Positions 1 to 43,807 of a stretch of 43,807 nt of DNA are shown here, piece by piece (the stretch's first letter is position 1; every line of letters begins with the position of its first letter). Under the pieces are notes generated by a model. That model did not search any database and was not told where the DNA came from. It saw only the letters and a list, made by a program, of their open reading frames with translations. The translations under genes and the position numbers were made by a program. Source of the stretch: Eggerthellaceae bacterium (GTDB lineage: Bacteria; Actinomycetota; Coriobacteriia; Coriobacteriales; Eggerthellaceae); NCBI GenBank assembly GCA_017440565.1, contig JAFSHA010000011.1, forward strand, positions 1 through 43,807. The letters are read 5' to 3'.

Positions 1-82
1 CGATCCCATTCCGAACTCGGCAGTTAAGCCCCTCTTCGCCGAAAGTACTGCGGTGGAGTCCGTGGGAGGATAGGGCGTTCCG
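1..82 (+). rRNA. rrf: 5S ribosomal RNA, 3' part (cut by window start)
   Basis: The first bases match the conserved 5S core (CCCATTCCGAACTCGG followed by CAGTTAAGCC) and the later GTGGGAGGATAGG segment typical of the 5S 3' half. Roughly the first 35-40 nt of the gene lie upstream of the window, so this is probably the end of an rRNA operon. A strong intrinsic terminator follows about 25 nt later. The exact 3' end is estimated. Confidence 0.9.
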
Positions 83-106
83 CTCATGGGGTGTGCTTCC
101 GAAGGC

Positions 107-134
107 AAGCCGGCTGAAAGCCGGCTTTTTCTTT
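107..134 (+). terminator. Intrinsic terminator of the rRNA operon
   Basis: Perfect 8-bp stem AAGCCGGC / GCCGGCTT with a TGAAA loop, followed by a T-rich tail. It lies directly after the 5S sequence and before the ychF ribosome binding site. Confidence 0.9.
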
Positions 135-184
135 ATGTGCTAATATTTTCACGTTTTGCATTACACGGCCATATAAGGAGCATC

Positions 185-1258
185 ATGGCGCTTTCAATCG
201 GTATTGTTGGACTCCCTAACGTTGGTAAGTCCACCTTGTTCACTGCGATGACCAACAAGGGGGGCCTTGCTGCAAACTACCCGTTTGCAACAATCGAGCC
301 TAACGTGGGCATTGTTCCCGTGCCTGATACGCGCCTTGATGAGCTGGCTAAGATCGATAACCCTGCTCGCATCGTTCCTGCGACGGTCGAATTCGTTGAT
401 ATTGCTGGCCTGGTGGCTGGCGCCTCGCAGGGCGAAGGGCTTGGCAATCAGTTCCTGGCCAACATTCGCGAAACTGACGCCATCGCCGAGGTGGTTCGCT
501 TTTTCGGTGATCCGGACGTCACCCATGTTTCGGGTCGCGTTGATCCGTTAAGCGATGTCGAAACTATTAAAACGGAGCTTATCCTTGCCGATATCGGTAC
601 GCTTGAAAAAGCTCTTCCGCGTCTTGAGAAAGATGCCAAGCGCGATAAGGCGGGCGTTAAGAAGCTTGAGACGGCTAAGAAGGTTCTTGAGGGGCTTAAC
701 GAGGGCCATCGCGCTCGTACGCTCGACCTCGATGCTGATGAGCGTGCGGCCATCTATGATCTGCACTTGCTCACCATGAAGCCGATGCTCTACATCGCCA
801 ATGTCGATGAGGATGCGGTTGATGCCGATCTTCCCGAGATTGACGGGTGCGTCCCTGTTCCTATCTGCGCGAAAGTCGAGGCGGATATCGCCGAGCTTGC
901 CGAGATGGATCCAGCTGAGGCAGCCGAGTACATGGAGGCGCTCGGGCTTTCTGAAAGCGGTCTTTCTCGCCTTATCCACGAAGCCTATGCGCTTCTTGGG
1001 CTGCAGTCCTACTTCACGAGCGGCCCAACCGAGACGCGTGCTTGGACCATTCCCGTTGGCGCTAAGGCTCCTCAGGCGGCGGGCGTCATCCACTCTGATT
1101 TCGAACGCGGTTTTATTAAAGCTGAAACGGCGTCGTTTGAGGACTATGTGGCGCTTGGCGGCGACAAGGGCTGCCGCGATGCAGGAAAGCTGCGCCAAGA
1201 GGGTAAGGAGTACGTCGTGCAGGACGGCGATGTCATGCACTTCAAGTTTAACGTGTAA
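185..1258 (+). CDS. ychF: Ribosome-binding ATPase YchF (Obg/OLA1 family)
   Basis: This is a 357-residue P-loop protein of the normal family length. It begins [19 protein letters not shown], so the G1 motif (GLPNVGKST) is right at the N-terminus. The G3-like region [21 protein letters not shown] is followed by the family's YIANVDEDA segment in place of NKxD. The C-terminal TGS domain ends in the typical [12 protein letters not shown]. YchF is a conserved ATPase that associates with the ribosome and is implicated in stress and translation control. The start at 185 is chosen because AAGGAG lies 4-9 nt upstream. A longer frame from 86 would run through the 5S terminator. It appears monocistronic, with its own terminator. 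Confidence 0.97.
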
Positions 1259-1265
1259 TGCGATT

Positions 1266-1292
1266 GGCGGCTTTCGGGCCGCCTTTTCTTTG
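1266..1292 (+). terminator. Intrinsic terminator after ychF
   Basis: 6-bp perfect stem GGCGGC / GCCGCC with a six-base loop, followed by TTTTCTTTG. It lies 8 nt after the ychF stop codon. Confidence 0.85.
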
Positions 1293-1382
1293 TTGCTGTG
1301 GGTTTGCGTATGCAAGTCGATTAACCGGGTCGACTGATTTACTGACTCCGCTGTTACCTTGGCGAGAGGGATGGTTAGACTA

Positions 1383-2054
1383 ATGGGCGATTACGAGAAG
1401 CATATTGCGCATGATGCAGAATGGATTGGCCAAGGGCAAAAGCTTGGCGCCGAGAGTCTCGATGCGTTTCTTGAGCGCAACAAGCGCTTAGCTATCGCCT
1501 TTTCGGGGGGCTGCGATTCTTCGTATTTGCTGGCCGCGGCTTACGAGGCTGGATGCGACGTGCGGGCGTACCTGGTTCGCACCGCCTTTCAGCCTTCCTT
1601 TGAGCTTGAGGACGCTTTCGCGGTGGCGAATCGTCTCGGCGTTCCGTTCAAGGTGCTCGATGTGGATATGCTTTCCCGCGAGGAAGTGTGCGCCAACACC
1701 GTCGAGCGGTGCTATTTGTGCAAGCGCGTCATTTTTTCCGAAATAGGGAAAGCTGCGCGTGAGGATGGCTTTGGCGTTGTGATTGATGGTACCAACGCGA
1801 GCGACGATCCTTCCAGAAGGCCCGGTTTTCGCGCCTTGGGGGAGTGCGGGGTGCTTTCCCCTTTGCGGAGGGCCGGTATGAGCAAGGCGGATGTTCGCGA
1901 TGCCCTGAGGCGTCTGGAGGCGCGTTTGGGCTTCGCTTCTGGTGAGCTTATGTCAGATAAGCCGAGCTTTCCCTGCTTGGCGGTTTTCGTGGGCGAGGGA
2001 AAGCGCATTACCGAGGAGTCTCTTGCGGAAGCCGCCTTGGCGCGCGGCTTGTAG
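1383..2054 (+). CDS. larE: LarE-type ATP-dependent sulfur transferase, short C-terminus
   Basis: PP-loop ATP pyrophosphatase of the LarE family, which adenylates the nickel-pincer nucleotide precursor (carboxylated NaAD derivative made by LarB) and inserts sulfur. Visible motifs are the PP-loop SGGCDSSYLL (the usual Val is Cys), RCYLCKRVIF, and DKPSFPCLAV. The three cysteines of CxxC plus FPC are the set seen in LarE proteins thought to carry a [4Fe-4S] cluster rather than a single sacrificial cysteine (family knowledge from memory). Family members are usually about 270 residues; this one stops at about 223, shortly after the ITEESL segment. The start is ambiguous: TTG 1359, ATG 1371 or ATG 1383, with GAGAGGG at 1364-1370. 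The partner larBC gene is 5.5 kb downstream. LarA is not in the window. Confidence 0.82.
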   Translation: MGDYEKHIAHDAEWIGQGQKLGAESLDAFLERNKRLAIAFSGGCDSSYLLAAAYEAGCDVRAYLVRTAFQPSFELEDAFAVANRLGVPFKVLDVDMLSREEVCANTVERCYLCKRVIFSEIGKAAREDGFGVVIDGTNASDDPSRRPGFRALGECGVLSPLRRAGMSKADVRDALRRLEARLGFASGELMSDKPSFPCLAVFVGEGKRITEESLAEAALARGL

Positions 2055-2151
2055 CTAGTCGAAAGGCCAAACTGTGCGAAATCGCGCGTGAATCCTTTGA
2101 GCTGAACGAGAGTGATGGACGTTGCGTCTGCGTGGATGACGGGGCGATTTG

Positions 2152-3999
2152 CTAGGTGGCGAAACCGGCAAGTTGGGTGAGGTAGAGCTCGTGGTATTTG
2201 CCCTGAGCGCGCATGAGCTCGTCGTGCGTCCCCGCCTCGACGATACGCCCGTGATCGAGCACAACGATGCGGTCTGCGTCTCGTACGGTGGAGAGACGGT
2301 GTGCGATGACGATACTCGTGCGATTTTTCATGAGGTCCCGCATGGCCTGCTGGATGGCTCGTTCCGTCTGGGTGTCGACATTGGAGGTTGCCTCGTCGAG
2401 GATGAGAAGATCGGGGTCGGCGAGGAAAGCGCGTGCGATGGCTATAAGCTGACGCTGGCCTTCGCTGAGCGTAGAGCCTCGCGAAGCGCCAAGTGGAGTG
2501 TCGAAGCCCTGGGGCAATCCCTCGATCATCTCGAGGCACGAACTGGCGCGCGCAGCTTGCTCGACCTGAGCGCTGCTTGCCTCTTCATTCGCGTAGAGTA
2601 TGTTGTCACGCACGCTTCCCGACGAAAGGGATGTATCCTGAAGTACGATGGCAATGCGCTTTCGCAGATGATCCCGATCCATGTCTTTGACATCGATGCC
2701 GTCAAGCAGGATGCGGCCCCTTTCGGGATCGTAGAATCGCAAGAGAAGATTCGCGAGCGTGGTTTTGCCGCTGCCAGTAGCACCGACGATCGCTGTCTTC
2801 GTTCCGCGGGGTATGTCAAGGCTGAAGCCCTCGAGTACGGTCTTTCCGGGTGAATAGGAAAAGCTGACGTTATCGAAGCTGACGAAGGGAGCGTTGCTTT
2901 CGCCTGAATGCGCGTCGCGCTTATTCGGGTGCGCGTATTGGGTGGCGGCAAGCTTTTCCTCGGAGGCTTCGTCGAGAACGGAGAAGACGCGCTCGGCACC
3001 GGCTACGGCCGTTTGAAGCTGGCAGTACAGCTGGGCGATTTCGTTGATGGGCCGGCTGAATTGACGCATGTAGACGATGAAAGCCGATATTACGCCGATG
3101 GAGATGACTCCGTTTATGGCCAAGAGGCCGCCGAGGGTTGCCACGATGGCGTAGCCGATGTTGCTGATGGAGGAGGACACCGGTCCCATGATCCCGCTGA
3201 AGGCGTGAGTCCGGATGCTGGCGTCGGTCAGCTGGCTTGAGGCGCTTTGAAACCTTCTGACCGCATCGCTTTGGCGGTTTCCCGCGACGACGGTGCGGTA
3301 TCCGTAGATCATCTCGTCGACGAGGCTGCTCACTTGGCCCATGGAGGCCTGTCGTGCGCGGGAGTGACGGCGAACTTTGCCGCTGAGGAATTTGGTGGCA
3401 GCAACGGTAAGGGCTACGGTGGCACAGGTGAAAATCGCGAGCTGCCAGCACAGCAGAGCCATGGCGCATGCGGTGCCGGCTACGGTAAGCACGCCCGCTA
3501 TGAGGGAGGGTAGGGCTTGAGATACGGTTGAGGAGATATTCTCAACGTCGTTGGTCATGCGGCTTACCGTGTCGCCCTGCGGGTGGGAATCGTGGTAGGA
3601 CACGGGCAGGTCGACCACCTTGTCAAAGAGCTCCTTGCGAATCCGTTTGACGATGTGCATGCCTAGTCGAGCGCAAAGAAGTCCTTGCGCCATTTGGCAA
3701 AGGCAGCTCACAAGGTAGGCCGCCAGCATGAGCCCAAGCGTTTCGACGAAGTTTCCGCTGAGCTGACCGGCGATTATGTCAACGGCATCGCTTTGAACTG
3801 CCGGTGCGTAAACGGCTGCCGCCGTTCCTGAGACGATGACGAGCGCCAGTGCGGCGACGAGCGGCTTTTCGTGCCTGAAATAGGAGAAGAGCCGGGCGGC
3901 GGTGCCTTTGACGTCATCAGCATATTCGGCTTGCAGGGAGGCGTAGCGCCGCCTCGCAGCCGAGGGGACGTAGCGATCCTCAACTTCGTTGCGTGCCAA
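2152..3999 (-). CDS. ABC exporter subunit with catalytically competent NBD (heterodimeric, TM288/BmrD-like)
   Basis: 615-residue half-transporter: an N-terminal six-helix exporter domain (about residues 40-330) and a C-terminal ATPase. The ATPase shows Walker A GATGSGKTT, signature LSEGQRQLIAIARAF, Walker B LLILDEATSNVD with the catalytic Glu, and H-loop IAHRLSTV. LSEGQ instead of LSGGQ together with an intact Glu/His pair is the signature arrangement of the active-Walker partner in heterodimeric exporters. The start is TTG at 3999 with GAGGAGG about 9 nt upstream, inside the end of the preceding gene; the two genes overlap by 20 bp and should be translationally coupled. The substrate cannot be deduced; drugs, lipids or peptides are all possible. 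Confidence 0.93.
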   Translation of the reverse strand: MARNEVEDRYVPSAARRRYASLQAEYADDVKGTAARLFSYFRHEKPLVAALALVIVSGTAAAVYAPAVQSDAVDIIAGQLSGNFVETLGLMLAAYLVSCLCQMAQGLLCARLGMHIVKRIRKELFDKVVDLPVSYHDSHPQGDTVSRMTNDVENISSTVSQALPSLIAGVLTVAGTACAMALLCWQLAIFTCATVALTVAATKFLSGKVRRHSRARQASMGQVSSLVDEMIYGYRTVVAGNRQSDAVRRFQSASSQLTDASIRTHAFSGIMGPVSSSISNIGYAIVATLGGLLAINGVISIGVISAFIVYMRQFSRPINEIAQLYCQLQTAVAGAERVFSVLDEASEEKLAATQYAHPNKRDAHSGESNAPFVSFDNVSFSYSPGKTVLEGFSLDIPRGTKTAIVGATGSGKTTLANLLLRFYDPERGRILLDGIDVKDMDRDHLRKRIAIVLQDTSLSSGSVRDNILYANEEASSAQVEQAARASSCLEMIEGLPQGFDTPLGASRGSTLSEGQRQLIAIARAFLADPDLLILDEATSNVDTQTERAIQQAMRDLMKNRTSIVIAHRLSTVRDADRIVVLDHGRIVEAGTHDELMRAQGKYHELYLTQLAGFAT

Positions 4000-5800
4000 G
4001 AGAAGCCACCTCCTCTTCGGCTAGCTGGGACTCGATGAGGAGTCGATAGGATGCGCAACGCTTTATGAGCTCGACATGGGAGCCGACGTCGAGGATGCGC
4101 CCCTTCTCCATGACGGCGATGCGATCGGCGAGGATCGCCGTTGCAACGCGCTGGGTGATGATGAGCTTGGTGGCATCGGATCGTGCGCTGGCGAGGGCGG
4201 CGTAGAAGGCGGCCTCGGTTTTGACGTCGAGCGCGCTGGTCGCATCGTCGAGGATGATGATGTCGGCTTCGGAAAGCGCGACGCGGGCAAGCGCTATGCG
4301 TTGACGCTGGCCGCCGGAGAGGTTTGCCCCCCTTTCGGAGACGGGTTCGTCGAAGCCCTGGGGCATTTCGCTAATGAACTCGTCAGCTTGGGCAACGAGC
4401 GCCGCATGGGCGGCTTGCTGGCGCGAGGCGTCAGGCGCGGTCCAGGTGATATTGTCGTGCAGGCTGGCGTTGAACAGTTCGGGCCTTTGGAAGGAGAAGG
4501 CGATCCTGTTGCGCAGGGCGATGAGGTTCCACGCACGTACGTCGATGCCCTCGACGAGCACCTCTCCCGCGCAGGCGTCGTAGAAGCGAGGGACGAGATG
4601 GGCGAGGGTCGTCTTTCCGCAACCGGTAGGTCCGACAAGCGCGATAGTCTCGCCGGGGTAGACGACGAGGGAGACGTTGCGAACGGCGGCTTTGCGTGCT
4701 CCTGGATAGGTGAAGGAGACGTTTCTTAGCTCGAAGGCGGGCGCATCGGGCAATCCGTGCGTGGCTGTTCCGTCGGTTTGGTCGGGTTCCAGGGCAAGGA
4801 TCTCCTTAACGCGCTTCCACGAGGCGATGCCGCGCGAGATGTTTTGGGAGAGCAGGACGATCATCAGGGTTCCCTGCAGGAGGAGCAGGGCATAAGAGAT
4901 GGCGGCCATGACGTCGCCAGGCTCGATTGCCCCCGCGGCTACGTCGTAGTTCCCCGCGGCGAGCATGCACGCAATGGCGATATAGGCGATGGCGCTTGCG
5001 GAGGGGTTCATGAGCGCGAAGATGAGTAGCGTTGAAAGCTGGGTTTCAACGAGATCATCGTTGGCTTTCTCGAAACGGCGCTTCTCGTGGGCTTCGCGTA
5101 CGTAGGCTTTGATGGTGCGCAGACCGGTGATGTCCTCGCGCATGATGTCGTTTACGGCGTCGATGCGCGTCTGCAGGCGATCGAAAAGGGGGCTTGTGCG
5201 TTTGAGACAGGAGATGACGATGGATGCCATAAGGGGGCATGCGATAAGCGCGATGATGCCGAAGTGGGCATCGAGCGAAAACAGCAACGCGATGCTGCCC
5301 GCCACGAACAGCGTCATGCGCACCAGCATGCGCATGAACATGGCGAGCAGGCCCTGCACCTGGGTGATGTCGTTGGTGAGGCGAGTGATGAGCGTGCCCG
5401 CACCGAGATGGTCGATCTGCTCGAACGAGAGGCTCATGATGCGCGCGAAGCAGTCCTGCCTGATAAGATTACCCGTTTTCTGCGAGGCGAGGTGGGTGAA
5501 CAGATTGCACAGCGAGCCGGCTATTCCCCCGCCAAGGGCGACGAGGATCATGTCGATGCCCATCTTGAGGATGAACTCGGTGCGTTCGGGGCCGTGCTGC
5601 GCGAGGATTCCCTCGTCGACCACTTCGGCCATGAGAAGCGGCTGGATGAGATCGGCCCCGGCATCTCCGAGCATGCTGAGAACCGCCAGCAAGGCGAAGG
5701 GAAGATAGCGTTTGAGATACTTCCACACAGCGTGCTCTTTCGCTTGGGCGTTGACGTGTTCGGATGGACGCTTGCCGGGGCATCGTGCCCAGCGTGCCAC
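3980..5800 (-). CDS. ABC exporter subunit with degenerate NBD (heterodimeric, TM287/BmrC-like)
   Basis: About 600 residues: six-helix exporter domain then an ATPase with Walker A GPTGCGKTT and a normal LSGGQRQRIALARVAL signature. Walker B is IIILDDATSALD (Asp replaces the catalytic Glu) and the switch region is IITQRVATA (Gln replaces His). These substitutions mark the degenerate ATP site of heterodimeric exporters and complement the partner at 2152-3999. GTG at 5800 (GGGAAGG just upstream) is the longest start. GTG at 5728, giving MWKYLKRYLPF, fits better with where the first helix begins. The gene is divergent from gatC across a short 79-bp gap, and a TACAAT at 5810-5815 on the minus strand is a possible -10. 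Confidence 0.92.
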   Translation of the reverse strand: MARWARCPGKRPSEHVNAQAKEHAVWKYLKRYLPFALLAVLSMLGDAGADLIQPLLMAEVVDEGILAQHGPERTEFILKMGIDMILVALGGGIAGSLCNLFTHLASQKTGNLIRQDCFARIMSLSFEQIDHLGAGTLITRLTNDITQVQGLLAMFMRMLVRMTLFVAGSIALLFSLDAHFGIIALIACPLMASIVISCLKRTSPLFDRLQTRIDAVNDIMREDITGLRTIKAYVREAHEKRRFEKANDDLVETQLSTLLIFALMNPSASAIAYIAIACMLAAGNYDVAAGAIEPGDVMAAISYALLLLQGTLMIVLLSQNISRGIASWKRVKEILALEPDQTDGTATHGLPDAPAFELRNVSFTYPGARKAAVRNVSLVVYPGETIALVGPTGCGKTTLAHLVPRFYDACAGEVLVEGIDVRAWNLIALRNRIAFSFQRPELFNASLHDNITWTAPDASRQQAAHAALVAQADEFISEMPQGFDEPVSERGANLSGGQRQRIALARVALSEADIIILDDATSALDVKTEAAFYAALASARSDATKLIITQRVATAILADRIAVMEKGRILDVGSHVELIKRCASYRLLIESQLAEEEVASLGTQRS

Positions 5801-5879
5801 GGCCTTCCCATTGTATCAAAGGGCTTTGCCGCGTTTTGCCCTATCATGGTTTTGGCAATCAAGCGGAGCGGAGGGCAGG

Positions 5880-6053
5880 ATGCGCGCGCATATTACCGAG
5901 CATGACGTCATCGAGATAGCGAGAATGGCGAGGATCCGTCTTTTTGAAGGTGAGGCGGCGCTTTTGGCTGAGGAACTTGAGGAGATCGTGGGCAGCTTCG
6001 AGGGCCTGCTTGACCTCGATGGGTCGGTTGCGGTTAAGGAGGTTGATCGATGA
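5880..6053 (+). CDS. gatC: GatC-like protein, lacking the C-terminal half
   Basis: 57 residues that match only the N-terminal half of GatC (ITEHDVIEIARMARIRL ... LAEELEEIVGSFEGLLDLD). Normal GatC is about 95 residues and continues with a segment containing a conserved EDxPRPSL-like stretch; here the frame ends right after the second helix. Its stop overlaps the gatA start in an ATGA arrangement, so the pair is translationally coupled. GatC normally tethers GatA to GatB in the tRNA-dependent amidotransferase. No gatB follows. The base sequence shows no obvious frameshift restoring the missing half, because gatA begins immediately. Confidence 0.8.
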   Translation: MRAHITEHDVIEIARMARIRLFEGEAALLAEELEEIVGSFEGLLDLDGSVAVKEVDR

Positions 6054-7495
6054 GCTTCGGAACAAGACCCTTCGCAGCCCTTGGTGCCTCCGCTTTGCGT
6101 GAGGGCCTATTGGATGGCCAGTTCAGCGCACGCGAGGCTGCCGAGGCGTGTCTTGCGCGCATTGGGCGATACGACGGGGGCGTCGGCTCTTTTCTGGAGG
6201 TGACGCCCGAGATGGCCTTGCGCGCAGCTGACGAAGTGGACGAGAAGGTTGCCATGCGTCGATTTGAGGAGTTGGGTCCGCTTGCGGGCGTTCCCGTGGC
6301 GTTCAAGGACAACATGAACTTAGCGGGCGCGCATACGACATGCGGGTCGCGCGTGCTTGCGGGGCACGTTGCCCGCGAAACCGCCGTTTGCGTGCAGCGC
6401 GTATTGGATGCGGGTGCGATTCCGATTGGCAAGCTGAACATGGACGAGTTTGCTTTCGGGAGTTCGACGGAAACCTCCGCCTTCGGGCGTACCTGCAATC
6501 CGTGGGATCTTGAGCGCGTCCCGGGTGGCTCGTCGGGCGGAAGCGCAGCTGCGGTTGCCGCGGGTTTCGTGCCGATTGCGCTGGGCTCGGATGCCGGGGG
6601 CTCCATTCGCCAGCCTGCGTGCTTGTGCGGCGTGGTGGGCGTGAAGCCGACATACGGGCTGGTTTCGCGTCAAGGGGTGGAGGCATTCGCCGAGTCGCTC
6701 GACCAGGTGGGGCCTTTTACGCGCTGCGTGGAGGATGCGGCGCTTGCGATCGACGTGCTGGCAGGCCGTTGGAGTGCGGGTGCATGGCAGACGGAGCTTT
6801 CGAGGGCCGTTCGCGACGACGTCCGAGGCATGCGGGTGGGTATGGTGCCTTCGTTCATGGACGTAGCGGGTCTTTCAGGGGAGATGCGCGAGGCGGTGCT
6901 GCGGGCGGCGGATGCGCTGGCTTTGCAGGGGGCGAGTTTGCGTGAAGTCGAGATTCCCGGAGCGCAGGTTGCCATGGACGCCTATCGGGTGCTGGGCCCG
7001 TGCCGGGCTTTCGAGAACCTCGCGTGCTTTGACTTGGCGCGTTATGGCGTCGAAGATGCGCAAAAGCTGCCTCTCGCGGTTGGCGCGGAGGCGCGGCGGC
7101 GTATCGTGTTGGGCGGGTATCTGCTTTCGACGGACGAGGGAGCTCGCTACAGGAGCGCGGCCAAGGAGGTTTGTCGTCGTATCGTTGATGATTACAAGCA
7201 TGCCTTTGGCTCGGTCGATGTCATCTTGGCGCCCGTGACGCCGCGGGCCGCCTTCAGGTTCGGCGAGATTACCGACCCGACCGAGATGCATCTTTCCGAT
7301 ATGTTCACCGTATCGGTTAACCTTGCGGGCAACACGGCTATGAGCATGCCCATGGGCTTGGGCTCGCAGACGGGCCTTCCCGTTGGCGTGCAAATTATTG
7401 CAGCTGCCGGAGGCGAGAGGGAAATGCTGCGCGCTGCGGCAGCGCTTGAGCGGGCGATTGGCGGGCCATCGGTTGCGCCTCTCTTTTCCGCATGA
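6050..7495 (+). CDS. gatA: Divergent GatA-like amidase (amidase signature family)
   Basis: 481-residue amidase-signature enzyme. The Ser-cisSer-Lys triad is intact: K86 in VAFKDNMN, S161 in PGGSSGGS and S185 in GSDAGGSIRQPA, with spacing equal to that of characterised GatA. GatA releases ammonia from glutamine for transamidation of Glu-tRNA(Gln) or Asp-tRNA(Asn). Here the usual substrate-pocket motif RYDGxRYG reads ACFDLARYG, and the region normally containing a YYDAYYLKAQ-like stretch is STDEGARYRSAA. Combined with a half-length GatC and absence of gatB, this suggests a paralogue whose substrate may differ from glutamine. A canonical GatCAB elsewhere in the genome would be expected if this is true. 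Domain assignment is secure; the biological role is not. Confidence 0.85.
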   Translation: MSFGTRPFAALGASALREGLLDGQFSAREAAEACLARIGRYDGGVGSFLEVTPEMALRAADEVDEKVAMRRFEELGPLAGVPVAFKDNMNLAGAHTTCGSRVLAGHVARETAVCVQRVLDAGAIPIGKLNMDEFAFGSSTETSAFGRTCNPWDLERVPGGSSGGSAAAVAAGFVPIALGSDAGGSIRQPACLCGVVGVKPTYGLVSRQGVEAFAESLDQVGPFTRCVEDAALAIDVLAGRWSAGAWQTELSRAVRDDVRGMRVGMVPSFMDVAGLSGEMREAVLRAADALALQGASLREVEIPGAQVAMDAYRVLGPCRAFENLACFDLARYGVEDAQKLPLAVGAEARRRIVLGGYLLSTDEGARYRSAAKEVCRRIVDDYKHAFGSVDVILAPVTPRAAFRFGEITDPTEMHLSDMFTVSVNLAGNTAMSMPMGLGSQTGLPVGVQIIAAAGGEREMLRAAAALERAIGGPSVAPLFSA

Positions 7496-7553
7496 TGAAA
7501 ATTCGAGCTGGGGAGCAGCCCCTCGTGTATTATGGGACGCATGCAATTTGTTG

Positions 7554-7588
7554 GAATGAGTCAACGAACCCGACTCGTTGACCCATTC
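7554..7588. promoter_or_regulatory. Inverted repeat in the larBC leader (candidate operator or RNA hairpin)
   Basis: Arms GAATG-A-GTCAACGA and TCGTTGAC-C-CATTC pair over 13 of 14 positions around a seven-base spacer ACCCGAC. It lies 31 nt before the larBC start. A possible -10 (TATTAT, 7528-7533) lies upstream without a convincing -35, so the repeat would fall within the leader. No T-run follows, so it is a poor terminator. Confidence 0.5.
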
Positions 7589-7618
7589 TCGATATGTTTT
7601 ATGAGCGGAGGGTAACGC

Positions 7619-9235
7619 ATGGGTTCCTGCGGATTCGTCGAATTGGGATACGCGAAGGTTGATACGGCTCGCGCAGCGCGTCAGGGCGTTGGCGAGGTGG
7701 TGTACGGCGAGGGCAAGACCGCCGCGCAGATTGCGGGGATCGTTCAGTCTTTGGTGGCGGCGGGGCAGGAGCGCGTGTTGGTGACGCGCCTCGACGAGCT
7801 TAAAGCCGCTGACGTGCGCGCGTTGCTCGCTGCCGAGCTTGACTTGGCGTATTGGTCCGATTCGCGCCTGGGGGTGGTCGGCGGCATGCCCGAACCCGAC
7901 GGGAATGGCTACGTGGTGGTTGCCGCTGCGGGGACGAGCGATCTGCCCGTCGCCGAGGAGGCGGCCTTGACGGCCGAGTTTCTGGGTAATGAGGTTTGCC
8001 GTCTGTACGACGTGGGCGTAGCCGGCGTTCACCGGCTTTTGGCACATGCGGAAGAACTGTCGGGTGCTCAAGTGGTTGTGGCCGTCGCGGGCATGGAGGG
8101 TGCCCTTCCCAGCGTGGTGGGCGGATTGGTGTCCTGCCCGGTCATCGCCGTGCCTACGAGTGTGGGCTATGGCGCCTCGTTTGGCGGCGTGACGGCTTTG
8201 CTTGCCATGCTTAACTCGTGCGCGAGCGGCGTTTCGGTGGTCAACATCGACAACGGCTTCGGCGCGGCCTATCAGGCGAGCCTGATCAACCACCTAGGGC
8301 GATCGCGTGACGCGGTGGACGAAATAGCGCGTCCTTGCGGCAAGGCTGTCGGGGCGGCTTCGCGCATGCTGTACTTGGACTGCTCGTCTGGCATCAGCGG
8401 GGACATGACGGTTGCGGCGCTGCTTGACCTGGGTTCTCCCGAGCAGAAGGTCGCTCGTGAGCGAAAGGTTCGCGCCGTGCTCGAGAGTCTGCCGGTCGAT
8501 GGGTTCTCGATTCGCATGAGCCGCGTGGTGAAGTCGGGCTTGGACGCCTGCGATTTCGACGTGGTGCTCGACGCAGCGCATGAGAACCACGACCACGACA
8601 TGGAGTACCTGCACGGGCATTCCCACAGTCATTCCCACGGTCATGGTCGCTCTCACGCCCACGACCACGAACATGCCCATGATCACGGGCATTCGCACGC
8701 TGATCACCATGAGCATGAGCATCGCAATCTCGCCGACGTCACGGCCGTCATCGACGGCTCCTGCGCAACCGACGGGGCTAAGGCCATTGCGAGACGTGTG
8801 TTTTCCATCATCGCCGAGGCCGAAGCGGCCGCTCACGGCAAGCCGGTGGATCAGGTTCACTTCCACGAGGTAGGGGCGGTTGACTCGATCGCCGACATTC
8901 TCGCGGCGGCCGTGTGCCTCGACGATCTGGATGTCGAGGGCGTGGTTGTTACCGATCTGGCCGAGGGGAGGGGGACGGTTCGCTGCCAGCATGGCGTCAT
9001 CCCCGTTCCCGTTCCCGCTGTGGTGAGCATTACGAGCGCCTACGGTATTTCCCTGCGCCCCCTTCCCGTCGATGGCGAGTTGGTGACGCCGACGGGCGCC
9101 GCCATCGTCGCGGCCATACGTACGGGCGATTCGCTTCCCGAGGCGTTCGTCATCAGGGAGACGGGCGTTGGAGCGGGCAAGCGCGAATACGAAACGCCTG
9201 GCATCCTGCGCGCCATGATTATCGAGAGGCGCTAA
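7619..9235 (+). CDS. larBC: LarB-LarC1 fusion, nickel-pincer nucleotide biosynthesis (LarC2 domain absent)
   Basis: Residues 1-245 resemble LarB, the AIR-carboxylase-like enzyme that carboxylates and hydrolyses nicotinic acid adenine dinucleotide ([30 protein letters not shown]). Residues 250-538 match the N-terminal half of LarC, the nickel insertase: [21 protein letters not shown], then a histidine-rich stretch at 321-368 with 21 His in 48 residues, then [13 protein letters not shown] and [14 protein letters not shown]. The protein stops at the point where full LarC continues into LarC2, the part that binds CTP, and no LarC2-like frame occurs before hisZG. In Lactiplantibacillus plantarum LarC1 and LarC2 are joined by frameshifting. 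Start ATG 7619 has GGAGGG six nt upstream. Fusion of LarB to LarC puts carboxylation and metal handling on one chain. Confidence 0.88.
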
Positions 9236-9390
9236 AGGTCGAAGCGGCCATTCGTCTGAATAGCTATTGCTTTATTACTCTACTGTGCTAAAGTGATGGA
9301 AGTATTTCGCCTAATGGGCTGCTTCGGGCGTCCCCAAAACGCTCGAAAAGCGCTACCATACATGCTTCGACCCCAAGAAGAAGGATTGCC

Positions 9391-11043
9391 GTGAACCTAG
9401 TCACCCCCTCCGGCTTTCGCGACGTGCTTTCAGAGGAAGCCGTTGTGCGAGAGCGCATCACGCGCGTCGTCCAGCAGCTGTTTGCCGACCGCGGATACCT
9501 TCCCATAGAGACCCCCACCCTTGAGGTGATGGATGTCATGCAAGCAGGCGGCCGTCTGCCGGGATCGCCGTTTAAGTTCTTCGACTCTCGAGGCGACCTT
9601 CTTGCCATGCGCCCCGACGTGACCATTCAGGTCGCTCGTATGTGCGCGACGCGCCTGGCTGCCGTGGAGGGTCCCCTGCGCTTCCGTTATACGCAGCGCG
9701 TGTTCCGCGAGGCTGAGGGTATTTCCCAGGCAGAGGCGCGTGAGGTCACCCAGATGGGCATCGAGTGCATCGGCGAGGCGGGCCCGGTGGCCGATGCCGA
9801 GGTCATCGGTCTTCTGGCCGAGGCTCTGAAGGCAAGCGGCGTGGAGGCATTTTCGCTTGCGGTCGCCACGGTGGGCGTGCTGCGCGAGCTTCTCGATCGA
9901 TCGGGCGCGCCTTCTGCTTGGAAGGCCCGTGTGCTTGAGGCCTACCACGCCTCCAACTTCGTAGAGCTTGACCGCTTAACCGCGCTTGACGGCGAAGAGC
10001 TTGGCATGGACGTTTCGAGCGTTGCTCCGGCATACGCTTCGGCCATCCGCTTGCTTCCGCGCATTCGCGGCGGACGTGAGGCCATTGATCGCGTTCGCTC
10101 GTTGGTTGCGCCTCTGGGTTGCCTCGGCGGCCTGGACGATTTTGAACGCACCTTCGACTTGCTGGCTCAGGCTGGGCTTGCCGACCGCGTGCTCGTGGAC
10201 TTCTCGGTTATGAGCTCGTTTGACTACTACACCGGAATCGTTTTCGAGGCCTACTCGCCTTACCTGGGCATGGCGCTTGGATCGGGTGGACGCTATGACA
10301 ACATGATCGGGGCGTATGGCGAAAGTCGTCCCGCGGCTGGTTTCGCTTTCTGCCTCGAGCGCGCCATGAACGCTTCGGCCGCCCAGCGTAAGGGCCGCGC
10401 GGAGGGCCGCAACCTGCGCATCGCCGTTCCGAAGGGGTCCCTCAATGCCGACGCCATCCGTTGTCTTACGCAGGCGGGTCTGGACACCACCGGTCTTGAC
10501 AACCCGGGACGCCAGCTCGTCATCTCGAATCCCGGCGTAGACTTCATCATCGTGCGTCCCACCGACGCGCCCGTGTTCGTGGCGCTTGGCGCCGCCGACT
10601 GCGGCATTTGCGGAAAGGACTCGCTGCTCGAGGCCTCACCTGACGTTGTCGAGTTGGTGGACCTGGAATTCGGCGGCTGCCGATTCGTGGTTGCCGAGCC
10701 GGAAGGGGCGTCTGCGGCTATCGAGGAGCACTATCGCACGCTTGGAAGCATTCGCGTTGCGACGAAGTACCCCAACATCACGCGCGCCCACTACGCCAAG
10801 ACGGGAACGCAGGTCGAGATCGTGAAGCTTCACGGAAACATCGAGCTTGCCCCCTTGACGGGCATGGCCGAGCGCATCGTCGACATTACGGCCACGGGCA
10901 CCACGCTGCGAGAGAACAATCTACGCATCGTCGACGAGGTTCTTGCCTCGACCGCCCGATTCTTCGCCAACACCTGCGCGTTCCGCACGGATGCGCGCAT
11001 CGTCAAACTTGCCCAAACCCTCGCTTCGCAGGTAAAGGAGTAG
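9391..11043 (+). CDS. hisZG: HisZ-HisG fusion ATP phosphoribosyltransferase
   Basis: First step of histidine synthesis: ATP + PRPP to N1-(5-phosphoribosyl)-ATP. Residues 1 to about 330 are the HisZ regulatory subunit, a histidyl-tRNA synthetase-like fold (PSGFRDVLSEEAV, RFRYTQRVFREAE, SFDYYTGIVFEAY, GSGGRYDNMIGAYG). Residues 341-550 are a complete short-form HisG (LRIAVPKGSLN, CGICGKDSLLE, and the PRPP-binding segment IVDITATGTTLRENN). Short HisG normally needs a separate HisZ to form a hetero-octamer; here both are one polypeptide of 550 residues with a short linker. GTG start at 9391 follows AGAAGGA. It heads an eight-gene his operon; hisD starts 2 nt after its stop. Confidence 0.95.
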   Translation: MNLVTPSGFRDVLSEEAVVRERITRVVQQLFADRGYLPIETPTLEVMDVMQAGGRLPGSPFKFFDSRGDLLAMRPDVTIQVARMCATRLAAVEGPLRFRYTQRVFREAEGISQAEAREVTQMGIECIGEAGPVADAEVIGLLAEALKASGVEAFSLAVATVGVLRELLDRSGAPSAWKARVLEAYHASNFVELDRLTALDGEELGMDVSSVAPAYASAIRLLPRIRGGREAIDRVRSLVAPLGCLGGLDDFERTFDLLAQAGLADRVLVDFSVMSSFDYYTGIVFEAYSPYLGMALGSGGRYDNMIGAYGESRPAAGFAFCLERAMNASAAQRKGRAEGRNLRIAVPKGSLNADAIRCLTQAGLDTTGLDNPGRQLVISNPGVDFIIVRPTDAPVFVALGAADCGICGKDSLLEASPDVVELVDLEFGGCRFVVAEPEGASAAIEEHYRTLGSIRVATKYPNITRAHYAKTGTQVEIVKLHGNIELAPLTGMAERIVDITATGTTLRENNLRIVDEVLASTARFFANTCAFRTDARIVKLAQTLASQVKE

Positions 11044-11045
11044 CC

Positions 11046-12347
11046 ATGCGTCGAGTGATTCTCGCTCCGGAAGAGCGTTTCAACAGTTCGTACATCAACC
11101 GCACCGGGGCCTTCAACGCACAGGCCCTCACGGCGGCCACGTCTATCATCGAAGAGGTGCGCACGCGCGGCGACGATGCCCTGCGCGAGTTCACCGAGAG
11201 GTTCGACGGCGTGCGCGTTGAGGATTTCCGCGTTAAGCCCGAGGCCATCGAGGCTGCTTTGGACGCGGTTGACCCCGAGACGCTTGCGGCTCTAAGGCAT
11301 GCCGCAGGTCAGATTCGCGACTTTCATGAGCGCCAGAAGCAGCAGAGCTGGTTTTTCGCGCGCGAGGACGGAGCCATCTTGGGTGCAAAGGTGACCCCAC
11401 TTGACTCGGTGGGAATCTACGTGCCAGGAGGCCGCGCCCTCTATCCTTCGACCGTGCTCATGAACGCGATTCCCGCTCAGGTGGCAGGCGTCGGCCGCAT
11501 CGTATGCGTGACGCCGCCGACTAAAGACGGTACGCTTGACTGCGCCATCTTGGCCGCCTGCGCCATTGCGGGCGTTACCGAGATCTACACGGTGGGCGGC
11601 GCGCAGGCTGTAGGCGCTTTGGCTTATGGCACGGAAAGCATCGCGCCGGTGGCCAAGGTGACAGGCCCTGGTAACGCGTTTGTAGCGGCGGCCAAGAAGA
11701 TCGTCTCGGGAGATGTGGGCATCGACATGATCGCCGGCCCCTCCGAGGTGTGCGTCGTCGCCGATGCTGCGGCTGACCCTTCGCTTGTGGCCATCGATCT
11801 TATGGCGCAGGCCGAGCACGACCCGCTGGCGGCGTGCTACCTGGTGGTTTTCGACGAGGGGTATGCCGATGCGGTCGAGGCTGCCGTGGCCGGGCACCTC
11901 AAGAACTCCACGCGCGCCGAGATCACCGAGGCCTCCCTGCGTGACCAGGGGCTCATCGTGGTGTGCCAGGATATGGCTCAGGCACTTGAGGCCGTGAACG
12001 TCATCGCGCCTGAGCACCTCGAGATGCATGTCGAGGGTGCCATGGACCTTTTGGGCGGCATACGCAACGCGGGTGCCATCTTCCTGGGTGAATGGACGTG
12101 CGAGGCCCTGGGCGACTATGTGGCTGGTCCCAACCACACGCTTCCGACAGGTGGGACGGCGCGCTACGCGAGCCCCCTTTCCGTCGACGAGTATGTGAAG
12201 AAGTCGAGTGTCATCCAATACACGCCCGCGGCTTTGAGAAACGACGCCGCTGCTGTGACCCGCATAGCCGATCATGAGGGACTGTGGGCCCATGCGCAAA
12301 GCGTGCGCGAGAGAATGAAGATTTTGGGGGAGGAAGGCTGTGAATAG
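11046..12347 (+). CDS. hisD: Histidinol dehydrogenase
   Basis: 433 residues, normal family length. Catalyses the last two steps, the four-electron NAD-dependent oxidation of L-histidinol to L-histidine with a zinc ion. Typical segments are VGIYVPGGRALYPSTVLM, VTGPGNAFVAAAKK, IDMIAGPSEV, AQAEHDPLAACYLV and VAGPNHTLPTGGTARY. ATG 11046 is preceded by AAAGGAG. It overlaps the next gene, hisC, by 8 bp, which implies translational coupling. Confidence 0.97.
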   Translation: MRRVILAPEERFNSSYINRTGAFNAQALTAATSIIEEVRTRGDDALREFTERFDGVRVEDFRVKPEAIEAALDAVDPETLAALRHAAGQIRDFHERQKQQSWFFAREDGAILGAKVTPLDSVGIYVPGGRALYPSTVLMNAIPAQVAGVGRIVCVTPPTKDGTLDCAILAACAIAGVTEIYTVGGAQAVGALAYGTESIAPVAKVTGPGNAFVAAAKKIVSGDVGIDMIAGPSEVCVVADAAADPSLVAIDLMAQAEHDPLAACYLVVFDEGYADAVEAAVAGHLKNSTRAEITEASLRDQGLIVVCQDMAQALEAVNVIAPEHLEMHVEGAMDLLGGIRNAGAIFLGEWTCEALGDYVAGPNHTLPTGGTARYASPLSVDEYVKKSSVIQYTPAALRNDAAAVTRIADHEGLWAHAQSVRERMKILGEEGCE

Positions 12348-13407
12348 CGTACGTGCTTCGGCGCCGCAGCTTGAGGGCCTGGTGCCCTACGACCCCAAGT
12401 ACCTGCCGGCGCAGGCGATGCTTTCCGCCAATGAGAACCCCTGCGACATCGATGGGGCTTTGCGTGACGAGGTCATGCGTGCGGTGGCCGAGGTTGCGTT
12501 CAATCGTTATCCCGATCCGCTCGCCAACGAGCTGCGCGACATGATCGCCGAGGCCAACGGCCTTTCGCGCGACCATGTGCTTGTGGGCAACGGCGGCGAC
12601 GAGCTGCTGTTCAACCTTGCACTTGCTTGGGGTGGCCCCGGGCGAAAGCTCTTGAACGTGCCGCCGACGTTCTCGGTGTACGCGGCCAATGCGCGTCTGA
12701 CGGGCACCGAGGTGGTGAACGTGGCTCGTGGGGCTGACTTCGCCATTGACGAAGAGGCCGTGATCGAGCGCCTTTCGCGGGGTGACATCGATTTCGCGGT
12801 GCTGACGAGCCCGAATAATCCGACGGGCGAATTGGCGAGCGAAGAGTTCATCGTGCGCATGCTCGAGGCGAGCGATGCGCTTGTCTTGGTCGACGAGGCG
12901 TATTTCGAGTTCGCCGGCCGTACGGTGGTGCCCCTGCTGGCAGAGCATGAGAACCTTATTATTTTGCGCACGTTCTCGAAGGCGTATTCGCTTGCGGGCG
13001 TGCGTCTGGGCTACGTGATGGCGAGTCCGAGCGTTATTCGCGAGCTCATCAAAGTGCGTCAGCCCTATTCGGTCGATGCCGTTTCCCAAGCCATAGCGCG
13101 AGTGGTTTACGCAAACCGCGCCGCATTCGATCCCAGCATAAAGGCGATCGTCGCCGAGCGAACCCGCGTTTTTGAGGAGCTCTCGAAGATTCCGGGCGTT
13201 AAGGCGTATCCTTCTGATGCCAACTACATCCTGTTTCGCGTGGAGGAGGCCGCCTCTGCGTGGGATTACCTGTATGATCGAGGCGTGCTCATCCGCGATT
13301 TCAGCGCTTCGGCCATGCTTGAGGGCACGTTGCGCGTTACCATTGGGACGGCAGAGCAAAACGACGCGTTCTTGGGCTCGTTGCGCGACTTTATTGACGA
13401 AAGGTAG
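12340..13407 (+). CDS. hisC: Histidinol-phosphate aminotransferase
   Basis: 355-residue class I/II PLP aminotransferase that converts imidazole-acetol phosphate plus glutamate to histidinol phosphate. Seen in the sequence: the N-terminal SANENPCD, VGNGGDELLFNLA, TSPNNPTGE, LVDEAYFEFAG, and the PLP lysine in RTFSKAYSLAGVRLGY, all in family order. GTG start at 12340 with GGGGGAGGAAGG immediately upstream, inside the end of hisD. Confidence 0.95.
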   Translation: MNSVRASAPQLEGLVPYDPKYLPAQAMLSANENPCDIDGALRDEVMRAVAEVAFNRYPDPLANELRDMIAEANGLSRDHVLVGNGGDELLFNLALAWGGPGRKLLNVPPTFSVYAANARLTGTEVVNVARGADFAIDEEAVIERLSRGDIDFAVLTSPNNPTGELASEEFIVRMLEASDALVLVDEAYFEFAGRTVVPLLAEHENLIILRTFSKAYSLAGVRLGYVMASPSVIRELIKVRQPYSVDAVSQAIARVVYANRAAFDPSIKAIVAERTRVFEELSKIPGVKAYPSDANYILFRVEEAASAWDYLYDRGVLIRDFSASAMLEGTLRVTIGTAEQNDAFLGSLRDFIDER

Positions 13408-13413
13408 GTCATT

Positions 13414-14001
13414 GTGCGAGAGGCCGTTGTTAAGCGCACGACGAAAGAGACTGATATTTCGGTTGAGATTTGCCTTGATGGAACAGGGAAGGTCGAGGCC
13501 GAGACGGGTGTGCCGTTCTTTGATCACATGCTGAATGCTTTCGGGCGCCATGGTTTGTTCGACCTGAAGGTGAAGGCGGTTGGTGACATCGACATCGACG
13601 CGCACCATACCGTGGAGGATACGGGTATCGTACTGGGGCAGGCCATCGCGCGCGCCTTGGGCGATAAGCTCGGCATCAGGCGCTTCGGTTCGGCGTTCGT
13701 CCCCATGGACGAGGCGCTGCTGCATGCGGCGCTTGACATTTCGGGTCGCGGGCAGCTGCACTGGAGCGTCGACCTGCCGTTTGGCATGGTGGGCGCTTTC
13801 GATACCCAGCTTGCCAAGGAGTTCTTTATCGCGCTTGCCACGAATGCGGGAATCACGCTGCACGTGCGTGAGATTTCGGGGGAGAACGCCCATCACGTCA
13901 TCGAGGCGTCTTTCAAGGCGGTGGGGCGCGCTTTGCGCGAGGCCTGCGAGATCGACCCGCGCATGGAAGGCGAACTCCCCTCGACCAAGGGCATGCTGTA
14001 G
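13414..14001 (+). CDS. hisB: Imidazoleglycerol-phosphate dehydratase
   Basis: 195 residues, the monofunctional dehydratase length, with no histidinol-phosphatase domain. Contains the two metal-binding signatures FFDHMLNAFGRHG and DAHHTVEDTGIVLG plus the C-terminal ENAHHVIEASFKA histidine motif. Converts imidazoleglycerol phosphate to imidazole-acetol phosphate. GTG start at 13414, six nt after hisC. A histidinol-phosphate phosphatase gene is not found in the operon, so this step must be encoded elsewhere. A 119-nt structured element separates its stop from hisH. Confidence 0.95.
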   Translation: MREAVVKRTTKETDISVEICLDGTGKVEAETGVPFFDHMLNAFGRHGLFDLKVKAVGDIDIDAHHTVEDTGIVLGQAIARALGDKLGIRRFGSAFVPMDEALLHAALDISGRGQLHWSVDLPFGMVGAFDTQLAKEFFIALATNAGITLHVREISGENAHHVIEASFKAVGRALREACEIDPRMEGELPSTKGML

Positions 14002-14026
14002 GCTTGGGCTCTTGCGGGTCCGCACC

Positions 14027-14145
14027 GCGGGGCTGGGAGGCGGGATGCCCCGTGCTCAGACAGTCCTGAGCTCGAGCGAACAGCCCACGGGGGCTGTTCG
14101 GTTCGTGCGGAACTGCGCGCGGGACACCCCGCCTCCCAGCCCCGC
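14027..14145 (+). repeat. Multi-stem inverted-repeat element between hisB and hisH
   Basis: An 18-bp perfect inverted repeat (GCGGGGCTGGGAGGCGGG at 14027-14044; its exact reverse complement at 14128-14145) encloses three further hairpins. P2 is GCTCAG/CTGAGC (14054-14059 with 14066-14071). P3 is CGAACAGCCC/GGGCTGTTCG (14077-14086 with 14091-14100). P4 is GTTC/GAAC (14101-14104 with 14110-14113). The predicted fold is a cloverleaf-like multi-branch junction. TACGTTTT follows the right arm, so the outer stem could also act as an attenuator or terminator within the operon. It is not a tRNA. It could be a mobile palindromic element (REP/MITE-like), a processing site or a cis-regulatory RNA; the sequence alone does not decide. 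Confidence 0.75.
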
Positions 14146-14175
14146 TACGTTTTCCGAACAAGAAGAGGTTTGGCT

Positions 14176-14826
14176 TTGATTGCTGTAGTTGACTACCATA
14201 AGGGGAATTTGAAGAGCGTCGAGCGCGGGCTTGTCGGCGTAGGCGGCAATGCCCTCATCACCGACGACCCCGCGGTGATCGCGCGCGCCGATGGCGTCGT
14301 CCTGCCCGGCGTAGGCGCCTTTGCCGATGCGGCAGCCACCATGCGCGAGCTCGGCCAAGACGTCGTGGTGCGCGATGCCATTGCGCGCGGCGTCCCTTTC
14401 TTGGGCATTTGCCTTGGCATGCATCTCATGTTCGAAGAGGGCGAAGAGGGCGAGGTTGTAACCGGGGAAGACGAGGATCCGCTGCGTCCACAGGGCCTGG
14501 CCGTCCTTCCTGGCGTGGTGGCGCGCCTTCCGCGTCTGGACGTTGCGGGAAACGCGTACAAGATTCCGCATGTGGGATGGAATTCCATCGAGTTTTCCGA
14601 AGGACCGCTGTTCGACGGCATTTCGCAGGGCGAGTTCTTCTACTTCACCCATAGCTTCGCGGCACCTGATACGCCGGCAACCATTGCCACCACCACCCAT
14701 TCCGTCACGTTCCCGAGCGCGGTTTGCTACGGAGAACGCGCGTTTGGCGTGCAGTTCCATCCCGAGAAAAGCTCTGATGCCGGCGCGCGCATGTTGCGTA
14801 ACTTCGTGCGCATCGTCGGCGCGTAA
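14176..14826 (+). CDS. hisH: Imidazole glycerol phosphate synthase, glutaminase subunit
   Basis: 216-residue class I glutamine amidotransferase that supplies ammonia to HisF. It starts MIAVVDYHKGNLKSVERGL, close to the usual HisH N-terminus. The nucleophile is C79 in FLGICLGMHLMFE and the His/Glu of the triad are in VQFHPEKS. TTG 14176 is preferred over TTG 14170 because AAGAGG ends 7 nt upstream of the former and it gives the family N-terminus. It lies 174 nt after hisB because of the inverted-repeat element, in contrast to the tight spacing of the other his genes. Confidence 0.94.
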   Translation: MIAVVDYHKGNLKSVERGLVGVGGNALITDDPAVIARADGVVLPGVGAFADAAATMRELGQDVVVRDAIARGVPFLGICLGMHLMFEEGEEGEVVTGEDEDPLRPQGLAVLPGVVARLPRLDVAGNAYKIPHVGWNSIEFSEGPLFDGISQGEFFYFTHSFAAPDTPATIATTTHSVTFPSAVCYGERAFGVQFHPEKSSDAGARMLRNFVRIVGA

Positions 14827-14837
14827 AAGGAGGGGCC

Positions 14838-15572
14838 ATGTACTTGCTTCCCGCCATTGACATCCTCGACGGGCGCGCGGTGCGCCTGGCGAAGGGCGAT
14901 TACAACCGCGTGACTGTCTACAATGAGGATCCCGCCGCGCAGGCTCAGCTGTTCGAGGAGGCTGGCGCCGAGTGGATCCACATGGTCGACTTGAACGGCG
15001 CGAAGTCGGGCGTTCCTGAGAACATCGCTATCATCGAGCGCATTCTTCGCCGCACCAACCTCAAGATCGAGGTGGGAGGGGGCATTCGCTCGCTTGAGAC
15101 CATGGCCCGTTTGGCCGATGCCGGCGTAAGCCGCATGGTCTTGGGAACGAAGCTGGTGACTGACCCGGATTTTGCCCAGCAGGCCGTCGAGCTGTATGGG
15201 GCCGATATGCTGTGCGCTGGCATCGATGCCAAAGGCGGGGAAGTGGCCACTGCCGGCTGGCGCGAGGGGTCGGGCGTAGCCGCGACCGAACTTGCCGCTC
15301 AGATGAGCGCGATGGGCTATCGTCACCTGGTGTACACCGACATCGCGCGTGATGGCATGCAGTGCGGCCTCGAGGTGGCTGCCTACGAGCGCATGGCCGC
15401 CGCTTTCGGGCACCCGGTTATCGCGTCGGGCGGCGTGGCGAGTGTGGCCGATATCGAGCGCTTGGTGCCCGTTGCCTCCTCTATCGAGGGAGTCATTGCG
15501 GGCCGTGCGGTTTACGAGGGCACGCTGGGCGTTGCCGAGGGTGTGGCGGCTTGCCGCGCGGCGAGCCTGTAG
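14838..15572 (+). CDS. hisA: Phosphoribosylformimino-5-aminoimidazole carboxamide ribotide isomerase
   Basis: 244-residue (beta/alpha)8 barrel. Signature features are LLPAIDILDGRAVRLAKGDY with the catalytic Asp, EVGGGIRSLETM phosphate-binding turn, YTDIARDGMQCG with the second catalytic Asp, and VIASGGVASVADI. It isomerises ProFAR to PRFAR. ATG 14838 follows AAAGGAGGGG. In some actinobacteria HisA is replaced by the bifunctional PriA, which also serves tryptophan synthesis; sequence alone does not exclude that activity here. Confidence 0.93.
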   Translation: MYLLPAIDILDGRAVRLAKGDYNRVTVYNEDPAAQAQLFEEAGAEWIHMVDLNGAKSGVPENIAIIERILRRTNLKIEVGGGIRSLETMARLADAGVSRMVLGTKLVTDPDFAQQAVELYGADMLCAGIDAKGGEVATAGWREGSGVAATELAAQMSAMGYRHLVYTDIARDGMQCGLEVAAYERMAAAFGHPVIASGGVASVADIERLVPVASSIEGVIAGRAVYEGTLGVAEGVAACRAASL

Positions 15573-15588
15573 GTAAGGAGGGGCCGCA

Positions 15589-16353
15589 ATGCTGACGAAG
15601 CGCGTCATTCCCTGCATGGACGTTAAAGACGGTCGCGTTGTCAAGGGCGTCAATTTCGTGAACCTGCGTGATGCGGGCGATCCTATCGAGCTTGCGCAGC
15701 GCTACGACGAGCAGAAAGCCGATGAGGTCATCTTCCTCGACATCACGGCGACAAGTGACGATCGCGCCACCACTATCGAGCTGGCGAGTCGCGCGAGCGA
15801 GGAGCTGCACTTGCCTTACTGCGTCGGTGGCGGTTTCCGCACGGTTGCCGACATGCGCCGCATGATAGCCGCAGGCGCTGACAAGGTCTCGGTGAACTCG
15901 GCCGCCATCGCCAACCCCGAGCTCTTGACGCTGGCAGCAGCCGCCTTCGGCACGCAGGCGGTGGTTTGCGCGATCGACGCGAAGGCCGTGGCGGGCAACC
16001 CCAACAAGTGGGAGGTCTACGTTGCCGGAGGCCGCAAGGCGACGGGCATCGACGCCGTCGAATGGGCCGTTGAGGCGGCGCGGCGTGGTGCCGGCGAGAT
16101 CCTGCTTACCAGCATGGACCGCGATGGCAGCCGCGACGGCTTCGACTGCCACCTTACGCGTACCATCGCGCGCGCGGTCGACATTCCGGTCATCGCGTCG
16201 GGCGGTGTTGGTTCCATCGAGCATTTTGCCGAGGGAGTATTGGAGGGCGAGGCCGATGCGGTGCTTGCGGCAAGCGTCTTCCACTTCGGTGAGCTTACCG
16301 TACGCGAGGTCAAGGAGTACATGCGCGCTCAGGGCATTCCCGTGCGTCTGTGA
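15589..16353 (+). CDS. hisF: Imidazole glycerol phosphate synthase, cyclase subunit
   Basis: 254 residues, normal length. Typical N-terminus [19 protein letters not shown] with the catalytic Asp, [43 protein letters not shown] with the second catalytic Asp, and [13 protein letters not shown]. Together with HisH it forms imidazole glycerol phosphate and AICAR from PRFAR. ATG 15589 follows AAGGAGGGG. Confidence 0.96.
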
Positions 16354-16399
16354 GGCTCCTCGCTGACTTACTAGCGCCAACCTGCGAGAGAGGATTGTC

Positions 16400-16717
16400 G
16401 TGAGCTTCGAGCTGAAATACAACGCCGATGGGCTTATCCCGTGCATCGTGCAGGACGTCGAGACGAAAGACGTGCTCATGATGGCGTGGATGAATGCTGA
16501 GTCGCTGCGCCTTACGTTCGAGACGGGCGATACCGTCTTTTGGTCCCGCAGCCGGCAGGAGATCTGGCACAAGGGAGCAACCAGCGGAAACACTCAGAAA
16601 CTCGTGGAGCTTCGCTACGACTGCGACGCCGACACGCTGCTTGCGTTGGTGAAGCCGGCGGGTCCCGCCTGCCACACCGGCGAACGTACGTGCTTCTTCC
16701 GCGCGATCGAGGGCTAG
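16400..16717 (+). CDS. hisI: Phosphoribosyl-AMP cyclohydrolase (monofunctional)
   Basis: 105 residues. Opens the adenine ring of PR-AMP. Family motifs: [48 protein letters not shown] and [13 protein letters not shown], which carry the Zn/Mg ligands. It has no fused PR-ATP pyrophosphatase (HisE), and no hisE is found in the operon. GTG start at 16400 follows GAGAGAGGA. Confidence 0.95.
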
Positions 16718-16721
16718 GCTT

Positions 16722-17675
16722 ATGGAGTCGGTTGGTTCGGCGTGGCTGCCCAGAGTTGCGACGGGTGCCAAGGTTCTGTGCATCGGCGCGGTGATGGCCG
16801 ACGTGGTGTGCCGCGTGCCGCGCCTGCCCGAACGAGGCGAGGGCGTAGTGGTGGAGCGGCGCGACGTCTACCTTGGTGGATGCGCCTTCAATTCGGCGAG
16901 CATCGTGCGTCAGATGGGCTACCCGTGCTTTCTCATGGCTCCTATTGGGCGTGGCCTTTACGCCGATTTCATTCGCCGCGAGCTTGATGCGCGCGGCCTC
17001 TCTGCGCTGCAAGTCGACACGGCGCTTGACTGCGGTTCGTGTACCTGCTTCATCGAGCCTGACGGCGAGCGCACCATGGTGACCTCTCCTGGTATCGAGC
17101 GCTGCTTCGAGCCGACGTGGTTCGACTCCCTCGATGCCTCCGAGTTCGGCTTCGTGCTTGCGGCGGGTTACGAGATCGAGGGGCCTGGCGGCGATGCCAT
17201 CCTCTCTTTCATCGAGGCGAACCCCCACCTCGCATTTGCCTACGCGCCCGGTCCGCGCATCATGGGGGTTGCGCAGGACGCCGCCAAGATGGCTCGCATC
17301 AAGAAGCTCTCGCCTCTGTGGCATCTCAATGATCTGGAGTTGGCGCAGATTTCCGAAGGTCATGCGGAGGGCTTCGAGGCTGCGGGTGCGTGGCTTGCCG
17401 CGGAATTCGGCAACGCGGTAGTGGTAACGCGGGGCAAACGGGGCTCGACCGCGTTCTTTCCCGATGGGACGAGCGTGAGCGTGCCTACCGACCCGGTGGT
17501 GCCGGTCGATACGGTGGGGGCGGGAGATACGCATCTCGGCGCTTTTGTGGCATCGCTTTGCTCGGGTGCCGGATGGCGCGATTCTCTGGCAAGCGCCAAC
17601 CGTGCCGCAGCTGCTGTGTGCCTGGTAGAAGGGGGCGCTCTCTCGGACGCAGACTACGAGCGACTGCTCGGCTGA
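16722..17675 (+). CDS. PfkB-family (ribokinase-like) carbohydrate kinase
   Basis: 317 residues. It starts 4 nt after hisI and so is probably cotranscribed with the his operon. Seen: N-terminal VLCIGAVMADVVCRVPRLPERGEG, glycine pair in YLGGCAFNSASIVRQMG, ATP-site VVVTRGKRGSTAF, and the C-terminal PfkB signature VDTVGAGDTHLGAFVA with catalytic base D269. The family phosphorylates sugars, nucleosides and related compounds; the precise substrate is not readable. A link to PRPP or ribose supply for histidine synthesis is only a guess from position. Confidence 0.88.
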   Translation: MESVGSAWLPRVATGAKVLCIGAVMADVVCRVPRLPERGEGVVVERRDVYLGGCAFNSASIVRQMGYPCFLMAPIGRGLYADFIRRELDARGLSALQVDTALDCGSCTCFIEPDGERTMVTSPGIERCFEPTWFDSLDASEFGFVLAAGYEIEGPGGDAILSFIEANPHLAFAYAPGPRIMGVAQDAAKMARIKKLSPLWHLNDLELAQISEGHAEGFEAAGAWLAAEFGNAVVVTRGKRGSTAFFPDGTSVSVPTDPVVPVDTVGAGDTHLGAFVASLCSGAGWRDSLASANRAAAAVCLVEGGALSDADYERLLG

Positions 17676-17735
17676 TCAGAGCAGCGCGCCGTCGACCATT
17701 TCGGCTACCATCTTTGAACGCAAGTAGGCATTTTC

Positions 17736-17764
17736 TTGTGCCGCATCTGGACTTACGCTAATAT
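17736..17764 (+). promoter_or_regulatory. Promoter of the tal-rho operon
   Basis: TTGTGC (17736-17741), 17-bp spacer, TAATAT (17759-17764). It lies in the 291-bp gap after the kinase gene. Predicted start of transcription is near 17771, leaving a long leader of about 195 nt before the tal GTG. Confidence 0.7.
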
Positions 17765-17770
17765 GGGTGC

Positions 17771-17966
17771 GTTGAATTCGCAGCTTAAATTCCCCCGCAA
17801 AACATACGCGTGAGCGCCCTTGGGCGAACTGCGCTTCTTCTTGCGAGTCCCCGAAGCCACAATCGAAGCACTTTGCGCCCTCGTGCGTTGATCGGGAGCT
17901 GCGACGTTGGCATGATGTGCGCGAAGGCGCATTTCAAAATAGGAATCCTAGTATGAGGAGGAAACC
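17771..17966 (+). promoter_or_regulatory. Long 5' leader of tal
   Basis: About 195 nt between the predicted transcription start and the coding sequence. It contains short hairpins: GCCC/GGGC around TT near 17818, TGCGC-GAAG-GCGCA near 17920, and the interrupted palindrome TAGGA-A-TCCTA just before the GAGGAGG ribosome binding site. I do not recognise a known riboswitch class. No open reading frame with a good start is seen in it. Confidence 0.4.
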
Positions 17967-18653
17967 GTGAAGTTCTTTCTGGACACCGCTGATCTGAACG
18001 AGATCGAAGAGGCGGCAAGCTGGGGCGCGCTGGCAGGCGTTACCACCAACCCGTCCCTGTACGCCAAGATCGGCGGCAAGCTTGATGACTTCCACGCCCA
18101 CATCGGCCGCATCTGCGAGATCGTCGGCCCCGACTGCCCCGTGTCCGCCGAGTCCGTCGCCATGACTCGCGACGAGATTGTCAAGGACGGCATCGAGCTG
18201 GCCGCCATCGCGCCGAACGTGGTCGTCAAGGTTCCCACGATGGTCGAGGGCCTGGCCGCTACGCGCGCCTTGGCCGACAAGGGCATCCCGGTTAACATGA
18301 CCCTGTGCTTCTCGGTTCCGCAGGCCCTTCTTGCAGCCCGCGCCGGCGCCCGCTACATCAGCCCCTTCATCGGCCGCTTCGACGACATCGCCGACGACGG
18401 CCTGCAGCAGGTGGAAAACATCGTGCGCGCCATTGGCAACTACGACTTCACCGCCAATACGGTCAACGGCGAGCAGGTCGAGATCATTGCCGCGTCCATC
18501 CGCAGCGCCAACCACGTGACCCAGGCTGCCCTCATGGGCGCCGACATTGCCACCGTGCCCTTCGGCGTGCTGAAGAAGATGGTGCAGCATCCGCTGACCG
18601 ACCGCGGCCTCGACGCATTCATGAAGGACTGGGAGAAGGTTCTTAACGCATGA
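17967..18653 (+). CDS. tal: Transaldolase, small (FSA/TAL) type
   Basis: 228-residue single-domain (beta/alpha)8 aldolase of the decameric small-transaldolase family, acting in the non-oxidative pentose phosphate pathway. It starts MKFFLDTADLNEIEEAASWG and carries GVTTNPSL. The Schiff-base lysine is K88 in VVVKVPTMVEGL. Glu62 in VSAES occupies the position that is Gln in fructose-6-phosphate aldolase, favouring transaldolase activity. GTG start at 17967 follows GAGGAGG. Its TGA overlaps the rho ATG (ATGA), so a central-carbon enzyme is translationally coupled to the transcription terminator Rho. Confidence 0.93.
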   Translation: MKFFLDTADLNEIEEAASWGALAGVTTNPSLYAKIGGKLDDFHAHIGRICEIVGPDCPVSAESVAMTRDEIVKDGIELAAIAPNVVVKVPTMVEGLAATRALADKGIPVNMTLCFSVPQALLAARAGARYISPFIGRFDDIADDGLQQVENIVRAIGNYDFTANTVNGEQVEIIAASIRSANHVTQAALMGADIATVPFGVLKKMVQHPLTDRGLDAFMKDWEKVLNA

Positions 18654-20740
18654 TCGAATCCGAGAACAACGCGATAGCCGAGGGCGCCGAGCCTGCCGAG
18701 AAGAAGCCTGTGCGTCGTCGCACGAAGAAGGTTGACGCTGCGGCTGCTGAGGCTGCTCCTGCGCCCGAGGCCCCTGCTGCTTCGGAGGCAGGATCGGCGG
18801 AGGCGCCAAAGCCGCGCCGCACCCGCACTCGCAAGGCCGCCGCAGTCGAGGAAGCTCCTGCGGCTGTCGAGGCTGCTCCTGCGCCCGAGGCTCCTGCAAC
18901 TGGGGAGGCGCCCAAGCCGCGCCGTACCCGTGCTCGTAAGGCCGCTCCCGAAAGCGCGCCTGAGGCTTCCGCTGCTGCAGAAGCCGCCGAGCAGGCTCCT
19001 TCGCCTGCGCCTGAGGGAGCTCAGGTAGCCGAGGAGCCCAAGCGCCGCCCGCGCTCTCGCGTCAAGAAAGACGCTGCTGGGGATAAACCCGAGGCCGCCG
19101 CTGAGGCCAAGCCCGAGGCTGCTGCCGAGGCGCCGGCGCCTGAGGTCGAGGCCAAGCCGGAAGGCGCTCCTGCGCCCGAGGCTGCCGCCGAAGGTGCCGA
19201 GTCCAAGGCCGATGCGGGCGAGCAGCGCGAGAAGCCCTATGGGAAGAACCGCCGCGACCGCAACCGCGACAAGCGCGAGGACGCTTCGGGCAAGGCCCAG
19301 CAGGGCCAAGGTTCCCAGAAGCACAACGGTGGGGACAACCGCCAGAACAACAACGGCAAGCAGAACGGTCAGAAGCAGAACAATCGCGACCGCGACGATC
19401 GTCGACGCAACAGGCGCGAGCGCAACCAGAACAACCGCGAGGTCGTGCCCAGCGTGACCCGCGAGGGTTTGGCCGAGCTCAAGGTGGCCGACCTGCGCGC
19501 GAAGGCCGCGGAGCTTGCGCTTGACGCCTCTGGCATGAAGAAGGCCGAGCTTGTCGAGGCTGTTTACGAGGCCAGCATGAAGGCCGAGGGCTTCATCGAG
19601 GTTTCCGGCGTGCTTGACATCATGCCCGACGGCTACGGCTTCCTGCGCGCAAGCGGATACCTGCCCGGCGAGGGCGACGCCTACGTGGGAACCGCGCTCG
19701 TGCGTCGCAACGGCCTGCGCAAGGGCGACTTCGTGGTGGGCCAGACGCGTCCCGCACGCGAAAACGAGAAGTTCGCCGCCATTCAGAAGATCATCTCCGT
19801 CAACGACGTGCCCATTGCCGAGCTGGGAGCGCGTCCTCGCTTCGCCGACCTCACGCCGGTGTACCCGGACGAGCGCCTGCTCATGGAGCACGGCCGCACT
19901 ACCATCACCGCCCGCGTCATCGACCTGTGCGCGCCCATTGGCAAGGGCCAGCGCGGCCTTATCGTCTCGCCGCCGAAGGCCGGCAAGACCACGGTTCTCA
20001 AGGATATCGCCGCTTCCATCACGGCCAACAATCCCGAGGTGCACCTCATGTGCCTGCTTGTGGACGAGCGCCCCGAAGAAGTGACCGACATGGAGCGCTC
20101 CATCAAGGGCGAGGTCGTGTCCTCGACCTTCGACATGCCCTCGGAAAACCACATCGCCGTGGCCGAGCTGGTGATCGAGCGCGCGAAGCGCTTGGTGGAA
20201 ATGGGCAGGGACGTGGTCATTCTGCTCGACTCCATCACTCGCCTTGCCCGTGCGTACAATCTGGCGCAGCCCGCTTCCGGGCGCATCCTCTCGGGTGGCG
20301 TTGACTCCACGGCCCTCTACCCGCCGAAGCGCTTCCTGGGCGCTGCGCGCAATATCGAGGGCGGCGGCAGCCTGACCATCCTCGCCTCGGCGCTCATCGA
20401 CACCGGCTCGAAGATGGACGAAGTTATCTTCGAGGAGTTCAAGGGCACGGGCAATATGGAGCTTAAGCTTGATCGCTACCTTGCCGACCGCCGCATCTTC
20501 CCGGCGATCGACCCGGTGACAAGCGGTACCCGCAAGGAGGACCTGCTGCTCAACCCGCAGGAGGCGCCGCTTATTTGGGCGGTTCGCCGCATCCTTGCGA
20601 ACCTCAACAACACCGAGCGCGCCATGGACATGCTCATCAAGTCCCTCAAGCAAACCGAGACGAACCAAGAATTCCTCATTCGCACGGCGAAGAAGGCCCA
20701 GACGCAGGCTGGCAAGACCGACGAGAACTTCGAGTTCTAG
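18650..20740 (+). CDS. rho: Transcription termination factor Rho with long N-terminal low-complexity extension
   Basis: 696 residues versus about 420 for E. coli Rho. Residues 1-180 are Ala/Pro/Glu-rich with repeated PKPRRTRxRKAA basic motifs; 185-270 are Arg/Asn/Gln/Lys-rich ([32 protein letters not shown]). The Rho core follows: the N-terminal SAP-like helical segment ([16 protein letters not shown]), an OSB RNA-binding domain ([16 protein letters not shown]), Walker [10 protein letters not shown], Walker [17 protein letters not shown], and the Q/R-loop region ([35 protein letters not shown]). Rho translocates on nascent RNA and releases polymerase. Basic disordered insertions are known in actinobacterial Rho proteins and increase RNA binding. 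ATG 18650 overlaps the tal stop. Confidence 0.97.
18749..18945 (+). repeat. Degenerate tandem repeat in the 5' part of rho
   Basis: A 23-nt block (GAGGCTGCTCCTGCGCCCGA followed by GGC) occurs identically at 18749-18771 and 18869-18891, exactly 120 nt (40 codons) apart. The downstream PKPRRTR-R-KAA coding segments also repeat. It encodes two copies of an Ala/Pro/Glu stretch ending in a basic motif, and suggests in-frame expansion by duplication. Confidence 0.7.
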
Positions 20741-20761
20741 CCGTAACGGAAGGGTTGTCAC

Positions 20762-21973
20762 ATGACACAGCAGAACAACTGGCAGCAGGGGGTGTGGCAC
20801 GCGGATGCGCCGGCTGCCCAGCCTCAGGCGCAGCCCCAGCAGCCCCAAGTGCCTCAGGCTCAGCCCCAAGCTCAGCCACAGGTAGCCTACGCCCAGCCCC
20901 AAACTGCTTACGGGCAGAATTGGGGTCAGCCGCAGGCGGCCTATGCTCATCCTCAAGCCCAAGCTGCCTACGCCGCGCAGGCTCAGCCTGCACCTTACGC
21001 TTCCGCAGACGTCGCCCAGCAGCCCAAAAAGCGCGGTTGGATTGTCGCCCTGGCGGTAATCGTGGCCGTCTTGGTGCTGTGCCTTGCTGGCATCGCCTCG
21101 TGCACCAGCATGGTGAACAGCTCGATGAACTCGTTCGGCTCTCTGGGGAGCTTCGGCTTCGCCGAGCCTGGTCAGGAGATGGCCTACGACGACACGGTGG
21201 GCATCATCGAGCTGGGCGGCACCATCCAGTATGACGGCTCGGTCTGCAGCCCCGAGGGCTTGAAAGAGCAGCTTGACCGCGCCGAGGAGGATCCGAACAT
21301 CGTAGCCGTGGTGCTGCGCGTCGACTCGGGCGGCGGTACCGCCACCGCGGGCGAGGAGATGGCAAACTACGTGCGTGACTTCTCCAAACCCATTGTGGTC
21401 TCGAGCGCCTCCATCAATGCGAGCGCGGCTTACGAGATATCCTCGCAGGCCGACTACATCTTTGTGGCGAAGACGACGGCTATCGGGTCCATCGGCACTG
21501 CCATGCAGATCACCGATCTTTCCGGCCTGTACGAGAAGCTTGGCATCAACGTCGAGAACATCACGTCGTCGGATTCCAAGGATTCCAGCTACGGTACTCG
21601 CGCTCTCTCCGAGGAGGAGCGTGCGTGGTATCAGGATCAGGTTGACCAGATCAACGAGACGTTCATCGAGACGGTCGCTGAAGGGCGCGGAATGGACATC
21701 GAGGACGTTCGCAAGCTTGCCAACGGCATGACCTATACCGGCATGGACGCCGTGGAGAACGGTTTGGCCGATGAGATTGGCGGTCTTGAGGACGCCGTCT
21801 TGAAGGCGTGCGAGATTGCCGGTGCGCCTGCCGATTGCGATACCATGTACCTGAACTCCGGTTCGTACTATGACCTGTATTCCCTGTTTGGTTTGACGGA
21901 GGGCGAGGCTTCGGCCGAAGATATCGCCGCCGCTTTGAAGGAGCTTGAGCAGCATGTCGGATTTGAAGGATAA
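20762..21973 (+). CDS. sppA: SppA-type signal peptide peptidase (S49), membrane-anchored
   Basis: 403 residues. An N-terminal cytoplasmic tail (1-88) is rich in Gln, Pro, Ala and Tyr. One membrane helix follows (about 93-113, GWIVALAVIVAVLVLCLAGI), then a single extracytoplasmic S49 protease domain. The domain shows VGIIELGGTI, VVLRVDSGGGTATAGEEM, the nucleophile region SINASAAYEISSQADYIF (S221; usual family motif is ASGGY) and TTAIGSIG. The candidate general-base lysine is K273. SppA degrades cleaved signal peptides in the membrane. ATG 20762 lies 21 nt after rho; the 3' end overlaps the next gene by 20 bp. Confidence 0.87.
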   Translation: MTQQNNWQQGVWHADAPAAQPQAQPQQPQVPQAQPQAQPQVAYAQPQTAYGQNWGQPQAAYAHPQAQAAYAAQAQPAPYASADVAQQPKKRGWIVALAVIVAVLVLCLAGIASCTSMVNSSMNSFGSLGSFGFAEPGQEMAYDDTVGIIELGGTIQYDGSVCSPEGLKEQLDRAEEDPNIVAVVLRVDSGGGTATAGEEMANYVRDFSKPIVVSSASINASAAYEISSQADYIFVAKTTAIGSIGTAMQITDLSGLYEKLGINVENITSSDSKDSSYGTRALSEEERAWYQDQVDQINETFIETVAEGRGMDIEDVRKLANGMTYTGMDAVENGLADEIGGLEDAVLKACEIAGAPADCDTMYLNSGSYYDLYSLFGLTEGEASAEDIAAALKELEQHVGFEG

Positions 21974-23975
21974 CAAGCGCGTTCCCTGGCCTGCGCGCGC
22001 CGTGGTCACGGCGGGCATGCCTTACGGGAACAAGCCTTTGCATTTTGGCCATATCGGCGGCGTGTTCGTGCCGGCCGACTGCTTCGCGCGTTTTTTGCGC
22101 GACCGCATTGGACGCGAGAACGTGCGATTCATCTCGGGTACCGACTGCTTCGGTTCGCCCATTGACGAGGGTTACCGCAAGCTGGTCGAGGCTGGCGAGT
22201 TCGACGGCACCATCAACGAGTACGTGCAGCGCAACCACGACATGCAGAAGGCAACGCTCGAGGCCTTCCATGTGAGCCTCGACATCTTCGAGGGGTCGGG
22301 CATTGGGCATGCAGGCGACGTGCACCAGATGGTCACCAACGCCTTTATCACCAAGCTGTACAAGAACGGTTGGCTGCGTCGTGAGTCGACCCTGCAGTTC
22401 TTCGACACCGAGGCTGGCATCTTCTTAAACGGCCGCCAGGTGGTGGGACATTGCCCCGTGCAGGGCTGCAAGTCCGAGCATGGCTACGCCGATGAATGCG
22501 ATTTGGGCCATCAGTACCAGCCCGAGGACCTGCTCAAGCCCGTTTCTTCGGTGACGGGTACCGTACCTGAGATGCGCCCGGTGGAAAACTGGTACTTTGA
22601 CCTGCCTGCGTTCGCCGACTTCCTGCGCGAGCATGTGGCCGACCTCGAGGCCGACCCCGAGGTGCGCGCTGTGGTGCCCACCACACTTAAGGAGTTTTTG
22701 GCGCCGCCCATCATCTTCATCAAGAACGAGCTGTACGAAGACTACTTGGCCGTTGCCGATGCGCTGCCTGCGCATAGCTACCGTCCGGCGGAGAAGGGCA
22801 AGCAGAGCTTCGAGATCGAGTTTGCCAGCATCGGCGAGCGCGATGCGGCCCGTCCGGTTCTGGCTAACGCCGGCCTGCGCTTCCGTACGGGAAAGACGCT
22901 CGTGCCCTTCCGCATCACCGGCAACATCGAGTGGGGAGTGAAGGCTCCTGTGCTCGAGGGAGTTGAGGGCCTGACCGTGTGGTGCTGGCCCGAGAGTTTG
23001 TGGGCGCCCATTTCGTTCACCATCGCGGTGAACGACGCCATGGGTCTTCCTCGTGGTTCGTGGCGTGATTTCTGGTGCTCGGATGAGGCGTGTGTCTACC
23101 AGTTCATCGGGCAGGACAACCTGTACTTCTACGGTGTCGCCCAACCGGCGCTGTTCGAGGCGCTCAAGCCCGGCAATCTTTTGAGCGCCGGAACCGACGC
23201 CCCGCTTCGTCAAACTACGCTGGTGGCAAACCACCACATGCTTTTCGGCGACAAGAAGGCATCCTCCTCGGGTGCGGTCAAGCCGCCGACGGGCGAGCAG
23301 CTTCTGGAGCACTACATGCCCGAGCAGCTTCGCGCCCACTTCCTGGCACTTGGTCTCGACCAGAAATCGGTCGGCTTCAAGCCGAAGCCCTTCGAGGCCG
23401 ACGAGGCCAAGCGCAATGACACGCGCTACGCCGACCCGGCTTTGAAGGAAGGCGCGCTTCTGACCAACGTGTTCAACCGCCTGGCTCGCAGCTGCTTCTA
23501 CGAGGCTCAAAAGAACTTCGATACCTGCATGCCCTTGGGCAAGCCGTCTCCCGAAGTGGCCAAGAAGGTGTATGCGGCGCTGCGCGGCTACGATGAGCGC
23601 ATGCACCGCGTCGAGCTGCATGCGGTGATGTCGCATATGGACGACTTCATCCGCTGGGCTAACAAGTACTGGGCCGACGGCATTCGAGAGGCTGAGAAGA
23701 CCGAGAACATGGAGCTGCGCCGCCAGGTGCTGCTGGACTCCTTCTTCATGCTGCGCGTGGCCACGCTGCTCATGCACCCGGTGGTGCCGAAGGGCTGCGA
23801 GAAGATCTGCACGTACCTGAACTTCGAGTTCGATGATTTCTTCAGCTGGAACTACGACTTCGAAGACAACGATGAGCTGTGCACGGCAAGCGAGATCGAC
23901 GCGGGGGCTCACCGCGTGGCCGAGCTTCCGCCGCGGACCGACTTCTTCGAGAAGCATCCGAGCCAGTTTAAGTAG
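21954..23975 (+). CDS. Divergent methionyl-tRNA synthetase-like class I protein
   Basis: 673 residues related to MetRS. The HIGH motif is HFGH (30-33 in NKPLHFGHIGGV). A zinc-knuckle insert has C167, C172, C182 and H186. The anticodon-binding helical region lies near 470-640. The KMSKS loop reads KASSS (435-439), without the second catalytic lysine. An extra stretch of about 70 residues lies between the WYFDLPAF and ITGNIEWG segments, relative to E. coli MetRS as I remember it. The C-terminal tRNA-binding (Trbp111) domain is absent. It may be a functional variant MetRS or a paralogue with another task; deciding requires knowing whether a canonical metG exists in this genome. ATG 21954 is chosen because AAGGAG lies 10 nt upstream; the upstream TTG 21945 is too close. 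Confidence 0.8.
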   Translation: MSDLKDNKRVPWPARAVVTAGMPYGNKPLHFGHIGGVFVPADCFARFLRDRIGRENVRFISGTDCFGSPIDEGYRKLVEAGEFDGTINEYVQRNHDMQKATLEAFHVSLDIFEGSGIGHAGDVHQMVTNAFITKLYKNGWLRRESTLQFFDTEAGIFLNGRQVVGHCPVQGCKSEHGYADECDLGHQYQPEDLLKPVSSVTGTVPEMRPVENWYFDLPAFADFLREHVADLEADPEVRAVVPTTLKEFLAPPIIFIKNELYEDYLAVADALPAHSYRPAEKGKQSFEIEFASIGERDAARPVLANAGLRFRTGKTLVPFRITGNIEWGVKAPVLEGVEGLTVWCWPESLWAPISFTIAVNDAMGLPRGSWRDFWCSDEACVYQFIGQDNLYFYGVAQPALFEALKPGNLLSAGTDAPLRQTTLVANHHMLFGDKKASSSGAVKPPTGEQLLEHYMPEQLRAHFLALGLDQKSVGFKPKPFEADEAKRNDTRYADPALKEGALLTNVFNRLARSCFYEAQKNFDTCMPLGKPSPEVAKKVYAALRGYDERMHRVELHAVMSHMDDFIRWANKYWADGIREAEKTENMELRRQVLLDSFFMLRVATLLMHPVVPKGCEKICTYLNFEFDDFFSWNYDFEDNDELCTASEIDAGAHRVAELPPRTDFFEKHPSQFK

Positions 23976-23984
23976 GATTTCTGC

Positions 23985-24024
23985 GCGATGCCGCTCCGTG
24001 GTCGGGGCGGCATCGCTGCTTTTC
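23985..24024 (+). terminator. Intrinsic terminator of the tal-rho-sppA-MetRS operon
   Basis: 10-bp perfect stem GCGATGCCGC (23985-23994) with GCGGCATCGC (24007-24016), 12-nt loop, followed by TGCTTTTC. It begins 9 nt after the stop codon. Confidence 0.85.
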
Positions 24025-24056
24025 GACGGCGGCCGGTTTGGCCGAGGGGGATTGCG

Positions 24057-25592
24057 ATGGGGGACAACCGGGGAAGAGAAGAGGCGCGTGCGCGTCTGGA
24101 AGCGCGGCGTGCGAGGTCGGAAGGCCCGCGCGAGGGCGCGCCGCGTCGTCCTGCCACGGCGCGCCCTGCGGGTTCGGAGCGCTCGGTGCGTTCGGGTGGC
24201 GGCTCGACCCGCAGGCCCTCCGCGCCGCCTGTCCGGGTTCAGACCCAGCAATATGCGGTTTCGAGTCGCGGGTATAGCCGAAGCGCCGGCAAGCGCGCTC
24301 TCGTTCTCGTCGCGGCGGCGCTCGCTGTTTTGCTGGTTGTGTTCTTGCTGGTGAAGGGGTGTTCTTTCGACGAGCCCGATTCGGCGGGCGAGGGTGCGGG
24401 AACGGCGTCTTCGCAGGGCCAGGTCGCGACGAAGCCCTCTTCCTCCATTCCGGCAGGTTCGGTTGAGACCATCGATGAGAACGGCATCGTGCATGGAACC
24501 ACACCCGACGGCGTGAGCTATACGGTCGTGGGTCGTGGCGTGGAGTCGGAGACGGCGGGCAAGGTGACGCTTCTGGCTGCGGGCGACCAGCTGGCAACTG
24601 ACAACCTGCTGGCCATCACCGATGCCTATGCGGGCGAGGTGGGCGACGGCGAATACGACTTCCGCCCGCTGTACCGAGAGGTCGAGCCGCTGGTGAAGGC
24701 CGCCGACATCGCGTTCATCAATCAGGAAACCGTCATGGCCGGCGAAGAGGAGTACGACTACTCGGGTTGGCCGAGCTTCAATACGCCCGAGGCTGCGGCG
24801 GCTGCCATCAGCGAAGTGGGCTTCGACCTGGTGAACTTTGCCACGAACCATACGTACGACTACTACACGTACGGCGTCGAGCAGTCGTTTGGGGTGTGGG
24901 AGAAGTACCCGAACCTGGTTGTTGGCGGCAGCTATCCCACGCAGGCTGATCGGGAAACGGTGCATATGATCGAGCGCGATGGCATGACGTTTGCCTTTTT
25001 GGCGTACTGCTATGGCGACAACTATCTGGGGACGTACGAGAACTTCCCCAATCAGCACTACATGTGCGGCTTTGACAAGCAGGCCATGGAGGCCGATATC
25101 AAGCGGGCTCAGAGCGTGGCCGACGCCGTTATCGTGGCGATGCACTGGGGCACCGAATACGTGGTCGAGCCCAATGATCAGCAGATGGAGTACGCGAAGT
25201 TTTTGGCCGACTTGGACGTTGACCTGGTGCTGGGAACGCATGCGCACATCATGCAGCCGGTGAAGTACGTGACGGGTGACACGGGCAATACCATTCCTGT
25301 GGTCTTCGGCCTTTCTGACTTCGTTTCGGGGTGGACTACGACAAACTACATCTTAAGCGGCCTGTTCACCTGCGAGTTCGCGCGCGGGGAAGCGGGCGTG
25401 GAGGTTTCGGGGCTTACCTGGTATCCGACTATCGAGTGGTCGAATGGCGAAGACGTGTACGTGCGCCTGCTGAAGGACATGGACGAGGCCACGACCAACG
25501 CCAACACGCGCACCGAGGACGTGGACGATGACTATACGTACCTGCGGGATTTCGTGAACGCATCGGGCATGGAGATTCCCGTCGTGATGTGA
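24057..25592 (+). CDS. CapA-family membrane-anchored metallophosphatase-like protein (paralogue 1)
   Basis: 511 residues: an Arg/Ala/Gly-rich basic cytoplasmic segment (1 to about 75), one membrane helix (RALVLVAAALAVLLVVFLLV), a low-complexity linker, then a CapA/PgsA domain. Family motifs are VTLLAAGDQLATDN (metal-binding Asp), FINQETVMAG, FATNHTYDYY, VIVAMHWGTEY and LVLGTHAHIMQPV. CapA proteins are linked to poly-gamma-glutamate capsule production, but many members have unknown roles in the cell envelope. No pgsB/pgsC genes are nearby. A close paralogue lies at 26924-28300, and both end with SGMEIPVVM. Start ATG 24057 follows GAGGGGG. Confidence 0.85.
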   Translation: MGDNRGREEARARLEARRARSEGPREGAPRRPATARPAGSERSVRSGGGSTRRPSAPPVRVQTQQYAVSSRGYSRSAGKRALVLVAAALAVLLVVFLLVKGCSFDEPDSAGEGAGTASSQGQVATKPSSSIPAGSVETIDENGIVHGTTPDGVSYTVVGRGVESETAGKVTLLAAGDQLATDNLLAITDAYAGEVGDGEYDFRPLYREVEPLVKAADIAFINQETVMAGEEEYDYSGWPSFNTPEAAAAAISEVGFDLVNFATNHTYDYYTYGVEQSFGVWEKYPNLVVGGSYPTQADRETVHMIERDGMTFAFLAYCYGDNYLGTYENFPNQHYMCGFDKQAMEADIKRAQSVADAVIVAMHWGTEYVVEPNDQQMEYAKFLADLDVDLVLGTHAHIMQPVKYVTGDTGNTIPVVFGLSDFVSGWTTTNYILSGLFTCEFARGEAGVEVSGLTWYPTIEWSNGEDVYVRLLKDMDEATTNANTRTEDVDDDYTYLRDFVNASGMEIPVVM

Positions 25593-25634
25593 CCTTCGTA
25601 TGTTTGCGCGCAACGGGCAGGGTGGTGGATGCGA

Positions 25635-25666
25635 GGTGCGTTGGCACCATGAAAACAACGTCGTTG
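25635..25666. other. Two short dyads in the gap between capA-1 and the SanA-like gene
   Basis: GGTGC-GTTG-GCACC (25635-25648) and CAACG-T-CGTTG (25656-25666) lie within the 138-bp intergenic region. They could be operators or part of a weak hairpin. No convincing promoter or U-tract is visible. Confidence 0.3.
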
Positions 25667-25730
25667 CGTCACGGGTCTTTCAAGGGCGGCTGCTAGACTG
25701 TGGCTGCTGGTGAAATGATGGGAGGGCCAC

Positions 25731-26408
25731 ATGGTAGGAAAGGGCGGCATGGCGAAGAGGGCGCTCGGCGTTGCGGTATCGGGTGTGATGGCTGCGGTTT
25801 TGCTGCTGGCGGGTACGAATGCCGCGGTGGTTTTGGGTACGCGCGGCGACCTGCATGCCCCTGAAGAGCTGTCGGATTATGGAGCTGACGCGATTGTCGT
25901 GCTGGGCGCGTTGGTGCATCCAGACGGAACTCCCTCCGACGTGCTACGCGACAGGCTGGAATGCGGCATGGCCTTGTATCACGCGGGCGCAGCACCGAAG
26001 ATCATCGTGAGCGGCGACAACGGTACGGTTGCCTACGATGAGGTTTCGGCTATGAAGCGCTATCTGGTCGAGCGCGGGGTTCCCTCCGAAGATGTGTTCT
26101 GTGACCATGCGGGCTTTTCGACCTACGAGAGCATGTATCGAGCGAAGCACGTGTTTGGCTGCGAGCGTGTTGTGGTGGCCACGCAGACTTATCATCTCTA
26201 CCGCGCGTTGCACACGGCCGGTTCTTTGGGGCTTGTGGCGGTTGGCTCTCCGAGCGAGGCGCACGTGTACGGCGGCCAGCTTTGGTTCAGCACGCGCGAA
26301 GCGCTGGCCCGTACGAAGGACTTCTTCAAAGTTATGACCAAGCCCGAGTCTACGTTTGTGGGCGAGCCTATCTCGCTTGACCAGTCGGGCGACGTGACGA
26401 ACGGCTAG
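25731..26408 (+). CDS. SanA/YdcF-like (DUF218) membrane protein
   Basis: 225 residues: N-terminal membrane helix (about 10-34, ALGVAVSGVMAAVLLLAGTNAAVVL) then a DUF218 domain. The domain shows DAIVVLGALVHPDGTPSDVLRDRLECGMALYHAG, IIVSGDNG, VPSEDVFCDHAGFSTYESMYRAKHVFG and VVVATQTYHLYRAL, in the order usual for SanA. SanA in E. coli affects envelope barrier function and vancomycin sensitivity; the biochemical activity is not firmly known. It sits between two CapA paralogues, which supports an envelope role. ATG 25731 is preceded by GGGAGGG. Confidence 0.85.
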   Translation: MVGKGGMAKRALGVAVSGVMAAVLLLAGTNAAVVLGTRGDLHAPEELSDYGADAIVVLGALVHPDGTPSDVLRDRLECGMALYHAGAAPKIIVSGDNGTVAYDEVSAMKRYLVERGVPSEDVFCDHAGFSTYESMYRAKHVFGCERVVVATQTYHLYRALHTAGSLGLVAVGSPSEAHVYGGQLWFSTREALARTKDFFKVMTKPESTFVGEPISLDQSGDVTNG

Positions 26409-26440
26409 GATGAGGCAGGCGTTTGCCTTGCCGTTGGCAT

Positions 26441-26731
26441 CTAGCGGGGAACGCGTATGGTCTCGTAGTCGTAGGCAACCGTTTCGCTGGGCGGAAGCTG
26501 ATCGAGTCCGTGAAACAGGGCCGTTATGGGCACTCCCAGCCCATCGGCCAGCTGGACCATCTTATCTATGGTGGGGTTGACGCGCGCGTTTTCTATCTTG
26601 TTGACATAGGAGCGATCGACGTTTGCGCGCAGAGCGAGGGCGGCCTGCGTGAGACCCCTTTCCTCTCTGAGGGTGCCCACGTTCACGCCAAGCTGTTTGC
26701 GGAAGTGTGTGCTGATCCTGTTGTTTCCCAT
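26441..26731 (-). CDS. XRE-family helix-turn-helix regulator
   Basis: 96 residues from ATG 26731 (a longer frame reaches 26788). The HTH_3 domain is VGTLREERGLTQAALALRANVDRSYVNKIENARVNPTIDKMVQLADGLGVPITALF, split here over the standard five-helix XRE pattern. A 22-residue C-terminal tail has no recognised effector domain. ATG 26731 is favoured because the longer frame would translate through the palindrome at 26762-26783. It is transcribed against its neighbours and is convergent with the SanA-like gene. Likely targets are its own promoter and perhaps the second capA gene, divergent from it. Confidence 0.85.
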   Translation of the reverse strand: MGNNRISTHFRKQLGVNVGTLREERGLTQAALALRANVDRSYVNKIENARVNPTIDKMVQLADGLGVPITALFHGLDQLPPSETVAYDYETIRVPR

Positions 26732-26761
26732 GTGAAAAAGATATAGAGGTGGTTGGCCAAA

Positions 26762-26783
26762 TTTGTGGAACATATTCCACAAA
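26762..26783. promoter_or_regulatory. Perfect 9-bp dyad, candidate operator of the XRE regulator
   Basis: Arms TTTGTGGAA and TTCCACAAA are separated by CATA. It lies 31 bp upstream of the XRE start on the minus strand, where TTCCAC with 17 bp to TCTATA could serve as -35/-10. A repressor bound here would cover the -35 and could also influence the divergent capA-2 promoter about 75 bp away. Confidence 0.6.
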
Positions 26784-26855
26784 CTCATCTTTGTGACGGA
26801 TGTCGTGAAGCCACAGGTTTTGGCAATGCCGTGCGGGGCTTTGCGTTGGCGGGCG

Positions 26856-26861
26856 TATAAT
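26856..26861 (+). promoter_or_regulatory. -10 element for capA-2
   Basis: A consensus TATAAT 63 bp before the capA-2 start. No good -35 hexamer is present at 16-18 bp, so activation by a factor may be needed. Confidence 0.45.
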
Positions 26862-26923
26862 GGGCGCGTCGCCGCATAGGCCTTCTGTCGGCGTCTGAAC
26901 GTTGGGGCTTAGGAGGGATGCAG

Positions 26924-28300
26924 ATGGCTTCTTCTCGTGGCTGGAAGATAGCGGCGGTTCTTATGACCGTCCTGCTGCTTGCCGTCATAGCGTGCGGCGC
27001 CTATCTCCTTATGGGAGGCTTCGGTGGCAGCGGCTTCGGCCGTGATCTGCCCATTGAGCAGACGGTAGAGCTTGACTCTGACGGCCCTTCCGATATTTAC
27101 GAGATGGCCGTCGACGATGTTGCCTTTGAGGGGCCGGCTGCGGGAATCCTTCCGGCGAAGCTTGCTGGCTCGACGGAGACGGTGGATGAAGACGGCATCG
27201 TGCATGGAGTAACCCCCGACGGCATTCGCTATACCGTGCACGGCCGCGGCGTTTCCTCGCAAGACGCCGGGAAGGTGACCCTCGTCGCTGCGGGAGACCA
27301 GATTGCCACCGACAACTCCATGCCCATAGCGGACGCCTATGCTGGGAGCGTCGGCGACGGGAAATACGATTTCACGCCTTTCTACCAGGACGTGGCGCCC
27401 TTTATCGGCGGGTTTGACTTGCGCTACATCAACCAGGAGACGGTCATGGCGGGAGCCGATCGCGGTTTTTCGGGGTACCCGGTGTTCAACGGCCCCGACG
27501 CTCAGGCGCGCGCCATTGCCGATGTGGGGTTCAACTTGGTGAACTTCGCCACCAACCACACTTACGACATGGGCTTGGCCGGCATCGAGCGATCGCATGC
27601 GGTGTGGGAAGGCTACCCCGAGCTTCTGATCGGGGGCAGCTACCTTTCGCAGGAGGATCGTGAGACGGTGCACATGATAGAACGCAATGGCATCACGTTT
27701 GCTTTCCTGGCGTATACCTACGGCGACAACCATTACGGTACGGCGGCGAACTTCCCCAACAGCTACTACGTGTGCGGCTTCGACAAGGCGCTCATCGAGC
27801 AGGACGTGCGTCGGGCTCAGGAGGTGGCCGACGCTGTCATTGTCTCGATGCACTGGGGCAGCGAGTACACGGTTGAGCCCAATGCCCAACAGGAGGAGTA
27901 CGCCAGGTTCCTGGCCGACCTAGACGTCGACCTTGTGCTGGGAAGCCATGCCCACATCATGCAGCCCACCAAGTACGTGACGGGCGATACGGGAAACACG
28001 GTGCTCGTGATATACGGCCTGTCTGACTTCGTGTCGGGGTGGACGCTGACCGACTGCATATTGAGCGGCCTGTTTACGTGCGATTTCGTGTGGAATGGCG
28101 AAGGGGTGGACCTTGAAAACCCCGTGTGGTATCCCGCCATCGAGTGGTCTGACGGGGGAGATGTTCGCGTGCGCATGCTCAAGGACATGACTGAGGCCGA
28201 GATTGACGCGAACACGCGGACGCGCGATGTGGGCAACGACTCAAAGTATCTAAGGGATTTCCTCGATGCGGCGGGCATGGAGATCCCCGTGGTGATGTAG
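26924..28300 (+). CDS. CapA-family membrane-anchored metallophosphatase-like protein (paralogue 2)
   Basis: 458 residues: membrane helix near the N-terminus (about 9-31, IAAVLMTVLLLAVIACGAYLL), linker, then the same CapA domain as paralogue 1. The motif order is VTLVAAGDQIATDN, YINQETVMAG, FATNHTYDMG, VIVSMHWGSEY, LVLGSHAHIMQPTKYVTG. It lacks the basic N-terminal tail of paralogue 1. The high similarity over the whole outer domain points to tandem duplication with insertion or retention of the SanA-like and XRE genes between the copies. ATG 26924 is preferred over 26918 since AGGAGG at 26911-26916 is then 7 nt away. Confidence 0.85.
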   Translation: MASSRGWKIAAVLMTVLLLAVIACGAYLLMGGFGGSGFGRDLPIEQTVELDSDGPSDIYEMAVDDVAFEGPAAGILPAKLAGSTETVDEDGIVHGVTPDGIRYTVHGRGVSSQDAGKVTLVAAGDQIATDNSMPIADAYAGSVGDGKYDFTPFYQDVAPFIGGFDLRYINQETVMAGADRGFSGYPVFNGPDAQARAIADVGFNLVNFATNHTYDMGLAGIERSHAVWEGYPELLIGGSYLSQEDRETVHMIERNGITFAFLAYTYGDNHYGTAANFPNSYYVCGFDKALIEQDVRRAQEVADAVIVSMHWGSEYTVEPNAQQEEYARFLADLDVDLVLGSHAHIMQPTKYVTGDTGNTVLVIYGLSDFVSGWTLTDCILSGLFTCDFVWNGEGVDLENPVWYPAIEWSDGGDVRVRMLKDMTEAEIDANTRTRDVGNDSKYLRDFLDAAGMEIPVVM

Positions 28301-28355
28301 CCTTGGCTGACGTGATGCGCGACCCTGCATGCGCTTCTTCGCGGCTTGAAGTTCG

Positions 28356-28372
28356 TGCGGCTCGTAGCCGCA
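28356..28372 (+). other. Hairpin after capA-2
   Basis: 7-bp perfect stem TGCGGCT / AGCCGCA with a CGT loop, 55 nt after the stop. No T-run follows, so it is at best a weak or Rho-assisted terminator. Confidence 0.4.
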
Positions 28373-28402
28373 GGTGAATATCGTAATTCGTTAAATTTAT
28401 CC

Positions 28403-28431
28403 TTGCGTTCACGTGATTGCGGCTCTATACT
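28403..28431 (+). promoter_or_regulatory. Promoter of rpsB-tsf
   Basis: TTGCGT (28403-28408), 17-bp spacer, TATACT (28426-28431). Predicted transcription start is near 28438, giving a leader of about 108 nt before rpsB, long enough for an S2-type autoregulatory structure, though I cannot assign one. Confidence 0.75.
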
Positions 28432-28545
28432 TGGAGGGCTGTATATTTCACATGCTCGTGCGACTTGCACCGCGAGTGGCCACCGGAAAAGGCTGCGGTT
28501 GCAAGGATGACCACGGGCAGAGGACTAACGAATGGAGAAACAGGA

Positions 28546-29307
28546 ATGGCTAAGATTAGCATTTCCACGCTGCTTGACGCAGGCAGCCACTTCGGTCATC
28601 AGACCCGTCGCTGGAACCCCAAGATGAAGCCGTATATCTTCGGCTCTCGTGGCGACATCTACATCATCGACCTCAAGCAGACCCTCATCGGCATGGACAA
28701 GGCCTACACCTTCGTGTCCGAGCTGGCCAAGAAGGGCGGCACCGTTCTGTTCGTCGGCACCAAGAAGCAGGCTCAGGAGGCCGTTGCCGACGCCGCTAAC
28801 CGCTGCGGCATGCCCTACGTCAATGCTCGTTGGCTCGGCGGCATGATGACCAACTTCGTCACCATCCGCACCCGCGTTCAGCGCATGGAGGAGCTCGAGG
28901 CCATGGACGCCGATGGCCGCATGGCTCTTCTGCCCAAGAAGGAGCAGATCCTCCTTCGCAAGGAGCTCGGCAAGCTGCAGGCCAACCTCAACGGCATCCG
29001 CAACATGAAGCGCACCCCCGACGCCGTGTTCGTCATCGACACCAACCGCGAGGAGATCGCCATCCGCGAGGCCAAGCGCCTTGGCATTCCGGTTGTCGGC
29101 ACCCTTGACACCAACTGCGATCCCGACGACGTCGATTTCGGCATCCCGGCCAACGACGACGCCATCCGCTCCGTGCGCATGATGGCCGAGTTCATCGCCG
29201 ACGCCGTTGTCGCCGGCATCGGCGAGCCTGTGACCGCCGCCGAGATGGGCGAGGTCGTCGAGGCTGAGGCCGCCGTCGAGGCCGAGGCCGAGGCTGTCGC
29301 CGAGTAA
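28546..29307 (+). CDS. rpsB: 30S ribosomal protein S2
   Basis: 253 residues. It begins [31 protein letters not shown] and contains [65 protein letters not shown], all diagnostic of S2. The C-terminus carries a short Ala/Glu tail. ATG 28546 follows GGAGAAACAGGA; a longer in-frame ORF from 28417 would cover the predicted promoter and is rejected. It is followed after 39 nt by tsf, the standard bacterial pairing. Confidence 0.98.
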
Positions 29308-29346
29308 ATTTTCGCTATACACCCTTCTCAAGGAAAGGACATAGTA

Positions 29347-30198
29347 ATGGCTGCTATTACCGCTGCACTGGTTAAGGAACTGCGCGAGATGACTGGCGCT
29401 GGCATGATGGAGTGCAAGAAGGCCCTGACCGAGGTCGACGGCGACCTCGAGAAGGCCGTTGACGTCCTGCGCACCCGCGGCCTTGCCGCCGTTGCCAAGA
29501 AGGCCGGCCGTGCCACCAACGAGGGCACCATCGTTGCCATCGTCTCCGAGGACTGCAAGACCGGCGTTGTCGTCGAGATCAACTGCGAGACCGACTTCGT
29601 GGCCATCAACGAGAAGTTCCAGGCCTACGCCGAGCGTATCGCTCGCGCCGCCCTGGCTGCCAAGCCGGCCGACGTCGAGGCCCTGAAGGCCGCCGAGATC
29701 GACGGTGAGACCGTCGAGGCCATCCTCACCGATGCCATCCACGTGATGGGCGAGAACATCCAGATCGCTCGCGTCCAGGTTGTCGAGGCTGACGGCGTTG
29801 CCGCCTACATCCACGGCACCGGCAAGATCGGCGTTCTGGTGACCTTCGCTCTCGAGGGCATCGACGCCGCTTCCGAGGGCTTCCAGAAGTGCGGCCGCGA
29901 CCTCGCCATGCAGGTTGCCGCCATCAACCCGGTTTCCGCCACCCGCGAGGACGTGCCCGCCGAGGTTGCCGAGCGCGAGATGGCCATCTACAAGGCCCAG
30001 GCCGCTGAGTCCGGCAAGCCCGAGAACATTCAGCAGAAGATGGCTGAGGGCCGTATGGAGAAGTTCTACAAGGAGAACTGCCTTACCGAGCAGGCCTTCG
30101 TCAAGAATCCCGACCAGACGGTCAACCAGTACGTCGCCGAGTGCGCCAAGGAGCTGGGTGGCTCCATCGTCGTCAAGAGCTTCCTTCGCTTCGGCTAA
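29347..30198 (+). CDS. tsf: Elongation factor Ts
   Basis: 283 residues, normal length. N-terminal UBA-like domain (ALVKELREMTGAGMMECKKAL), the TDFVA motif in INCETDFVAINEKF that contacts EF-Tu, and the C-terminal core domains with a coiled-coil-like region and KEL. It catalyses GDP release from EF-Tu. AAGGAAAGGA precedes ATG 29347. It is cotranscribed with rpsB and closed by a strong terminator. Confidence 0.98.
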   Translation: MAAITAALVKELREMTGAGMMECKKALTEVDGDLEKAVDVLRTRGLAAVAKKAGRATNEGTIVAIVSEDCKTGVVVEINCETDFVAINEKFQAYAERIARAALAAKPADVEALKAAEIDGETVEAILTDAIHVMGENIQIARVQVVEADGVAAYIHGTGKIGVLVTFALEGIDAASEGFQKCGRDLAMQVAAINPVSATREDVPAEVAEREMAIYKAQAAESGKPENIQQKMAEGRMEKFYKENCLTEQAFVKNPDQTVNQYVAECAKELGGSIVVKSFLRFG

Positions 30199-30235
30199 GA
30201 TCTCGCGACGCATAGCGTAGAAATACTTTGAAGGG

Positions 30236-30272
30236 AAGGCCTGATCGGCAATTTCGATCGGGCCTTTCTTTA
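30236..30272 (+). terminator. Intrinsic terminator after tsf
   Basis: 12-bp stem (AAGGCCTGATCG at 30236-30247 with CGATCGGGCCTT at 30255-30266, one G-T pair), seven-base loop, followed by TCTTTA. Confidence 0.9.
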
Positions 30273-30312
30273 TAATCGATTGGGATGGTACGGATTTGCG
30301 GAAAGGGCTTGC

Positions 30313-31587
30313 ATGTCTGAGGAGATTATCGTCGTACGCGGCAACGGCACGTTGAAGGGCGAGGTGTCGGTTGCGGGTGCTAAGAACTCGGCGCTCAAGC
30401 TCATGGCTGCTGCGTTGCTGGGCAGGGGCCAATCGGTGATTCACAACGTTCCGCTTATCTCGGACATCGCCATTATGGGCGAGGTTCTTGAGCGCCTGGG
30501 GGCGCAAGTCGAGCGCGAGGGGCATACGCTTCGTATCGATACCGCGCCGGTCGACAGCTTCAAGACCCCGTATGAGCTCGTCTCGAAGATGCGCGCCAGC
30601 ATTTCGGTGCTCGGCCCGCTCATCGGACGCTTCGGGCAGGCTCATGTGGCCATGCCGGGCGGCTGCCAGATTGGCGCGCGCAAGATCGACATGCACCTGG
30701 TGGGCCTTGAGGCCCTGGGCGTCAAGTTTGACGTGGCTCACGGAGACCTCATAGCCACCACCCCCGACGGACTGCACGGCGCGCACGTGATGCTGAACTT
30801 TCCCAGCGTGGGCGCAACGGAGAACCTGCTCATGGCGGCGGTGGCTGCAGAGGGCGTGACCGTGATTGAGAATGCTGCGAGAGAGCCCGAAATCGAAGAC
30901 CTCGCCAACATGCTGGTCTCTATGGGCGCGCGCGTTTCGGGTGCGGGCACGTCGATCATCGAGGTCGAGGGCGTGCCTTCGGAAAGCCTGCATCCTTGCG
31001 AGCACACCACCGTGGGGGACCGCATCGAGGCCGGCACGTTTTTGGTGGGAGGCGCCCTCATGGGCGGTCCTGTGACCGTGCGCGGCATCGACCCTTCCTT
31101 CTTGCGTATGGCCATCTTTAAGCTGCGCGCCATGGGCTGCGAGGTGGAGACGGGGCAGGATTGGGTTCGCGTCGAGCGCACCAAGCCGCTTGTCGCCACC
31201 GAGATCCAGACGCTTCCGCACCCGGGCTTTCCCACCGACCTTCAAGCGCAGTTCATGCTGCTTGCGGCTCGTGCCGAGGGCGTTTCGGTCATTACCGAGA
31301 ACGTGTTCGAGAATCGCTTCATGTTCGCAGCCGAGCTAAGCCGCATGGGAGCCGACATCAGCATCGAGGACCATCATGCTATCGTGCGCGGCGTGAGCCG
31401 CCTGCAGGGCGCGCCCGTTTCGTCAACCGATTTGCGGGCTGGGGCCGCCTTGGTTCTTGCCGGCATTGATGCCGAGGGGGAAACCCGCGTGCACGAGATC
31501 AGGCACATCGACCGCGGCTACGAGGATTACGTGGGCAAGCTGGCATCGCTGGGCGCCGACGTCTCCCGCACGAGCGTTTCCGCCTAA
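30313..31587 (+). CDS. murA: UDP-N-acetylglucosamine 1-carboxyvinyltransferase
   Basis: 424 residues, the standard MurA length. First committed step of peptidoglycan synthesis, transferring enolpyruvyl from PEP to UDP-GlcNAc. Seen: KGEVSVAGAKNSALKLMAAALL with the catalytic Lys-Asn pair, the active-site loop MPGGCQIGARKIDMH with C118 (the cysteine alkylated by fosfomycin), PSVGATENLLMAAV, GDRIEAGTFLV, and PGFPTDLQAQFM. C118 is present, so intrinsic fosfomycin resistance by Cys-to-Asp change is not expected. ATG 30313 follows GAAAGGG. Confidence 0.96.
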   Translation: MSEEIIVVRGNGTLKGEVSVAGAKNSALKLMAAALLGRGQSVIHNVPLISDIAIMGEVLERLGAQVEREGHTLRIDTAPVDSFKTPYELVSKMRASISVLGPLIGRFGQAHVAMPGGCQIGARKIDMHLVGLEALGVKFDVAHGDLIATTPDGLHGAHVMLNFPSVGATENLLMAAVAAEGVTVIENAAREPEIEDLANMLVSMGARVSGAGTSIIEVEGVPSESLHPCEHTTVGDRIEAGTFLVGGALMGGPVTVRGIDPSFLRMAIFKLRAMGCEVETGQDWVRVERTKPLVATEIQTLPHPGFPTDLQAQFMLLAARAEGVSVITENVFENRFMFAAELSRMGADISIEDHHAIVRGVSRLQGAPVSSTDLRAGAALVLAGIDAEGETRVHEIRHIDRGYEDYVGKLASLGADVSRTSVSA

Positions 31588-31599
31588 TCGAGGCTTGGC

Positions 31600-33090
31600 A
31601 TGGTTGGAGACCAGCGAAACCCCCGCCCGAGCACGCGGCGCAAAAGCCAGCGCTACGACGGAACGACCATCGGAACACACGGCCGCCCGACGCAGCGAGC
31701 AAGTCATGCGCGCGGTTCGATGAACGCTTCGAACGTGGAGTTTTCCAACGCACGTCGGCAGAGGCGCGCCGAGCGCGGCTATGTCGACCGGGTTATCCCC
31801 GTTACGCACTCGGGCGAGTCTGATGCGGCGTATCGTCGTCGTAGCGCGCGAGCCGGCTACGCTCAGGGCGTGCAGCGCAAGTCCCGCGCGAAAAGCGCGG
31901 CTGTGGTGCTTGTCGTCGTTCTGCTTGCCGCGTTGGTTGCGGTGGGCGTGGGCGTGTTCACCTACTTCAAAGCATCCGATGCGAAGCTTTCGCTAGCTGA
32001 CTCCAATGCGGCCGATGCGCTTGTGGCTCAACCGGAGGAGGGGGCCTACTTCGCGCTGTTCGCGGCAGAGCTGGGCAGCGCCACCTCAAACGGCGGCGCG
32101 CATACCGACGCCTACGTCCTGGCCCGCATCGACGAAGATGCTGGTCTGCTGACGCTGGTGGGCGTTCCCTCGAACCTTTCGGTCGCCCTTTCCGACGGCG
32201 CCTACCATCCCTTGTACGAGGCTCGCGGTATCGGTGGTGATGCCGAGCTTATCTCGAAGGTGGCCGATTTCGCCGGAGTGGGCATATCTCACTACGTTCG
32301 AACCGACGCCCAGGGCATTACGCGCCTCATGGATATTTTTGGCGGCGTGATGCTTACCCTGCCCGAAGAGGTGGACGACCCCGATGCGGGAGTCTTGCAC
32401 CTCGAGGCGGGCGAGCGACTGCTTGACGCGCGTGCCGCCCTCACCGTGCTGCGCGCCGACAACCTTTCAGGCGGCCTAGTGGCGCGCGAAAACACGCGTG
32501 TCGCCTTCTGCATGGAAATGCTCGACACGGCGCTTTCCTCTGAGGGCCTGGACTTCGCCACCGTGGTGGCCGAGGTTGCCGAATGCATTCAGACCGACTG
32601 GACTGCCTCGCAGCTGCTTGATCTGGGCGAGGCCCTGCGTCCTTTCGATTCGCTTACCGTGTATGCGGCGTTCATGCCAGGTTACGTGAGCAACGGCGCC
32701 TACGTTGCCTATGGCAGCGAGTGGGATGACATGATGTCCAACGTCGAGGCGGGCCTGGATCCGGCGGCCGAGGTGGAGAAGGTCATCGACGTCGACCGTT
32801 CCAAGGTCAAGGTGGAGGTGCGCAACGGCGGCGGCGTGACGGGCATGGGCGCCAAGATGGGTGACATCCTGACCGAATGCGGATACGCGCTCGAGGGCGT
32901 GGGCAACACCGACGACGGCGCGACGTATCCCGAGACGCTGGTCGTCTACACCGACGATGCGAACGCGGAAGCGGCCGAGGCTATTGTCGAGGATGCGGGC
33001 ATTGGCCGTGTGGTTCGCAACGGCGGATACTATCAGTTCGAAACCGACGTGCTTGTCATCGTCGGCCAGGACTGGCTTCCCGTCGAGTAG
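31600..33090 (+). CDS. LCP/LytR_C-domain membrane protein with degenerate LCP active site
   Basis: 496 residues: a basic cytoplasmic N-terminus (1-98), one membrane helix (99-123), an LCP-like domain (about 145-310) and a LytR_C domain (about 400-496, VKVEVRNGGGVTGMGAKMGDIL ... LVVYTDD, split by the variable middle). LCP enzymes attach teichoic acids or capsule polymers to peptidoglycan. The usual SIPRDT motif reads VGVPSNLS, so the catalytic Arg-Asp pair is missing, and the later R-x-R element reads VLRADNL. GVGISHYVRTDAQGITRLMDIFGGV still matches the family IDHYV...GF..LVD.LGGV block. This points to a non-catalytic or altered-function member. Start ATG 31600 lies 12 nt after murA; ATG 31720 is an alternative. 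Confidence 0.8.
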   Translation: MVGDQRNPRPSTRRKSQRYDGTTIGTHGRPTQRASHARGSMNASNVEFSNARRQRRAERGYVDRVIPVTHSGESDAAYRRRSARAGYAQGVQRKSRAKSAAVVLVVVLLAALVAVGVGVFTYFKASDAKLSLADSNAADALVAQPEEGAYFALFAAELGSATSNGGAHTDAYVLARIDEDAGLLTLVGVPSNLSVALSDGAYHPLYEARGIGGDAELISKVADFAGVGISHYVRTDAQGITRLMDIFGGVMLTLPEEVDDPDAGVLHLEAGERLLDARAALTVLRADNLSGGLVARENTRVAFCMEMLDTALSSEGLDFATVVAEVAECIQTDWTASQLLDLGEALRPFDSLTVYAAFMPGYVSNGAYVAYGSEWDDMMSNVEAGLDPAAEVEKVIDVDRSKVKVEVRNGGGVTGMGAKMGDILTECGYALEGVGNTDDGATYPETLVVYTDDANAEAAEAIVEDAGIGRVVRNGGYYQFETDVLVIVGQDWLPVE

Positions 33091-33123
33091 CCGCTTCTCT
33101 TTCGCCCGATGGTCATTTGGTGC

Positions 33124-33152
33124 CTGACGCGAAACGCAGGCTATGCTATGAT
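33124..33152 (+). promoter_or_regulatory. Promoter of the NifU-type gene
   Basis: CTGACG (33124-33129), 17-bp spacer, TATGAT (33147-33152). It lies in the gap between the LCP-like gene and the NifU-domain gene. Confidence 0.6.
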
Positions 33153-33187
33153 TGGGAAAACGAACCGACCTTCGAAAGGGGATTACC

Positions 33188-33418
33188 ATGGTTGAGAAGT
33201 CCGATGTCGCGGCAGTTCTCGAGCTTATCCGTCCGAGCCTTCAGGCAGATGGCGGCGACGTCGCCCTCGTTGACGTGCAGGAAGACGGCACGGTCGTCGT
33301 CGAGCTGCAGGGCGCTTGCAAGGGTTGCCCGATGTCTCAGATGACCCTTGCCAACGGCGTGGAGCGCATCCTGAAGGAGCGCGTCCCGGGCGTTGCCCGC
33401 GTCGTCCCGGCCATGTAG
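33188..33418 (+). CDS. NifU C-terminal-domain Fe-S scaffold protein
   Basis: 76 residues, an isolated NifU C-terminal domain (Nfu type). LELIRPSLQADGGDVALVDVQ is the classical N-terminal motif and GACKGCPMSQMTL holds the CxxC that binds a [4Fe-4S] cluster between two monomers. It delivers Fe-S clusters to apoproteins; several clients are likely in this window (NuoE/NuoF-like, HydF). ATG 33188 follows GAAAGGGG. A monocistronic unit with its own promoter and terminator. Confidence 0.95.
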   Translation: MVEKSDVAAVLELIRPSLQADGGDVALVDVQEDGTVVVELQGACKGCPMSQMTLANGVERILKERVPGVARVVPAM

Positions 33419-33441
33419 CCGAATTTGCGCGAACTATCGCG

Positions 33442-33469
33442 AAGGGGCTCTTAGAGCCCCTTCTTTTTC
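33442..33469 (+). terminator. Intrinsic terminator after the NifU-type gene
   Basis: 8-bp stem AAGGGGCT / AGCCCCTT with CTTAG loop and a CTTTTT tail. Confidence 0.9.
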
Positions 33470-33523
33470 GTTTCGAGTTACGAATCACCTACACAGCCAG
33501 GCAGCTGGGAAGCGAGGATGTTC

Positions 33524-33814
33524 ATGGAGAAATGCTGGGAGCGTCGCGGTTGCGACAAAGAGATGCAGAGCCGCTGCCCTCACAACGTTCCGGGGGAGCC
33601 CTGCCCGGCTGACTGCCATTTTGCGGCCTGTCATCGCAAGACCCATGTGGTGTGCGACGACCTTGACGTTTTGCTGAATCCCGAACGAGATTACGAGGCG
33701 GCGGTCAAGCAGGTGTGCCGCTTCTGCGAGCACTTCCTGAAGCACGGTCCGAGCCTGGCCGACCGCCCCGAGGACTTCGAGCGCATCGGAAACCCCAACC
33801 GCTTCCTGCTGTAG
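33524..33814 (+). CDS. Cysteine-rich small protein of unknown function
   Basis: 96 residues with nine cysteines: C4, C10, C18, C27, C31, C36 and C44 in the first half, then C65 and C68 as a CxxC. The pattern CPADCHFAAC in the middle and CRFCEHFLKHG later suggest binding of zinc or an Fe-S cluster. It is not a standard 2[4Fe-4S] ferredoxin. No signal peptide or membrane segment. I do not recognise the family. It follows the NifU-type terminator, so it needs its own promoter, which is not evident in the 50-nt gap. ATG 33524 has GAGG six nt upstream; ATG 33518 is possible. Confidence 0.75.
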   Translation: MEKCWERRGCDKEMQSRCPHNVPGEPCPADCHFAACHRKTHVVCDDLDVLLNPERDYEAAVKQVCRFCEHFLKHGPSLADRPEDFERIGNPNRFLL

Positions 33815-33875
33815 GCAGGCAGGGCAGGGGCGTGCGACGGCTTGCTTTCGCTTGCGGCGCCCCCGTGGGGAGTTC

Positions 33876-33884
33876 TGCTACAAT
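33876..33884 (+). promoter_or_regulatory. Extended -10 promoter for the zinc-ribbon/lgt pair
   Basis: TGCTACAAT, an extended -10 (TGn plus TACAAT), 37 bp before the zinc-ribbon start. A TTGCGG at 33852-33857 is 21 bp upstream, too far for a good -35, which is compatible with an extended -10 promoter. Confidence 0.55.
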
Positions 33885-33920
33885 GGGTTGCAAGAGGCGT
33901 ATTTGAGAAGGCGGTGTGGT

Positions 33921-34145
33921 ATGGTTCAAGTCCTAGCGTGTCCGGCGTGCAGTGCTGAAAAGCTCAATGTGCTCGACTGTGAGTCTATGATGGCCCTCAA
34001 CGCCCAGATTGCCCTGTTCACGATGCGCTGCCCCACCTGCGCGGCGCGCATTTCCTCTATTCAGCCTATTCCGCCCGAGTTGCGCGGCGAGCTACGCGCT
34101 GCCGCCCTCGCGGTCGATGCCATGGGGTACCTGAATGCTAAATGA
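33921..34145 (+). CDS. Small zinc-ribbon protein of unknown function
   Basis: 74 residues. Two CxxC knuckles (CPAC at 7-10 and CPTC near 37-40) can form a zinc ribbon; the rest is helical (PPELRGELRAAALAVDAMGYL). It overlaps lgt by 11 bp, so it is coupled to lipoprotein modification, but no role is known to me. The ribosome binding site is weak (GCGGTGTGG). Confidence 0.7.
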   Translation: MVQVLACPACSAEKLNVLDCESMMALNAQIALFTMRCPTCAARISSIQPIPPELRGELRAAALAVDAMGYLNAK

Positions 34146-34953
34146 TATCTACCAGTCGCTTGACCCGGTTGCGTTCGCTGCCGGGCCCTTCGAGGTTCGC
34201 TGGTACGGCCTTGCCTACTTGGTGGGGTTCGTTCTCGTGGGCCTTGTCATGTACCGCGTCGCACGCCGCTGGAAGTTGGCGTTTGACGTCGATGCGCTGC
34301 TCAACATCATGATCTGCGTGATGATCGGCGTTATCGTGGGCGCCCGTTTGGGCTACGTTATCTTCTACGGCGGCGGGCATTACTGGGAAAACCCGCTTTC
34401 CATATTGAACTTGAGCCAAGGTGGCATGAGCTTCCACGGCGGGCTTGTGGGCGCGGTGCTGGGCGGTGTGGCCGCTGCGCGCATCACGGGTATCCCGTTT
34501 CTCACGTTGGCTGACTTGGGGGCCATCGCCGCACCGCTGGGGCTTTTCCTGGGGCGCTGCGCCAATTTCGTGAACGGCGAGCTGTGGGGTGCTCCCACCG
34601 ATGCGCCGTGGGGCGTTGTCTTCGGTGGCTCGGCTGGCTTGATGGCGCGTCACCCCACGCAGCTTTACGAGGCCTTTCTCGAGGGCATCGTGCTGTTCGC
34701 CATCCTGTATCTGCTCTCACGGCGCTTTCCGCCGCGTCCGCGCGGGACGTTCATCGGCGTATTCCTGGCGATGTACGGCGTATTCCGGTTCCTGATCGAA
34801 TTCGTGCGTGAGCCCGACGCCCACATGGGGTACTTGCTGTTCGACTGGGTGACCATGGGGCAGATTCTGTCGCTGCCGCTCATCGTGGCGGGTGTGGCCA
34901 TTGTCGTGTACGCGTTGAGGAAGGGGCTAGAGCAGAAGGGCCTGCCGGAGTAA
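34135..34953 (+). CDS. lgt: Phosphatidylglycerol-prolipoprotein diacylglyceryl transferase
   Basis: 272-residue polytopic membrane enzyme, first step of bacterial lipoprotein maturation. Signature segments: VRWYGLAYLVGF, the HGGL core in GGMSFHGGLVGAVLGG, and the Lgt signature GRCANFVNGELWGAPT (family GRxxNFxNGELWG). The catalytic-region RHPTQLYEA and the FLIEFVREPD segment are also present, and about seven hydrophobic helices are visible. Its 5' end overlaps the zinc-ribbon gene, indicating coupled translation. Confidence 0.95.
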   Translation: MLNDIYQSLDPVAFAAGPFEVRWYGLAYLVGFVLVGLVMYRVARRWKLAFDVDALLNIMICVMIGVIVGARLGYVIFYGGGHYWENPLSILNLSQGGMSFHGGLVGAVLGGVAAARITGIPFLTLADLGAIAAPLGLFLGRCANFVNGELWGAPTDAPWGVVFGGSAGLMARHPTQLYEAFLEGIVLFAILYLLSRRFPPRPRGTFIGVFLAMYGVFRFLIEFVREPDAHMGYLLFDWVTMGQILSLPLIVAGVAIVVYALRKGLEQKGLPE

Positions 34954-34969
34954 AGCCGACGAGATACAG

Positions 34970-35004
34970 AATGGGACACCGAGCCCGGCTCCCCGTCCCA
35001 TTTC
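34970..35004 (+). terminator. Hairpin terminator after lgt
   Basis: AATGGGAC (34970-34977) pairs with GTCCCATT (34995-35002), with an inner GAGCC/GGCTC stem continuing it. The tail is TTC only, so the stem is strong but the U-tract is poor. Confidence 0.6.
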
Positions 35005-35049
35005 ACGCTCTGGTTTCCAAAGTTTTCCAAATCGCAAACTTTCTCTTCC

Positions 35050-35079
35050 TTAAATGATACCAATGTGGTAACATATATT
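35050..35079 (+). promoter_or_regulatory. Promoter of desulfoferrodoxin with dyad in the spacer
   Basis: TTAAAT (35050-35055), 18-bp spacer, TATATT (35074-35079). The spacer holds TACCA-ATG-TGGTA (35058-35070), extended to eight bases per arm with one mismatch, a candidate repressor operator for redox control. The surrounding 60 bp is noticeably AT-rich compared with the rest of the window. Confidence 0.5.
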
Positions 35080-35122
35080 TCAGCAGGAAGCTGAAAAGAC
35101 GAGAACCTTTAAGGAGTTTGCT

Positions 35123-35503
35123 ATGAAGATCGAGTTTTACGTGTGCGAGCATTGCGGAAACGTCGCTGTGAAGGTTGTTGATTCCGGAGTGCCGCTGGTG
35201 TGCTGCGGCGAGAGCATGGTCAAGCTTGAGGCTGGCAGCGTGGATGCCTCGAAGGAAAAGCACGTTCCCGCCGTTAAAGTCGAGGGCAACGTAGTGAGCG
35301 TTGTCGTAGGCGAGGTCGAGCATCCCATGACCCCCGAGCACTACATCCAGATGATCTGCCTGGTTACCGAGAAGGGCTATCAGGTGGCTCCGCTGGCAAG
35401 CGACGCCGAGCCCAAGGCCGTATTCGCCGTTGCCGAGGGCGATGCTCCCGTTGCCGTGTACGAGTACTGCAACCTGCACGGCCTGTGGGTGGCCGAACTT
35501 TAA
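35123..35503 (+). CDS. dfx: Desulfoferrodoxin (two-iron superoxide reductase)
   Basis: 126 residues. N-terminal desulforedoxin domain with Fe ligands C8, C11, C27 and C28 (FYVCEHCGN and VCCGESM), followed by the superoxide-reductase domain. The centre II ligands are H47 (EKHVP, with the conserved Glu-Lys beside it), H67 and H73 (HPMTPEHY), C116 and H119 (YEYCNLHGLW). It reduces superoxide to peroxide without making oxygen, a hallmark of anaerobes. All metal ligands are present. AAGGAG precedes ATG 35123 by about 8 nt. Confidence 0.96.
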   Translation: MKIEFYVCEHCGNVAVKVVDSGVPLVCCGESMVKLEAGSVDASKEKHVPAVKVEGNVVSVVVGEVEHPMTPEHYIQMICLVTEKGYQVAPLASDAEPKAVFAVAEGDAPVAVYEYCNLHGLWVAEL

Positions 35504-35520
35504 GTTAGAGTGAAATAATC

Positions 35521-35561
35521 TTGCGGACAGCCTGTCGATGATGTATCATTGACAGGCTGTC
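35521..35561 (+). promoter_or_regulatory. rpmE promoter embedded between two copies of a GACAG-N-CTGTC palindrome
   Basis: TTGCGG (35521-35526), 17-bp spacer, TATCAT (35544-35549) form a good promoter. GACAGCCTGTC (35526-35536) abuts the -35 and GACAGGCTGTC (35551-35561) follows the -10 and covers the likely start site. Each copy is itself a palindrome and the two are 25 bp apart. The whole block is also one long inverted repeat, so as RNA it could instead terminate dfx transcription (weak TTGTCT tail). Confidence 0.6.
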
Positions 35562-35563
35562 TT

Positions 35564-35611
35564 GTCTCGGGTGTCCGAGACACATGATCCGCCTTGGTCG
35601 GAAACCAAGGC
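35564..35611 (+). promoter_or_regulatory. Two-hairpin leader of rpmE (candidate L31 autoregulatory RNA)
   Basis: Hairpin A: GTCTCGG-GTGT-CCGAGAC (35564-35581). Hairpin B: GCCTTGGT-CGGAA-ACCAAGGC (35591-35611). They lie between the predicted transcription start and the ribosome binding site GAAAGGA. Ribosomal-protein L31 leaders have been described in several bacterial groups, and I recall one from Coriobacteria; an exact match could not be tested. Confidence 0.55.
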
Positions 35612-35629
35612 ATGAAAGGAAAACCAACC

Positions 35630-36052
35630 ATGAAGCAGGGTATCCATCCCAACTACGTCGAGTGCAACGTTCGTTGCTCTTGCGGCAACACTTTCGTCAC
35701 TCGTTCCACCAAGCCTGAGCTGAAGATCGACATCTGCAACGCGTGCCATCCGTTCTACACCGGCACCCAGAAGCTGATCGACACCGGTGGCCGCGTCCAG
35801 CGCTTCGCCGACCGCTTCGGCTCCGCTAAGAGCATCGTCGCCGAGCGCGAGGCCGCCAAGAAGGCTGCCAAGGCTGCTAAGGCCGCCGAGCTCGAGGCCG
35901 CCAAGAAGGCCGAGCGCGAGGCTAAGGCCGCCGCTAAGGCCGAGCGTGCCGCTGCCTTCGCCGCCAAGGCCGCCGAGGAAGAGGCTCGTGCCGCTGAGGC
36001 CGCTGCTGAGGCTCCGGCTGAGGCCGAGGTTGAGGCTGTCGAGGCCGAGTAA
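35630..36052 (+). CDS. rpmE: 50S ribosomal protein L31 with long Lys/Ala/Glu-rich tail
   Basis: 140 residues versus about 70 for typical L31. Residues 1-66 are a zinc-binding (C+) L31: [20 protein letters not shown] with C16 and C18, [11 protein letters not shown] with C36 and C39. Residues 67-140 are a nearly pure Lys/Ala/Glu/Arg segment predicted to be one long helix with an acidic end. It is a large-subunit protein contributing to the inter-subunit bridge region. The tail codons are strongly biased to GCC, AAG and GAG. ATG 35630 gives the family N-terminus; GAAAGGA is 11 nt upstream. Confidence 0.94.
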
Positions 36053-36075
36053 CCTCAAGCCGCACTTGAGCACAC

Positions 36076-36106
36076 GGAAACCCGCCTGCGAGGCGGGTTT
36101 CCTGCT
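36076..36106 (+). terminator. Intrinsic terminator after rpmE
   Basis: 12-bp perfect stem GGAAACCCGCCT / AGGCGGGTTTCC with GCG loop, tail TGCTTT. Confidence 0.85.
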
Positions 36107-36142
36107 TTGAGGGCCGTGTGCGCCGAGTGGCGTCGCAGCGGC

Positions 36143-36159
36143 TATAATAACCAGGTTAT
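36143..36159 (+). promoter_or_regulatory. glnA -10 element with overlapping dyad
   Basis: Consensus TATAAT (36143-36148) without a recognisable -35. The dyad ATAACC-A-GGTTAT (36147-36159) overlaps the -10 and the expected start site. The missing -35 fits a promoter that needs an activator such as the GlnR-like protein encoded downstream; this is inference. Confidence 0.5.
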
Positions 36160-36209
36160 GGAAAAGGCGCCGAGCCTCTTCGGATTGGTGTCGAGTGAAG
36201 GAGAATTTC

Positions 36210-37553
36210 ATGCTGAGTAATCCAGAGCAGGATTTCGTGCTGAAAACCGTGAAGAGCCGCGACGTGCATTTCGTGCGTCTGTGGTTTACCGACGTGATGG
36301 GGCGCATGAAGTCCTTCGCGCTTACTCCTTCAGAGCTTGAGAACGCCTTTGCCGATGGAATGGGCTTCGACGGGAGCTGCGTCGAGGGCTTCTGCACCGC
36401 GCAGGAATCCGACATGCTTGCCTTCCCCGATGCCTCGACCTTCCAGGTGCTGCCTTGGCGCCCGCAGGCGGATGCGGTGGCGCGCATGTTCTGCGACATT
36501 AAAAGCCCAGATGGTAACGTCTTCGAGGGAGACCCGCGTCAGGTTCTTGAGCGCATGGTGCGCAAGGCCAACGACATGGGATATCTGTTCAACGTGGGTC
36601 CCGAGCTTGAGTATTTCTATTTCAAAAACCCCGAGGGGACCGAGCCGCTTGATAACGGCGGATACTTCGACCTGACCAGCCTCGACTACGCGAGCGACCT
36701 GCGCCGCGACACGGTGCTCACGCTCGAGAAGATGGGCATTCCCGTGGAGTACTCCCATCACGAGAACGGGCCGTCTCAGCACGAGATCGACCTGCGTTTC
36801 GCCGACGCACTGTCCATGGCCGATGCCGTGATGACCTATAAGCTGGTGGTGAAGGAGATCGCCCTCAAGCATGGGGTGTACGCATCGTTTATGCCCAAGC
36901 CCCTTGAGAATTCTCCGGGAAACGGCATGCACGTGCACATGAGCCTGTTCGACTTTGACGGTCGCAACGTGTTCTTCGACCCCGAGGATCCTTCGGGCTG
37001 CAACCTGTCAGCTACCGCGAAGCGCTTCATCGCGGGTTTGCTCAAGTACGCGCCTGAGTTCTGCCTGGTCACCAACCAGTACGTCAACTCCTATAAGCGT
37101 CTCATCGCCGGCGGCGAGGCGCCCATGTGCATTACCTGGGCTCGCAGGAACCGCTCGGCGCTTGTGCGCATTCCCGGCTATCGTCCCAACAGGGAGGATG
37201 CCTGCCGCGTCGAGCTGAGAAGCCCCGACACCGCGGCGAATCCCTACCTGGCATTCGCCGTTATGCTGGCTGCCGGCTTGAAGGGCATCGAGGACGAACT
37301 CGAGCTGCCCGAGCCCACCGAGGGCGTCGATTTGAGCGGCTTTACGCGTCAGCAGCTGCGCGAGGAGGGCTTTTCCGTGCTGCCGGCTACGCTGGGGGAG
37401 GCCGTTGACCTGTTTGCGGAAAGCGAGCTGATGCGCGAGGTTCTGGGCGACCACATCCACGGCTACCTCGTGGGCGCTAAGCGCAAAGAATGGGATGAAT
37501 ATCAGAAGGTCGTGACGGCCTGGGAGCTCGATCGTTATTTGGCGGTGTTATAG
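36210..37553 (+). CDS. glnA: Glutamine synthetase type I
   Basis: 447 residues, the GSI-alpha length. Ammonia assimilation: glutamate + NH3 + ATP to glutamine. Seen: FDGSCVEGFC (family DGSS region), VGPELEYFYF metal-binding Glu, HHENGPSQHEIDLRFADAL with catalytic Glu, NGMHVHMSLFD metal His, RLIAGGEAPMCITWARRNRSALVRIP and VELRSPDTAANPYLAFAVML. No Asp/Tyr adenylylation loop motif (NLYDLPPEE) is visible near the C-terminus, so covalent control by GlnE is unlikely. ATG 36210 follows AAGGAG by 6 nt. The GlnR-like gene starts 1 nt after its stop. Confidence 0.95.
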   Translation: MLSNPEQDFVLKTVKSRDVHFVRLWFTDVMGRMKSFALTPSELENAFADGMGFDGSCVEGFCTAQESDMLAFPDASTFQVLPWRPQADAVARMFCDIKSPDGNVFEGDPRQVLERMVRKANDMGYLFNVGPELEYFYFKNPEGTEPLDNGGYFDLTSLDYASDLRRDTVLTLEKMGIPVEYSHHENGPSQHEIDLRFADALSMADAVMTYKLVVKEIALKHGVYASFMPKPLENSPGNGMHVHMSLFDFDGRNVFFDPEDPSGCNLSATAKRFIAGLLKYAPEFCLVTNQYVNSYKRLIAGGEAPMCITWARRNRSALVRIPGYRPNREDACRVELRSPDTAANPYLAFAVMLAAGLKGIEDELELPEPTEGVDLSGFTRQQLREEGFSVLPATLGEAVDLFAESELMREVLGDHIHGYLVGAKRKEWDEYQKVVTAWELDRYLAVL

Positions 37554-37554
37554 G

Positions 37555-38229
37555 ATGCAGCGGAAGAAAGTAATATTCATTGCGGACAGCTTGGACAACG
37601 CCCATAAGTTCCAGCAGGTGCTTTCGGGGCTTGACGTCGATGTCGCGGCGGGCTCGTCGGCTCAGATCAAGCGGCTCCTTTCGCAGAACCCCGGGCGCGA
37701 CTTGGTGGTGTACGAGGCGCGCGGCGATGCGCTGGGCAGCCTGGCGCAGGTCGAGGCCATGCTGGTGGAGGAGGGTTCGACCCCGATGCTCCTCATCGTC
37801 AACGAGCAGCAACTGGGTGATTTGCGCCTTCCCGTGCAGGTGAAGTCGGACTTCGTGGTGCATGGTGCGAGCCAGGCCGAATGCGCGGCGCGCATCCGCC
37901 AGCTCTTGTGGCCGGGCAACGAGGCTTCTTCGGGCGACTACATCGTCATTGACAACATGAGCCTTAACTTGGCAACCTATCAGGTGAAGGTGGCCGACGA
38001 GCCGCTCGACCTCACCTATTTGGAGTATGCTCTCCTGGCGTTTCTGGTCACGCATCCGGGGCGCACGTATTCCCGTGACGCGCTGCTTCGCCGTGTGTGG
38101 GGCTTTGACTACTACGGTGGAAGCCGTACGGTGGACGTGCATGTGCGCCGTGTGCGCGCCAAGCTCGGCCCCGAGCTTGCCCAGCGCCTTGAAACCGTGC
38201 GCGGCGTGGGCTACCTCTGGAACTCGTAA
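37555..38229 (+). CDS. glnR: GlnR-like OmpR-family orphan regulator
   Basis: 224 residues. N-terminal receiver-like domain (1 to about 115) and C-terminal winged helix (about 128-224: LDLTYLEYALLAFLVTHPGR, then LLRRVWGFDYYGGSRTVDVHVRRVRAKLG and VRGVGYLW). The winged helix resembles actinobacterial GlnR very closely. The usual receiver acidic pair is reduced to AD and the phospho-acceptor position reads YEARGD with Glu54 in place of Asp, so control by phosphorylation is unlikely. GlnR governs nitrogen metabolism, including glnA, and no histidine kinase is adjacent. Location directly after glnA (1-nt gap) supports this assignment. The ligand or sensing mode is unknown. Confidence 0.85.
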   Translation: MQRKKVIFIADSLDNAHKFQQVLSGLDVDVAAGSSAQIKRLLSQNPGRDLVVYEARGDALGSLAQVEAMLVEEGSTPMLLIVNEQQLGDLRLPVQVKSDFVVHGASQAECAARIRQLLWPGNEASSGDYIVIDNMSLNLATYQVKVADEPLDLTYLEYALLAFLVTHPGRTYSRDALLRRVWGFDYYGGSRTVDVHVRRVRAKLGPELAQRLETVRGVGYLWNS

Positions 38230-38235
38230 AGCCAA

Positions 38236-38263
38236 GCGGGGCGGGCCGCACGTCTTGCCCCGC
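38236..38263 (+). other. Hairpin after the GlnR-like gene
   Basis: 7-bp perfect stem GCGGGGC / GCCCCGC with a 14-nt loop, 6 nt after the stop. No U-tract, so a weak or Rho-dependent terminator at most. Confidence 0.4.
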
Positions 38264-38297
38264 GTGCCATCTGCGCATCTCGGCAGAAAGGACCTCC

Positions 38298-40925
38298 ATG
38301 TCTAAGACTGTCGCCGTCATCGACGGCAACTCGCTCATGCATCGCGCCTACCATGCGGTTCCGCCTACCATGAACGCGCCGGACGGCACGCCCACCAACG
38401 CGGTGTTCGGCTTTCTTTCCATGTTCCTCAAGCTGGTGGACATGGTGCAGCCCGATGCGGTGGTGTGCGCTTTCGATGCTGGCAAGCCTGCGTTTCGCAT
38501 GGAGGCCCTCAAGCAGTACAAGGCCCAGCGCCCGCCCATGGATGACGAGCTGCGCGTGCAGTTTCCCGTAATGGAGGAAATGCTAGCCGCCATGAACGTG
38601 CCCGTGGTCAAGGTGCCTGGTTGGGAGGGCGATGACGTGCTGGGAACGGTGGCGGCGCGCAACGAAGCGCTTGGCTTCGAGAGCCTGCTCATCACCGGCG
38701 ACAAGGACGCCTGCCAGCTGGCAAGCCCGCTTACGCGCATCGTGACGACCAAGAAGGGCATTACCGACGTGGTGGTGCTCGGCCCCGACGAGGTGTATGA
38801 GAAATACGGCGTGACCCCCGAGCAGTTCCCAGACTTCCTGGGCCTTATGGGCGACTCTTCCGACAACATCCCCGGCGTGCCCGGCATCGGTCCGAAGACG
38901 GCCACGAAGCTTTTGCAGAAGTACGGTACGCTGGCGGGCATCTACGAGAACCTGGGTGATCTGAAGGGCAAGCAGCTGGAAAATCTGCGTGAGAACCGTG
39001 ATGCCGCCTATTTGAGTCGTGAGGTCGCCACCATCGTGCGCGATCTGGACTTCCCGCTCGATCTCGAGGCTGCGGCGTTCCCCTCGTTCGACCCTGCCGT
39101 CGTGGAGCAGGCGTTCGGGAAGTACCGCATGGCAAGCCATCTGCCGCGTTTGCTCAAACTTGCCGGCGCTGAGGTTTCGCGCAGCGCCTTCGAACTGTCT
39201 TTCGAGCCTGTCTTAAAGGGCGCGGAAGGCGTTGCGTTCGTGGCCGATGCGGTGGCTTCGCGCGAACTTCTGGGAGTGGCGTTCGAGGAGCCCCAGCAGG
39301 CCTCCCTTTTCGATACTGGGGTAAGCATCGCGTTTGCAGGGGAGAAGGGCACGGCGCTGCTTGAGGGCGACGAGGCGCTTGACGCTTTGGCGCAGGTGGT
39401 GCGCGCGGGACGCTTCGCCGCTCTGGATTTGAAGGAGACGCTGCGCCAGGTGCTGCCTGCCGACACCGCCGAGCCTGCACGCATAAGCGAGGCCGAGGCG
39501 CTTGGCGCCTGCGCCTTCGACTTGGCGCTGGCGGGTTATGTGCTGAACTCCTCCGTGGCACATTACTCGATTGCGCAACTGATCGATGCGTACTGCGGGG
39601 CCGTGCTGCCCGAGGTCGAGGACGGCGACGGGCGTACCGCCCTTCATGCGGCGGCGGCGCGTCACTTGGTGGAGCCTTTGGAAAAGGCGCTTGAAGCCGA
39701 TGGGAGCGATCGGGCCTACTACGACATCGACCTTCCCCTGGTGGGAGTACTGGCCTGCATGGAGCGTGCGGGTGCGGCCGTCGATGTCGAGGTGCTTTCC
39801 GATCTGGGGTCGCGTACGCAGGTCCAGCTTGATCAGGTTGCGGCGCGCATTTTCGAGCTAGCCGGCGAGACCTTCAACATCGACTCGCCCAAGCAGCTTG
39901 CACACATCCTGTTCGAGGTGATAGGGCTCGAGCCCTTGAAGAAGAACACGCGCGGCTATTCGACCGACGCAAGTGTGCTCAAGGAGCTTTCGAAGGTGCA
40001 TGATCTGCCTGCTCAGGTGCTGCGTTACCGCGAGCTTGCCAAGATCAAGTCGACCTACATCGACGCGCTTCCGCGCATGCGGGCTGGCGATGGGCGCGTG
40101 CATACGCGCTTCAACCAGACGGTCACCACCACCGGGCGCCTCTCCTCGTCTGACCCGAACCTGCAAAACATTCCCGTGCGAACCGATTTCGGCCGTCAGA
40201 TTCGCACGTGCTTCGTACCGCTTCAGCCAGGCGAGGTGTTCCTTTCCGCCGACTATTCCCAAATCGAGCTGAGGCTGCTCGCGCACCTTTCGGAGGACGC
40301 GGGGCTTGTCGAGGCCTTCAACTCGGGAGCCGACTTCCATGCGGCAACGGCGGCGCGCGTCTTCGGCGTTGCCGTCGACGAGGTGACGCCCGAGTTGCGC
40401 AGCCGTGCGAAGGCGGTCAACTTCGGCATCGTATACGGCCAGCAGGCCTATGGTTTGTCTCAAAGCCTCGACATCTCGTTCGGCGAGGCGAAGGAGATGA
40501 TCGACAGGTACTTCGAGGCCTACCCTGGCGTGCGTCGCTACCTCGATGAAACAGTCGAGGGCGCGCGTGAGGCGGGGTATGCGGCCACCATGTTCGGACG
40601 TAAGCGCCACATTGCCGAGCTGAAGGCCAGAAACGCACAGCAGCGCGGCTTCGGCGAGCGCACGGCCATGAACCACCCCATGCAGGGAAGCGCAGCTGAC
40701 ATCATCAAGATGGCCATGAACGAGGTTCAGCGCCGTTTGCTTTCCGAAGGTTTCAAGGCCAAGCTCATGCTGCAGGTGCACGACGAGCTTGACTTCTCGG
40801 TTCCGGAAGGCGAAGTGGAGCGTCTGGCCGAGATGGTGCGTGAGGTGATGGAGGGCGTGACGCAACTGAAGGTTCCGCTGGAGGTCGACGTCTCCTGGGG
40901 TGCCAACTGGGCTGAGGCTCATTAG
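38298..40925 (+). CDS. polA: DNA polymerase I
   Basis: 875 residues. 5'-3' exonuclease domain (1 to about 290: VAVIDGNSLMHRAYHA, VCAFDAGKPAFR, GWEGDDVLGT, ITGDKDACQL, GDSSDNIPGVPGIGPKTA). A central 3'-5' exonuclease-like domain (about 300-480) in which the DEDD carboxylates are not recognisable, so proofreading is probably absent. Polymerase domain (about 490-875) with motif A LSADYSQIELRLLAHLS, motif B RSRAKAVNFGIVYGQQ and motif C VHDELDFSV. It fills gaps and removes RNA primers. ATG 38298 follows AAAGGA. Lack of proofreading is common in this enzyme outside proteobacteria. Confidence 0.97.
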   Translation: MSKTVAVIDGNSLMHRAYHAVPPTMNAPDGTPTNAVFGFLSMFLKLVDMVQPDAVVCAFDAGKPAFRMEALKQYKAQRPPMDDELRVQFPVMEEMLAAMNVPVVKVPGWEGDDVLGTVAARNEALGFESLLITGDKDACQLASPLTRIVTTKKGITDVVVLGPDEVYEKYGVTPEQFPDFLGLMGDSSDNIPGVPGIGPKTATKLLQKYGTLAGIYENLGDLKGKQLENLRENRDAAYLSREVATIVRDLDFPLDLEAAAFPSFDPAVVEQAFGKYRMASHLPRLLKLAGAEVSRSAFELSFEPVLKGAEGVAFVADAVASRELLGVAFEEPQQASLFDTGVSIAFAGEKGTALLEGDEALDALAQVVRAGRFAALDLKETLRQVLPADTAEPARISEAEALGACAFDLALAGYVLNSSVAHYSIAQLIDAYCGAVLPEVEDGDGRTALHAAAARHLVEPLEKALEADGSDRAYYDIDLPLVGVLACMERAGAAVDVEVLSDLGSRTQVQLDQVAARIFELAGETFNIDSPKQLAHILFEVIGLEPLKKNTRGYSTDASVLKELSKVHDLPAQVLRYRELAKIKSTYIDALPRMRAGDGRVHTRFNQTVTTTGRLSSSDPNLQNIPVRTDFGRQIRTCFVPLQPGEVFLSADYSQIELRLLAHLSEDAGLVEAFNSGADFHAATAARVFGVAVDEVTPELRSRAKAVNFGIVYGQQAYGLSQSLDISFGEAKEMIDRYFEAYPGVRRYLDETVEGAREAGYAATMFGRKRHIAELKARNAQQRGFGERTAMNHPMQGSAADIIKMAMNEVQRRLLSEGFKAKLMLQVHDELDFSVPEGEVERLAEMVREVMEGVTQLKVPLEVDVSWGANWAEAH

Positions 40926-41004
40926 GTGGCGCTTGAGACGAAATGAGTCGAAGCGGGGCAATGAGCCGGGCTTGTTGTCTCGTTCGGCGCGGAAGGGAGC
41001 TCGT

Positions 41005-42264
41005 ATGGCAATTGTGGGCGCAGGGCTAAACGCGACGCCAAAGGGCATGAGGCTTTGCATTGGCTTGTTCGGTCGACGCAACGCAGGGAAGTCGAGCCTG
41101 TTTAATGCGCTTTTGGGCCAGGATGCGAGCATCGTGAGCCCTCGTGCGGGCACGACTGCCGACCCGGTTGAAAAGGCCATGGAGCTTCTGCCGCTTGGTC
41201 CGGTCCTCTTCGTTGACACGGCGGGGCTTGACGACGACGAGGGCGAGCTGGGGGGCCTTCGCGCAGGTCGTGCCCGTGATGTATACGAGCGCTGCGACAT
41301 GGGCATAGTGGTTTCGGAGGCTGGCTCGTGGGGGCCGTTCGAAGACGCCGTCGTTGGCGAGCTTTCCGCTCGCAAGACCCCCGTTATCGTCGCCTTCAGC
41401 AAAAACGACCTGCATGGCCTTGGGCTTGCAGAGTGCGAAGCCGCATTGCCTGAGGCCGCCTCCGGGCTGCCCGTGGTTTGCCTGAGCGCGCAGACCGGCG
41501 AGGGCCTCGATGCCCTGCGCCGCGCCATCATCGAGCACGCCCCGGCTCATTTCGTCGAGGAGCCTCGCATAGTGGGGGATTTGGTTGCGCCCGGATCGGT
41601 GGTCGTGCTGGTCATTCCGCTTGACAAGGAGGCGCCGAAAGGCCGCCTCATCCTTCCCCAAGTGCAGGTCATCCGCGATTTGCTCGATAGCGGCTGCGTT
41701 CCCATGGCGGTGCGCGACACCGAGCTTTCCGCATGTCTGGAAAGCCTGGTCGCACCCCCTGCGCTCGTGATAACCGATTCCCAGGCGTTTGCCCAGGTGG
41801 CGGCAATGGTGCCCGAAGACGTTCCCCTCACGAGCTTTTCCGTTGCCTTCGCGCGCTTCAAGGGAGATCTTCCCATGCAGGCTCTGGGCGCCCAGGCTAT
41901 CTCGAGTCTGACGGAAAGCTCGCGCGTTCTCATTGCCGAGGCGTGCACGCATCATCCCATCGAGGAGGACATCGGGACGGTGAAGATCCCGCGCCTTTTG
42001 CGCAAGCGCGTCGGGGAGGGGCTTGCCATCGACAACGTGCGTGGAAGGGACTTCCCCGAGAACCTATCCGATTACGATTTGGTTATTCACTGCGGGGGCT
42101 GTACGCTTAATCGGCGCGCCATGCTCTCGCGCATCCAGGCGTGCGTGGCGGCGGGTGTCCCCGTGACAAACTACGGGCTTACCTTGGCATACCTAAACGG
42201 CATCTTTGATCGCGCGATTCGGGTGTTTCCTGATGCGGACGCGCTTCTGAGGTCTGCCGATTAG
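41005..42264 (+). CDS. hydF: [FeFe]-hydrogenase maturation GTPase HydF
   Basis: 419 residues. N-terminal GTPase domain (LCIGLFGRRNAGKSSLFNALLGQ Walker A, DTAGLDDDEG switch II, SKNDLHGLG as NKxD variant, SAQTGEGLDALRRAI), dimerisation domain, and a C-terminal cluster domain. The Fe-S ligands are C314 and H316 (ACTHHP), then H362, C363 and C366 (HCGGC), matching the HydF CxH...HCxxC signature; IGTVKIPRLLRK and PVTNYGLTLAYLNGI are also typical. HydF is the scaffold on which the 2Fe subcluster is assembled and transferred to HydA; HydE and HydG are not in the window. ATG 41005 follows GGAAGGGAG; a longer frame from 40900 overlaps polA. Confidence 0.95.
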   Translation: MAIVGAGLNATPKGMRLCIGLFGRRNAGKSSLFNALLGQDASIVSPRAGTTADPVEKAMELLPLGPVLFVDTAGLDDDEGELGGLRAGRARDVYERCDMGIVVSEAGSWGPFEDAVVGELSARKTPVIVAFSKNDLHGLGLAECEAALPEAASGLPVVCLSAQTGEGLDALRRAIIEHAPAHFVEEPRIVGDLVAPGSVVVLVIPLDKEAPKGRLILPQVQVIRDLLDSGCVPMAVRDTELSACLESLVAPPALVITDSQAFAQVAAMVPEDVPLTSFSVAFARFKGDLPMQALGAQAISSLTESSRVLIAEACTHHPIEEDIGTVKIPRLLRKRVGEGLAIDNVRGRDFPENLSDYDLVIHCGGCTLNRRAMLSRIQACVAAGVPVTNYGLTLAYLNGIFDRAIRVFPDADALLRSAD

Positions 42265-42304
42265 GCCTTGTCGGATACTGCGCGTTCCTCGGCTCTTCCT
42301 CTCA

Positions 42305-42364
42305 TCGTACCCTTTAGGATCCGTCCGTCGAAAGAATCGTACCCAATCGGTTACCGTTCGTACC
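42305..42364. repeat. Three phased direct repeats TCGTACC upstream of the hydrogenase genes
   Basis: TCGTACC begins at 42305, 42337 and 42358; the first two copies share nine bases (ATCGTACCC). The spacings of 32 and 21 bp correspond to three and two helical turns, so all three would face the same side of the DNA. They end 9 bp before TATATA (42373-42378), a candidate -10. Likely activator binding sites. Confidence 0.5.
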
Positions 42365-42386
42365 AGTGGGACTATATACGCGGCGG

Positions 42387-42421
42387 GCGCCTAGGCGCTA
42401 TGCTGAATCCTAGGGGATTCA
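42387..42421. promoter_or_regulatory. Two palindromes in the NuoE-like gene leader
   Basis: A perfect 12-bp palindrome GCGCCTAGGCGC (42387-42398) and a 7-bp dyad TGAATCC-TAGG-GGATTCA (42404-42421), both centred on CCTAGG-like cores. They lie just downstream of the candidate -10 at 42373-42378, where a repressor or an RNA structure could act. The remainder of the 226-bp gap (42265-42490) contains no gene I can see. Confidence 0.45.
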
Positions 42422-42490
42422 CGCGCCGTCGACATACCGGTTTTTCGGGCTGTTTGCGGCGTTATGCAAAGGAGAGAAAGGGAGGAAATC

Positions 42491-42997
42491 GTGCCGAACT
42501 GCAGAACCGTCGTGCCGTTTGCGGGCACGCCCGAGCAGGAGGAAAGGCTTCGGGCGGTGATCGCCGAGCACAAGGGCACCCAAGGGCCGCTCATGCCCGT
42601 GCTTCATGAGGCTCAGGAAATCTACGGCTACCTTCCGGAAGAGGTGCAGGTCATCATCTCGGAGGAGCTTGACATTCCGCTGGCTGAGATCTACGGCGTA
42701 TCGACGTTCTATTCGCGCTTCACGCTGAACCCGAAGGGCGAGAACCGCATCAGCGTGTGCCTGGGAACGGCGTGCTACGTGAAGGGCGCCGCCGACGTGC
42801 TCGCCGAGGTTGAGGCGCAGATCGGCTGCAAGGCCGGATCCGTCACGCCTGACGGGAAGTTCTCCATCGACGCCGACCGCTGCGTGGGCGCATGCGGCCT
42901 GGCCCCCATCATGATCGTGAACGGCGACGTGTACGGGCACATGACGCCTGACCAGGTCGAGGGCATCCTCGCCAAGTACCGCGGGGAGGTGGCTTAG
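42491..42997 (+). CDS. NuoE-like [2Fe-2S] subunit of a hydrogenase or NADH-linked complex
   Basis: 168 residues, the 24-kDa thioredoxin-like ferredoxin family. N-terminal helical segment (MPVLHEAQEIYGYLPEEVQVII) and the four cluster ligands C90, C95 (VCLGTACYVKGA) and C131, C135 (RCVGACGLAP). It passes electrons between the FMN subunit and the Fe-S chain. Because hydF is directly upstream and a NuoF-like gene follows with no gap, the likely assembly is a HydABC-type (possibly electron-bifurcating) hydrogenase; an NAD-linked formate dehydrogenase is the alternative. GTG 42491 has GGAGG five nt upstream; ATG 42464 in frame is less likely. Confidence 0.9.
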   Translation: MPNCRTVVPFAGTPEQEERLRAVIAEHKGTQGPLMPVLHEAQEIYGYLPEEVQVIISEELDIPLAEIYGVSTFYSRFTLNPKGENRISVCLGTACYVKGAADVLAEVEAQIGCKAGSVTPDGKFSIDADRCVGACGLAPIMIVNGDVYGHMTPDQVEGILAKYRGEVA

Positions 42998-43807
42998 ATG
43001 AGCGCCGTTGAGAACTATTCCGCGATTGTCGCCAAGCTTAAGGACGAACTGCCCGCCAAGCCCGTGCGCGTGACCGTGGGCATGGCGACTTGCGGCCTGA
43101 CGGCCGGGGCTCAGCCGGTGTACGACAAGCTGCACGAGCTTCTCGCAGATGAGGATGATGTGCAGGTCGACCGAGTTGGCTGCATTGGCTCGTGCTTCCT
43201 CGAGCCCATCGTCGAGGTCTTCGACGCGGAGGGCGGGCGCACCACCTATGTCAAGATGACGCCCGAGAAGGCCGCGAAGGTGGTTGAAGACCACATCAAG
43301 GGCGGCTGGGTTGTGGCCGACTACGCCATTAACGGGCCCGACGGTCCCGCGGGCGACGCACCCACGGCCAATGTCGAGGACGCCGGATTCTATCAGGCTC
43401 AGACGCGCATCGCGCTGCGCAAGTGCGGCCTCGTCGACCCCGAGGACGTGCGCCAGTACGTGCTTTCGGGTGGCTATTCTGCTCTCGCGAAGGTGTTCGA
43501 CTCCATGCAGCCTCAGCAGGTTATCGACGAAGTGCTTGCCTCCGGCTTGCGCGGCCGCGGCGGCGCGGGCTTCCCGACGGGCCGCAAGTGGCAGTTCACC
43601 GCCAACGCCACAAGCGAAGACGGCGTCAAGTACGTGGCCTGCAACGCCGACGAGGGCGACCCGGGCGCGTTCATGGACCGCTCCGTCCTTGAGTCCGACC
43701 CGCACTCCGTCATCGAGGCTATGGCCATCGCCGCTTATGCGATCGGCGCGAGCCAGGGCTACGTCTACATTCGCGCCGAGTACCCCATCGCGGTCAAGCG
43801 CCTCGAG
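42998..43807 (+). CDS. NuoF/HydB-like flavoprotein subunit (cut by window end)
   Basis: 270 codons to the window edge without a stop. N-terminal thioredoxin-like [2Fe-2S] domain (about 1-110) with C32 (MATCGLTAG), C62 and C66 (GCIGSCFLEP), as found in HydB and formate dehydrogenase beta subunits but not in plain NuoF. Then the NADH/FMN-binding domain: SGLRGRGGAGFPTGRKW and VACNADEGDPGAFMDRSVLE, which bind FMN and NAD(P)H. The Cys-rich C-terminal ferredoxin part lies beyond the window. ATG 42998 directly follows the stop of the NuoE-like gene. Confidence 0.92.
   Translation, partial: MSAVENYSAIVAKLKDELPAKPVRVTVGMATCGLTAGAQPVYDKLHELLADEDDVQVDRVGCIGSCFLEPIVEVFDAEGGRTTYVKMTPEKAAKVVEDHIKGGWVVADYAINGPDGPAGDAPTANVEDAGFYQAQTRIALRKCGLVDPEDVRQYVLSGGYSALAKVFDSMQPQQVIDEVLASGLRGRGGAGFPTGRKWQFTANATSEDGVKYVACNADEGDPGAFMDRSVLESDPHSVIEAMAIAAYAIGASQGYVYIRAEYPIAVKRLE

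Follow-up and report, generated by a model that had tools for sequence, protein, structure and literature searches.

A dispersed palindromic element of Coriobacteriia with a conserved core and copy-specific stems, represented between hisB and hisH of an Eggerthellaceae bacterium

The window, a 43,807-nt stretch of DNA from an Eggerthellaceae bacterium, contains a run of his genes that are closely packed except at one point. hisD and hisC overlap, hisC and hisB are 6 nt apart, hisH and hisA 11 nt, and hisA and the next his gene 16 nt, while hisB and hisH are separated by 168 nt, with no gap of comparable size elsewhere among these genes, as the original prediction had stated. This gap holds a 119-nt inverted repeat, which was the top-scoring inverted repeat with a span of up to 300 nt in the entire window (33-nt arms, 88% complementary). 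Its outermost arms, GCGGGGCTGGGAGGCGGG and CCCGCCTCCCAGCCCCGC, are complementary over 18 bp without mismatch, confirming the perfect outer stem that had been predicted. The minimum free energy (MFE) of the region 14002-14169 was -108.4 kcal/mol, compared to a mean of -75.0 kcal/mol for shuffled sequences (z = -7.56), and none of 200 shuffles equalled it. The proposed cloverleaf was thus borne out as a strong inverted repeat, but its three separate hairpins appeared only as a sub-optimal alternative, the MFE fold being a single long hairpin interrupted by internal loops. The features of the locus are listed in Table 1.

Table 1. Features of the hisB-hisH element and its flanking genes (positions in the window).
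Feature	Positions	Strand	Basis or remark
Whole element (copy L001): copy-specific stem, conserved core, copy-specific stem	14027..14145	+	
Left copy-specific arm, 18 bp perfect; ~22 bp in total counting interruptions	14027..14044	+	
Conserved core, ~70 nt; outer loop module type A (CCGTGCTCA / ACTGCGCGC), mid module type 1	14050..14120	+	Alignment and covariance model match
AGTCC half of the near-invariant AGTCC/GGAACT pairing	14062..14066	+	Alignment
Inner hairpin CGAACAGCCC-ACGG-GGGCTGTTCG, covarying among copies	14077..14100	+	Alignment
GGAACT half of the near-invariant pairing	14109..14114	+	Alignment
Right copy-specific arm	14128..14145	+	
hisB (PF00475)	13414..14001	+	Stop codon 25 nt ahead of the element, the usual position of intergenic copies
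hisH (PF00117)	14170..14826	+	Gene with in-frame insertions of the family in other genera

Termination had been suggested at the sequence after the right arm (TACGTTTT). However, a terminator scan found no match there or at the right arm, and its sole weak match, at 14154-14173, scored no better than shuffles, so that termination at the right arm was not supported. Elsewhere in the window, Rfam matches were obtained for an L31-Coriobacteria ribosomal protein leader (35591-35621) and for the 3' part of a 5S rRNA (1-86), which placed the host in the Coriobacteriia. A separate 17-bp inverted repeat (35526-35561, 94% complementary, 2-nt loop) lies just upstream of the L31 leader and is possibly a terminator.

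A BLASTN search with 14002-14169 returned 13 other listed places in the source genome, one of them a self-match of the palindrome and two of them contigs that overlap at a single locus, and thus found copies beyond hisB-hisH, as a repeat family predicts. A covariance model built from 43 cores matched 16 sites in the source genome and 30, 31, 18, and 16 sites in four relatives. Of 119 genomes from the family, 64 carried the element, as did 64 of 149 from the order, with at most 33 matches in one genome; the census rests on searches. In genomes representing one per species, the exact core pattern was found in 97 stretches, and the records listed were all from Coriobacteriia, including Slackia exigua, Gordonibacter pamelaeae, Ellagibacter, Parvibacter, Adlercreutzia, Enteroscipio, and Collinsella. 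Rfam searched at permissive thresholds gave only chance miRNA-like and viral matches, phage and plasmid collections searched with the element gave zero matches, and no description of the family was found in the open-access literature searched. The original prediction had left a choice between a mobile palindromic repeat family and a functional RNA, and the copies in many genera support the former. The hisB-hisH feature is best read as a single copy of a previously unlisted palindromic DNA element that is mobile and dispersed in Coriobacteriia.

The copies have a common layout which, from the centre outwards, consists of a covarying inner hairpin, a mid module, the AGTCC/GGAACT pairing, an outer internal-loop module, and the stem. 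The paired internal-loop modules are exchangeable. The mid module has two versions across the family. The outer module is of type A or B, with left and right sides always matching in the alignment, and additional variants of it were seen in Gordonibacter. A longer form with three inner hairpins occupies some sister-species sites (L193, L196, L199, L200, and L202). While the core of ~70 nt is kept across the 128-132 copies compared, the flanking stem (median 21 bp, interquartile range 19-23, 94.5% Watson-Crick pairs) is specific to each copy. A self-pairing stem with a score of at least 10 was present in 124 of 128 copies, against a 95th percentile of 9 for arms paired across copies, and the arms of different copies were unrelated (identity 0.41, with 0.38 expected). 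Taken over all copies and read in the orientation of the core, the left arm was strongly G-rich (54% G, 26% C).

Mismatches far from the core were equally rare in both forms, with 18 G.T and 23 A.C among ~1,700 pairs (p = 0.53). Selection on RNA would tolerate only the G.U of the sense strand, so this symmetry is better explained by matching at the DNA level, and it points to a DNA-level rather than an RNA-level cause of the stem matching. The covariation anticipated for a functional RNA was therefore found, and family-wide, but the symmetry argues against its upkeep by RNA-level selection. The near-absence of G.U in the inner hairpin was also considered as proof of concerted change and was dropped, since orthologues show one-sided changes and G.T intermediates; for this reason we relied on the G.T/A.C symmetry instead. 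Near the core, an A.C mismatch recurs across copies.

The placement of the copies followed the genes. Among copies outside gene-like open reading frames, a stop codon within 60 nt upstream was in the same sense in 60 and in the opposite sense in 8, and after second orthologues were dropped the bias was 50 versus 8 (p = 1.6e-8), with genes called heuristically from GC content by codon position. Intergenic copies lay at a median of ~20 nt after the stop codon. Other copies lie in frame inside HisH (in several genera), TsaB, RNase R (rnr), RecQ, Mfd, HypF, and a DUF512 protein, with Pfam domains detected through or on either side of the insertions. These in-gene copies occur in both orientations and in several frames, and four of the six frames of the core contain no stop. 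In the complete genome G041, core orientation tracked the two GC-skew arcs (replichores) in 21 of 24 copies, a bias inseparable from gene orientation because the genes follow the same arcs. So strong a sense bias with respect to genes is surprising for a palindrome that is purely selfish, and an RNA function at 3' ends is conceivable. Tandem or inverted pairs less than ~250 nt apart, resembling BIMEs or REPINs, were observed at L024, L017, L040, and L043, the L024 pair lying within rnr. At L114/L140 in Gordonibacter, an element is apparently nested in another of module type B.

We compared G041 with Gordonibacter sp. 28C, whose orthologous flanks are mostly ~88-95% identical. Flank matching identified 13 common copies, in addition to sites with an altered element. 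The arms at shared sites were sometimes widely divergent yet still paired: 48 changes were double Watson-Crick ones, 16 led to G.T, and 33 gave other mismatches, with alignment error accounting for some of these. Stepwise compensation contributes to the stem matching, as seen from one-sided changes between orthologues, including changes to G.T. The two species differ in the genes that carry the element. Some unshared sites were clean and others held a half-element (L120/L191, L085/L195), indicating that both gain and decay occur; given these half-elements, element-less sites can also result from deletion. The pair L137/L198 had been considered as proof of a right arm templated on the left one, but is ambiguous in view of the same deletion remnants.

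Several further observations concern individual sites. Where Gordonibacter sp. 28C has L152, G041 carries a long palindrome with a different interior (L205, G041:C1:3834200-3835600), possibly another element family at the same site. L003 (contig C94) and L013 (contig C160) have identical left flanks and different mid modules and right flanks, and look like two strain variants of a single locus downstream of dnaE. A second type of palindrome in Gordonibacter, centred on GGGGAC..GTCCCC with outer arms that seem variable yet complementary, was found near L192, L085, and L138.

Beyond the stem, 15 of 108 copies had a right flank similar to the reverse-complemented left flank, where 1.1 were expected at a threshold set by the 99th percentile of cross-copy controls. 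The inverted stretches extend ~30-160 nt beyond the stem at near-symmetric distances, and usually contain the end of the upstream gene. At L106, an exact inverted copy of the final coding part of the upstream gene (TGCCACGAAGTTGCGCAAGC, 20 nt) lies on the opposite side. Neither exact copy occurs at the element-less sister site, where the gene ends in a diverged version. At L101, the end of the upstream gene reappears in inverted form with 15 of 17 bases matching, and in the element-less sister the gene end is directly followed by the next gene. In RNase R (L150), a conserved stretch of the catalytic domain reappears in inverted form with 15 of 16 bases matching, a case closer to chance level. 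The remaining 93 copies had no inverted extension above the threshold, and the copy in the window was not among the top scorers. Given these inverted flank copies, the right side is most simply a copy of the left. The best explanation, to which we assign a probability of about 0.6, is a mobile palindromic element whose right arm has been copied from the left flank by fold-back.

Under fold-back copying, the core would arrive at a site. A DNA strand already extended across the left flank and the core would fold back on the core hairpin and copy itself before returning to the original template, so that the left arm would serve as template for the right. The inner ~21 bp may afterwards be kept matched by short-range fold-back copying, or by selection for a DNA hairpin, while the outer parts decay. 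Copies inside genes would persist owing to the four stop-free frames of the core, the insertions presumably being at places that the protein tolerates. Transposition was not observed and a mobilising enzyme was not found, and sister-species sites showed no consistent direct repeat that would represent a target-site duplication.

Other explanations were weighed against the same data. That the element is an attenuator or terminator dedicated to the his operon would fit the only large gap of the operon and the very stable hairpin, but it is hardly credible given a family at many unrelated loci, a 97-nt hisB-hisH spacer without the element in a same-genus relative, and an arm without a terminator; the earlier reading of a his-specific cis-acting RNA is not supported in view of the first two of these results. 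An intercistronic or 3'-UTR RNA with a function of its own (an mRNA stabiliser, a processing site, or a ribosome-release element), acquired repeatedly and with its stems under RNA-level selection, would account for the sense orientation and the median of ~20 nt after stops, for the internal-loop modules whose left and right sides always match, and for the compensated changes in orthologous stems. We nevertheless consider it improbable, because the stems show no excess of G.U over A.C, in-gene copies lie in both orientations, carrier genes differ between sister species, and Rfam gave no match.

Another candidate is an element of the REP or MITE type, in which a transposase would bind the folded single-stranded core and the arms would stem from insertion into a hairpin, or from selection for one, rather than from fold-back copying. 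The small dispersed palindromes enriched between genes, the tandem and inverted pairs (L024, L043, L017), the orientation along GC-skew arcs in G041 (21/24), and the small hairpins at some element-less sites are all in line with it. However, Y1_Tnp is absent from G041, G005, and G218, which carry 22-33 copies, and present in the element-free genomes G013, G001, and G040; as gene presence does not track copy number, RAYT (the Y1 transposase) was rejected as the mobiliser. No conserved terminal repeat or foot tetranucleotide was found, the inverted gene-end copies are left unexplained, and 20-bp perfect hairpins are unlikely to have existed beforehand inside rnr or tsaB. We therefore regard this type of element as rather unlikely. 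Insertion into the loop of a pre-existing hairpin was considered because of the small hairpins at some element-less sites; it is disfavoured for in-gene copies and by the inverted gene-end copies, but may hold at some loci.

The element was also compared with known systems. The attC sites of integrons are recombination sites recognised as a folded strand, with conserved loops, free stem sequence, and a position after stop codons. As a comparison of how the two may work, the Coriobacteriia element may share recognition as a folded strand and has conserved loops, a free stem, and post-stop placement, but unlike attC it has a long conserved core. Rickettsia palindromic elements (RPEs) are palindromes of ~100-150 nt that occur in many copies, in frame within unrelated conserved genes (PMC10969869). 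Similar in-frame insertions were found here in the seven proteins named above. However, RPEs encode a conserved peptide, whereas the stems here are copy-specific, several frames and both orientations of the element are used, intergenic copies follow stops, and the flanks hold inverted host sequence. Homology to RPEs was not seen, the exact-pattern search having listed the core only from Coriobacteriia. REPs are defined as palindromes of 20-40 bp with a GTAG/CGTC-type tetranucleotide at the foot (PMC3733652). Like REPs, BIMEs, and REPINs, the copies are dispersed palindromes just downstream of genes, single or paired, but they are larger (119 nt) and their stem sequence is not conserved. No foot of the GTAG/CGTC type was found, positional composition outside the arms reaching at most 0.54 bits, and no strong element match lay beside the RAYT genes examined, although a cognate Y1 transposase would be expected to accompany its repeats. 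The copies also resemble MITEs of insertion sequences in being short, non-coding, dispersed, and presumably moved in trans; unlike in MITEs, the terminal inverted repeats differ between copies (see the arm identities above), and no parent element was found, nor was a target-site duplication recognised. Fold-back (template-switch) inverted duplications are known, for example at yeast breaks, where short inverted insertions are templated (PMC11724301). They likewise copy adjacent DNA in inverted form, but here the copying is centred on a conserved sequence reused at many sites. The element thus resembles RPEs in its coding insertions and REPs in its placement, and it fails the defining sequence tests of both on account of its copy-specific stems and inverted host sequence.

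For the copy between hisB and hisH, an insertion of this type is the most likely reading, as opposed to a dedicated attenuator, and any effect of it on the mRNA would be secondary at most, comparable to that of REPs. Most known bacterial palindromic repeats are recognised through conserved ends. The Coriobacteriia element, by comparison, conserves its centre and the property of being a hairpin, and not the sequence of that hairpin. More tentatively, and with some doubt, we propose that the element is mobile throughout the class, travels as the core alone, and makes its own palindrome wherever it lands, using fold-back copying of the adjacent host sequence. Host genomes would thereby acquire gene ends in inverted copy as well as new peptide segments in frame. 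The element sits in frame in conserved genes of common gut bacteria, and the family is present in Slackia, Gordonibacter, Collinsella, and Adlercreutzia. If fold-back copying is true, the family would represent a mechanism of spread that remodels the target DNA, and would offer a natural system in which to study the formation and upkeep of long palindromes in bacteria.
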